The position numbers were made by a program, and so were the translations under genes. A DNA stretch of 46,678 nucleotides from Microcaldota archaeon (lineage in GTDB: Archaea; Micrarchaeota; Micrarchaeia; Norongarragalinales; Norongarragalinaceae). Location: contig JACRGH010000008.1 in NCBI GenBank assembly GCA_016212375.1, forward strand, positions 1 to 46,678. Reading direction: 5' to 3'. Shown piece by piece: positions 1-46,678 of this stretch (the first letter of the stretch is position 1; each line of letters starts with the position of its first letter). A model generated the notes under the pieces. That model was not told the DNA's origin and searched no databases. It saw only the letters and a list, made by a program, of their open reading frames with translations.

Positions 1-134
1 TGGGGTTCACTACTATCGCCTTTGAGCCGCGGCGTTGGTTTTTCCAATCATTGCACAACGATTGTTGGAAAAGCCACGTCGTCAAAGGCGAAAAATTTTT
101 CGGTTCCCGAATTCACCAACGCTAAACGGGACCA

Positions 135-779
135 CTACCCGTTATGGCCCAATATTCGGCGGAAATCGGATTGGTTTTCGCGTACGTCCTGCAAATGGGA
201 TAAAATGTTGTGGTATGTCGTCAACGCGCTGTTCATGACTTGGCGGTGCGGCGTATCTTTGCGCTCTTCCAGGGCGTTTCGGACGCGCTCCATCACTTTG
301 GTTGCAGTACCGTGAAGATGGCTGAATCGGTCCAGTTCGGTCAAGTCCAGCGCAGATTTTTGGAATACTTTTTCAAGAGCCTTACTGCGTTCATGATCCT
401 TTTTTTGAATGCCGGACGGACGGAAAAGTGAAAAATGCGCGTGGGAGACATACAGTTCCCGTATCCGTTGTTTTTCAAGACTGGTTAAATCCCCTTCGCG
501 GATGGTCTGTTCCCACAATAGTGCATTTAACCCATGTTGGACCGGCGCTTCCCCGGAGCTTGGCAGGCTAGAGCGGGCAACGGAACCTTTTTTTTCGATG
601 ATTTGTTCGGGTTGGAGGACGTTTTCCTGCTGGAGGCCGTTCAACGCCAGGATGGCATCCTGGAGAGAATAGATCCTTTTTTTATCCCGTAAATGTTTTG
701 AAAAATCGTCAACGCTACCCCGGTTGCGGGCCAATTCCTTGAGATGATTTTGGAGTTGCCGGCTTCGAAATTGTCTCAT
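135..779 (-). CDS. hypothetical protein (214 aa)
   Basis: Open ORF with ATG start, 15 nt downstream of and collinear with the EndA-like gene; no family recognised. Confidence 0.55.
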   Translation of the reverse strand: MRQFRSRQLQNHLKELARNRGSVDDFSKHLRDKKRIYSLQDAILALNGLQQENVLQPEQIIEKKGSVARSSLPSSGEAPVQHGLNALLWEQTIREGDLTSLEKQRIRELYVSHAHFSLFRPSGIQKKDHERSKALEKVFQKSALDLTELDRFSHLHGTATKVMERVRNALEERKDTPHRQVMNSALTTYHNILSHLQDVRENQSDFRRILGHNG

Positions 780-794
780 TGTTGATTCACCTCC

Positions 795-2033
795 TTACGG
801 TTGCACCCACTCAATTTCGTAATACTCATATTTGCTCTTGGGTAGGTCGATGCGCTTGACGCGATAGTAAGTCACCGCGGTTTCCCGGTCACAGATGGCC
901 AACATCAAATCCAGGCCCATTTGTTTGGATTGCTGGATGGCACTGGCCAGTTCCTCGCCGCCGATTTCTTCTTCTTCCGAAAGCGCCAGCATCACGAAGG
1001 TAGGTGAGTCATGGCGGGGATTCTCGATGTCCGCGCCTTTTCGGTGGTACAGCAAAAAGTCGAGTTGGCCTGAACCGGAGGCAAGACGCGGGCTTGAAAG
1101 GATGATTGCTTTATTGTTTTTAGTTTCGCTTTTGCCGTTGTGTTCGTCGTAGTGGTGGGCGTTTTTTGCGCCCGGAATGGCTAAAATGAACGTCTTTTTC
1201 ACGCCGTGCGCCACCCGGATGGCCCGGGCCCACTCCGAAATCAGCATTTTGGCGGAACGGGGGAACACGTGGACCACGTGGCGGGAGTGCATCCACTGTC
1301 CGGTTTCCTGAGTGGGTTTGGCGCCGGGAAAGTAGAGGCGGAAATGGGTACCGAATTTGAATCCGGTTTTCGGGACAAACCCGCGTAAGCGCCAGTCTTC
1401 GTACACGTCGTACAATTCCATGAAGTCGGGCCGGCGGGAGACGGCTTGTTCCTCGATTTTCTTGGTCAGCACGTTGAGCTTGTATTTGCCGTGGCGGGCG
1501 AGGAAAACGGTTTCGTACGCGTCCAGTTTCAGGAATTGGCCGTGTTTTTTCGCTTTGTAGGTGCCGAATTGGCCGAACCAGTGGTTTTCGTATAGCGCGT
1601 TGCCTTCCTCGTTCTCGTCGATGACGCTCATCAAATCGTCGTAGAAAAACAGGCCTTTGGCTTTGACATGGGGCGTCTTGGTTTCGGCCGCCGGGTATTT
1701 TTCCATCGGGCTTCTGTTGTAATTGCCTTTTGCCTCGTTAATGGGCCGGACGATGAGGCCGCGGTCTCGCCAATCCCGGAAACAATAATAGCGGGCCAAA
1801 AACTTCGGCCCCTGGAACTGACCGGCCACCTGATTGAAGCTCTGGGGTTTGCCGTCTTTTTCGCACTCGGCTTTGCGCACGTCAATTAGGTAGAGCGCTT
1901 CTTCTGGTGAAAGTTCTAGGTGGATTTTCTTGCCGTTGACCTCTTTCCCGAAATAGGAACGGTCCACGGCCTGGACACTAATCAAATCCGTGACCTTGAT
2001 TTTGTCATCATATATCTCGAAGCGGACGCTCAT
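795..2033 (-). CDS. endA: tRNA-splicing endonuclease, multi-unit (N-terminal unit + catalytic unit + C-terminal unit)
   Basis: Catalytic unit motif series YEDWRLRGFVPKTGFKFGTHFRLY / HSRHVVHVFP / RVAHGVKKTFILAI supplies the Tyr, His and Lys triad; a degenerate N-terminal copy (FRDWRDRGLIVRP) and a third C-terminal beta-like unit (YYRVKRIDL...YYEIEW) flank it. Confidence 0.88.
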   Translation of the reverse strand: MSVRFEIYDDKIKVTDLISVQAVDRSYFGKEVNGKKIHLELSPEEALYLIDVRKAECEKDGKPQSFNQVAGQFQGPKFLARYYCFRDWRDRGLIVRPINEAKGNYNRSPMEKYPAAETKTPHVKAKGLFFYDDLMSVIDENEEGNALYENHWFGQFGTYKAKKHGQFLKLDAYETVFLARHGKYKLNVLTKKIEEQAVSRRPDFMELYDVYEDWRLRGFVPKTGFKFGTHFRLYFPGAKPTQETGQWMHSRHVVHVFPRSAKMLISEWARAIRVAHGVKKTFILAIPGAKNAHHYDEHNGKSETKNNKAIILSSPRLASGSGQLDFLLYHRKGADIENPRHDSPTFVMLALSEEEEIGGEELASAIQQSKQMGLDLMLAICDRETAVTYYRVKRIDLPKSKYEYYEIEWVQP

Positions 2034-2268
2034 GGGCTCTTTTCCTCCGCTTGCCCGCCAGGGGCATGAGCGTTTGAAGGGAACATGTTGATGGTTGGAT
2101 TAGGGCGGTTTGTGGATTTAAAGAAACGTCATCGTCTGTTTTTCATTTTTGAGTCGGTTCGCATTGGTTGAAGGATCAAGGCAACTGCCCTGTTACGGTT
2201 CTCCGCCTGAAAATAACGCCCTATATTATATAGTGGGGACGAGTGGGATTTGCGAGGCGATTCATCCG

Positions 2269-3897
2269 ATGTCCGGTCCGAGTTTTATTTCTGAAAAGTC
2301 GAACGTTTTTCTTGTTTTTCTGTTCCTTCCTGCGTTGTTTCTGGGTGCTCTTTCTTTACCGGTCAGCGCCATTGGCACTCCCTCTGCAGCATTTGGCTCT
2401 CCGGATTGGCTACCCGTACCGACGAGTTCTCCCGTTAGCTCCGCGTATTCGATGAAAACCTACATCGAGGGTTTCCTGGACGTGAATGCAACGGATGACC
2501 GCGTCAATGATTTGGCCGGCTCCACCACCCTATTGGGCTCGGCGTCCCCATTTGCAAGCGGCGGGCGCAAGATTTCCGCATCGGATTCCCCATTGGTCTT
2601 TAAAGGCCTCATTGCCGACCCAATCATGCGCTCCGGTTACCTGGAAGAGGAGCGCTACTACCTCTACGCCAAATCCCAGTATGATTCGTCCAACTCCCTT
2701 GTCAAGGCCAAGAATCCGCAGATGGCGTATGAGGCCACGTTTACCAATCCGATTCCGGTGTGCTCAAAAAATTCGCCCCTGAACGTTTCGTGTCCGGATG
2801 CCTACCGCACTTCGACCCACCGCATGGCCATCAAATTGTTGGGTGCCGATTGGCTTATCCTGGGCATGGATAATTTCGACTCCACTTCGGCTTTAAACGG
2901 CCAGGCCGTCCTGACGTTGGGCAAGGAATATTCTTACAATGCCCGTCTGCAAATCGGCGGAGTTATCAAGGGCCCCAACGGTGCGTACGCCAAACTCTTC
3001 TCCGTCTCCTACGGTGGAAATCGGTCTTCCGATTTCAAAGTTTCTTTTGGCATCTATGATTCCACCAATCGATTGGTTGACTCGACCACCTTGGGGCCGA
3101 ATTCCGAATACAACCAAAACGGCTTCATCCTCCGCGTTAACCAGGTCCTTCCCGGCATGGTGCGTCTGCCTTCCTTTGCCGGCCCCCTCAAATTCGGCTA
3201 CGTCCAAGCCAGCGTCTTATCGGACAAATTGTCCTTGCAACAATCCAGTTCGGTCAACTCGGACAACTCCAATTGGCGCGTGAACCTCGTCGGCGGAGGT
3301 CCCGCGTTTGGTGCCTCGCTTGCCCGCGTCCAGTTGGTGCTTTCCGTGGCGTCGGACCTGATGCCGGGCGATTCGTTGCCTTTTTTGTTCAAGCCCACTC
3401 TGTTGAAATTCACCTACAACGGTCTTGAATCGGTCCCGACGGACACCTTGAGTTTCTCGACCGGCGTGCAAAGCTTCCAGACCAGTGCCACTGACACCCA
3501 GACGGTCGACCAACACTATGTCTTGGTCCAATCCTCCCTTCCGGTCGCATTTTGGTTCGGAAACCAGACCACGCAAGCCACGAATAGTTTCTATTATATC
3601 GTCGGAAACAATTCGGCAGGTAAGGCCACGCGCGGGACCGTTTTTTATCGCGATTCGACCACGGGCAATTTTGTCAAATACGTCGACTCATCGGCCACCG
3701 TGGATTCCTTCGGCCAAATCCAGGACAATTACGTCATCTACGCGGGTCCCTCCAAATCCGTGCGTATGCAATTCCATCTGACGTCGAACGCCAATTTGAT
3801 CATGGTGCCCGAATTCCTGACGGACGTGGAAAATCCCCAAAAAATGGGCGCGTTTTTGTTCGATGTCCGTGACAGTGGGTCCAACCCCCAAATTTGA
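2269..3897 (+). CDS. secreted surface protein, N-terminal part (signal peptide; continues in the next ORF after an apparent frameshift)
   Basis: Likely ATG at 2269 followed by hydrophobic signal VFLVFLFLPALFLGALSLPVSA; C-terminal domain homologous to a domain in the next ORF; ORF track start is 2149. Confidence 0.75.
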   Translation: MSGPSFISEKSNVFLVFLFLPALFLGALSLPVSAIGTPSAAFGSPDWLPVPTSSPVSSAYSMKTYIEGFLDVNATDDRVNDLAGSTTLLGSASPFASGGRKISASDSPLVFKGLIADPIMRSGYLEEERYYLYAKSQYDSSNSLVKAKNPQMAYEATFTNPIPVCSKNSPLNVSCPDAYRTSTHRMAIKLLGADWLILGMDNFDSTSALNGQAVLTLGKEYSYNARLQIGGVIKGPNGAYAKLFSVSYGGNRSSDFKVSFGIYDSTNRLVDSTTLGPNSEYNQNGFILRVNQVLPGMVRLPSFAGPLKFGYVQASVLSDKLSLQQSSSVNSDNSNWRVNLVGGGPAFGASLARVQLVLSVASDLMPGDSLPFLFKPTLLKFTYNGLESVPTDTLSFSTGVQSFQTSATDTQTVDQHYVLVQSSLPVAFWFGNQTTQATNSFYYIVGNNSAGKATRGTVFYRDSTTGNFVKYVDSSATVDSFGQIQDNYVIYAGPSKSVRMQFHLTSNANLIMVPEFLTDVENPQKMGAFLFDVRDSGSNPQI

Positions 3898-6800
3898 GCG
3901 CCGGGTATATGCCGGTGTATCCGGAAGTCGGCTTCAATGGCGCCACCAAGGCGCCCGGATTCATTTCGCCCCGTGGAAGCACGCTTTCCGATGTAGGCCA
4001 GACCAGCGCCCGGATTGCGTATGCCAATACGGTTTCCCATGCCCGGTACGGACTCCAAAAAGTTCAAAGCGTGCCGACCCCGGTTCCTACGCCGATCCCG
4101 ACTAACCAATCCTTTGACGTTTTGTCTTTGTCATCGGGCCAAACTAGCTTCCAGACCTCTTCCACGGACACGCAGACGGTGGACTTGAGTTATGTCTTGG
4201 TACAATCCAGTCTGGCGTCGGCGTTTGACTTTTCCGACTCGCCGATTGCTCCGACCAAGACGAACCAATTCTACTATATCACCGATTCGGTGCCGGCCGG
4301 CAAAGCCACGCAAGGCACTATTTTCTTCCGTGACCCGACGACGAGCAATTTCGTGCCCTATCTGCGTCCTGGCGCCACCGTGGGTCCGGATGGCCGCGTA
4401 TTGACGAATTATGTCACCTATGTCTATGGTCCTAGTTCGGTCCGCATGCAATTCAATGCCGCCGGTATTGACGCATCCGTCGATGCATTGGCAAGCTCCG
4501 GCGCAGTCATGGCCATTCCGGAAAACTTCCCGAGCGTTAACTATGGAAACTCCGGTGCGTTCCTAATCGACGTTGGTTATGGCAGCCAATCGACGCCTCG
4601 TTTCACTTCCATCCCCAACCCAGGTGGTGTGAGTTATCCGGCCATCGGATATTCGATTCCATATCGGTCCGGCGGCATGCTCAGTTATCTGCCGTCTTCC
4701 GGAATCCTCGGCTTTGTCTCCCCGGGCGGAAGCCAAGTGGTGTCCGCATCGATGAGCTCCGTGCAAATCAATTATTCCACGGCTTTCCAATCGCCCACGC
4801 CGACGCCCGTTCCGGTTTGCGTTACGGTCGGCGGCAGTCTTGGTGCCTTGTATCCGGACAACGCGTTGCAATGTTGTCCCGGCTTGGTCCCCTATGTCCA
4901 GTCCGGAATCGTGGGTAATCGTGGCATCTGCGTCAATCCTTCGCCTACTCCTACGGCTGTGCCCAATTGCGTGGATTCGGACAATGGCAAAAACCCGTCC
5001 GTATATGGAAAAATCACCCTGTTCGGAAGACCCTATGCCGAGGATTCCTGCAATTTCAACGACCGCCCGCCTAACACTTCGGACAACGAATACTGGTGTG
5101 AAACGCCCACGTCCACCGTGGTGTCAAACGCCTGGACCAAATGCCCGTTCGGTTGCGCAAACGGTGCCTGCCTGGTGTCGCCGACTGTAATCCCAACGCC
5201 CACGGTTTGGCCCACGCCAACCCCTGCGCCATCGGGCGGCGTGACGTTTTATGTTCCGGCGTCCGTTTCGGCCGGCTCCGCGTTTTCCTTCAGCTGGTCC
5301 GACGTTCGAAATGCGTCCGCCAGTGATTGGATTGCCATCGTACCGGTGGGCGGCAATTGGAACAACGCGTTGCCATGGGCTTGGACCAACGGGGTGCAAT
5401 GCAACGTCCTTACATCCAGCTGTCCGGCGCCGACCCAATTGCTCACGCGTTATGGTGGAAACATGACCCTTTTGGTTCCCGTGAACCTTTCCAGTTTTCA
5501 GGTGGTTCTTTACCGCCAAGGGGACATGCTGCATGGTGAGGGTGGGCGCAGCTCAGTTATTGCCGTTGCCCCGTCCCCCTCGGTCTCTCCGGTTCCCACG
5601 TGGATTCCGAGCACGACCCCTATTCCCGTGGCATTACCGCAAGGATACGTAAAAGCAGGTCAGTCTTTAGGAATGCCAAACGTAACCTTGCAAATCACAT
5701 CGATCCGTCTTCCTTTGCCCTCGGCTAATTACTCCGATGCGGGATTGGTGAGCTTGGATGTGTGGTTTAATGGGGCCCATTTGTATCCCATCAGTGTTTG
5801 TAACGGATGCTCCCAAGCCCATCCGGATATTGATCTTTTTGTACGTGTCGATGACATCACAACGTTCCAAGGAATACCCCTCGCGAAAATATTCATCCAA
5901 AAAGCATCCATCATGCCCACTCCGACGCCTATGTCCGTCGGCGGCGTGACCTTTGTGTTGCCCCAAAGCGTTCCTGCGGGTAGCACGCTTTCCGTGGTTT
6001 GGAAGGATTCGGGAACGCCATCTGAGACCGATTGGATTGCGATGGTGCCCGTGGATGGCAAGTGGGATAATTCGTTGCCCTGGGCGTATACGAACGGTCT
6101 GAAGTCGATTCCAACGGTTGCTTCCAAGGGCGGTTCCGTTACATTGGCTGCGCCGTTAAACGTGACACGATTCCAGGTGGTGTTGTACCGTCAGAACGAC
6201 ATGGTTCACGGTGAAGGCGGGCGTAGTGGCGTCGTAACGGTTGCGCTACCGCCGGTTCCTTCGGCAATACCTGTGCCAACGGACGCATCCGTCCGATTAT
6301 CCATTTCCTCGGTCTGGAAAGGCAATATCGGTGGTCTGGGCGTTAAAAGCATCAGTATTGCTCCGGGCTTGGATGTCGAGTTATCCTGGAGCAGCACCGG
6401 CGTCACGGGCACTTGTACGTTGACCTCTTCGAGTGGTCTTAACCGCCCAGTTCCCAATGACCAAACCGGCGGGTGGGGTAATTGGGATACTCCGAACGCG
6501 ACGACGTCCTACACGATTACCTGCATGGGCGCCTCCGGAACCTTGGTTAGTGACACGGTCAAAGCCAACGTGGTTTCGCCCAATGCATCCGTCCAATTAT
6601 CCATTTCCTCGGTCTGGAAAGGAAAACAAGGCGGTTTTGGTGTCAAAAGCGTCATGCTCTATCCGGGCCAGGATGTGGAGTTATCCTGGTCCAGTTCCGG
6701 CGTCAGTGGTCCTTGTGTGTTAACCTCTACGAGCGGTATGAACCAGAGCGTGGCCAATGACCTTTCTTTGGGGTGGGGTAATTTTGATGTTCCCAAAACG

Positions 6801-6992
6801 ACCACCTCTTACACGATTGCCTGTAGCAGCACATCCGGAATATCAGTAAGCGATACGGTGACGGCCAACGTCCTCACCCCCCGCGTGGTCAACCGGTGGG
6901 ATACCGGCCGCGTCACTCAAGTTTCGGCATCCATTCCGGGCACCATCAACGGTGCAAAAGCCTGGATTTCCGGTCTGTTCGGCGGGAACTGA
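3894..6992 (+). CDS. surface protein, C-terminal part, with Pro/Thr linkers and duplicated domains
   Basis: Continues the first ORF's repeat domain in another frame; no signal peptide of its own; PTPTPVPV-type linkers; two pairs of tandem-like domains. Confidence 0.75.
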   Translation: MSAGYMPVYPEVGFNGATKAPGFISPRGSTLSDVGQTSARIAYANTVSHARYGLQKVQSVPTPVPTPIPTNQSFDVLSLSSGQTSFQTSSTDTQTVDLSYVLVQSSLASAFDFSDSPIAPTKTNQFYYITDSVPAGKATQGTIFFRDPTTSNFVPYLRPGATVGPDGRVLTNYVTYVYGPSSVRMQFNAAGIDASVDALASSGAVMAIPENFPSVNYGNSGAFLIDVGYGSQSTPRFTSIPNPGGVSYPAIGYSIPYRSGGMLSYLPSSGILGFVSPGGSQVVSASMSSVQINYSTAFQSPTPTPVPVCVTVGGSLGALYPDNALQCCPGLVPYVQSGIVGNRGICVNPSPTPTAVPNCVDSDNGKNPSVYGKITLFGRPYAEDSCNFNDRPPNTSDNEYWCETPTSTVVSNAWTKCPFGCANGACLVSPTVIPTPTVWPTPTPAPSGGVTFYVPASVSAGSAFSFSWSDVRNASASDWIAIVPVGGNWNNALPWAWTNGVQCNVLTSSCPAPTQLLTRYGGNMTLLVPVNLSSFQVVLYRQGDMLHGEGGRSSVIAVAPSPSVSPVPTWIPSTTPIPVALPQGYVKAGQSLGMPNVTLQITSIRLPLPSANYSDAGLVSLDVWFNGAHLYPISVCNGCSQAHPDIDLFVRVDDITTFQGIPLAKIFIQKASIMPTPTPMSVGGVTFVLPQSVPAGSTLSVVWKDSGTPSETDWIAMVPVDGKWDNSLPWAYTNGLKSIPTVASKGGSVTLAAPLNVTRFQVVLYRQNDMVHGEGGRSGVVTVALPPVPSAIPVPTDASVRLSISSVWKGNIGGLGVKSISIAPGLDVELSWSSTGVTGTCTLTSSSGLNRPVPNDQTGGWGNWDTPNATTSYTITCMGASGTLVSDTVKANVVSPNASVQLSISSVWKGKQGGFGVKSVMLYPGQDVELSWSSSGVSGPCVLTSTSGMNQSVANDLSLGWGNFDVPKTTTSYTIACSSTSGISVSDTVTANVLTPRVVNRWDTGRVTQVSASIPGTINGAKAWISGLFGGN

Positions 6993-7044
6993 GCCTGCCG
7001 GCTGGGTTGGGACTGCGTACAAGTGGCGTTGGAACCAAAAATCG

Positions 7045-7074
7045 TTCGGTATTTTTTTTAATCTTTTTTTTTAT
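7045..7074 (+). terminator. poly-T terminator after the surface protein gene
   Basis: Sequence ATTTTTTTTAATCTTTTTTTTTAT shortly after the stop at 6992; archaeal-type oligo-T terminator. Confidence 0.6.
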
Positions 7075-7137
7075 AGAAAAAGAGAATGCGGGGGCCCGGA
7101 GCGTTTTCACGCCCCGGACACCCGACTAAAACGGAAC

Positions 7138-7422
7138 TTATTTCTTGCCTTTCATGGCCATGGCCCCTAGGACCATGCCGACAAGAAGGAAGACTTCCTG
7201 CAGCAGGTGGGCGAATTGCCAGGCGAATACTCCGGTGTGCACCAAGAGCCAGCCCAATTCCGACAGTCCGTACAACACGAACAGGGGCATCCAGGCTTTT
7301 CCTTCGGCGCCCATGTCCATGCACTTCTTGGCCAAGAACAAGCCCAGAATCAAGGCGACGAAGTGGATGACTTCGTAGACCATGTTGGGCAACAGGTTGT
7401 AGATTGCTTCTCCAAACGGCAT
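7138..7422 (-). CDS. small multi-TM membrane protein (94 aa)
   Basis: Several hydrophobic segments (VIHFVALILGLFLA, MPLFVLYGLSELGWLLV, VFLLVGMVLGAMAM). Confidence 0.65.
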   Translation of the reverse strand: MPFGEAIYNLLPNMVYEVIHFVALILGLFLAKKCMDMGAEGKAWMPLFVLYGLSELGWLLVHTGVFAWQFAHLLQEVFLLVGMVLGAMAMKGKK

Positions 7423-7633
7423 ATTTTATTCCCCCATATTCCAGCGTCACCCGATTGGCTTGATGCCAATTGGGTTTTCGCTTTGTTTCTTACGTTTTGG
7501 GCTCAAGCACCGTATTTAAAGCGAATAGGGTTACGGCAATCAACGTGAATGGGTAGGTTGCCTTGTTTTGGCGGTTTGCATCATGGAAACGCCGTTATTG
7601 CATTTATTTTTGGCATCCAATGGTTTTGAAAAA

Positions 7634-8254
7634 CTAGTAATAGCTGCCGTATTGGCTTTCTTCCGCCCACTCGATTTTGCCCATTTTCAGCCAGATGTAC
7701 GCCATGGCCGCGCCCACGAACAAGCCACCAAGGTGGGCGGCTCCTGCGATGCCGGACGATACGTCGATGGTTTCCAACAAGCTCAAGGCCACCCAGACCA
7801 ACGCGGCGTATTTCATGGGCATGGGGATGAACCACATCAAAATCGGTAGATTGGGTCGCAGGATGGCAACTGCCCCGAGGATGCCGAAAATCGCGCCGGA
7901 CGCTCCCAATGCCGGAATGCTGACGGGCACTAGGTGTAACCAGTACGTGGCCGCGTAAGCTAGGCCGCCGGCGATGCCTGAGATGAAGTAAATGGCCAAA
8001 AATCGTTTGGAGCCGATCATCCGCTCCAAGTAGGGGCCGAAGGTGAACAGGGCGAAGCCGTTGAAAAAAATGTGGATAAATCCACCGTGGAGAAACATGC
8101 TGGTAATCAGGGTCCAAGGATGGATTGCCAAGGTGGCCGGGTCCAGTACAAACCAGCCGGTCAGGGGCGGGTAGACGATTTGCGCCAAAAACGTGACGAC
8201 GATGGCGCCAAGCAGGTAAAATGCGAACATGGGTTTTGGGTGTGCCTCAATCAA
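7634..8254 (-). CDS. rhomboid family intramembrane serine protease
   Basis: GASGAIFG active-site motif, AHLGG histidine motif, multiple TM segments, HGGFIHIFFNGFALFTFGPYLE. Confidence 0.92.
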   Translation of the reverse strand: MIEAHPKPMFAFYLLGAIVVTFLAQIVYPPLTGWFVLDPATLAIHPWTLITSMFLHGGFIHIFFNGFALFTFGPYLERMIGSKRFLAIYFISGIAGGLAYAATYWLHLVPVSIPALGASGAIFGILGAVAILRPNLPILMWFIPMPMKYAALVWVALSLLETIDVSSGIAGAAHLGGLFVGAAMAYIWLKMGKIEWAEESQYGSYY

Positions 8255-8263
8255 TTGACTTTT

Positions 8264-9286
8264 TCAGACTTCCTTGACCTGGAAGCTTTCAAAGAACTTC
8301 GTGGTCGGCTTCAACTTCCGGGTGTTGCCGTGTTTTTTGGACTCCAAGTAACCCGCCATCTTCAGCTCGGTGACGTAGGCGTAGATTTCGCCTTTGAAAA
8401 AGTGCTTCAGGTCCGATTGCAGCAGTTCTTTCTTTTTCGCAACCAGTGCCAAAATCCGCATGGATTTCTTGGATAATTCGACTTCCTTGCTTAACTTGGC
8501 CACGCGGTGTAGGTATTGAGGTTTGAGCTGTAAGGCCGCACCGTGTTCGTTCACGGCCAACTCGTAGGAACTGTCTTTGGGCACGATTTGGGCAAGTTCC
8601 CCAAGCAAGGCGTCCAGTCGGTCCTTGGGCACCGCCAACAGGTCTTGCAACTGTTTGTGGGCCATGGGTTTGTTGGCTAAGAATAAGGCCGCTTCCAAGA
8701 CCCGGATGGGTGGGAGGTTTTCGGCTGGCATCGCGTCCATGTGAGAGTCTTCCGGGTAATCGGGTTTGGGACTGGTTTTGGACTTGGCACCGGCATTGGT
8801 TCGCGCTGCGTTGCCCGTCAGAGTTTCATCATTTTCCACTGGGTCGCCATCCTCGTCCAACTGCTCATCGGCATCTTCCGGTTCGTTCGGCGCACCTTTG
8901 CCTTGCATCAGGTTGTCCGGGTCCAAAATGGTGGCGGTATCGGAGGAATTGGTTGCCGACATGGCCATTGGCGCCGTTTCAACTTGCATCCCCATGGGTG
9001 CGGCCGAGTCAGCTTTGAAGGACGAAGTGGCGGGCTGAGTCGTGGTGTCGGTTTGTGCCGTATCCGCCGGAGGCGTTATTTCCTCCATCTTGGCCTGCTC
9101 CACCAATCCGTCCAGCACGTCCAACGAGGCGGGTTGGTTCTTGGCTTTTTTTTCCTTTTTCCGCACGTTTTGGTCGGCGGTTTCGTCCAAGGGGACTTCC
9201 TTGAAATCATCCTCGAAAAGTTTAGCATCCGTATTGTCCAGCGGCATGGCGCGAGTTGCGTCTGAGGTTTGCACCGGTTCGTTCAT
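8264..9286 (-). CDS. scpB: ScpB-like SMC complex subunit with long disordered N-terminal extension
   Basis: C-terminal winged-helix region PPIRVLEAALFLANKPMAHKQLQDLL...AALQLKPQYLHRVAKLSKEVELSKKSMRILALVAKKKELLQSDL...GYLESKK. Confidence 0.8.
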   Translation of the reverse strand: MNEPVQTSDATRAMPLDNTDAKLFEDDFKEVPLDETADQNVRKKEKKAKNQPASLDVLDGLVEQAKMEEITPPADTAQTDTTTQPATSSFKADSAAPMGMQVETAPMAMSATNSSDTATILDPDNLMQGKGAPNEPEDADEQLDEDGDPVENDETLTGNAARTNAGAKSKTSPKPDYPEDSHMDAMPAENLPPIRVLEAALFLANKPMAHKQLQDLLAVPKDRLDALLGELAQIVPKDSSYELAVNEHGAALQLKPQYLHRVAKLSKEVELSKKSMRILALVAKKKELLQSDLKHFFKGEIYAYVTELKMAGYLESKKHGNTRKLKPTTKFFESFQVKEV

Positions 9287-9352
9287 GGTTGGAATTAGAG
9301 GGGTTGAAGATTTAACGGTTTTGTAGAGGTGGCCGGTGGCTTGAGGGTTGGG

Positions 9353-9760
9353 TTACGGACTGCCCGCTTTGGCTTCGGCTTCAATCTCCGCAAGGTGGTG
9401 GGCGCTCAATTCGGCCCATGGTGGGTGTTGTTCGGCCAATTTCGTCGGCACGATGTATGTGTGGATTTGAACTCCCTGAATTGGCTTTTTGTTACTGGTT
9501 GCGCCAATGCTTTCCAGGAATTTTGTCATCCTTCCCACCCATGCGTCGGATTTTTCACCGGATTTCGGTTGCCCTTTCCGTTCCTCGACCAAATCCCGCA
9601 TGGTTTGGGCATGCCGTGGGCCAAGTTCAAGTATTTCCAAATTTTGATGGTATCGCGGCCCCTGTTTGGGCATGGAGACGTTGGATAGGACAAATCGTGA
9701 AATTTCATTCATCGTTTTCACCCGGTTTTTACACTCTTTAATCCAAGGCTGTTTAGTCAT
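9353..9760 (-). CDS. hypothetical protein
   Basis: ORF with probable ATG at 9760 (ORF track start 9871 overlaps the upstream gene); no family recognised. Confidence 0.45.
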   Translation of the reverse strand: MTKQPWIKECKNRVKTMNEISRFVLSNVSMPKQGPRYHQNLEILELGPRHAQTMRDLVEERKGQPKSGEKSDAWVGRMTKFLESIGATSNKKPIQGVQIHTYIVPTKLAEQHPPWAELSAHHLAEIEAEAKAGSP

Positions 9761-9822
9761 GTGATTGGATTTATTGGTTGCCGTAAGGTGGTCGGTGGCG
9801 CGATTTGGTTGTCCGGATTGTT

Positions 9823-10326
9823 TTATTTCTTCATTGTCGTTTGCAACATGCCGACTTCTATTGCTACCCACGGGTCACCCCCAATCTTGGGGTGGTTTTT
9901 AAGAGCGCCTAAAAACTTTGCCGCCGTCTTCAACTGGTAAGGTTCTAGAGAATATCCCATCTTCAGGAAACGGGCCTTGGCAACACGCTCCTCGTCTTGG
10001 GTGTGGTCGTGCAACCAAAACGCTTCAAACTGCTCCTCGTTCAATTCTCCCGACCCGTATCCCTGGCTTTTGTATTTCGCGTACGCGTGCTCGATTTCTT
10101 TTTGCATCAAGTTTTTGACTGCCTGGGTGCTACCTTCATAGATTGCAAACGGTTGTGCGCCCAAACTTTTGAGTTGCTTGGCGTCAAGCGTTTGGCCAAC
10201 GTCGAACGAATGTATGCCCGGTATGGCGTGCTCGCTAACTTTTTCGCCATCTTTCAGCGTAAGATACATTACGCCCCTTTCAAAATGCTTTGTCCAACTT
10301 ACTACTTTGAAATTGCATTCCGGCAT
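9823..10326 (-). CDS. hypothetical protein
   Basis: ORF with probable ATG at 10326; no family recognised. Confidence 0.45.
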   Translation of the reverse strand: MPECNFKVVSWTKHFERGVMYLTLKDGEKVSEHAIPGIHSFDVGQTLDAKQLKSLGAQPFAIYEGSTQAVKNLMQKEIEHAYAKYKSQGYGSGELNEEQFEAFWLHDHTQDEERVAKARFLKMGYSLEPYQLKTAAKFLGALKNHPKIGGDPWVAIEVGMLQTTMKK

Positions 10327-10492
10327 GATTTGAGGTGTATGTCGTAGTAATATATAGCCTATTCGGCACGTTGATATCGGCGTTGGAAGCGCTATTTGAG
10401 TCAAACAAGTTTCCAACGACTACGAGCAGACCCTCTTCAAATCAAAAAGGAAAAGAACGGTTTGCGCCCCATTTGGAGTTGAAGTTTTAGTT

Positions 10493-11083
10493 ATGGTCGA
10501 GTTTCTCATCCCGCAGGAACAATACTTGGAAGCCGGCGCCCACATCGGCACCCGCCAAAAACATGGCAGCATGCGCGGCTACATCTACAAGGCCCGCGAC
10601 GACGGCCTGCACGTGTTGGACCTTAAAAAACTGGACGAGCGTCTGCGTCTGGCAGGAGCCTTGTTGGCCAAATACCCGCTTTCCGAAGTCTTCATCATCG
10701 GCAACAAGGACAACGCCCGCAAACCGCTCCAAAAATTCTGCGAACTGACCGGGGCCACGGCTTTGGTCGGCCGCTTCACCCCGGGTCGCTTTACCAACCC
10801 GGCGCGTGAGGATTTTTGTGAGCCCAGACTCGTCGTCGTAACGGACCCCTCGGTCGACCGTCAAGCGGTGCGTGAAGCGTTTGCCATCCACGTGCCGGTC
10901 ATCGCCTTTTGCGATACCAACAACGCCACGCATTACGTGGACATGGTCATCCCCACCAACAACAAGGGCCGCAAAAGCATAGCGTTGATGTACTACCTGC
11001 TGGCGCGGGAAGTGATGAAAGCCACGGGTGCCATTTCCGGCAACGAGGCGTTCACGACGACGCCGCAGGAGTTTGAGGGGTAA
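10493..11083 (+). CDS. rps2: 30S ribosomal protein S2 (uS2), archaeal type
   Basis: AGAHIGTRQKHGSMRGYIYKARDDGLHVLDLKKLDERLRLA...GRFTPGRFTNP...PRLVVVTDPSVDRQAVREA...VPVIAFCDTNNATHYVDMVIPTNNKGRKSI. Confidence 0.98.
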   Translation: MVEFLIPQEQYLEAGAHIGTRQKHGSMRGYIYKARDDGLHVLDLKKLDERLRLAGALLAKYPLSEVFIIGNKDNARKPLQKFCELTGATALVGRFTPGRFTNPAREDFCEPRLVVVTDPSVDRQAVREAFAIHVPVIAFCDTNNATHYVDMVIPTNNKGRKSIALMYYLLAREVMKATGAISGNEAFTTTPQEFEG

Positions 11084-11099
11084 ATACTAGGGCCTTCAT

Positions 11100-11165
11100 T
11101 GGCCTTTGTTTTCTTTTTCCTTTTTTGTTTTTCTTTTTTTCCAAACGATTTCCTGCCGTTGGTTT
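11100..11165 (+). terminator. T-rich terminator downstream of rps2
   Basis: Runs of TTTT-TTTTTT (TTTGTTTTCTTTTTCCTTTTTTGTTTTTCTTTTTTT) directly after the stop. Confidence 0.6.
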
Positions 11166-11231
11166 TTGCGGTCGGGAAAGTCCTTTTTTTGAGCTGTCGC
11201 TGATGCGGCAAAATTTCATTTTCCGTTTTCT

Positions 11232-11597
11232 TCATCCCAGCTTCGTCTTTTTGATAGTGATTGAATACTCAGTTTTCGACAATTGCAATCCACGGCTTTC
11301 GTGAGGCATGGAGGCCAACGTTTCGGCGATTTGCGCTTTTTCCAACAGCAACTGGCGCAGGACTTCCGTATCCGGTTGGACGAGTTTTTGGGCTTTCAGA
11401 CGTTCCGACATGGCGGCGGCAAAAGTTTCCGGCATTTGGAAGCCATCGGGCGTAAAGCTGGCCATCTGGGTGTTGATTTGGGTGAGGCGTTGTTCCAATT
11501 CGTTGCGGGTCGAAGGTCCATTGGCGACGTTGGTAGGACTGGACGCGACGTCCAAATTGTGGGTGTGCGGTTTCATGACTTCCTTGGGCCATTGCAC
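11232..11597 (-). CDS. hypothetical protein (121 aa)
   Basis: ORF with coding-like composition; convergent to rps2. Confidence 0.5.
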   Translation of the reverse strand: MQWPKEVMKPHTHNLDVASSPTNVANGPSTRNELEQRLTQINTQMASFTPDGFQMPETFAAAMSERLKAQKLVQPDTEVLRQLLLEKAQIAETLASMPHESRGLQLSKTEYSITIKKTKLG

Positions 11598-11632
11598 GCT
11601 TTTTATTCTTGGGGTGACACCATTTCTGCCTT

Positions 11633-12388
11633 ATGACCATTGCCGAAGAGGTTGAAAGCGTTTGGGCAGGCGTCCAGCTGAAGCCGAAAAAAGGCGTCGA
11701 GAAAGCGTACTACGCCGATTTGTTGCGCCGCGTCATGGTGTCCAAAAAGCAATTGGAAGAAACCGGACGGAAATACTCGATTCTGCCTGATTTGCGGGAG
11801 CTCACGCGCCGCACCATGGTGCGCATTCCGGCGGAACACGTGGAGTATCTTGAAATATCCGTTTTTGATTTGATTTCCAATCCGCTCAAGAAAAATTTGC
11901 AACCTTTTGTCTCCGAATTCAAGACATCCGGTGACGACTTGGAATTGGTCTTGTGGTTCGTGCGCCACGCCAAGAAAGAGCCGAGCCTTGCGCTGGACTT
12001 CAAGGCCCTGCAAAGCTGGTTGGACGAGCAGACCATGCCATCGGACAGTTCCGCCTCTTCTGGAAAAGAGTCGGCCGCTTTGGTTGCACCCGTAGCTGTT
12101 TCTGCCGCGCCCAATTCGGCTTCCTTCCCGTCGCCCGTTTCCGATGCCACGACGGCCACGGATGCTTCCTCGTCGTCTTTGCCTGCCCCTCCGTCTTCCG
12201 CTGCGGAAGTTGCTTCGGATTCTTCGTCAAAGTCTTCCGATTCGTCTTCTTCGGATTCCGAGTCTTTTTCGACGTCCTCCGCCGAATCATCTTCTTCCTC
12301 GTCTTTGCAAACCGACACGTCCGTTCCCACTCCGCCAATGTCCGAATCCGACGGCACCAATGCGGACCGCATTTTTGAACACGATTGA
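11633..12388 (+). CDS. hypothetical protein with ~110-aa Ser/Thr/Ala-rich low-complexity tail
   Basis: Globular N-terminus followed by SSSSDSESFSTSSAESSSSSS-type tail. Confidence 0.6.
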   Translation: MTIAEEVESVWAGVQLKPKKGVEKAYYADLLRRVMVSKKQLEETGRKYSILPDLRELTRRTMVRIPAEHVEYLEISVFDLISNPLKKNLQPFVSEFKTSGDDLELVLWFVRHAKKEPSLALDFKALQSWLDEQTMPSDSSASSGKESAALVAPVAVSAAPNSASFPSPVSDATTATDASSSSLPAPPSSAAEVASDSSSKSSDSSSSDSESFSTSSAESSSSSSLQTDTSVPTPPMSESDGTNADRIFEHD

Positions 12389-12726
12389 GGGTGGTTTGCG
12401 TGCAGGAACGCATTCGCCGTCTTGAGAAAATTTGGGACGGTATTTTTGTACCTGAGCCATTGTTGGATCCGGATTTTCATTTTCCAGATTTGAAAACGTA
12501 CGAATCCCTTAAGGGTAAATTGGGTTTTCATAATCGCCGTGTGGAAACCGCATTGCGTCAATCCTTGACGCTGTTCCAGCGGGCGGAGCATGCCGCCCTT
12601 TCAAACGCGTTGGTTGGTCATCCTTTAACCCGCCAAAAAATAGCTTTTCGCAATGTGAACAGTTCATTCAAGGTCTGGACTGTTGCGGATTTGGTTTCCG
12701 TTTCCTTAAAATTCAAGAAAAACTAG
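12385..12726 (+). CDS. hypothetical protein, paralogue of the next gene
   Basis: Shares ALVGHPLTRQKIAFRN...VADLVS-type segment with the downstream ORF. Confidence 0.5.
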   Translation: MRVVCVQERIRRLEKIWDGIFVPEPLLDPDFHFPDLKTYESLKGKLGFHNRRVETALRQSLTLFQRAEHAALSNALVGHPLTRQKIAFRNVNSSFKVWTVADLVSVSLKFKKN

Positions 12727-12731
12727 AACCG

Positions 12732-13034
12732 ATGCGTATGCCCGCCCTTCCCAATTCATTGAACGCCCAATTACCCCTGTTGGAAAAAATCTGGGCCCCC
12801 GTCACTCCCGTGAGCCGCAATTCCAAGGAACTGGACGAACATCTGGACGCCGCTCTTTTGGCCGTCCAACAATCCAAGCCCGTGGTATTCGGCTTCTTTT
12901 GGCCCGATTTTTCCAAGACGTTAGTACGTCATCCGTTTCGGACCAAATTGGTCTTTTTTCGCTCCGCTGCCGGTGAACTGCAGAGTCGCACCGTGGCCGA
13001 AGTGCTGCGGGAGATAATCGAGGGCAAACGCTAG
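12732..13034 (+). CDS. hypothetical protein, paralogue of the previous gene
   Basis: LLEKIWAP...TLVRHPFRTKLVFFRS...VAEVLREI resembles the previous ORF in the same order. Confidence 0.55.
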   Translation: MRMPALPNSLNAQLPLLEKIWAPVTPVSRNSKELDEHLDAALLAVQQSKPVVFGFFWPDFSKTLVRHPFRTKLVFFRSAAGELQSRTVAEVLREIIEGKR

Positions 13035-13047
13035 AATTGAGGATTCC

Positions 13048-14001
13048 ATGATGCTGAAGAAATTGGAGGTACCGACGCCGTCCAAGGCGTTTGAGAAAAT
13101 GGCGCGATGGGCAGCCACGCATGTCAAATCAAACGGCCTGAATGTTGCCATTCCTACGATTCTTGAAAAACAGCACCGGCACCGTATGGTTCGCATTCCA
13201 AACGTCTTTTTTCAAAACAAATTGATGGGGATGTCCGCCATGGTAAACCGAAACGTACTAGTCAATGCCTTGGATGCCGAATTCTCTTTTTTCAAAGGCG
13301 CGGACAAGTCGAAAAACGGCTTGCAAGTCAAAGGCTTAAAAACCGTGTCAAACGTGGCCGTGGCCTGCGACGCCGCGTTGGAAACGATTGAAGGCGCGGT
13401 TGCGGCCAAGGCGGACTTGCTCGTCGTGCATCATGGTTTGTTGTGGGAAGGCGCGGGCCCGATTCGAACGGACCCACTGCTCCGAAAACGCCTGGCATTT
13501 GCAAAAAACGCCGGTTTGAACCTCTACGCACAACACCTGCCATTGGATGCGCATCCCAAATTGGGAAATAATGTCGTGCTTGGCCACGCGTTGGGCCTGT
13601 CGGACTTGGTGCCGGCGTGCGTTCATGACGGTGCGAAAGTCGCGTTCAAAGGCCGTTTGGAAAAGCCGGTATCCCTTTCTGCATTTTCAAAAACCGTGGC
13701 AAAAAAAGTCGGTGACGTTTACGCCGTGCTGCCTTTCGGCCCCCAAATGGTCAAGCGCGTGGCCGTCTGCTCCGGATCCGGCGGCTTTTGCACGTCGTTT
13801 GCCAAAACCGAGGGATTTGACACGTTAGTCGTGGGCGAGTTTAAGCACTCCGATTACCATGCGGCCAAAGAGTTCGGCGTGAACGTGATTGAGGCGGGAC
13901 ACTACAACACGGAAGTGTGGGGCGTCCAAGCCGTCGGACGTTGGATTGAGGCGCGCTTTGGCGTGCCGATCGTGTGTGTGAATGCGCCGACGGGGTATTG
14001 A
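13048..14001 (+). CDS. NIF3-like dinuclear metal-centre protein with N-terminal extension
   Basis: KADLLVVHHGLLW, NLYAQHLPLDAHPKLGNN, VVGEFKHSDYHAAKEFGVNVIEAGHYNTE; the first ~60 aa lie outside the family. Confidence 0.85.
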   Translation: MMLKKLEVPTPSKAFEKMARWAATHVKSNGLNVAIPTILEKQHRHRMVRIPNVFFQNKLMGMSAMVNRNVLVNALDAEFSFFKGADKSKNGLQVKGLKTVSNVAVACDAALETIEGAVAAKADLLVVHHGLLWEGAGPIRTDPLLRKRLAFAKNAGLNLYAQHLPLDAHPKLGNNVVLGHALGLSDLVPACVHDGAKVAFKGRLEKPVSLSAFSKTVAKKVGDVYAVLPFGPQMVKRVAVCSGSGGFCTSFAKTEGFDTLVVGEFKHSDYHAAKEFGVNVIEAGHYNTEVWGVQAVGRWIEARFGVPIVCVNAPTGY

Positions 14002-14102
14002 GTTTCCCGGGCTTTTGGTTGCGTTTTTTGTGCGTGGATTGTCTGCCGGTGTTTACTTTCCGGATGGGTTTAAAGCGCGGCTTCCGCTAAACTGTTTTGT
14101 CC

Positions 14103-15587
14103 ATGTGCCCTTCTGAAAAACCGATTCCGGCCCGTCCATCCAAGCGCGCTTTCCGCCGACCGTTCTGGCTCTTTACGGCCGCCACCGCCGCGGTGTTGGG
14201 CGGACACGTGTTGGGTCTGTTCAATCCGAAACCGCAAACGCCGCCAATCAAGCATTTTTCGGCGGCAGTCGGCACGAGCCGGGTTCCGATTGATTTAACC
14301 GCGATACACGCGGATGAAACACCCCGGCCGCGGTTGACCTACGATGTCAAGCGGGTCAAGACCGCTTCGGGAAGTGTCAACCTGGGTTTTCCAGATGTCA
14401 TTGATTGCCGCAAGTGCCATGATATGCACGATTTGCCGATTTCAATGGCCAATGAACTTTTGGCAAAAGATCGGGCGGTGCGCGATCTTTTTCCCCCCGA
14501 CGGTATTCATTCCAACCTTGAGGATGCGTTCGTTTCCTTTCCGCCCCTGCGTTATTATCGGGGTGAGTCGGAAAAAATCGGCCATTCGCATGCGGGTACT
14601 GCCGCCCATGGTATCGATTTCAAGCTTCCCTTTGTTGTGCCGCAGTACGTGCGCGATACCATCTACGGACATGAGTTGACTCATTTCCACACGTCTTGCC
14701 CGGAGGATTATCTGGCTGAAATGTGGGCTGCACCCGCTTCGTTTTTCCTTTCAAAAAATAAGGCGTCCTCAAAAAGTGATTCCTGGAACAATTTCTCCAA
14801 GTTCGTGGGCCTGATGCAGCGTGCGGCCCTTTTACACGACCGGCTTTCCGGACCCCTGGAGCCGAACTTGGACCATGATTCTGGCGCGCGTGCGCTCCGG
14901 CAGTTGCTCGGCTACGTCCATGATGAGCATCTGGACACGTTGAAGCCGCTTTTCAAGGAAGCCTTTTCCCAATACCGCCGGAATAACCTGTTCTGGGATG
15001 CGGCGGCCTTTGAATACCAGAATCCATGGTTGCCGCTGGACGTCCAAGTGGCGCGCAAGATGTTCCAGCAAAAGCACCCCCGTCTGATGGAACAATTGGC
15101 CTATCCCCGGGTTGTTCAAGGTGATGCGAACGGATTCCGTGCGGCCGGTGAAGATATTCTCCGAGAACGATTGGCTTTCAAACGGCCGACTTCCTTCCGT
15201 CCGGTGGATTACGCGGCCGAAAAACTGGACAAAGTCGGGGTTGATATCCGGAATATGTTCTGCGTCCAGAATGCGCGCGAATTGCCCCAAGCGGTCAGTG
15301 ATGCCATCTATTATGCGGCGATTTTCCAGACGTTTTGCCATCCGGACGGGCGGTTGAAATATTCCGCGGTTACGACGCGGGAATTCCGCAAGCATGCGTC
15401 CGAAAAACTTGCCCGTTTGGATGTTTATCTGAAATATGCGCGTGTGTGGGTCCATGGTCAACCGGGCTTGGAAAATCCGGGGAACCGATTTTTCATGAAG
15501 CGTTTCTCTATCTCCATTTCCGCTGCAAAATCCCGCCGGGCCGAATTGAAACGGGCGTTGCGGACCGGCCGGTTTGTCCGTCCCTGA
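14103..15587 (+). CDS. membrane-anchored or secreted putative zinc metallopeptidase-like protein
   Basis: N-terminal hydrophobic anchor FWLFTAATAAVLGGHVLGLF; HELTH (HExxH) followed by EDYLAEMWA; TATA-like TTTAAA about 30 nt upstream of ATG. Confidence 0.6.
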   Translation: MCPSEKPIPARPSKRAFRRPFWLFTAATAAVLGGHVLGLFNPKPQTPPIKHFSAAVGTSRVPIDLTAIHADETPRPRLTYDVKRVKTASGSVNLGFPDVIDCRKCHDMHDLPISMANELLAKDRAVRDLFPPDGIHSNLEDAFVSFPPLRYYRGESEKIGHSHAGTAAHGIDFKLPFVVPQYVRDTIYGHELTHFHTSCPEDYLAEMWAAPASFFLSKNKASSKSDSWNNFSKFVGLMQRAALLHDRLSGPLEPNLDHDSGARALRQLLGYVHDEHLDTLKPLFKEAFSQYRRNNLFWDAAAFEYQNPWLPLDVQVARKMFQQKHPRLMEQLAYPRVVQGDANGFRAAGEDILRERLAFKRPTSFRPVDYAAEKLDKVGVDIRNMFCVQNARELPQAVSDAIYYAAIFQTFCHPDGRLKYSAVTTREFRKHASEKLARLDVYLKYARVWVHGQPGLENPGNRFFMKRFSISISAAKSRRAELKRALRTGRFVRP

Positions 15588-15669
15588 TTGTGTGAGTGAA
15601 ATGAATACTCCTGATAGTGCCCTTCCGGTTTTTTTTGCCAGACCGGTTGTGAATGCTTACTATTCGGCA

Positions 15670-16116
15670 TTATGGCAATTCCAAATACGCGTCCTTTTTC
15701 GACGGATTGCAGTATAGTCCGATTCCCTGCTCGGCCAAAAAATCAAGCCCGATGATGCTGGGGATGCTTTTGGCCCGCAATCGTTCCCAATCGTTTTGCT
15801 TCGATGGGGTGGCGGCGAACAAGCGTTGCGTTTTGAGGCGTATCGTCTGGTTTTCTTCATCATCCATAATAAGCACGACGTCGTCCATCCGGTGCAATTT
15901 TAGGCTCCCGCCGCCGATGTACGACATTTCGGAAAATGAAAGCCGGGCTTGTGGAAAATTCAAGCGGTCGATTTCTCCGTACCCCATCATCGAGCGGTTG
16001 CTTCCGGTGTCAATGATGGACTTTACGTAGGCCATGCCTAACCGGTATTGCGCGGCTTTGACCATTGCGTAGAGCACAAGCTCATCGCTAGACATCTTCA
16101 AAGGTACTTTCAACAA
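15670..16116 (-). CDS. retropepsin-like (clan AA) aspartic protease domain protein
   Basis: YVKSIIDTGSNRSMM (D-T-G motif) and IPSIIGLDFLAEQGIGLYCNPSKKDAYLEL. Confidence 0.75.
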   Translation of the reverse strand: MLKVPLKMSSDELVLYAMVKAAQYRLGMAYVKSIIDTGSNRSMMGYGEIDRLNFPQARLSFSEMSYIGGGSLKLHRMDDVVLIMDDEENQTIRLKTQRLFAATPSKQNDWERLRAKSIPSIIGLDFLAEQGIGLYCNPSKKDAYLELP

Positions 16117-16117
16117 A

Positions 16118-16372
16118 TCACATCGGGGTCAGAACACGGGACCTGCTCGTCAGAAACGTGACTAATACCAGCGCCGGATTAAAACCAAGCGTCTTGAGCC
16201 GGTCCAGCATGTGGTCGTGCGACGCATCGGCAACCACGACCTTTTCGTCTTTTACCGCGATGAATTGGCCGTCAAATTGTTCGAGCAGTTCTTTGTAGTG
16301 CACGGACATCCAATCCGAATCCCGGCGCAGTTGGCGTAGCAGGATTTTTTCTTCAGCCGTTGCGTATTCCAT
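16118..16372 (-). CDS. DUF5678-like protein
   Basis: HYKELLEQFDGQFIAVKDEKVVVADASHDHMLDRLKTLGFNPALVLVTFL pattern; immediately upstream of the retropepsin-like gene. Confidence 0.6.
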   Translation of the reverse strand: MEYATAEEKILLRQLRRDSDWMSVHYKELLEQFDGQFIAVKDEKVVVADASHDHMLDRLKTLGFNPALVLVTFLTSRSRVLTPM

Positions 16373-16422
16373 TTCTTTTCCCTCTGAAACGATTTGGGCG
16401 CAAAGGCTGTAATAAACCTTGG

Positions 16423-16769
16423 GTGGATTTTTATTCCACTCGGGACCGCGGGGAACCGTCGGTTCCCCCCAGTCCTACGTTACCCCGCCCCCCTCCCTTT
16501 TTGAGTTCGTGCTCGAATTTGAGGGGAGGGTCCGGAAGACAGCACAATTTCTCCGGGAAATTGTGTGGCCCACACAAATCCCGTAGGATTTGTGATGACC
16601 ATGAACTTGGGGAGACGACGCAAATCCGTGCGAGATTTGCGAATCTTGCAAACCGAGGAGGTTTGCAAGGCCACACAAACTCGCAAAGTTTGTGATGGGC
16701 CACAATTCCCACTAGGAATTGTGTGCGGACGCTTCCCCTCCGCGGTTCTGGGGTGGATTTTTTTTCCAC
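16423..16769. repeat. hairpin array element flanked by 17-bp direct repeats
   Basis: Six consecutive perfect stems at 16543-16565, 16573-16594, 16619-16641, 16645-16669, 16674-16694 and 16701-16723; a further hairpin at 16450-16468; flanks GTGGATTTTTATTCCAC (16423-16439) and GTGGATTTTTTTTCCAC (16753-16769). Confidence 0.85.
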
Positions 16770-16787
16770 TTTCAAATTTGCTCAAAC

Positions 16788-16836
16788 CTTCGGTTCAAAA
16801 AATAAAAAAGAAAGAAAACGCGGGTTTTCCGCGTTT
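16788..16836 (-). terminator. hairpin plus U-tract terminator for the beta-propeller gene
   Basis: AAACGCGG-GTTTT-CCGCGTTT stem (16816-16836); the minus strand then reads T-rich TTCTTTCTTTTTTATTTTTT. Confidence 0.75.
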
Positions 16837-16894
16837 ATTATTCAGTCTGCTTTATGCCTTTACTTGACGCCCTCCGGCATGGCGATGATGTCCC

Positions 16895-19429
16895 TCAATC
16901 CACATAATACGGATACGGGTACTGCGATTGAGGCGGCTGCGGCAGGCTCACCGACGCCTGCGCCGCCAATGTGCCCAAGTCGTTGGCCTTGAGGTACTTC
17001 TCCGAGAGCGTGTACAAGGTGTTGTCGATGTATGCCGACCGTGTGACATCGGTGCCGCTGCCGTAGTAATAATCGCCCATCTTGGCCAATGTCTCCGGAT
17101 CGGCGTGGCCCACCGTGCCGCGCAATTGGAATTCGCATTGCGCCGCCACCTGCGGCTCGCACGATGCCGTGCTGAAAACGTACGCGCCCTGGAACGTCAC
17201 GTCGCCGTAGACGTGCACCAAATCGCCGGTCTTCTTTTCGGCTGGGATGACTGCCAACCGGACGGGAATGACCAGGAGGTTTTTTTCTTTATTGAACAAA
17301 AAGGCCTTGTGGTCCGAAAGCGCAACCGAGTCCGAACCCGCATCGCCGATGCCAAGCGTCGCCACTTCCTTGGGGTTGGCCACATCCGAGACGTCGAACA
17401 TGGACAATTTCAGTCCCAACGGAAACGCGCTGTTGCTGTCCTTCAAGGGAATGGCGTCTTTGCCCAATCCGATCAGGTGCGTCTCGTCGTACGGGTGCAA
17501 ATAGTTGGAGTAGCCCGGAATCTTTAATTTTCCAAGCAGGGTCGGATTCGCGGGGTCTTCAAGGCCGATGACGAACAAGGGGTCGAGCTGGCGGAACGTC
17601 ACCAAGTACGCCCGTTTGCCCATGAAGCGGACCGAATAGATGGATTCACCGGGCGCCAAGTCTTCCAATTTGCCGACCTGCTTCAAGGCGCTGTCCAGGA
17701 CGTAGACGTTGTTCTTGGAAGGAATCGGCGTGGGTTGCACGAATTGGCCCGCTCCCGGTAAAACGTCGTTGGCAACCCGCATCATGGGTGTGTTGACCCC
17801 TTGCTGGCTCACGGTCGTCGCCATTCGGATGTAGCCATTGGATTCATCCATGGAAAATTGGTTTAGGAGATGGCCGGGCACGGCGCCTTTTCCCAAATAG
17901 GTGATGGTGTCGCCTAGGGCGAATTTGTGCACGGCCGTCACTTCGGATGGCGTGGTCTGCTTTTCGCGCAAGGCTTGTTGGCGCTTGTAGATTTCGGCGT
18001 ACCATTGGGCAGAGTCCGTCTCATTAGCCGATTGCAGGAAACTGTCCGCCACTTGGACCTTGAGGCGGTCCTTTTGCCAATCGGATACGGTGGACGCATC
18101 AATGGCCGCCAATTTGGCGGAAGTCTCCGTCGTCCACTTGCCGTCCAGCGTGTCCTGATAGGGCTGCCATTGCGGGTAATACGATTGGTACTGCGTGTTG
18201 GTCACGTAGGCATTCTGTCCGGAGACGTAGATGGTGGACGCGCCGCCGGTGAGCACCACGGTCCGGCCTTCAGGATTGTTTACGTTGTCCAAATCCTGGC
18301 CCAAAACGGTGGTGAACTGCACGTTGTCAAATGGGTAGTCGATGTACCGCACATCCGAGGGCGCGATTTGGGCCAATTGGCCGTCCACGGCGTAGGCCGG
18401 CCGGGGGTATTGGTATCCGGCGTACTCGTTGAAAATGGCGTACACCCTGTTGCCGATGAGGCGGGCCGCTACCAAATTTCCTTTTGAATCGATTTCCTTC
18501 AAAAGAACTGGTTTGGCGTGATCCGACACGTCGAAGATTTTCATGAAGTTGGCCTGCTGTCCATAGTAATAGGGACGGCAGCCGAGGCAAATCGGCATGG
18601 CACCAACCGCCATCTTGGAGGACGCGACGCCGCTAGGTGCGACGGCACTTCCACCGCTTTCGGATGAAGGATCGGTCGGGGCTTGCACCGTTTCATTGTC
18701 CGGCGCATCCGTGCCGTTGTACACGTTGATGGAGCCGGAAGTCGGGTTGAAAACGATTACGCCATATTCTTCCTGTGATGCCGAGGCATTCGTTTCCGTT
18801 TCAATCAGCGGTTTCATCATGGGCTCCCAGGCGAAGTTCTTGGTGCCGAAGGCGACCAATTTGTTGCCCTTGATGAAGATGCTCTGGTACGTGGCATCGG
18901 TCTCATTGAGGATGGCCACGATGTGGGCCTGCAAGGCTGGGTAGGCGTCCACGATTACAATCTGGCCATTGGTGACGGTGTAGACGTATTTCCCATCGGT
19001 CTTCATGGTGTCATCCTCGTCCACGCCGGCGACTTGCACGTTGGTGGTGGAGTAATCGGACGACCCGGAACCTGAGGAAACTGAAGGCGCGCTCGAGGTG
19101 TCCGCGGCGGACTTGGCAACGGCCCCTAAGGGCACGGCGGCGCCAATCATCATTTCATTGCCGAACGTGCGGTAGTTGTTCTGTCCGGCGCTTGAGGCTT
19201 GCAAAAAAGCCTTGGCTTGGTCCCAGGAGGTGAACGTCTTCAAATCAGGTGAGGAAAGCAAGATGGCCGAACCGGGAGCCGCTGAAATGGACGGATTCAC
19301 GCTTGGTCCGGGTGTCGGCGTGATGCCTGGCAAAACGGGCTGCGCGGTTCCACCCAACGCAATCAATACGGTAAAGAAAACGATGACCACTGCGCCGGCT
19401 CCCAATAATTCCAAAACGGTTTGCTTCAT
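16895..19429 (-). CDS. secreted beta-propeller domain protein
   Basis: N-terminal anchor; NVQVAGVDEDDTMKTDGKYVYTVTNGQIVIVDAYP and repeated propeller-like strands, typical of the secreted C-terminal beta-propeller family. Confidence 0.85.
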   Translation of the reverse strand: MKQTVLELLGAGAVVIVFFTVLIALGGTAQPVLPGITPTPGPSVNPSISAAPGSAILLSSPDLKTFTSWDQAKAFLQASSAGQNNYRTFGNEMMIGAAVPLGAVAKSAADTSSAPSVSSGSGSSDYSTTNVQVAGVDEDDTMKTDGKYVYTVTNGQIVIVDAYPALQAHIVAILNETDATYQSIFIKGNKLVAFGTKNFAWEPMMKPLIETETNASASQEEYGVIVFNPTSGSINVYNGTDAPDNETVQAPTDPSSESGGSAVAPSGVASSKMAVGAMPICLGCRPYYYGQQANFMKIFDVSDHAKPVLLKEIDSKGNLVAARLIGNRVYAIFNEYAGYQYPRPAYAVDGQLAQIAPSDVRYIDYPFDNVQFTTVLGQDLDNVNNPEGRTVVLTGGASTIYVSGQNAYVTNTQYQSYYPQWQPYQDTLDGKWTTETSAKLAAIDASTVSDWQKDRLKVQVADSFLQSANETDSAQWYAEIYKRQQALREKQTTPSEVTAVHKFALGDTITYLGKGAVPGHLLNQFSMDESNGYIRMATTVSQQGVNTPMMRVANDVLPGAGQFVQPTPIPSKNNVYVLDSALKQVGKLEDLAPGESIYSVRFMGKRAYLVTFRQLDPLFVIGLEDPANPTLLGKLKIPGYSNYLHPYDETHLIGLGKDAIPLKDSNSAFPLGLKLSMFDVSDVANPKEVATLGIGDAGSDSVALSDHKAFLFNKEKNLLVIPVRLAVIPAEKKTGDLVHVYGDVTFQGAYVFSTASCEPQVAAQCEFQLRGTVGHADPETLAKMGDYYYGSGTDVTRSAYIDNTLYTLSEKYLKANDLGTLAAQASVSLPQPPQSQYPYPYYVD

Positions 19430-19646
19430 TTGAACATCACCTTATGCTTTGAATTGGAAAAAAGATTCCACGGACCTTCCATGCCTGGCATGGGCCCGCT
19501 TGTTTTTCCTAATACCCATTGGGCCGGCCGGACCGATATACCTCTTTGGGTTTGTTCAGGGGGTTGCCTGAAACCGGTGTTTAGGCTTTGAAAAAAGGAA
19601 AGTGAAAAAGAAAAAAAGCGCCGATGCTTGTCCGTGGGTTTTACGC

Positions 19647-22067
19647 TTATTTCCCGCCGCCGAACAGACCTGCAAGGAATCCGAAGATGCCATTGGCCCC
19701 TTGTTCCTTGGTTTTAGCCCGACCGTCCATCGAATCTTTTTGCGCTTGGAGGTCCAGGATTTGCGCCTGCAACAACACTTTCGCATCGCCACTTTCCACC
19801 TGGTCCACCAAGCCGGTAAGCCGCTCAATGGTTTTTCCAAGGCGTTCGGATTGTTCCTTCAGGGCGACGGAATCTTTGCGTTCCTGTTCGGCCTGCATCC
19901 CTAACAATTGGGTGATGGCGTAACCGGCGTCTTTTTGGTCCACTTTTTTAGCCGCATCCTGGACGTTTTGGACGTTGTCCGATTCGTAATCCACCAACGA
20001 GCGGAAATCGCCAGGGACCAAGTCGCGCAATTTGTCCATGCCGACGTTGCCTCCCTTTCCGGATTGCCGGCGGCATTCCTTGGCCACGGCGTTCTCGATT
20101 GCTTTTTTGATGTTGTCCGTGGATGTCAACTGCATGCATTTATCCAGTTGTTTTTTGCCGAATTCGCAGCCTTTTTCCGTTTCCTGGACGCATCGTGTTT
20201 TGCCTTTTTGCATATCCTTGCAATAGCGCTCGAAGTTGCGCATGTCCCGTTTCACTTGGATTGCGCATATTTTTTCCGGATCGCGGCGCTGTTTTTCCTG
20301 TTCGAACCGTTTCTGATTGTCCGCCGTGCATTGCGCGATGAATTCCTGCTCGTTGCACATGTTGAATTGCGGGCCTTTTTGTTGCATGGATTGGCACTGG
20401 CGTTGGAACCTGGGTTGGTTGCGGTTCCATTCCTGTTCACAGCGGTCGGTTGCGCTTACGCGATTGCCCTGATTTTGGCCCCCTGGATTGAACGGTATGT
20501 CCTCCAGCCTCAACTCGGAAAACCCGGCCGCGACAATGCTGGGCGCGGCGGTTGCCTCAATCGTCGGTTGCGGGGTGCTGGCTTCAACCGCAGGCGGTTG
20601 GGTCGCTATTGCGGTCGGTTGCGGCGTGTTTTCCAACGTCGGCGTTGCGACGGCGGTTGCCGCAGGCGGTTGGTTTGGGTCTCCTTTGCAGATGACTTGG
20701 GGACAGCCGTTTGTTGTCGTTTCAATGCTCCACCTGTTTCCGGTTGCGATGCACATGTTCTTGGCCGACTCATCAATAGGCGGGCATTGGGGCGGCTGTA
20801 TTTTGTTTTGTCTGCCGTTGGGCTGCTGCCAAGGCTGTCCTTGCGGTCCGTTTTGTTGTTGCCAAGGCTGCTGTCCCTGTGGCCCGTTTTGTTGCCATGG
20901 TTGTTGTCCTTGCGGCTCGGGTCCATAATCGCCTTCCGGCTGCTGCCGTTCCAAACATTGGTTTATCCACTGGCTTTTGTCGCATTCCATGGGTTGGCGG
21001 GGTTTGCCGTTGACGCAGTTGTCATCCGGCGGACGGTCGAATTGCCATCGTTCCTGGCAGTTCAACTGCATGTCCTCCAGCCGGTCGGCGCTGTTTTGTT
21101 CCCAATCGGTTTTCATCCGCTGCACGCACATATTCTTCCATTGGGTTTCATCCGGCGGGCATGTGGGCTTGAAATCTTCTTCGGGTCCAAAACTCGGCCC
21201 GTTTTGGTTCTGCCCCATCTGTTCGCATTGGCTCTTAGCTTCCGAACAGAACGAGACTCCTTTTTCGATGTCGGAACAGACCTCGGTTTGCAAGTTAACG
21301 CCGCTTTTCTGGAACTCATCCATCACCAAACCGACCAATTCCGGCTGGTTGCCACATTTTTGCATCAGGTTTTCCTTGCCGTATTTTTCATCCAATGTCT
21401 CGCCAATCTGGCTGAAAATCATGCCTTCGATGGCATCCGGCGGCATGTCAAAACCGCCGAATCCGCGGAAATCGCGCGGTCCTTCGAACCCGTTTCCTTG
21501 CGGTCCGGGCCCGAAATTCGGTCCTTGTTCTCCGCCAAATCCGTTGTCGGGTCCATTGGGTCCAAAACCGGGACCTCCTCCGAATCCACCCGGTCCTTGC
21601 GGTCCGAAGTCATTGCCTTGTCTTTCATCAAATCCGCCTTGGGGGTCGAACTTGCCATTCTCTTGCGGTCCAAAACCAGGCCCGCCTTGCTGGGGTCCGA
21701 ATCCGCCGTCATTGCCATTACCGTCTTCGAATCCGGGCTTTTGTTGTGGCCTGAAACCTTTTCCACCTTGTCCGCTTCCAAAACCTTGTTTGTTCGCCTT
21801 GGGATCAAAGGCGCGGGTGGCGGGTTGCACCCGTTTTTTGATGTCGTTCATGCGGCCATCGATGAATCCGGGGGATGGTCCGGCGACGGCCGTTGGGTTG
21901 GCGGATTCTTCGGTTGCAGGCGCCGTTTGGACCGTTGTTGTGCTGGTCGTGCTTTGGGTTGCCGAGCTGACCGCCGCGGCCACGTCACTTGACGCCACGT
22001 CGGTTGCTGCAAATACGAAAACGGAACAAACCAACAACAGAACGCTCAAGACGGCAACAACGCGCAC
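19647..22067 (-). CDS. secreted Cys-rich protein with Gly/Phe/Pro/Gln repeats and C-terminal coiled coil
   Basis: Signal peptide AVLSVLLLVCSVFVFA; GFGPQ/QQPWQQNGPQG repeats; multiple spaced Cys; C-terminal heptad-like helix. Confidence 0.8.
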   Translation of the reverse strand: MRVVAVLSVLLLVCSVFVFAATDVASSDVAAAVSSATQSTTSTTTVQTAPATEESANPTAVAGPSPGFIDGRMNDIKKRVQPATRAFDPKANKQGFGSGQGGKGFRPQQKPGFEDGNGNDGGFGPQQGGPGFGPQENGKFDPQGGFDERQGNDFGPQGPGGFGGGPGFGPNGPDNGFGGEQGPNFGPGPQGNGFEGPRDFRGFGGFDMPPDAIEGMIFSQIGETLDEKYGKENLMQKCGNQPELVGLVMDEFQKSGVNLQTEVCSDIEKGVSFCSEAKSQCEQMGQNQNGPSFGPEEDFKPTCPPDETQWKNMCVQRMKTDWEQNSADRLEDMQLNCQERWQFDRPPDDNCVNGKPRQPMECDKSQWINQCLERQQPEGDYGPEPQGQQPWQQNGPQGQQPWQQQNGPQGQPWQQPNGRQNKIQPPQCPPIDESAKNMCIATGNRWSIETTTNGCPQVICKGDPNQPPAATAVATPTLENTPQPTAIATQPPAVEASTPQPTIEATAAPSIVAAGFSELRLEDIPFNPGGQNQGNRVSATDRCEQEWNRNQPRFQRQCQSMQQKGPQFNMCNEQEFIAQCTADNQKRFEQEKQRRDPEKICAIQVKRDMRNFERYCKDMQKGKTRCVQETEKGCEFGKKQLDKCMQLTSTDNIKKAIENAVAKECRRQSGKGGNVGMDKLRDLVPGDFRSLVDYESDNVQNVQDAAKKVDQKDAGYAITQLLGMQAEQERKDSVALKEQSERLGKTIERLTGLVDQVESGDAKVLLQAQILDLQAQKDSMDGRAKTKEQGANGIFGFLAGLFGGGK

Positions 22068-22228
22068 GAAAATCCCCCCGGTAAACGGTAATGTCGTAAT
22101 GCGGTCGGCCTATTAAAATGCGACTGAATTTCGGCCTTTCAGTGAGGGGCGCGGATGGGTTGGGTCTGTCGACGCTTTTCGGTTTGCATCGATTTTACCG
22201 TTGCTCTGTCTTTGGCCCAATACGGATA

Positions 22229-22645
22229 TCAGGGCTTTACGCCGATTTTTTCCAACGCGATTTTTGTCGTCACGATGGGTATGCCGTCAAACGAGCGGAG
22301 CTTGAGTAAATGCTCATCCCCCGATACGATGAAGTCCGCATTGGCCGCCTTCGCACATTCCATCACGCGGTTGTCCGACGGGTCTTCCTTGATGATGTCC
22401 AGTGTTCCAGCGGGTTTTACGAAAATGGCCATGGATTCCAATTTTTCAGCCAGAACCGCTGGGTCGCTGACATATGGGCGCAATTTTTCGTATGAGATGA
22501 CGCGTACGAATTCGGACAACAAGTCGGGTGAGCAAAATAGGGCCGCTTTTCTTTCCAGTATTGTGCAAAGCAGGCGGAACTCGTTGCCTTTACAGAGGAA
22601 CCCGGAGACCAACGTGTTGGTGTCGCACACGATTTTGGAAGCCAT
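22229..22645 (-). CDS. PIN-domain toxin
   Basis: IVCDTNTLVSGFL...EDPSDNRVMECAKAANADFIVSGDEHLLKL...IVTTKIAL. Confidence 0.9.
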   Translation of the reverse strand: MASKIVCDTNTLVSGFLCKGNEFRLLCTILERKAALFCSPDLLSEFVRVISYEKLRPYVSDPAVLAEKLESMAIFVKPAGTLDIIKEDPSDNRVMECAKAANADFIVSGDEHLLKLRSFDGIPIVTTKIALEKIGVKP

Positions 22646-22654
22646 GCGGAGTTT

Positions 22655-22939
22655 TCACCCGTGTCGCGTTTTTTCAACCGCTTCCTTCACCAGCGCATGG
22701 CGGCTTTGTTCGTCCAGGAAGCCCGCGTCGGCGAGTTTCTTCTCGGCTTGGTTGACCAACTGTTCCAGTTGTTTGGCTGAAAACTTGGGAATCCGTATTT
22801 TTTTGAATACGATGGTGTCTCCGCTGCCGTAGACGATGAATTCCGATCCTGCATCAGCATCGACCGCCTCGCGCACCGCACGCGGTACGACCACTTGGCC
22901 TTTGGACGACATGATGACGACATTTGAGGTTCCAACCAT
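22655..22939 (-). CDS. AbrB/SpoVT-type antitoxin
   Basis: MSSKGQVVVPRAVREAVDADAGSEF; directly upstream of the PIN gene; ATG at 22939 preceded by AGGTGA Shine-Dalgarno (ORF track starts at GTG 22948). Confidence 0.88.
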   Translation of the reverse strand: MVGTSNVVIMSSKGQVVVPRAVREAVDADAGSEFIVYGSGDTIVFKKIRIPKFSAKQLEQLVNQAEKKLADAGFLDEQSRHALVKEAVEKTRHG

Positions 22940-22954
22940 CCCAATCACCTGTGT

Positions 22955-22975
22955 AAAGTAAGGCGGGCTTACTTT
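22955..22975. promoter_or_regulatory. candidate autoregulatory operator of TA module 1
   Basis: Perfect dyad AAAGTAAG-GCGGG-CTTACTTT overlapping an AT-rich TATA-like stretch upstream of the antitoxin. Confidence 0.55.
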
Positions 22976-23174
22976 TTAAGACTTCGGTTGGGGGCGTCGA
23001 CATGGTTGTTTATGCATCGAGCGGCTGGAGTTGGGCGGTTGTGCGTTTGCGAGGACTTCGGTGCCTGATAAAAACGTCAAAAAAAGATGTGCAAACGAAA
23101 AATGCAAAAAAAGGTTTTATGCCGGAAAACCGGCGGAAAAAAATCAGGCTTTTGTTTTGTCGTGTGTCCGTGTC

Positions 23175-23471
23175 TCAACCGTGGTGCTCGTGTTCTTTTG
23201 GCGCGAACCAAAAGCCGCCACTTAGGAATACCAATCCCAAGACCAAGTCCATGACCATGCTTTGCATCAAGGCGGTGGATGATGCGGCGATGAGGTCGCG
23301 GGTCTGTTGCAAATCGACGCCGCCTAAATTGTTGTTTCCCAATTGCTCCAATTGGGCTAAACTGGGTGCGACAGTGGCCTGTTGGACCAAGTATTGGTTC
23401 AATTGGTAAACCGACAAAACGACCAAGGCAACTCCCAAAAGCGACAAAATCCAGGACAAGTTCGACTTCAT
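23175..23471 (-). CDS. small two-TM membrane protein
   Basis: MKSNLSWILSLLGVALVVLSVYQL and SMVMDLVLGLVFLSGGFWF hydrophobic segments. Confidence 0.6.
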   Translation of the reverse strand: MKSNLSWILSLLGVALVVLSVYQLNQYLVQQATVAPSLAQLEQLGNNNLGGVDLQQTRDLIAASSTALMQSMVMDLVLGLVFLSGGFWFAPKEHEHHG

Positions 23472-23580
23472 GGTTCAGCACACTCCTCTATTGTATGTGG
23501 TGTCAACCGCGGACCGTAATCTTGCCTCGATTTTATCGTTTCCGCGATTGTTTTTCTCGTAGGCTTTTTTGCGCTTTTCC

Positions 23581-23928
23581 TTAAATGGCGCCTGATGCTT
23601 TCTGGGCCTTGGCCAGCTCTTCCAATTTCTTGCGGGCGGTGGTGAAGCGCTCGGCCATCTTCTTTTCGGAGCGCTCCAGGAATTCGACCTTGCCTTTGAG
23701 TTCGTCCAATTCCTGCGCCAAATCCTTTTTGATGGTGGCCTTGTCCTGCTGGATCATGACGGAGCCGACGAAACGGAATGCCTGGCCCGATGATTTTTCC
23801 AATTCGGTCGCCGATGTCTCATTTTCCTTGATTTGGGCGTCCAACTGCTGGCGCTGGGCCATGACCATCTGCAACTGTTGTTGGATGGTGGAATATTCCT
23901 GGATGGTTTTCTGTACGTCTTCGGCCAT
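23581..23928 (-). CDS. pfdB: prefoldin subunit beta
   Basis: YSTIQQQLQMVMAQRQQLDAQIKENETSATELEKS...RFVGSVMIQQDKATIKKDLAQELDELKGKVEFLERSEKKM. Confidence 0.93.
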   Translation of the reverse strand: MAEDVQKTIQEYSTIQQQLQMVMAQRQQLDAQIKENETSATELEKSSGQAFRFVGSVMIQQDKATIKKDLAQELDELKGKVEFLERSEKKMAERFTTARKKLEELAKAQKASGAI

Positions 23929-24058
23929 AATGTGTTTTCACTCCGTTTTTGTGGCACGGAATCCGCACCTCAATTAAGAAGGTGGTGTTTTCCGGCCTTT
24001 TTTTGCAATGCGATTCACGTCTCCGGATACGACCGAGGTTTTGGAAACGGTATTTTGG

Positions 24059-24880
24059 TTACCGGAATTTCAGTTCCAAAATAAGGTTGTCCCCGCTTGT
24101 AATTTTGAGTCTGAAGCGGCTTAAAACGATTTGGTTCGGCCCCGCTTTGGCCTCGAGTAACCCTGCCGCTCGTTCCCCATAAGGGTCTTCGACTTTGATG
24201 CTGGCGCCTTTGTGGCGGATAGGGTGGCGGTTGAAAACCACGCCGTGGATGCCGATTTCGGGTTTCAGCCAGGGGGTTTCAGGTTCAGCGGTTTGGGGTT
24301 GCCCGGTTTGGACTCCGGGTTGTCCGTTTTCGGCGCCGTTTTGCTTTATTTGGCCAATTTGGCTTCCTTGGGTGTCTTGATTTTCGGCCGTTTCATCGGC
24401 GGCTGTGTTTTCGTCGTCTTTTTTCCTGTCGCTTCCGCCTTCGTTTTCATCGGAATTAGGTTCTTCGGCGTCTGTGTCGGTTTCTTCATCGTCCTCGTTT
24501 TCGGACTTTTCTTCAAGTTTCGGTTTTTTGGGCCGGATTTTCGGCTTTTTCAACGTAAACGGTGTAATACGGGGGTCGGTGACGTCGTCATCGTCCTCAT
24601 CTGCTTCCTTTCGGGCCTTGATTTCTTTGGCCTGCGTGTCAGCTTCGTCCTGCAATTGATTGGCCTTGGCCATGTCGAACCCTACAAGGCGGCTGGGATT
24701 GCCGTAGCGCTCCCACACGAACAAAATTTTGGACGCGTTGACCTTCTCGGCTTCCACCAATACCGATGCTAAGCCGCCTTTGCCGCGGTTGAGGTACTCG
24801 GCGCCCAATGCGGAGGCAATGGTGCGGGCGACCGCTCGGGTCAGCTGGCCTGGTTTTCGGGAGGTGGTGATGAGCATCAT
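24059..24880 (-). CDS. Brix-domain ribosome biogenesis protein with internal acidic insertion
   Basis: N-terminal LITTSRKPGQLTRAVARTIASALGAEYLNRGKGGL...LFVWERYGNPSRL; long D/E/N-rich segment; C-terminal part resumes at about PWLKPEIGIHGVVFNRHPI. Confidence 0.8.
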   Translation of the reverse strand: MMLITTSRKPGQLTRAVARTIASALGAEYLNRGKGGLASVLVEAEKVNASKILFVWERYGNPSRLVGFDMAKANQLQDEADTQAKEIKARKEADEDDDDVTDPRITPFTLKKPKIRPKKPKLEEKSENEDDEETDTDAEEPNSDENEGGSDRKKDDENTAADETAENQDTQGSQIGQIKQNGAENGQPGVQTGQPQTAEPETPWLKPEIGIHGVVFNRHPIRHKGASIKVEDPYGERAAGLLEAKAGPNQIVLSRFRLKITSGDNLILELKFR

Positions 24881-25713
24881 GGTTTGTCGCTTCCTTCCAG
24901 GCCGTGACGGGCTAAGTGTTGGATTACTTCTGTAACTAATGGTGCGAATTCTCGCTTGTATCGCTCCAAAGCACGGGGGGTCATGGTGGGTTTTCCAAGG
25001 TATGCCGGTGACATATCCGGCCTAGTTTTTGATTCCAAGATTTTTAGCAGATTGGACTCAGGCATTGCGTTTTTTCCAGAGTTCATTTTTGATGGACGTA
25101 GCAATCGCCCTTTTGATTTGCTACGTTTTCCACCAAAGTAATACTCGCACAGCACTTCATTCGGGTGAAGTTGGAAGCCCGGTCCATATGGGAATGACTC
25201 GGGGTTTCCAATCCTACTACGCGGTTGATATGAAATCATGAAATTGATTGTTGGTGATATTACTTCTTTCGGATGTTTTCCCTCTTCATCCTCGTACCCT
25301 TCGAACGTCACTCCGTAGGGAGTTCCATGCAAGTTGAGGACCGGCACGTCAAAGCCGCTCCTAACTAGAAAATCCACGATTTGATGGTCGGAAGGCACCT
25401 CGTCGATATGCCAAATTTTCTTAACCCGCCCGATTTGTTCCTTCGGAATACTTTTTTGCTTAAGTTCCTTGATTTTTTTCAGGCTTAAGCCCCAGCGGCG
25501 CCAGAATCCTTGCGGAGTCCACTCGTCTGGAATTGGGATGACTGCTGCGCCATGTTTTTCCCATTCTTCATGGCCCGCTTCGGCCATTAGATTTGAGCCT
25601 TCGTTTTGATGACGATTAGCTAAAACCAAAATTTTTCGTTTATTCATAGGAATTTTCAGTAGGTTTTCGCGAAGTTGCTCCAAACTGTGAAATTCTGGCA
25701 CCCACATTTTCAC
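24877..25713 (-). CDS. hypothetical protein (278 aa)
   Basis: ORF overlapping the Brix gene start by 4 nt; no family recognised. Confidence 0.6.
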   Translation of the reverse strand: MKMWVPEFHSLEQLRENLLKIPMNKRKILVLANRHQNEGSNLMAEAGHEEWEKHGAAVIPIPDEWTPQGFWRRWGLSLKKIKELKQKSIPKEQIGRVKKIWHIDEVPSDHQIVDFLVRSGFDVPVLNLHGTPYGVTFEGYEDEEGKHPKEVISPTINFMISYQPRSRIGNPESFPYGPGFQLHPNEVLCEYYFGGKRSKSKGRLLRPSKMNSGKNAMPESNLLKILESKTRPDMSPAYLGKPTMTPRALERYKREFAPLVTEVIQHLARHGLEGSDKP

Positions 25714-26324
25714 AAACCCAACAATTCTTCCAAGTGCTTCGCGATGAAATCCGGCTTGCAGGCGCGCATCTTGTCCGGCTCCTGGTATCGTGAGTACAAG
25801 CCGATGGATATTACTCCCGCCGCCTTTGCCGCCTCGACATCATGCACCAAGTCGCCGACGTATGCCGTCGTCTTGGGGTCCAGTTTGTTTTTGGCTACAA
25901 AGCTTTTGAGCGAGACGATTTTGTCGATGATGCCCGCCTCGATACCATCGAACAAATCGGCGTAACCGAATTCCGCCACTTCCCTTTTTACGAGGTGGGT
26001 GGGGTGCGCCGAAAACAAATAGGTTTGGCGTCCCTGCTTGCGCAAGCCCTCCAAAAGTTCACGGGAAAACGGCAAGGGTTTGGGAAACACGCCGTTTTTC
26101 TCCACGGCTTTGAAAAACAGGTCGTCGACTTTTGCCTTGGTGACGTCCAAGCCGTAATTCTTGTAAAAATTCATGTACGGCAATTCGAAGTGCTGGCGGT
26201 ATTCGTCTTCGGAAAGCACGTAACCGTCGTCCAACTGGCGGATGACCGAGGCTGTCGCACCATAGACCATGTCAAAGTCATCGGACAGGGTACCGGACCA
26301 ATCGAAAATGAACGTGGAAAGCAT
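25710..26324 (-). CDS. HAD superfamily hydrolase
   Basis: MLSTFIFDWSGTLSDDFD, YLFSAHPTHLV, AYVGDLVHDVEAAKAAGV; ATG at 26324. Confidence 0.88.
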   Translation of the reverse strand: MLSTFIFDWSGTLSDDFDMVYGATASVIRQLDDGYVLSEDEYRQHFELPYMNFYKNYGLDVTKAKVDDLFFKAVEKNGVFPKPLPFSRELLEGLRKQGRQTYLFSAHPTHLVKREVAEFGYADLFDGIEAGIIDKIVSLKSFVAKNKLDPKTTAYVGDLVHDVEAAKAAGVISIGLYSRYQEPDKMRACKPDFIAKHLEELLGL

Positions 26325-26470
26325 GAATTGGTTTGTGGCCGAAGTGCGATTTAAAGACGTCCGACCTGCCGATTTTTGTGCGTCATTTTTTTCAGCCTGC
26401 CGTCTTGCGCCCTGTTGCATTTTTGCCGTTTCCAAAGATTTTTCAACCGCTTACGTCCTTATTCGGCGTT

Positions 26471-26833
26471 ATGGATTCCGATACGACCATCGACCAACTC
26501 AAAGCCCGCGTCATCGCCTTTCGGGATGCACGCGATTGGAAGCAATTCCACAACCCCAAAGACTTAGCCGTTGGCCTAAGCATCGAAGCCAATGAACTGT
26601 TGGAATTATTCCAATGGAAAACGCCGGACCAGGCGCGGCAGTTGATGTCGGACCCCAAAAAAGCCGAATGGGTCCGGGATGAATTGGCCGACGTCCTGAT
26701 CTACGCGTTGGCCTCGGCCGATGAGATGGGTATTGATTTGTCGGACGCCCTGATGGCCAAAATCGAAAAGAACGAAGCGAAGTACCCGGTGGAAAAAAGC
26801 AAAGGGAATTCGAAAAAGTACACCGAACTTTAA
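26471..26833 (+). CDS. MazG-like nucleotide pyrophosphohydrolase
   Basis: FRDARDWKQFHNPKDLAVGLSIEANELLELFQW...VRDELADVLIYALASADEMGIDL...KIEKNEAKYPVEKSKG; ATG at 26471. Confidence 0.93.
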   Translation: MDSDTTIDQLKARVIAFRDARDWKQFHNPKDLAVGLSIEANELLELFQWKTPDQARQLMSDPKKAEWVRDELADVLIYALASADEMGIDLSDALMAKIEKNEAKYPVEKSKGNSKKYTEL

Positions 26834-26847
26834 CCGGACTTTTTTTT

Positions 26848-27600
26848 ATGAAACCAATCCGGTGTGGTGGTGAAGCCGCAAATGCCCACCGGCAGGCGTG
26901 GTCCGCCGAACGCTCGGCCGTGAACTACGATAGCGTGCTTAAACAAAAATCATTGGGTTCCATCCTCCGGCAGATGGATATCCAACGCAAGCTGGGCCGT
27001 CACATTTTGGATCTTGGAAGCGGGCCGATGTTTCAGGCCGATGGTGCAACCGGAATGCCCCGCCGTTCCAACGCCATCTATTATCCCTATCGCGGCAAAC
27101 GCGTCGTCCGGGTGGACTGGTCGGAACCAAACGCCGTTTCCTACCGTCCGCCTTTTTTATCGGTCCGTCTGGATGCACATGACCTTCCGGATTACGTGGA
27201 CCCCCTTATCCTGCACCACATCAACCGATTCATCAAAAGCCACGGGCGCAACCAAACAAGGAATTGGCCGCGCTTTCACACCATCGTGGTTTCCGACGTT
27301 CTCAACTATCTTAACTTCAATCCGGTATTGTGTAATTTGGACCGGCTCATATTGCCCGGCGGGCGCATCGTCATCCAAAACACCATCAATTCGGGCATTG
27401 CAAATCGGTTCCATCGCTTCCGTCCGACCAGCAATACCGCCATACTGGATTTTTTCCGCGAACATGGTTATTGTGTCGAGCATTCCGATTCCCACTTCAA
27501 TCCGGAGTTCGGCCTCCGCAATCCCGTTGATGTTTCAGGCCATCTGATGCTCGTGGTTCGAAAAATGCGTGCAAAAGCAAAGCCGTCCGTTTCATCCTGA
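26848..27600 (+). CDS. probable class I SAM-dependent methyltransferase-like protein
   Basis: HILDLGSGPMF, RVVRVDWSE, HTIVVSDVLNYLNF, LILPGGRIVIQ in methyltransferase order. Confidence 0.6.
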   Translation: MKPIRCGGEAANAHRQAWSAERSAVNYDSVLKQKSLGSILRQMDIQRKLGRHILDLGSGPMFQADGATGMPRRSNAIYYPYRGKRVVRVDWSEPNAVSYRPPFLSVRLDAHDLPDYVDPLILHHINRFIKSHGRNQTRNWPRFHTIVVSDVLNYLNFNPVLCNLDRLILPGGRIVIQNTINSGIANRFHRFRPTSNTAILDFFREHGYCVEHSDSHFNPEFGLRNPVDVSGHLMLVVRKMRAKAKPSVSS

Positions 27601-27669
27601 ATTTATCTACTTTGGAGCCTAGCCTTTTTTTTAGACCAGCGGCGGAAAGACGCCCTGTTTGCGTCCCCT

Positions 27670-28464
27670 TTATTTGACCGAAACCCGGCTTATCAGTTCT
27701 TTTCCGTGCGAACCGTCCAGATTCATGATTTCGCGCGCCAATTCCTTTCCGCCCACGATTTCCGGCATCACGATGACGTCGGCGCCGGCCCTATGGAGCT
27801 TCTTGATGGCCTCTTCGGTGTAGGCGCGGGTGGCCACCGTGATGAGCGGGTTGATTTCTTTTGCCGTCAGGGTCAAAAAGACGTTGCTTGAATCGGTGGG
27901 CAATGCGGACACGAGGCGTTTGGCCCGCTTGGCTCCTGCTTTTTCTAATATTTTTCCATCCAACGCATCGCCTTCCACCACGGGGGTTCCCATTTCTTTT
28001 AAGCGCGCGCAGACTTTGGGGTCCAAATCCACGATAACATAGTTTTCGCCGTGTTTTTCAAACGCTTCCGTCACGGTCCGGCCCAGTGCGCCGTAGCCGC
28101 ACACGATGACGTGCCGCTCGTAAGAGCCGATGGCCCGCTCGATTTTGCGTCCTTTCAAATCCAGTTTCATCGCGTAATCCACCCCCTCTGATATCAACAA
28201 TACTAAAATAGTCATGGTCGTCAGGCCCAAAAAAACGTGGGCCAATTTCGTGCTTAAATTTTCTGTTGCCGTGCAATCGGTGTAAAGCAACGTGCAGAAC
28301 GTTTCGGCCACCGCCTCTGCGGGCGCGCGTTTTTCGACGATGATGGCGTTCATCACCGTCAGCACGATGATCAGCGCGGCGATGGCGCCCAACATGACGT
28401 ACCGTTTGAACGGCCGTTTGTGCTCGAAATCGTGTGCGACTTTGATCAGGCCCATAGGTTTCAA
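27670..28464 (-). CDS. ion-channel-like TM + TrkA-N (RCK) protein
   Basis: Two TM segments, then RHVIVCGYGALGRTVTEAF...YVIVDLDP...VVEGDALDGKILEKAGA (NAD-binding RCK). Confidence 0.85.
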   Translation of the reverse strand: MKPMGLIKVAHDFEHKRPFKRYVMLGAIAALIIVLTVMNAIIVEKRAPAEAVAETFCTLLYTDCTATENLSTKLAHVFLGLTTMTILVLLISEGVDYAMKLDLKGRKIERAIGSYERHVIVCGYGALGRTVTEAFEKHGENYVIVDLDPKVCARLKEMGTPVVEGDALDGKILEKAGAKRAKRLVSALPTDSSNVFLTLTAKEINPLITVATRAYTEEAIKKLHRAGADVIVMPEIVGGKELAREIMNLDGSHGKELISRVSVK

Positions 28465-28580
28465 TCAAAGTACCGCGGACGCGTATTTTAACGTGACGAT
28501 GGGCGATGGGTGGACGGGTTATCCCGCTGTTTTCTTTCGACGGAAAAAGGCTTAAATCGGGCCCTGTTGTTAAACGGCAT

Positions 28581-29090
28581 ATGGCCCCTGCGCTCGAGCC
28601 GTTCATCATCTTCCGCATCCTGGACGCGCCGCGCGAGTTGGTCTGGGCCGCTTTCACCGACCCTGCTCGCATGAAGGACTGGTGGGGACCGAAGGGTTTC
28701 ACCGTGCTGAAAAGCGCGATGGACTTGCGCGTCGGCGGCACCTACTTCTATGGCATGCGCTCGCCTGACGGAAAGGCCATGTGGGGTAAATTTGTCTATC
28801 GCGAAATCCAGCCGATTTCCAAGATGGTCTGGGTCAACTCCTTTTCCGATGAAACGGGCGGGATTACGCGCCACCCCTTCGCTCCGGACTGGCCCCTTCA
28901 ATTGCTCACGACGTTGACTTTGGCAAAAACCGCCGCCGGGAAAACCGAATTGACTTTGGTCTGGATACCAATGGACGCGACGGAATCCGAAATGGCGACA
29001 TTTGACGCCGGCCGCGACAGCATGACGGGCGGATGGACGGGTACGTTTGAGGGGTTGGAGGCGTATTTGGCACAGGTGAAAAAATCTTGA
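28581..29090 (+). CDS. AHSA1/SRPBCC domain protein
   Basis: APRELVWAAFTDPARMKDWWGPKGFTV...DLRVGGTYFYGMRSPDGKAMWGKFVYREI; ATG at 28581. Confidence 0.92.
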   Translation: MAPALEPFIIFRILDAPRELVWAAFTDPARMKDWWGPKGFTVLKSAMDLRVGGTYFYGMRSPDGKAMWGKFVYREIQPISKMVWVNSFSDETGGITRHPFAPDWPLQLLTTLTLAKTAAGKTELTLVWIPMDATESEMATFDAGRDSMTGGWTGTFEGLEAYLAQVKKS

Positions 29091-29165
29091 CGCTGTCTCC
29101 AGGTTGAACCTTCCCCCCGCCACATCTCCGTTCCTATCCTCTGTTTGCCTGTCACCCACTGCGCC

Positions 29166-29183
29166 CAAAGCGCGGTCTTTGGG
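29166..29183 (-). terminator. hairpin downstream of tRNA-Ser
   Basis: CCCAAAG-CGCG-GTCTTTGGG-type stem on the 3-prime side of the tRNA. Confidence 0.4.
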
Positions 29184-29197
29184 TGAGAAAAAGAATA

Positions 29198-29302
29198 CGC
29201 CGAGGAGGAGATTCGAACTCCTGAGCCCGTGAGGGCACTGGTTTTCTTCGGCCTTATGTTAGCCGTTCAAGACCAGCGCGATAACCACTCTGCCACCTCG
29301 GC
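29198..29302 (-). tRNA. tRNA-Ser(TGA) with a 22-nt intron at 37/38 (intron 29244-29265)
   Basis: Acceptor GCCGAGG/CCTCGGC + G73; anticodon stem CTGGT/ACCAG with loop CTTGAA^A; long variable arm GCCCTCACGGGC; T-arm AGGAG TTCGAAT CTCCT; no encoded CCA. Confidence 0.92.
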
Positions 29303-29358
29303 AACTTGAGATAAGTTTGTGCTAGCTGTGTTTTAAGTGGGTATTGTCCTGGCCAACG

Positions 29359-29955
29359 TTAAGGTCTTCGCGTGGCAATGGCGTAGCCGGTTCCGCTTTT
29401 TTTTATTCGTTCCATATTGATATCTGGAAGGTCGTACCCATGTTCTTTTGCCACTTTTTTGAACGCCTCGAGACTTTGGGGCCCATATAGCTTTCCATTT
29501 GGACGCATTTCCAAATTGAATAGAATACGTTCGATTCCATGTTTATCGGCCAATTCAAACACGCGCTTCCATAATCGGTACCGGAATCCGCCATAATGGG
29601 TAAGCAAGCCACGCGGAAATCCTTCTTTTTTTATGAAATTCGTGATAAGATACGGGACCGTCATTTTTTTCGATGCATGATCGATATGCAGGTCGAGGAC
29701 TCCGACGGATGTCGGGTAGTCGTATTCCGGTTCTCGAGCGTCCACAAACGGATGAATGTTGGCGAACGCTTGCGCATGTTTGGGTTTCGGGTAAAAAATG
29801 AGCGTGTGTTTGGTCTGTTGGTGCGTGCTTTCCGGACGTAGCACTTCCATTATAAGACCCCTTCCCGATGGGAATCTGTTGTTACGGGCCAGATGATGTC
29901 CAAGATCTTCATTCCATATTGCTCGAACGTACGTTTCGGGATTGTATTGAGCCAT
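29359..29955 (-). CDS. hypothetical protein
   Basis: ATG at 29955 (MAQYNPETYVRAIW...); ORF track start runs into the upstream gene. Confidence 0.6.
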   Translation of the reverse strand: MAQYNPETYVRAIWNEDLGHHLARNNRFPSGRGLIMEVLRPESTHQQTKHTLIFYPKPKHAQAFANIHPFVDAREPEYDYPTSVGVLDLHIDHASKKMTVPYLITNFIKKEGFPRGLLTHYGGFRYRLWKRVFELADKHGIERILFNLEMRPNGKLYGPQSLEAFKKVAKEHGYDLPDINMERIKKSGTGYAIATRRP

Positions 29956-29978
29956 TTGGACAATCAGTACCTTTTGCT

Positions 29979-31523
29979 TTAAGGTACTTTGTGAACCATT
30001 CCTTTCTTCGCATCCACGTCCACCCAGTCGCCATCTTTGAGCCATTTCGTGGCGTGCTTGGTCCCAATCAGACACGGAATCCCCAATTCCCGTGACACGA
30101 CGGCCGCGTGGGACGTTATGCCGCCCTCGTCCGTGACAATGGCCGCGGCTTTTTTCAAGGCCACCAACATTTCCGGCCGGGTCATTGAAGCGACGAGGAT
30201 GTCGCCTTGTTTCATGTTGATGAGGTCGTGCGTCTTGCGGATGATTTTCACCGGCCCTTTGGCGTAACCGGGGTTGGCGCAGGTGCCGTGAAGAACTAAT
30301 TCGTTGATTTTTCCATCTTTTGTTTTGCCCGTCATTTGGTGGCCTGTCGCGTCGCGGTTTTGAAAGTGCTTTTTAAAAATGTCTTGCGCCTTTTTTCCTT
30401 CCACGATTTCCCATTTGCCTGGTGTTTGCAGGCAGAAACAAAATCGGGCCCGGGCGTCGGCTTTTTTCCAATCAAAATTGCCGGCCAGGACCTCGGCCAA
30501 CTCCGAAAAAACGACGTTTTGCAACCGTTTGAGGCTCTGGCCGGTTCTCCGGCTGATTTCCTTGAGGAACCGCATTTGGAAATGGTTCGAAATCAGGACG
30601 TATTTTTTCCGCTCGTCCTGCATGTAGCTGAACGTCTCCCCGATTCGGACCAAGGTTTTGATGTCGTGGGGCAATTTGAGCTTTCGGGCCAGTGCCGCTT
30701 TGTAGTGGCGGTTCTTGGCCAATTCCGTTTGGTGGTGCCTGATTTGGTTCAGCGGATCATTTTCATCCAATGCGCGGGCAAGGAAGTCTCCAACGGTCAG
30801 GACCGGCGTTTTCGCGTAGTTGTTGGAAATCCAGAAGTATTTTTCGGCATGATGTTGGAGTTGTTTTTCCAAAGCGGGGAAGTCGGTGATGCGGGCGGGG
30901 TCGTTCTTGAGTTTTTCCCAAGCGTGGCGGTGGTGGACTTGGGCGGCGATTTTCAGCAATTCTTCCTGTTCGCGGGCCAAAAAAGAAGCTTTGGTGGGGG
31001 CGAACAAAACCGCGTAGATGTCGTTGAACTTGCTGTTCAGGCCTTTGGTTGTAAGGAATTGCCTGAGCGTCGGCTCGACCAATGAATCCGCGTGCATGGA
31101 AACGGGATCCTGCAAGCTTAATGCAAGGCCGAATTCTGCGGTGTAGGCGTGGTAGAACTTCGCGTAAAGCGAAAGCAGGTCGGCATCGCTTAAGGCGGAC
31201 AGGTCTGCAAGTTGGACGGCGTGGATTTGGTGTTCGAAGTTCCGGACCAAACCGTGCCATTGGCGGAGCAGGCGCGGTAAGAAACTTCGGTTTTGAGTGG
31301 CATGTTCGATGACGTTTCGGCCGATGCGGTCCATCTCCTCGGCATCCCAGAACCACTCGACGTAATCGTCGTGCACGAAAAACAAGGTTCGTTTGAAGCA
31401 ATCGCCGTATTGGCCTTTCAGGGGCAAAAGAGGCGCCTCGGCTACTGGAAAGAACGTGTGCAGGATGCCGTGGAATCCTTTGTGGGTGAAGCGTCCCGTT
31501 TGCAGTCCCCGTTTTTCTATCAT
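29979..31523 (-). CDS. helical + PEP-utilizer phosphohistidine swivel protein (paralogue A)
   Basis: C-terminal GDILVASMTRPEMLVALKKAAAIVTDEGGITSHAAVVSRELGIPCLIGTKHATKWLKDGDWVDVDAKKG. Confidence 0.9.
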   Translation of the reverse strand: MIEKRGLQTGRFTHKGFHGILHTFFPVAEAPLLPLKGQYGDCFKRTLFFVHDDYVEWFWDAEEMDRIGRNVIEHATQNRSFLPRLLRQWHGLVRNFEHQIHAVQLADLSALSDADLLSLYAKFYHAYTAEFGLALSLQDPVSMHADSLVEPTLRQFLTTKGLNSKFNDIYAVLFAPTKASFLAREQEELLKIAAQVHHRHAWEKLKNDPARITDFPALEKQLQHHAEKYFWISNNYAKTPVLTVGDFLARALDENDPLNQIRHHQTELAKNRHYKAALARKLKLPHDIKTLVRIGETFSYMQDERKKYVLISNHFQMRFLKEISRRTGQSLKRLQNVVFSELAEVLAGNFDWKKADARARFCFCLQTPGKWEIVEGKKAQDIFKKHFQNRDATGHQMTGKTKDGKINELVLHGTCANPGYAKGPVKIIRKTHDLINMKQGDILVASMTRPEMLVALKKAAAIVTDEGGITSHAAVVSRELGIPCLIGTKHATKWLKDGDWVDVDAKKGMVHKVP

Positions 31524-31619
31524 CGGTGGACCTTTTTTCTACCCAAGGCTTAAAACACGTTCCGGGCTCACGTTTGAAGAAACAAAACGTCGCAATCCAA
31601 GATGAAAAGTCATAAATAG

Positions 31620-31652
31620 ATCGATTCGTATCGTAATACGTATGGAATCGAT
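31620..31652. promoter_or_regulatory. dyad spanning the antitoxin start, with TATA-like ATAAATAG just upstream
   Basis: ATCGATTC-GTAT-cgta-ATAC-gtatg-GAATCGAT; TATA-like at 31612-31619. Confidence 0.5.
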
Positions 31653-31890
31653 AGAGGATGTGGTTACGGTGTCGCCGAAGTACCAAGTGGTCGTGCCTAA
31701 AAAATTCCGCGAACAGCTGCAGTTGAAGAAAGGGGAGAAAATGAAGGTCCGCATCGAAAAGAGCCGATTGGTTTTGGAGCGGATTCCGCCTTTCGAAGAA
31801 TTCTACGGCAAGTTTCCCGGATTGGACAAAGCAGGTCCGAGCATCCGGCAGATGAGGAAAGAATCCGATGGAAGACTGGATCGTTATTGA
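31642..31890 (+). CDS. AbrB-type antitoxin
   Basis: EDVVTVSPKYQVVVPKKFREQLQLKKGEKMKVRIEKSRLVLE. Confidence 0.9.
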   Translation: MESIEDVVTVSPKYQVVVPKKFREQLQLKKGEKMKVRIEKSRLVLERIPPFEEFYGKFPGLDKAGPSIRQMRKESDGRLDRY

Positions 31891-32248
31891 CACGTCGGTG
31901 CTGGTCGAACTGACCCAGACGGGTCCAAAAGTTGCCTTGGTTCGGCATCATGCCGATGGTAAGCGCTGGATTGTTCCGGAAATCGTGTTGGCGGAATTTT
32001 CCGGCAAACTCCATGCGTATGGTTGCAAGAACGTTGCCTCCGTTTTGGAAAGTCTTTCCCGCAAGTCTGACGTCAAAGGGATTACCGTGGCGATTGCCGA
32101 TCGTGCCGGGCAGGTGTACTTCGTGCATAAGAAAGACGGTTTGGCGATGAACGATGCCATCATCTGGTCGACCGCGGAATACTATGGTGCAAAACTCTTG
32201 ACTTTGGACAACGATTTCAAGCCGTTCAAGGACGCCATCGTTCTTTGA
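31868..32248 (+). CDS. PIN-domain toxin
   Basis: WIVIDTSVLVELTQTG...DGLAMNDAIIWSTAEYYGAKLLTLDNDFKPF; overlaps the antitoxin 3-prime end. Confidence 0.9.
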   Translation: MEDWIVIDTSVLVELTQTGPKVALVRHHADGKRWIVPEIVLAEFSGKLHAYGCKNVASVLESLSRKSDVKGITVAIADRAGQVYFVHKKDGLAMNDAIIWSTAEYYGAKLLTLDNDFKPFKDAIVL

Positions 32249-32287
32249 TTTTTGGCTTTTACGTTTTGCGCGTCCGCTTTTTTCTTT

Positions 32288-33898
32288 TCAGAGTTTTCGA
32301 ACCGTTCCCTTGGTCGCGTCCACTTCAACTTTGTCGCCGTCTTTGAGCCACTTCGTTGCAATCTTGGTGCCGATGACGCAGGGCACGCCCAACTCCCGGC
32401 TGACGATGGCCGCATGGCTGGTCACACCGCCTTGCTCCGTCACGATGGCCGCCGCCAATTTCATGGCCGGCACCAGGTCCGGATCCGTTGCAATGGCCAC
32501 CAGCACGTCGCCCCGTTGCATCTTGTGCAAGTCTTTTTGGCCGTGGAGAATTTTGGCGGTGCCTGATGCTTTGCCTAAGCAGGCGGTCTGGCCGTGAATT
32601 TCTTTGGCGTTGGCGTCAAACGTCTGCGTCCTGGCTTTCTTTTCCAGCGCTTCCGCATCTTTTCCAAGAAAAATTTCTTCTTTGCCGTTTTCCGCATAAT
32701 ATGCAAAATAAGGAAAGCGCGCGTCCAGGGTTTTTTTCAAGCGGGCACCGCCATTGGCTTTTGGGTCCTCCAAGGCATCATGCACTTCGCTCCAGAGCAT
32801 GGTGCGGACGTTGTCCAAGGACACGTTGATGCGGACGGCGATTTCTTTCATTAGTGGCTCCAGGTGGAAAAGTGACAATATCTGGGCGTTCCGGCGGTAC
32901 CATTTGGTGTACATGAATTCCGCGAAGACGTCGAACAGTTGGGCCTGTTTTTTCGTCAGATACAGTTCCTTTTGCATCTGGCCTTTGGCTTTGCGTGTAA
33001 CAAACGGCAATTGTTCAATCCGTTCCAACTCTTTGGCCAGGTTCTTCTTGCTTTCCAAGAGGGTGTGGATGGCGGTGTAGACGTCTTCCAGCGTGCCGGC
33101 CGTTCCGTGGTACATGAACTTGAGGTGGTGGTATTTGTCGCAAATGGTTTGGAAGTCGGCGCGGAATTTCGGCGGGGTTTGGGCCATGGCACGCTGAACG
33201 GCATCCCCGCTGCTGGCATCATTTGGATCCCGCTTGAACGCTTTGGCAAAGCCTTTATCGCCTTTGACTTTGAGTGCCAACCGCACCAGGTCTTTGTTTT
33301 CCAAGGTGGCGATGGTTTCTTTTTCCGAGGTGGTCAGCACGACCAAGGCGGTGTTGACCTCTTCCTCGTCGTCCACCATGCCGCGCAAAACCGCCTTGAG
33401 GTAATTGGTGAATTCGGGGTGGAACATGTCAATGGCATTCGGCAACCAGCCCCACTCGTACAACGCGGCGTGCCGGCGGACGTGTTCGGCAAAGTGGTCC
33501 CACAGTTGCTCATTGCTTTGTTCCGTGAGGTCCAACGTGTGCGCCGATTTAGCCTGCTGGACCAGTTGGTCGGAATACCAGATGATGTTCCGGTTGATGG
33601 TGGCGCCCCAGGTCGGGTCGTCTTTCAGCTTGGTAAGCAGGTGCTTGGCAAAATCGTGGCAATCTTTGGTGCCGAAATAGTATTGCATGTGGTGGCCACG
33701 CCAAAACGACAACACCCGCGTGTAATTCAAGCCGCAGCTATTGGCCAAGACGTTGACGAAACTTTTCTGCCACCCCTGAGAGAAAAACAGGTCCATATCG
33801 GGAATTTCTTCAGCGAGCATCCACGGGTCGGCATTTGATTCGTCAAAATGCTCCAGCTGGTCCGTTTTTTCAATCCGCTTGACGGCTAGTGCGTCCAT
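32288..33898 (-). CDS. helical + PEP-utilizer phosphohistidine swivel protein (paralogue B)
   Basis: C-terminal GDVLVAIATDPDLVPAMKLAAAIVTEQGGVTSHAAIVSRELGVPCVIGTKIATKWLKDGDKVEVDATKG. Confidence 0.9.
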   Translation of the reverse strand: MDALAVKRIEKTDQLEHFDESNADPWMLAEEIPDMDLFFSQGWQKSFVNVLANSCGLNYTRVLSFWRGHHMQYYFGTKDCHDFAKHLLTKLKDDPTWGATINRNIIWYSDQLVQQAKSAHTLDLTEQSNEQLWDHFAEHVRRHAALYEWGWLPNAIDMFHPEFTNYLKAVLRGMVDDEEEVNTALVVLTTSEKETIATLENKDLVRLALKVKGDKGFAKAFKRDPNDASSGDAVQRAMAQTPPKFRADFQTICDKYHHLKFMYHGTAGTLEDVYTAIHTLLESKKNLAKELERIEQLPFVTRKAKGQMQKELYLTKKQAQLFDVFAEFMYTKWYRRNAQILSLFHLEPLMKEIAVRINVSLDNVRTMLWSEVHDALEDPKANGGARLKKTLDARFPYFAYYAENGKEEIFLGKDAEALEKKARTQTFDANAKEIHGQTACLGKASGTAKILHGQKDLHKMQRGDVLVAIATDPDLVPAMKLAAAIVTEQGGVTSHAAIVSRELGVPCVIGTKIATKWLKDGDKVEVDATKGTVRKL

Positions 33899-33920
33899 AT
33901 AGAAAACGGTGACGGCGGCC

Positions 33921-33949
33921 GCTTTATAGGTTTGGCCCGCGCATGCGCG
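33921..33949 (-). promoter_or_regulatory. TATA box plus upstream 14-bp palindrome for gene B
   Basis: Minus strand CCTATAAAG at 33921-33929, ~25 nt before ATG 33898; CCGCGCATGCGCGG at 33936-33949. Confidence 0.5.
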
Positions 33950-33991
33950 GTTTGACGCTTTTTTTCCAGAGGGTCTGAACTTTGCCGGTAC

Positions 33992-34654
33992 TCACTCCCG
34001 GACCATCTGCTCAGTTGCCGCCGGCAAAACCTTGGCCTCGGCTTTTCGCAAATGCTCCCGGACCGTTGCCGGCGCGAGGTGCAGCCGTTTGGCCAATTCC
34101 TTGAGTGACACTTTCCGGGGGTAGCCATAATATTCGGATGCGATGGCGTCTTGGAGCACGCGGGACTGTACCGTTCCAAGTCGTGCCATGGCATCCGGGA
34201 CAAACGATTCCGGCGGTTCCTGTTTTAGCTTTAGCAAATCCACCTTGGAGTGCGGGTCGTCCCGCTGGATGTTGCGCAAGAGCCGGTGGATGTTGTTCTT
34301 GTCCCAGGATGCGACCGTCCAATACTCGTAACCCCCTTCTATCCGGAAAGGCTTGACGAAAAAGACGTTTTCATCCAAAAACGACGTGTGGTACGATAGC
34401 GTGCCGATGGGGATGGTGAAAAAGATGTAGTTGCCTTGCACGCGCACGATGCGGTAGCGTTTCATGACGCGGACAAGTTCGGTGATGGCGTTTTTGGCAT
34501 CCTTTCCATGGATGGCCATGACTTTGCTGATGTGGGAGTGTCCTTTGCGGGTAAAAACGTTGAGGTAGACGCTGTACGCGGTCACGTCGTACTTCTTGGT
34601 GATTTCCAAAATCTCCGAGCCTTCATGCCAGAGTTTCAGTTCAGCGACCCACAT
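33992..34654 (-). CDS. Bat-type HTH transcriptional regulator (paralogue 1)
   Basis: C-terminal LQDAIASEYYGYPRKVSLKELAKRLHLAPATVREHLRKAEAKV (bacterio-opsin activator HTH); N-terminal domain shared with the gene at 45663-46316. Confidence 0.85.
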   Translation of the reverse strand: MWVAELKLWHEGSEILEITKKYDVTAYSVYLNVFTRKGHSHISKVMAIHGKDAKNAITELVRVMKRYRIVRVQGNYIFFTIPIGTLSYHTSFLDENVFFVKPFRIEGGYEYWTVASWDKNNIHRLLRNIQRDDPHSKVDLLKLKQEPPESFVPDAMARLGTVQSRVLQDAIASEYYGYPRKVSLKELAKRLHLAPATVREHLRKAEAKVLPAATEQMVRE

Positions 34655-34660
34655 TCTGAA

Positions 34661-35929
34661 TCACGTTGGCATTTTCGAAGTTTCGTTTTCCACTACGACT
34701 TTCCCTTTCTTTACAACCGTCTCAATCCGGTTCACGCCGAATTGGTACGCCAGGAACGTATGGTTCGGCGCATCCAACACCAAGATGTCGGCCTGCTTGC
34801 CCAATTCCAGACTGCCGATTGAGTCGGCGCGGTCCAAGGAAGCGGCTGAGTTGATGGTCGCGGCGGCGATGGCTTCGCTTGGAGTCATCTTGAGGTAACG
34901 GCACGCCAGGGCAATTGAAAACGGCATCGACTCGCACCAACAATTGGGGTTGAAATCGGTGCCCAATGCGACGGGAACGCCGGCGTCGATGAACGCGCGG
35001 GCATTGGCGTATGGAAGCAATGACGAGAGGCCCGTGGCCGGCAGAAGTACCGCGACGGTGCCGTTTTTGGCCATGGCGGCAATGCCTGAACTTGAGGCGT
35101 GAATCAGGTGGTCGGCACTAGTGGCTTTCAAATCGGCGGCTAATTCCGCTCCGCCGGTTTGGTGCAGTTGGTCGGCGTGGATTCGCGTCTTTAGTCCGGC
35201 TTTTTTTCCGGCTTCTAGGATGCGGCGGCTTTGGTCCACGGTAAAAACGTCTTTTTCGCAGAACACGTCGCAATATTCGGCACGGCGTTGGGCTTCCGGA
35301 ATCATGTTGTCAATGACGGCTTTCGTGTATTGATCGGCCGTCAGGTCCTGTGGCACGGCGTGTGCGCCCAAAAAGGTGTTGATGACGTCTACCGGCGATT
35401 GTTTGGCGGCTTTCGTGGCGGCATCCAGTAGTTTCATTTCGGTCTTCATTTCCAGGCCGTATCCGGATTTGGCCTCGACCGTCGTGGTGCCCAGTTGCAA
35501 CATGGTTTGAAGGGTGCGGGTGGCGTTTTGGACCAGTTGGGCTTCGGTTGCGGCACGGGTCTTTCGAACCGTTTTGTGGATGCCTCCTCCACGTTTGAGG
35601 ATTTCCAAATAGGGAACGCCTTGGGCTTTCAGTTCCACTTCCTCTTCGCGCGAGCCGGCGAAAACCAGGTGCGTGTGGCAGTCCACGAAACCCGGCAGGA
35701 CGGTCTTTCCGGTTGCGTCAATGATTCGGGCATCCGTTGCGTCCACCGCTTTGAGCACGGCCGACGTGGTGCCGACCGCGATGATGCGTTCGCCGGCGAT
35801 GGCCATGGCGCCGTTCGGGATGGTGCCGACGTTTCCAGCGGCTTTGCCTGCAAGCGGCTTGCCGTTGGACGCCATTGTAAGCAATTCGGCGGCGTTTTGG
35901 ATGATGAGCGTGGCTTTGGGTTTGGGCAT
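34661..35929 (-). CDS. hutI: imidazolonepropionase
   Basis: VLPGFVDCHTHLVFAGSREEEVELKAQGVPYLEILKRGGGIHKTVRKTRAAT...GYGLEMKTEMKLL...RIHADQLHQTGGAELA. Confidence 0.97.
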   Translation of the reverse strand: MPKPKATLIIQNAAELLTMASNGKPLAGKAAGNVGTIPNGAMAIAGERIIAVGTTSAVLKAVDATDARIIDATGKTVLPGFVDCHTHLVFAGSREEEVELKAQGVPYLEILKRGGGIHKTVRKTRAATEAQLVQNATRTLQTMLQLGTTTVEAKSGYGLEMKTEMKLLDAATKAAKQSPVDVINTFLGAHAVPQDLTADQYTKAVIDNMIPEAQRRAEYCDVFCEKDVFTVDQSRRILEAGKKAGLKTRIHADQLHQTGGAELAADLKATSADHLIHASSSGIAAMAKNGTVAVLLPATGLSSLLPYANARAFIDAGVPVALGTDFNPNCWCESMPFSIALACRYLKMTPSEAIAAATINSAASLDRADSIGSLELGKQADILVLDAPNHTFLAYQFGVNRIETVVKKGKVVVENETSKMPT

Positions 35930-36064
35930 AATACCAACTTAGCGCGTTGCAATCATTAAAAACGGTGGCAAACCAACAGAAAAACCTAAGACAATCAGAA
36001 CGGGTAACTTACGCGGCTATGGGACCGTTTTCATGGCCCGTACTATTTCAGGTGTATCGAACTT

Positions 36065-36973
36065 ATGGCTAAAAAAATCGTGGAATGCGTGCCTAATTTC
36101 AGCGAAGGAAAAGACCAAAAAAAAATCGATGCGATTGTCGCGGAAATCAAGTCCGTTCCTGGCATCACGGTCCTTTCTTCGTTGGCCGATGCCGACCACA
36201 ACCGCCTCGACGTGTCCTATTTGGGCGAGCCGGAGGCCGTGAAAACCGCCGCCTTTGCCGCGTGTAAATTGGCTTCAAAACTCATCGACATGGAAAAACA
36301 CCACGGCCAGCACCCCCGCATGGGCGCGACCGACGTGATTCCCTTTATTCCCATCCAGGGCGTCACCATGGCTGAGTGTGTGGAACTGGCAAATGATGTG
36401 GGCCAAAAAATCGGGGACGAACTGGGCATTCCTGTTTACCTCTATGAATCCGCCGCTAAGACACCGTCCCGCACCAACTTGGCCGATGTGCGCCGTGGCG
36501 AGTACGAGGGCATTAAAACCGAATTTCAAACCAATCCGAATGGTCCGCGCAAGCCCGATTACGGCCCGACGACTATGCATCCTTCCGCTGGCTTTACTGG
36601 TGTCTGCGCCCGGATGCCGTTGGTTGCGTTCAACGTGAACCTCGCCACGACTGATGTTTCCATTGCAAAAGCCATTGCCAAAGCCGTGCGTGAAAAGGAT
36701 GGCGGCCTCAAATGCGTCAAGGCCATGGGATTTGTAATCAAGGAAAAGGGAATCGTGCAGGTTTCCATGAATTTGACCAATTACTTGGAAACGCCGATTT
36801 TCAAGGCATTCGAGGCCGTCAAAGCCGAAGCCCAAAAACACGGCGTCCAAGTCATTGAAAGTGAAATCATCGGCATGGTGCCTCTGCAGGCTTTGTCGGA
36901 CACGGCGGATTTTTACTTGCGCCTGGAAAAATTCAAATCCGACCAAGTGATTGAAGCGCGTTTGATTGAATGA
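36065..36973 (+). CDS. ftcD: glutamate formimidoyltransferase
   Basis: KIVECVPNFSEGKDQKKIDAIV...DADHNRLDVSYLGEPE...QHPRMGATDVIPFIPIQGVTM...KPDYGPTTMHPSAGFTGVCARMPLVAFNVNL. Confidence 0.96.
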   Translation: MAKKIVECVPNFSEGKDQKKIDAIVAEIKSVPGITVLSSLADADHNRLDVSYLGEPEAVKTAAFAACKLASKLIDMEKHHGQHPRMGATDVIPFIPIQGVTMAECVELANDVGQKIGDELGIPVYLYESAAKTPSRTNLADVRRGEYEGIKTEFQTNPNGPRKPDYGPTTMHPSAGFTGVCARMPLVAFNVNLATTDVSIAKAIAKAVREKDGGLKCVKAMGFVIKEKGIVQVSMNLTNYLETPIFKAFEAVKAEAQKHGVQVIESEIIGMVPLQALSDTADFYLRLEKFKSDQVIEARLIE

Positions 36974-37614
36974 ATTCGGAGTTTCGAATCGACATGGAAA
37001 AAAAGCTTGTGGAAAAAAAAGTCGTTGACTTCGTGGACCAAGTGGCCTCCGACGTGCCCGCACCCGGTGGCGGTTCGGTCTCGGCTTTAAGCGCAGCCTT
37101 GGGTGCCGGCCTTCTAGTAATGGCTATCCGGATTTCCGTGAAAAAGGAGTCGAACCAAATCCTTTCCGATTTTTTGCCCCGACTTGAAAAAGAAAAAAAC
37201 CGTTTGATGCAATTGGTGGACGATGACACGGCGGCGTTCAATCACGTCCTGGCCGCTTTTGCTTTGCCGAAAGGCACGGATGCCGACAAAGCCAAACGCT
37301 CCGAGGCCGTCCAAACCGCATTCCAGCACGCCGCTTCGGTGCCGCTGGAAACGATGCAATCCAGCTTGAGGGTGCTTGAAGCGGGCCAAACCGTTGCCCA
37401 ATTGTGCAGTCCCACCGTGGCCTCCGACGTGGGCACCGGGATTCAGATGGTCTATGCGGGACTTCAGGGTGCGGGGTACAATGTGAACATCAACCTTTCC
37501 TCGATTAAGGATGATGAGTTCAAGGCAGGATTGGAAAAAGAGTTGGATGCCGTTTTGCCTCTCGCTGAAAAGCAAAAGTCAAACGCTTTGGCAATCATTC
37601 AAACAAAAATTTAA
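36970..37614 (+). CDS. fchA: formimidoyltetrahydrofolate cyclodeaminase (cyclodeaminase/cyclohydrolase family)
   Basis: [29 protein letters not shown]...[35 protein letters not shown] overlaps the ftcD stop. Confidence 0.92.
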
Positions 37615-39308
37615 TACGTAATCCTCGGAATCTTCACGCCTTTTCCTTTCGCCGTCTTTATTGCGATGTAGTAGCCCGCATCCGCATGCCGTGCCACGCC
37701 CATGCCCGGGTCCGTGGTGAGCACGCGTTGCAGCCGTTTTTCCTTTTCTTTCGTGCCCGTCGCCACCACGACCATGCCGGCATGCAAGCTGTAACTGATG
37801 CCCACGCCTCCGCCATGATGAAACGACACCCAATCGGCACCTGCCGCCGTGTTGACCAACGCGTTGAGGATGGGCCAGTCCGCAATGGCATCCGAACCGT
37901 CCTGCATCCCTTCCGTTTCGCGGTTGGGTGAGGCGACGGAGCCGGAGTCGAGGTGGTCGCGTCCGATGACCACGGGGGCAAGGACTTCACCCGATGCGAC
38001 TAAGTCGTTGATGATTTTGCCGAATTTGGCACGCTCCCCATAACCCAGCCAACACACGCGGCTCGGAAGGCCGATTTGCGGCACTTTTTGTTGCGCCAAC
38101 GTAATCCAGCGGCTTAAGAGTTTGTCTTCGGGAAACGTGTCCAACAAGGCTCTGTCGATGATTTGGATGTCTTTTTTGTTGCCCGATAAGGCGGCCCAGC
38201 GGAAAGGCCCTTTGCCTTCGCAGAACAGGGGCCGCACGTATTCCAAGACAAAGCCGGGATAGGCCCATTGTCCTGTCCCATCGGTTTTCCGGATGCCCTG
38301 GACTCCGGCAATCTCCGCCTGCCGCCGCAAATTGTTGCCGTAGTCAAAGCAGATGGCGCCGCGTTTTTGCATCTCCAAAATGGCTTCAGTTTGTTTTTTG
38401 ATGGCTTGCAGGGCGCGTTTTTGATATTCGGCCGGATTCTGTTCACGCAATCGGTCCAGCTCTTCCAGATTGCCTTCCGGAACGTACGCCAGAAGGTCGT
38501 GTGATGACGTCTGGTCGGTGACGATGTCCGGCGTAATGTTGCGTAAGATCAATTCGGCGTGGACAGTGGCGGCATTTCCCACTAACCCGATGGAAAGCGG
38601 CTCACCTCTGGTTTTGGCGTCATTGATCCACGTCACGGCTTGGTCCAGGCTTTCCGTCATTTTGTCACAATACCCTTCCTTGACTTTGCGCGCCACGCGT
38701 TCGCGGCGCACTTCCACGTCTAGCACTACCCCTTCGTTGAATGTCACGGCATGCGGTTGTGCGCCGGACATGCCGCCAAGGCCTGCGGTTAGAACAAATT
38801 TGCCTTTCAGGGTCGGTACGCCGTAGTGCTTTTGGGCAAGCGCGGCAAACGTTTCATACGTGCCTTGCAAAATGCCTTGTGTTCCGATGTAAATCCAGGA
38901 GCCGGCCGTCATCTGGCCATACATCGTCAAACCCATTTGGTCCAACCGGTCGAACTCACCTTGAGTCGCCCAATGGGGCACTAAGTTTGAATTGGCAATC
39001 AGGACGCGCGGGGCGTGCTCGAAGGTTTGGAAGACTGCGACGGGTTTTCCGGATTGCACCAATAGTGTTTCGGCCGGTTCCAGGCTTTCAAGGCAACGGA
39101 CAATGTCATTGTAGGCGCGCCAATTCCGTGCCGCACGACCCGAGCCGCCGTAGACAATCAGTTCTTCCGGCTGGTTGGCAATGGGCGGGCTGACATTGTT
39201 TTGGAGCATCCGCAATGCGGCTTCCGATTCCCACGTTTTGCACGTTTTTTCCGTGTTGGGGAAAATGGCTTTGGTGGGGCGCTCTTCGTAAAACATGGGC
39301 CGTGGCAT
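37611..39308 (-). CDS. hutU: urocanate hydratase
   Basis: Near full-length urocanase: [78 protein letters not shown]. Confidence 0.98.
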
Positions 39309-39317
39309 TTGGAGAAA

Positions 39318-40853
39318 TCACGTTGCGCTTTGAATCGATTGCGATTGGGTTGATTGGAGCAGCTGTCCGGATTTGACCAACTCCCGGCATGTCAGGATGT
39401 CTGGTTGGATGGGCCGGTCGGTTTGGACGTGCGGCACGTTTTGACGGACGCAGTCGTGGGCTTTTTTCGTTCCGTTTCCGGCTTTCAGGGGCAAGCGGAA
39501 GTCCAACGCTTGTGCCGCACACAACGCCTCGATGGCGATGACGTGTTGGACGTTGTCGATAATCTGGGCGGCATTGCGGGCTCCGATGGTGCCCATGCTG
39601 ACGTGGTCCTCCTGGTTGGCGCACGTGGGAATGGAGTCGACGGATGCCGGATGTGCTAAGACTTTGTTTTCCGATACGAGTGCGGCGGCGGTGTATTGGA
39701 CAATCATGTAGCCGGAGTTTAGGCCGCTGTCTTGGATGAGGAATGCGGGAAGGCCCTCGTTGAGTTTGGGGTCGACAAGGCGGAACGTGCGGCGCTCGGA
39801 AATGTTGCCCAATTCGGCTACGGCAATGCCTAAAAAGTCCATGACGAGCGCAACGGGTTGGCCGTGGAAGTTGCCGCCGGACAAAATGTCGGATTTCTCA
39901 CCGTTGTTGAAGATGAGCGGGTTGTCCGTTGCTGAATTCATTTCCGTTTCCACCACTCGGCGGGAATAAGCGATGGCGTCCCTTGAGGCACCGTGGACTT
40001 GCGGAATGCACCGGAGGCTGTACGCATCCTGCACGCGGTCACAATCCCGGTGCGATGCAATAATGCGGCTTTCTTTGGTCAATTGGCGCATGTGGGCGGC
40101 AACGGCGTGTTGGCCTGGGTGGATTTTGGTGCCGTGAATGCGCTCGTCGAATGCCGTGTCCGTGCCCATCAGCGCTTCCAGCGACATGGCGGCCGTAATG
40201 TCCGCGGTTTCCGCCAGGATTTCGGAATCGTGAACAGCCAATGCGCCGACTGCAGTCATGGCGGCTGTTCCATTGGACAGACCCAACCCTTCCTTGGCTT
40301 CCAAAACAAGTGGCGTGATGCCGGCGGCTTTAAGCGCATCGGTTGCGGTCATGCGTTTTCCTTTGAAAATTGCGTCGCCGTTTCCGGTCAAGACTTGCGC
40401 CATGTGCGCCAACGGCGCCAAATCACCGCTAGCCCCCACCGAGCCTTTTTCAGGAATCACGGGGTGGACGCCCTTGTTGAGAAGTTCCAGCATGGTCTGC
40501 ACCGTTTGCAGCCGGACGCCGGAGTGGCCTTGCGACAAACCGTTGGCTGACACCAATACGATGGCGCGGCTGACTTCCTCGGAAAACGCCGGGCCGACGC
40601 CTACGGCGTGGCTGGACAAAAAGTTTTTCTGCAATTGCGTCTGGTCCGCCGCACTGATGAACTTGTTCTTCAACGCGCCAAATCCGGTGCTGATGCCGTA
40701 TGCCACGGTGCCGGCGGCAATGGTGTCATCCACCACTTTTCGGGTGGCGGTAATGCGACTGCGGGCGGCTTGGGCTAATTCGACTTTCTCACCTTGGCGT
40801 GCCACTTGGACGACATCTTGGATGGTCAAAGGGCGTAGGCCGAGTTCAATCAT
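39318..40853 (-). CDS. hutH: histidine ammonia-lyase
   Basis: GSVGASGDLAPLAHMAQVLTG (MIO motif), AYGISTGFG, NFHGQPVALVMDFLGIAVAELGNISERR. Confidence 0.98.
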   Translation of the reverse strand: MIELGLRPLTIQDVVQVARQGEKVELAQAARSRITATRKVVDDTIAAGTVAYGISTGFGALKNKFISAADQTQLQKNFLSSHAVGVGPAFSEEVSRAIVLVSANGLSQGHSGVRLQTVQTMLELLNKGVHPVIPEKGSVGASGDLAPLAHMAQVLTGNGDAIFKGKRMTATDALKAAGITPLVLEAKEGLGLSNGTAAMTAVGALAVHDSEILAETADITAAMSLEALMGTDTAFDERIHGTKIHPGQHAVAAHMRQLTKESRIIASHRDCDRVQDAYSLRCIPQVHGASRDAIAYSRRVVETEMNSATDNPLIFNNGEKSDILSGGNFHGQPVALVMDFLGIAVAELGNISERRTFRLVDPKLNEGLPAFLIQDSGLNSGYMIVQYTAAALVSENKVLAHPASVDSIPTCANQEDHVSMGTIGARNAAQIIDNVQHVIAIEALCAAQALDFRLPLKAGNGTKKAHDCVRQNVPHVQTDRPIQPDILTCRELVKSGQLLQSTQSQSIQSAT

Positions 40854-40959
40854 TTGATTTTATCCCCACTTGTTTCCGAAGCAAGGCTGGGGCTGAAAGG
40901 ACATAAAAGAATGCCGGACGCGCGGCTTTGGTGGGGGTGCGGAGATGCCTGTCGGGGTT

Positions 40960-42396
40960 TCAGACTTTCTTGACAACGCCCGTATGCGCATCCACGTCCA
41001 ATCGGTCCCCGTCCTTAAAAACCCGTGTGGCATGGCGCGTGCCGACGACGCACGGGATGCCGAATTCGCGTGACACAATCGCCGCATGGCACGTCAGGCC
41101 CCCTTGGTCCGTTACAATGGCGGCCGCTTTTTTGATGGCCGGCATGAGGAACGGATTTGTTGCCACCGATAAGAGGATGTCTCCGGGTTGCATTTTTTGT
41201 ATGTCTTCCGGCGTGTTCACGATTCTTGCGGTTCCTTTTGCGTGGCCCACGGTGGCCGGAGTCCCATGTAAGGTGTCGGCTTTGACGTCGGGCTCCGGTG
41301 CGACTTTGTCGGCCCACCTATCCGCTTCAATGCCGGCGTAGATGTTGGTGACTCCCTCGAAACTGTGGACGAAGCAGCGCTTCTTGCGGCTGGCAAGCAA
41401 GTCGTTATCGGCCTTTCCGATTTTGAGCGCGTGGACCACTTCGGCTTCGGTCATGTAGCGCACGTATTCGAACGGCACATCAAGTCGGCGGGCGATTTCT
41501 TTGAGCAGCCGTTCGGTGATGGGGTAGGTGCGGGATTGCATTTCTTTGCGCCACGGTTTGAGGAACATCAAGTTGCGGCCGATGCTGAACGCTGTTTTTT
41601 CTTCCGCGCTCAGGACCTTTTCTAATTCGGCGATTTTTTCGCCGGTGTTGGTTGTGTTGGCCCGGTCTTCTTCCAGTTTGGCGGCCGCATCAAGGCGTTG
41701 TTTCCGGCATGCCTGGGCCATTTCCGTGAAATATTGCGACGTCCATGTCAGTGGTCCGCGCAGACCATAGGACAAAAACCCGAATTGCTCGGCGTGTCCT
41801 TGCAGTTCGGCTGGTTGTTCCGATGGTTCCAGCGTCAAAATCCGTAAGAAATCCAATTCTTGGCGCTTGGCAAACGTCCGCTTCTCGACGTTGGTGGTCA
41901 GCGTGATGAATGCGTCGGTGGCGTGTTTTGCGCCGAACCTAAGGTTGGCAATCGCTTGCAGGTGATTCGTGAGTAAGGGTGGGTTGAAGTCCAATAGGAC
42001 CAGTTGGACGCCATATTCGAACGTGGCGCGCAGTTTTGAAAGATAGGCCTGATATTCCGTGGCCAGTTGCTCGTCAGAGCATTTGGAAAAATCGCGGGTC
42101 TTCCAGGCTTCCGTAAACGCCCATAGGTCGTTGCAGGTGCGCTCCACGTCCGCTTGCAGATGGGGGAAAAAATCGGCGTCCGTGCTCACATTGTTGAACA
42201 TGGCCTGGCAAGCCGCGTTCCACGATGGCGTGTCCACGACCCACCGGATGTTGGTGCCGTGAACATCGATGCAAAATGCCGTTTGGTCGGCTCCCAAGTG
42301 GCGCTTCCATCGGGAGGTGACGGCCTCACCCAGGGTGAAAATGGGAAACGGACATGCGTTGAATTCATGCTCGATGACTTCCAGTTGTATGGTCAT
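40960..42396 (-). CDS. helical + PEP-utilizer phosphohistidine swivel protein (paralogue C)
   Basis: C-terminal GDILLSVATNPFLMPAIKKAAAIVTDQGGLTCHAAIVSREFGIPCVVGTRHATRVFKDGDRLDVDAHTG. Confidence 0.9.
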   Translation of the reverse strand: MTIQLEVIEHEFNACPFPIFTLGEAVTSRWKRHLGADQTAFCIDVHGTNIRWVVDTPSWNAACQAMFNNVSTDADFFPHLQADVERTCNDLWAFTEAWKTRDFSKCSDEQLATEYQAYLSKLRATFEYGVQLVLLDFNPPLLTNHLQAIANLRFGAKHATDAFITLTTNVEKRTFAKRQELDFLRILTLEPSEQPAELQGHAEQFGFLSYGLRGPLTWTSQYFTEMAQACRKQRLDAAAKLEEDRANTTNTGEKIAELEKVLSAEEKTAFSIGRNLMFLKPWRKEMQSRTYPITERLLKEIARRLDVPFEYVRYMTEAEVVHALKIGKADNDLLASRKKRCFVHSFEGVTNIYAGIEADRWADKVAPEPDVKADTLHGTPATVGHAKGTARIVNTPEDIQKMQPGDILLSVATNPFLMPAIKKAAAIVTDQGGLTCHAAIVSREFGIPCVVGTRHATRVFKDGDRLDVDAHTGVVKKV

Positions 42397-42422
42397 GGAA
42401 TGAAAATCTGGTCTTTAGTCGA

Positions 42423-42439
42423 TTTAAAGAGCGTACGCT
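42423..42439 (-). promoter_or_regulatory. TATA-like element and adjacent 10-bp palindrome upstream of gene C
   Basis: TTTAAA at 42423-42428, ~27 nt before ATG 42396; AGCGTACGCT at 42430-42439. Confidence 0.4.
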
Positions 42440-42512
42440 GGTGTTTCAGAACTTGCAAAAAAAGTCCGGAGGACCGCTTTGGTGGTGGAAGATTGCGGTC
42501 GACGCTATTGGT

Positions 42513-42647
42513 TTAGTCGCCGTAAATCTGGTCGGCGTGGTAGTTGGTTCGCGCCGTGGGCGTCAAGGAACGGTCGTTGAACATCTGCCAGAGCGTGATG
42601 GCTACCGTGATGGCGATGAACAGTACGAATGTGTCAAGTCCTTCCAT
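42513..42647 (-). CDS. 44-aa single-TM microprotein
   Basis: Manual translation: MEGLDTFVLFIAITVAITLWQMFNDRSLTPTARTNYHADQIYGD*; below the ORF-track length cut-off. Confidence 0.5.
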   Translation of the reverse strand: MEGLDTFVLFIAITVAITLWQMFNDRSLTPTARTNYHADQIYGD

Positions 42648-42739
42648 TTTAGTTCACGATGCTTTGGCGAGCGCTTTGTTTTTTGTTACTACTTATTAGT
42701 AATTATTAATGTGGGGCGTTGTATAAATAGCTTGTGCTA

Positions 42740-42830
42740 TAGCAATCCCGGAAAGTAACCCGACAAAATAGTCCGGGATTGCTATCTAGCAAACGGCGCG
42801 AAAGTCTTGCGAAACTTTCGCGGTTTGCTA
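42740..42830. repeat. two adjacent strong hairpins in the PPDK_N/microprotein intergenic region
   Basis: 13-bp inverted repeat TAGCAATCCCGGA (42740-42752)/TCCGGGATTGCTA (42772-42784); then TAGCAAAC-GG-CGCGAAAGT/ACTTTCGCG-GTTTGCTA (42787-42830). Confidence 0.85.
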
Positions 42831-42901
42831 TAATGGTCCCGATATGAAAAAATGGCGCTTCCCCCGGATGGCCCTTCACTTCAGCATCGTAATCGGGTGC
42901 A

Positions 42902-43846
42902 TCATTTGAGCGTGGTGATGGGCCGTGTCTGTACCACGAAGACCTTTCCGCTCTCATACGCCCATTCGATGTCCTGCGGTTTTCCGTAGTGTTTTTCGAT
43001 GTTTGCAAAAAGGTCCGCCATCTTCATGATGGTCCGGCCGTCCAGCTTTTGTTTCTCGCGCTTGTCCATGGGCACCGGAATTTCGTGCGTCTTGCCCGTT
43101 TTGTCCTTGGCGATCATTTTTTCCTGGGCGTTGACCGTGACGTCCAGCAACAACTGCTCGGCTTTGTCAACGACGTAGTTGTCCGGCGTGACCAATCCGC
43201 CGACAACGGCCTCGCCAAGGCCCCAACCGGCCTCGATGACCATCTGGTTGTGGTCTTGCGTGACGGGGTGGACCGTAAAGGCGACGCCGGCGACTTCCGA
43301 TTGGACCATTTTCTGCACCACGACCGCCACTGAAATTGAAGTGGCCGCCATGTTTTTTTCAATCCTGTAGAAAATGGCGCGCGCCGTGAACAGGGAAGAC
43401 CAGCATTGTTTGACGTTGTGCATAAGGTCGGGCCGCTCAATGTTCAAATACGTCTCAAGCTCGCCGGCCCACGATGCGGCGGATGCGTCTTCCGCGGTGG
43501 CCGAGGAGCGTACCGCGACGTACTGGGCGCCCAGCGTCTCAAACGCGGCGTGGATTTCCTTTTCTACGTTCTTGGGTACCGATGCTTTGGCGATGATGGC
43601 GCGGATTTCCTCCGATGCGGCATTGACCGTGTCGGTTTTTTTGATGTCCACGTGCTTGAGGATTTCAGCGATGGTGGACTTGAGCTTGTTTTCCTCCAGC
43701 ATCTCGTCGAACGAGGCCGTCAAAACGACGAACCCGGGCGGCACGGGGATTCCCGCTTTGGTAATCTCTCCTAACTGGGCGCCTTTGCCGCCGGCGATGC
43801 TGACATGTTCTTTTCCAAGCTGTGAAAACGGTAAGACGAAACTCAT
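42902..43846 (-). CDS. standalone PPDK_N/ATP-grasp domain of PEP synthase type
   Basis: GGKGAQLGEITKAGIPVPPGFVVL, YVAVRSSATAEDASAASWAGELETYLNI, VAVVVQKMVQSEVAGVAFTVHPV, ends DIEWAYESGKVFVVQTRPITTLK; ATG at 43846 with upstream GAGGTG (ORF track GTG 43855). Confidence 0.93.
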   Translation of the reverse strand: MSFVLPFSQLGKEHVSIAGGKGAQLGEITKAGIPVPPGFVVLTASFDEMLEENKLKSTIAEILKHVDIKKTDTVNAASEEIRAIIAKASVPKNVEKEIHAAFETLGAQYVAVRSSATAEDASAASWAGELETYLNIERPDLMHNVKQCWSSLFTARAIFYRIEKNMAATSISVAVVVQKMVQSEVAGVAFTVHPVTQDHNQMVIEAGWGLGEAVVGGLVTPDNYVVDKAEQLLLDVTVNAQEKMIAKDKTGKTHEIPVPMDKREKQKLDGRTIMKMADLFANIEKHYGKPQDIEWAYESGKVFVVQTRPITTLK

Positions 43847-44040
43847 GATCGACACCTCGGATTCATTTTGCTTTCATGGCAACGAGGCTTTTTGAACCTT
43901 CAGACGCTGGATGGCGGTTGCACGTTTTTGGCATTGAGTTGGCCCGGGGTGTTTTCTTATTTTGGTGTTGATTTTATTGGAGGGCGGGTTTGTTTTTTTT
44001 GATTTTGCTTTTTTTCTTTTTTTTCTAAGCCGGTTTTGTT

Positions 44041-45567
44041 TCAACCGATTTTCGTCACTTTTCCATGGTTGGCGTCAACTTCCACAGCATCACCGTCTTT
44101 TAGCACCGCGGTTGCCACTTTCGTACCGATGACGCACGGGATTTTCAGCTCCCGCGAGACGATGGCGGCGTGACACGTGATGCCGCCCATGTCCGTGACA
44201 ATCGCCCCGGCCATCTTCATCGCCGGCACGATATCGGGGTTGGTGGCGTGAGCTATTAAGATGTCGCCGGTTTGCATTTTGGCCATGTCGGATGGGGATT
44301 CAATCAATCGGGCAATGCCGCGCACCACGCCGGGACAGGCGCACTCGCCGGACAATTCGCGGACTTCGGTTGACGCGTCGTGCGTTTCCAATTCAATGCG
44401 TTCCATGAACGTGTCCGCTTCAGAGCCTGAAAAAAATTCGCGCGTCCCTTCGTGGATGTACTGGACGTAGTGCTCAAATCGGGCGTTCAGTTCGTCGGCG
44501 TCCACGACTGCTTGTTTGCGTAAGGCCGCGGGGATTTCCGATGGCATCAATCGGCGCACCTGCTTGAGCGAAAGACCGAGCCGCTTGGCGACCTCTTTGA
44601 GAAACGGCTCCAGCCGCCAGAAGAAAGGGTATAGCGCGTCCTTTCGGAAGCCCTTGGTAAATACCATTCCCTGCGCCACAAGCAGCAGTTGGGTATGCTT
44701 TTCATCCAGTTGCAGTCGGCTCAGCAGTTGCTTTTGTTGTTCTTGGGTCCGGGCGTGACGGCTTTGCGCGCTTTGCAGTAATGCGTCGACGTCCGCTTTG
44801 AGCAGACCTTGGAGCACCTGAAGGAAGTAGCGGCGGTCCCAAGCCGGGCCTTCGTACATGTAGGGCAACCAACAATACGATTCGACGTGCGCATCCAGTT
44901 CCTGGCTTAAAGCGGGGTCCATCTTTTGCAATCGGGTGGAAAGCATTTCCAGGTCTTGGATTTCAAACAGCTTGCGCACGCGCGCATCCTTTACGCCGGT
45001 GGCGATTTTCAATAAAGACATTTCCTCTTTTTGGGCGTAACTGTCCTCCAGCGGCGTGGTCAGGATGGAAAACGCCTCACTTGCCCGAAAGGGGAGGTTC
45101 TTGGCCCGTATGACGGATTGCAGGTGGTCCATCAGGTAATGGGTGAGCAATTGGTGGTCGAATTCCATCACGACCAATACCAATCCGGGCAGGTGCGAGC
45201 GGCGCTGGTAATCCGCCAATTCCTCGTAGATGTTCCCAAGTTCCACGTCGGTTTTGGTTGCGAGGTCTGCATGTTTGAGCCGGCTGTCGGTGGCGTTGAA
45301 AAATGCGATGCTGTTTTGCACGATTTCGTTGTTTAATTCAAGGCCCCATTTCGGGTTAACCAGAAGTTTTTCCAAGGTGGCCTTCCCTGCGGTTGAAAAC
45401 GGCTCCCGCGGAAAAATCAGTTTTTCATCGCCATTCCGGCTGTCAATCAGGGAATAGCCGATGGCTTTTGGGGCTCCGAATTCCCGCAGGTCGGCAAAGC
45501 CCGTCATCGGCGGCACCAGCATCAACGGGTGGCTCCGGGGGCACACTTCCATCACGAACCATTGCAT
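44041..45567 (-). CDS. helical + PEP-utilizer phosphohistidine swivel protein (paralogue D)
   Basis: C-terminal GDILIAHATNPDIVPAMKMAGAIVTDMGGITCHAAIVSRELKIPCVIGTKVATAVLKDGDAVEVDANHG. Confidence 0.9.
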   Translation of the reverse strand: MQWFVMEVCPRSHPLMLVPPMTGFADLREFGAPKAIGYSLIDSRNGDEKLIFPREPFSTAGKATLEKLLVNPKWGLELNNEIVQNSIAFFNATDSRLKHADLATKTDVELGNIYEELADYQRRSHLPGLVLVVMEFDHQLLTHYLMDHLQSVIRAKNLPFRASEAFSILTTPLEDSYAQKEEMSLLKIATGVKDARVRKLFEIQDLEMLSTRLQKMDPALSQELDAHVESYCWLPYMYEGPAWDRRYFLQVLQGLLKADVDALLQSAQSRHARTQEQQKQLLSRLQLDEKHTQLLLVAQGMVFTKGFRKDALYPFFWRLEPFLKEVAKRLGLSLKQVRRLMPSEIPAALRKQAVVDADELNARFEHYVQYIHEGTREFFSGSEADTFMERIELETHDASTEVRELSGECACPGVVRGIARLIESPSDMAKMQTGDILIAHATNPDIVPAMKMAGAIVTDMGGITCHAAIVSRELKIPCVIGTKVATAVLKDGDAVEVDANHGKVTKIG

Positions 45568-45607
45568 AGGCTTCAGATGCTGGCGTTTTACAAACTTAAG
45601 CCTTCAG

Positions 45608-45621
45608 TAGGCAAGTGCCTA
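45608..45621 (-). promoter_or_regulatory. 14-bp palindrome upstream of gene D
   Basis: TAGGCA-AG-TGCCTA, 41-54 nt before ATG 45567. Confidence 0.4.
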
Positions 45622-45662
45622 TTTTTTTAAATATCAGTAAAGGGTTGCCCTTCTGACCCTGC

Positions 45663-46316
45663 TTAGAAACGTCCTTGGCCCAACAGGGCCGTCATGGCTT
45701 TTTTCTCCGCTTTCCGCAAATGGCTTTGCAAGGTGGTGCGGGACCGTTTGTGTTTTTTGGCGATTTGGTCTAGCGACATCTTCCGGGGAAAGTCAAAGTA
45801 ACCCTCTTGTAACGCCAGCTCCAGGGCATTTTTTTGCAACCCCGTCATCCGTACCAATGCATGCGGCAAAAACAAGTCCAGTGATCCGCGGGTGAGGCTT
45901 TCGAGGTGCACGCGGACGTCCGGCGCCAATGCTTTGAGTTTGCGATAGAGCCGGTTGACGCATCGTTTGTCCCATGATGCCACCGTCCAAAAGGTCTGGC
46001 CGTCCTTGACCAGGATGGGTTTGACAAAAAACAGGTCGCGGTCCAAAGTTTCCACGTGCGACACGATGGACGCGGGTAAGCTGTAGAACAATTGGTCTCC
46101 GTCCCGTCGGAATATTGTGACGCGGTGGTCTTTGGAAAACCGTTTGATGAACAATTCTTTTTGCGGGCCTTCAAAATAGGCCACCCGGCTCATGTGCAGC
46201 TCCCCTTTTTCGGTGTATGTTCCTAGGTAGTACGTCAGCGCCTGCGCATCCAGGCCTGTGCTTGCCTGCATGGCTACGCTTTCTTTATGCCAGACTTTGA
46301 AACGGCCAATCCACAT
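45663..46316 (-). CDS. Bat-type HTH transcriptional regulator (paralogue 2)
   Basis: LALQEGYFDFPRKMSLDQIAKKHKRSRTTLQSHLRKAEKKA; FWTVASWDKRCVNRLYRKL matches YWTVASWDKNNIHRLLRNI of paralogue 1; ATG at 46316. Confidence 0.85.
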   Translation of the reverse strand: MWIGRFKVWHKESVAMQASTGLDAQALTYYLGTYTEKGELHMSRVAYFEGPQKELFIKRFSKDHRVTIFRRDGDQLFYSLPASIVSHVETLDRDLFFVKPILVKDGQTFWTVASWDKRCVNRLYRKLKALAPDVRVHLESLTRGSLDLFLPHALVRMTGLQKNALELALQEGYFDFPRKMSLDQIAKKHKRSRTTLQSHLRKAEKKAMTALLGQGRF

Positions 46317-46374
46317 GTGTTTTCTTGGGTGCGACTTTGGGCTTAAACGCTTCGGCTTGCCTTCTCTCCCTCTA

Positions 46375-46509
46375 TCATTTCTGCCCCAAATCGCGTAGCG
46401 GCTTGACCCACGGCTCGCGTTGGCGCTGGATGGACTCACGCGTGCGCAGCACTTCCCACACCAGGATGCCGACCAGCAGGTAGACCAATGCGTCGAATAT
46501 GGAATCCAT
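46375..46509 (-). CDS. 44-aa single-TM microprotein
   Basis: Manual translation: MDSIFDALVYLLVGILVWEVLRTRESIQRQREPWVKPLRDLGQK*; below the ORF-track length cut-off. Confidence 0.5.
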   Translation of the reverse strand: MDSIFDALVYLLVGILVWEVLRTRESIQRQREPWVKPLRDLGQK

Positions 46510-46678
46510 GAGCGTGACGGAAATGAAATTGGCTTACTCGTAACCGTTTAGTTTCGTAGGCGGTTTTCCGCCAAATCATGGACAAACTCGATGAAGTTTT
46601 CGTTCTGCAAACGCGCCGTCTGGAAAAAACTCATTAGCACGGCTGTATCGTTCGCGCCGTGCTCCGACTGACTCCCAA

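Follow-up and report, generated by a model that had tools for sequence, protein, structure and literature searches.

Short, protein-less DNA elements that form hairpins are known from mitochondria, where RHE and DHE are dispersed, scattered and structurally divergent (PMC2800124). Also in mitochondria, the gene hybrids of Allomyces and Glomus have a foreign C-terminus that replaces the native one, which stays downstream; in these hybrids the DNA has diverged, the protein is nearly identical, and a homing endonuclease ORF is carried (PMC3630166). The attC sites of integrons have conserved AAC and GTT feet, an interrupted stem and a tip that may be anything between a small loop and a branched structure (PMC2727003), and integrons occur in archaea (PMC9668308). 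Among the open-licence literature, we found no paper on intergenic hairpin repeats of Micrarchaeota. Here we describe a six-hairpin array from a Microcaldota archaeon, which is one enlarged copy of a dispersed element and not a single-locus RNA. The most probable reading is that the array belongs, in enlarged form, to a family of short mobile DNA elements of DPANN archaea that carry no protein gene, are recognised by their fold and are mobilised in trans; the family appears to be mobile hairpin DNA of a kind not yet described, and not one RNA gene. The archaeal elements resemble RHE and DHE in being short, protein-less, dispersed, hairpin-forming, scattered and structurally divergent; unlike them, they reside in archaeal chromosomes, come with duplicated gene ends, and possess a fixed 57-nt core as well as an exact right end.

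The window, as we call the whole stretch analysed, comprises 46,678 nucleotides (contig JACRGH010000008.1 of assembly GCA_016212375.1, positions 1 to 46,678, forward strand). The original prediction described six consecutive perfect hairpins at 16521-16740, closed by an outer stem. All six stems are perfect and lie where they had been placed: the hairpins, with stems of 8-10 bp, fit within 181 bp, and in 1000 dinucleotide shuffles of the 220 bp of the array there was never more than one hairpin passing the same scan (perfect stem of at least 8 bp, loop of 3-8). No separate 220-bp stretch of the window matched the count of six in this stem scan. The outer arms are also present (GAGGGGA at 16521-16527 and TCCCCTC at 16734-16740), and folding on both strands, which had been proposed as a check, gave an array far more stable than shuffled sequence (z -7.2 on the plus strand and -7.6 on the minus strand, with 0 of 200 shuffles as low). 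The limits first given were too narrow, since the right end falls near 16750, another element, in reverse orientation, occupies 16440-16492, and the two together are bracketed by a direct repeat of 20 bp. Differences among the six stems had been taken as co-variation; the hairpins are separate modules of one array, and their differences are hence no covariation. Compensated stem differences emerge when the same slot is compared across copies at different loci.

The array-bearing element (16521-16750, plus strand) shares its ends with copies at four other places (C73, C30, C23 and C36). It consists of a 5' G-run, the hairpins of slot A, a middle motif CATGAACTTGGGG, the hairpins of slot B and the 3' end CTTCCCCTCCGCGGTTCTG. 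The G-run (G1, GAGGGGAGGG, 16521-16530) could pair with 16734-16740. Slot A (16543-16594) holds two hairpins, at 16543-16565 (stem/loop 9/5) and 16573-16594 (9/4), and the same slot carries other stems at L009, L012 and L077. The middle motif (CATGAACTTGGGGAG, 16600-16614) has NTGAAACTGAAGGGG as its counterpart in relatives, where the homologous pairs covary, and its CCA.GAAC is able to pair with GTTC.TGG of the 3' end. Slot B (16619-16723) holds four hairpins, at 16619-16641 (8/7), 16645-16669 (10/5), 16674-16694 (8/5) and 16701-16723 (9/5), and has homologues with compensated stems at L010, L011 and L014. The 3' end occupies 16732-16750, its right boundary being set by analogy with relatives. 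All these parts are read on the plus strand. The reversed neighbour at 16440-16492 (minus strand) is a minimal element of the same family, recovered by our covariance model R1 (35.8 bits, E ~1e-6), and its right end adjoins the left direct repeat. Such head-to-head pairs, seen in the window and at L227, could mimic terminal inverted repeats.

Two copies of the direct repeat, both on the plus strand, were located by repeat search and by pattern: the left one, GGGTGGATTTTTATTCCACT, is palindromic (16421-16440, pattern match 16423-16439), and the right one, GGGTGGATTTTTTTTCCACT, lies at 16751-16770 and begins 3 nt past GCGGTT. The repeat may be a target duplication or a motif already present in the genome. 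As the palindrome it contains, GTGGA-N7-TCCAC, is also found alone elsewhere in the genome, target duplication at this copy is suggested rather than established. The motif adjoins the right end of the copies at L009 and L012, with no left copy seen at either. Five matches with at most one mismatch occur in the window (1.4 expected), and the pattern sites include 16423-16439, 16753-16769 and 31526-31542, the last immediately upstream of a start codon. Lone copies also occur at L018, L019, L020 and L029, and the palindrome is possibly an operator or promoter motif. Regarding the neighbouring genes, a beta-propeller gene (PF09826) and a DUF5678 gene (PF18929) do flank the array as originally described, whereas the label of retropepsin given to a further ORF has no backing from any Pfam family; an IIDTGS motif is visible by eye in that ORF. 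No clean empty site for the window copy was found among the propeller orthologues of G001 and G002, which have other neighbours (synteny is broken downstream).

When the region was searched against its own 1.34-Mb genome, smaller copies appeared at the four places named above and elsewhere, and a composite query of the shared ends gave 22 BLAST matches, several of them full copies whose ends are shared and whose hairpins differ. The ends common to the copies are GAGGGGGAATCCGGAGGAC and GGACGCTTCCCCCTGCGGTTC; the hairpins between them differ, and are absent in some. The general plan is a G-run (G1), AATCNGGA, slot A, NNTNAAACTGAA, a second G-run (G2), slot B or a loop, a C-run and TGCGGTTNNG. 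The two slots in the core hold from zero to several perfect hairpins, both being filled in the window copy. Copies within the genus carry compensated stems in the same slot (CGCAAATC/GATTTGCG, CGCAAAGC/GCTTTGCG and CGCAAGTC/GACTTGCG), which could stem from selection on the fold or from correction of palindromes by template switching; in other lineages the slot hairpins have quite different sequence. The array copy, with its long slots, is not among the matches of model R1, and its membership in the family therefore rests on BLAST matches to the shared ends (76% and 88%). In the loci and stretches around matches that we read, the inserts in pairs of up to 420 bp were hairpins and not cargo genes; a few pairs, at five loci, were longer. 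Hairpin modules of the CACAA/TTGTG type also occur in arrays with different ends (L026, L027 and L007; C64 and C55 of G000), and modules thus seem to move between element types.

The right end of the element is a conserved 57-nt core that forms a hairpin, its 3' foot being the exact element boundary. Our search pattern fixed AACTGAAGGGG and CCCCTGCGGTT, so that conservation at these positions is partly ascertainment; the flanking pairs lie outside the pattern. The foot pair next to the right end is C-G in 31, G-C in 22, U-A in 7 and A-U in 1 of 67 distinct rows; 99.1% of cells pair, and the covariation score of 0.100 was reached by none of 500 shuffles, slid controls giving at most 0.032. The lengths of the G1, G2 and C runs are matched in relatives (correlations 0.88 to 0.97), although the C-run can pair with just one G-run at a time. 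The minimal cores that were folded proved no more stable than shuffles (z -0.6 and -0.7); copies with slot hairpins did (z -3.6 and -5.5). The original prediction had named copies and compensatory changes in relatives as a check, and both were found. The core resembles attC as defined in PMC2727003 in that its AAC and GTT feet pair, its stem is interrupted and its terminal structure varies; AAC and GTT are invariant in alignment A1, both being part of the search pattern. Unlike in attC, the right box does not follow the R box GTTRRRY and is mostly GTTCGG, GTTCCG or GTTTGG. When the window and six relative loci were searched with Rfam, tRNAs alone scored above family gathering cut-offs, including an intron-containing tRNA at 29198-29302 of the window (minus strand) that ARAGORN missed in bacterial mode; introns are common among the tRNAs of this genome. 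Kink-turns, hammerheads and other ribozyme cores were dropped as candidates after inspection by eye.

A DNA search with a 65-nt core query matched 17 genomes, that of the window included, out of 59 in the same class. Among 85,462 bacterial and archaeal species, a collection from which the genome of the window may itself be missing, the exact core pattern identified 105 stretches. Their record titles are all archaeal, with none bacterial, and nearly all DPANN: Micrarchaeota are the most frequent, followed by Aenigmatarchaeota, and the remainder are one Altiarchaeales, one Iainarchaeum, one Woesearchaeota, one Euryarchaeota bin and unclassified or DPANN-group archaea. Within the phylum, R1 (built from 38 cores) had matches in 56 of 295 genomes, which belong to 34 of 125 genera, with up to 18 copies per genome; in G008, three near-identical copies stand at unrelated loci. 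Spanning DPANN phyla, the family would enlarge a little-known archaeal mobilome by one family of elements.

The surroundings of the copies also point to mobility. Of 101 copies in relatives, 30 have a direct repeat common to both flanks that scores above the 99th percentile obtained with mismatched flank pairs (about 1 expected); some 70% of copies lack a significant repeat. The right boundary is exact, since 27 of these 30 repeats begin within 7 nt past GCGGTT, mostly at 2-4; the spacer on the left may have any length between 0 and about 100 nt. At two loci (L133 and L113), repeat and element form tandem units. The elements are small, non-autonomous, palindromic and mostly intergenic, like MITEs, REP/RAYT elements and derivatives of IS200/IS605. 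Unlike MITEs, they show neither terminal inverted repeats (the left GGGGGAATC differs from the right CCCCCTGCGGTTCGG in 83 cores) nor short target duplications of fixed length, the repeats measuring about 13-73 nt. Such a spread of repeat lengths is too wide for a classic transposase.

Many copies lie at the end of a tRNA or protein gene and are followed by a repeat of about 15-70 bp of that gene end, so that the gene stays intact; the family would lodge in the ends of essential genes without breaking them. In the genome of the window, 10 of 26 tRNA loci have a duplicated tRNA 3' or 5' end 75-261 nt away, as do 9 of 30 tRNA loci of the congeners G001 and G002 (scores of 12-28, compared to a maximum of 11 in the reversed-flank control), and further cases were seen by eye at L003, L004, L021 and L022. 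The elements at tRNA ends belong to several classes, including one of T-rich hairpins and one with ends GGGGTCGAGGC and GGGGCGACCGTT. Orthologous sites, filled in one case and empty in another, can be compared directly: L041 has a 23-bp repeat and an insert while L223 has neither, and the tRNA site L201 is filled while the repeat is missing at orthologous L200 and L037. Of the natures originally suggested for the array, a cruciform mobile or recombination element is supported by these empty and filled tRNA sites, as it is by the dispersed copies, the exact right end and the flanking direct repeats. A 5' leader is unsupported as the nature of the family, because copies occur on either strand relative to their neighbours and lie for the most part at the 3' end of genes, with some at the 5' end. 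The annotation of tRNAs can be misled by duplicated tRNA ends. At L048 (C45 of G000), a degenerate copy of a tRNA 3' end lies 261 nt downstream of the tRNA with a small ORF (MKLPKIDLKELDRVQKEN...) between, and at L103 (JAKAME010000005) and L127 (CAIXYX010000030) an element seems, by eye, to sit within the tRNA gene, with the anticodon region on one side and the 3' half on the other, as an intron would.

At protein genes, the gene is completed by the left copy of the repeat, and that same C-terminus with its stop is encoded once more in the right copy. In ten such cases, codon differences between the copies were 20 synonymous and 2 nonsynonymous (neutral expectation 77% nonsynonymous; p 2e-11), in a test somewhat biased towards conservation since the in-frame alignments were hand-picked from loci with a detected repeat and detectability favours similar sequence. 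The stop codons differ in six cases, yet remain stops. As the differences are nearly exclusively synonymous, both copies look like recently functional gene ends, which is hard to explain by a freely drifting displaced copy and fits two gene ends of different lineages brought together; such pairs naturally preserve traces of recombination across lineages. The arrangement is that of the Allomyces and Glomus hybrids, but in elements without a protein gene. The coding cases (8 proximal and 14 distal changes, hand count) did not establish that identity changes with distance from the right end.

We propose that a trans-acting enzyme would recognise the folded strand, probably as single-stranded DNA, and would join the right end of the element to a target located within the end of a gene. 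A gene end from a related lineage would arrive with the incoming molecule, replace the native end and displace it to the far side, while the hairpin modules would be tolerated as variable structure at the tip of the fold. Larger elements that integrate at the 3' ends of tRNAs and other genes likewise import sequence that restores the gene end and have imperfect flanking repeats; unlike them, the unit here is about 60-350 bp, has no integrase, takes a different target for each copy and also uses 5' ends. A cassette-like version of this proposal seems somewhat improbable to us: the folded single-strand core would offer a tyrosine recombinase an attC-like site, and what moves would be a tiny circle of hairpin plus gene end, which would integrate into the homologous gene ends of other lineages and carry gene ends, not genes, as cargo. 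The excised circle would join GCGGTTCGG to the duplicated gene end. As in integron cassettes, the elements often follow a gene stop, and tyrosine recombinase chemistry is a candidate; unlike in integrons, no attI or IntI was identified, the integrase search having covered the general PF00589 family, and the targets are scattered gene ends.

The synonymous-only repeats, which imply recombination between lineages, would also agree with passive spread, whereby ordinary insertions or tandem duplications are passed by homologous recombination from strain to strain and hairpins are kept perfect by template switching during replication, without dedicated machinery. Template switching can create compensated changes without selection on the fold, and the tandem units at L133 and L113 are as expected. 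We nevertheless hold passive spread to be unlikely, since it leaves unexplained the same exact right end at many unrelated targets, the near-identical copies at unrelated loci and the conservation of the core across several DPANN phyla. It is slightly more doubtful still that the family is a structured non-coding RNA or 3'UTR element, its fold kept for a function in the transcript and its copies spread by duplication. The compensatory changes in the core, slot hairpins that change in sequence, the strong folding energy and the conservation of the core in several DPANN phyla are all compatible with such an RNA, but a recombinase reading a folded DNA strand would conserve the fold too, and the flanking direct repeats with their fixed right boundary, presence and absence at orthologous tRNAs, the patchy distribution (56 of 295) and both orientations relative to genes argue against it.

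For the mobile DNA element that we favour, the conserved fold and exact end offer a concrete substrate for enzyme discovery. Four protein families were tried as mobilisers in the 59 genomes of the class (22 element-bearing, 37 other), and reverse transcriptase and Y1 transposase showed no association with the element there, and TnpB no clear one. TnpB, whose presence in carriers would be expected of an omega-RNA, is found in 11 of 22 carriers and 16 of 37 others, and absent from G001, G002 and G010. RVT_1 reverse transcriptases (PF00078) occur in 1 of 22 carriers and 3 of 37 others, with none in G000, G001, G002, G008, G010, G025, G033 and G057. This makes very unlikely a retroelement, in which an RNA with a fixed 3' end would insert by target-primed reverse transcription and leave target duplications of variable length, as SINEs do; the exact right end, variable left part and variable repeat length would suit it, but the synonymous-only pattern is unexpected from simple target duplication followed by drift. 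Most improbable is that a Y1 HUH transposase moves the elements, as members of the IS200/IS605 or REP/RAYT type, despite the subterminal hairpins, the lack of terminal inverted repeats and a left part common to the G008 copies that appears IS605-like by eye, given that Y1_Tnp (PF01797), unlike in those elements, is missing from most carriers (6 of 22, compared to 6 of 37 others, p 0.33; none in the genus of the window, with G000, G001 and G002, nor in G008, G010, G025, G033 and G057) and that, to our knowledge, known members make no target duplication.

For a DNA element mobilised in trans, a tyrosine recombinase is the leading candidate. Its genes (PF00589) track the element weakly, in 16 of 22 carriers and 12 of 37 others (p 0.0035, a value that ignores phylogeny and the four families tried, in metagenome-assembled genomes of varying completeness), and are absent from some rich carriers (G009, G010 and G025). 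No mobilising gene was seen inside or adjoining any copy, and no clear core near tyrosine recombinase genes in 20 regions. Many tyrosine recombinases of Micrarchaeota (~400 aa; L270-L289) end in a zinc ribbon of the CxxCG type.
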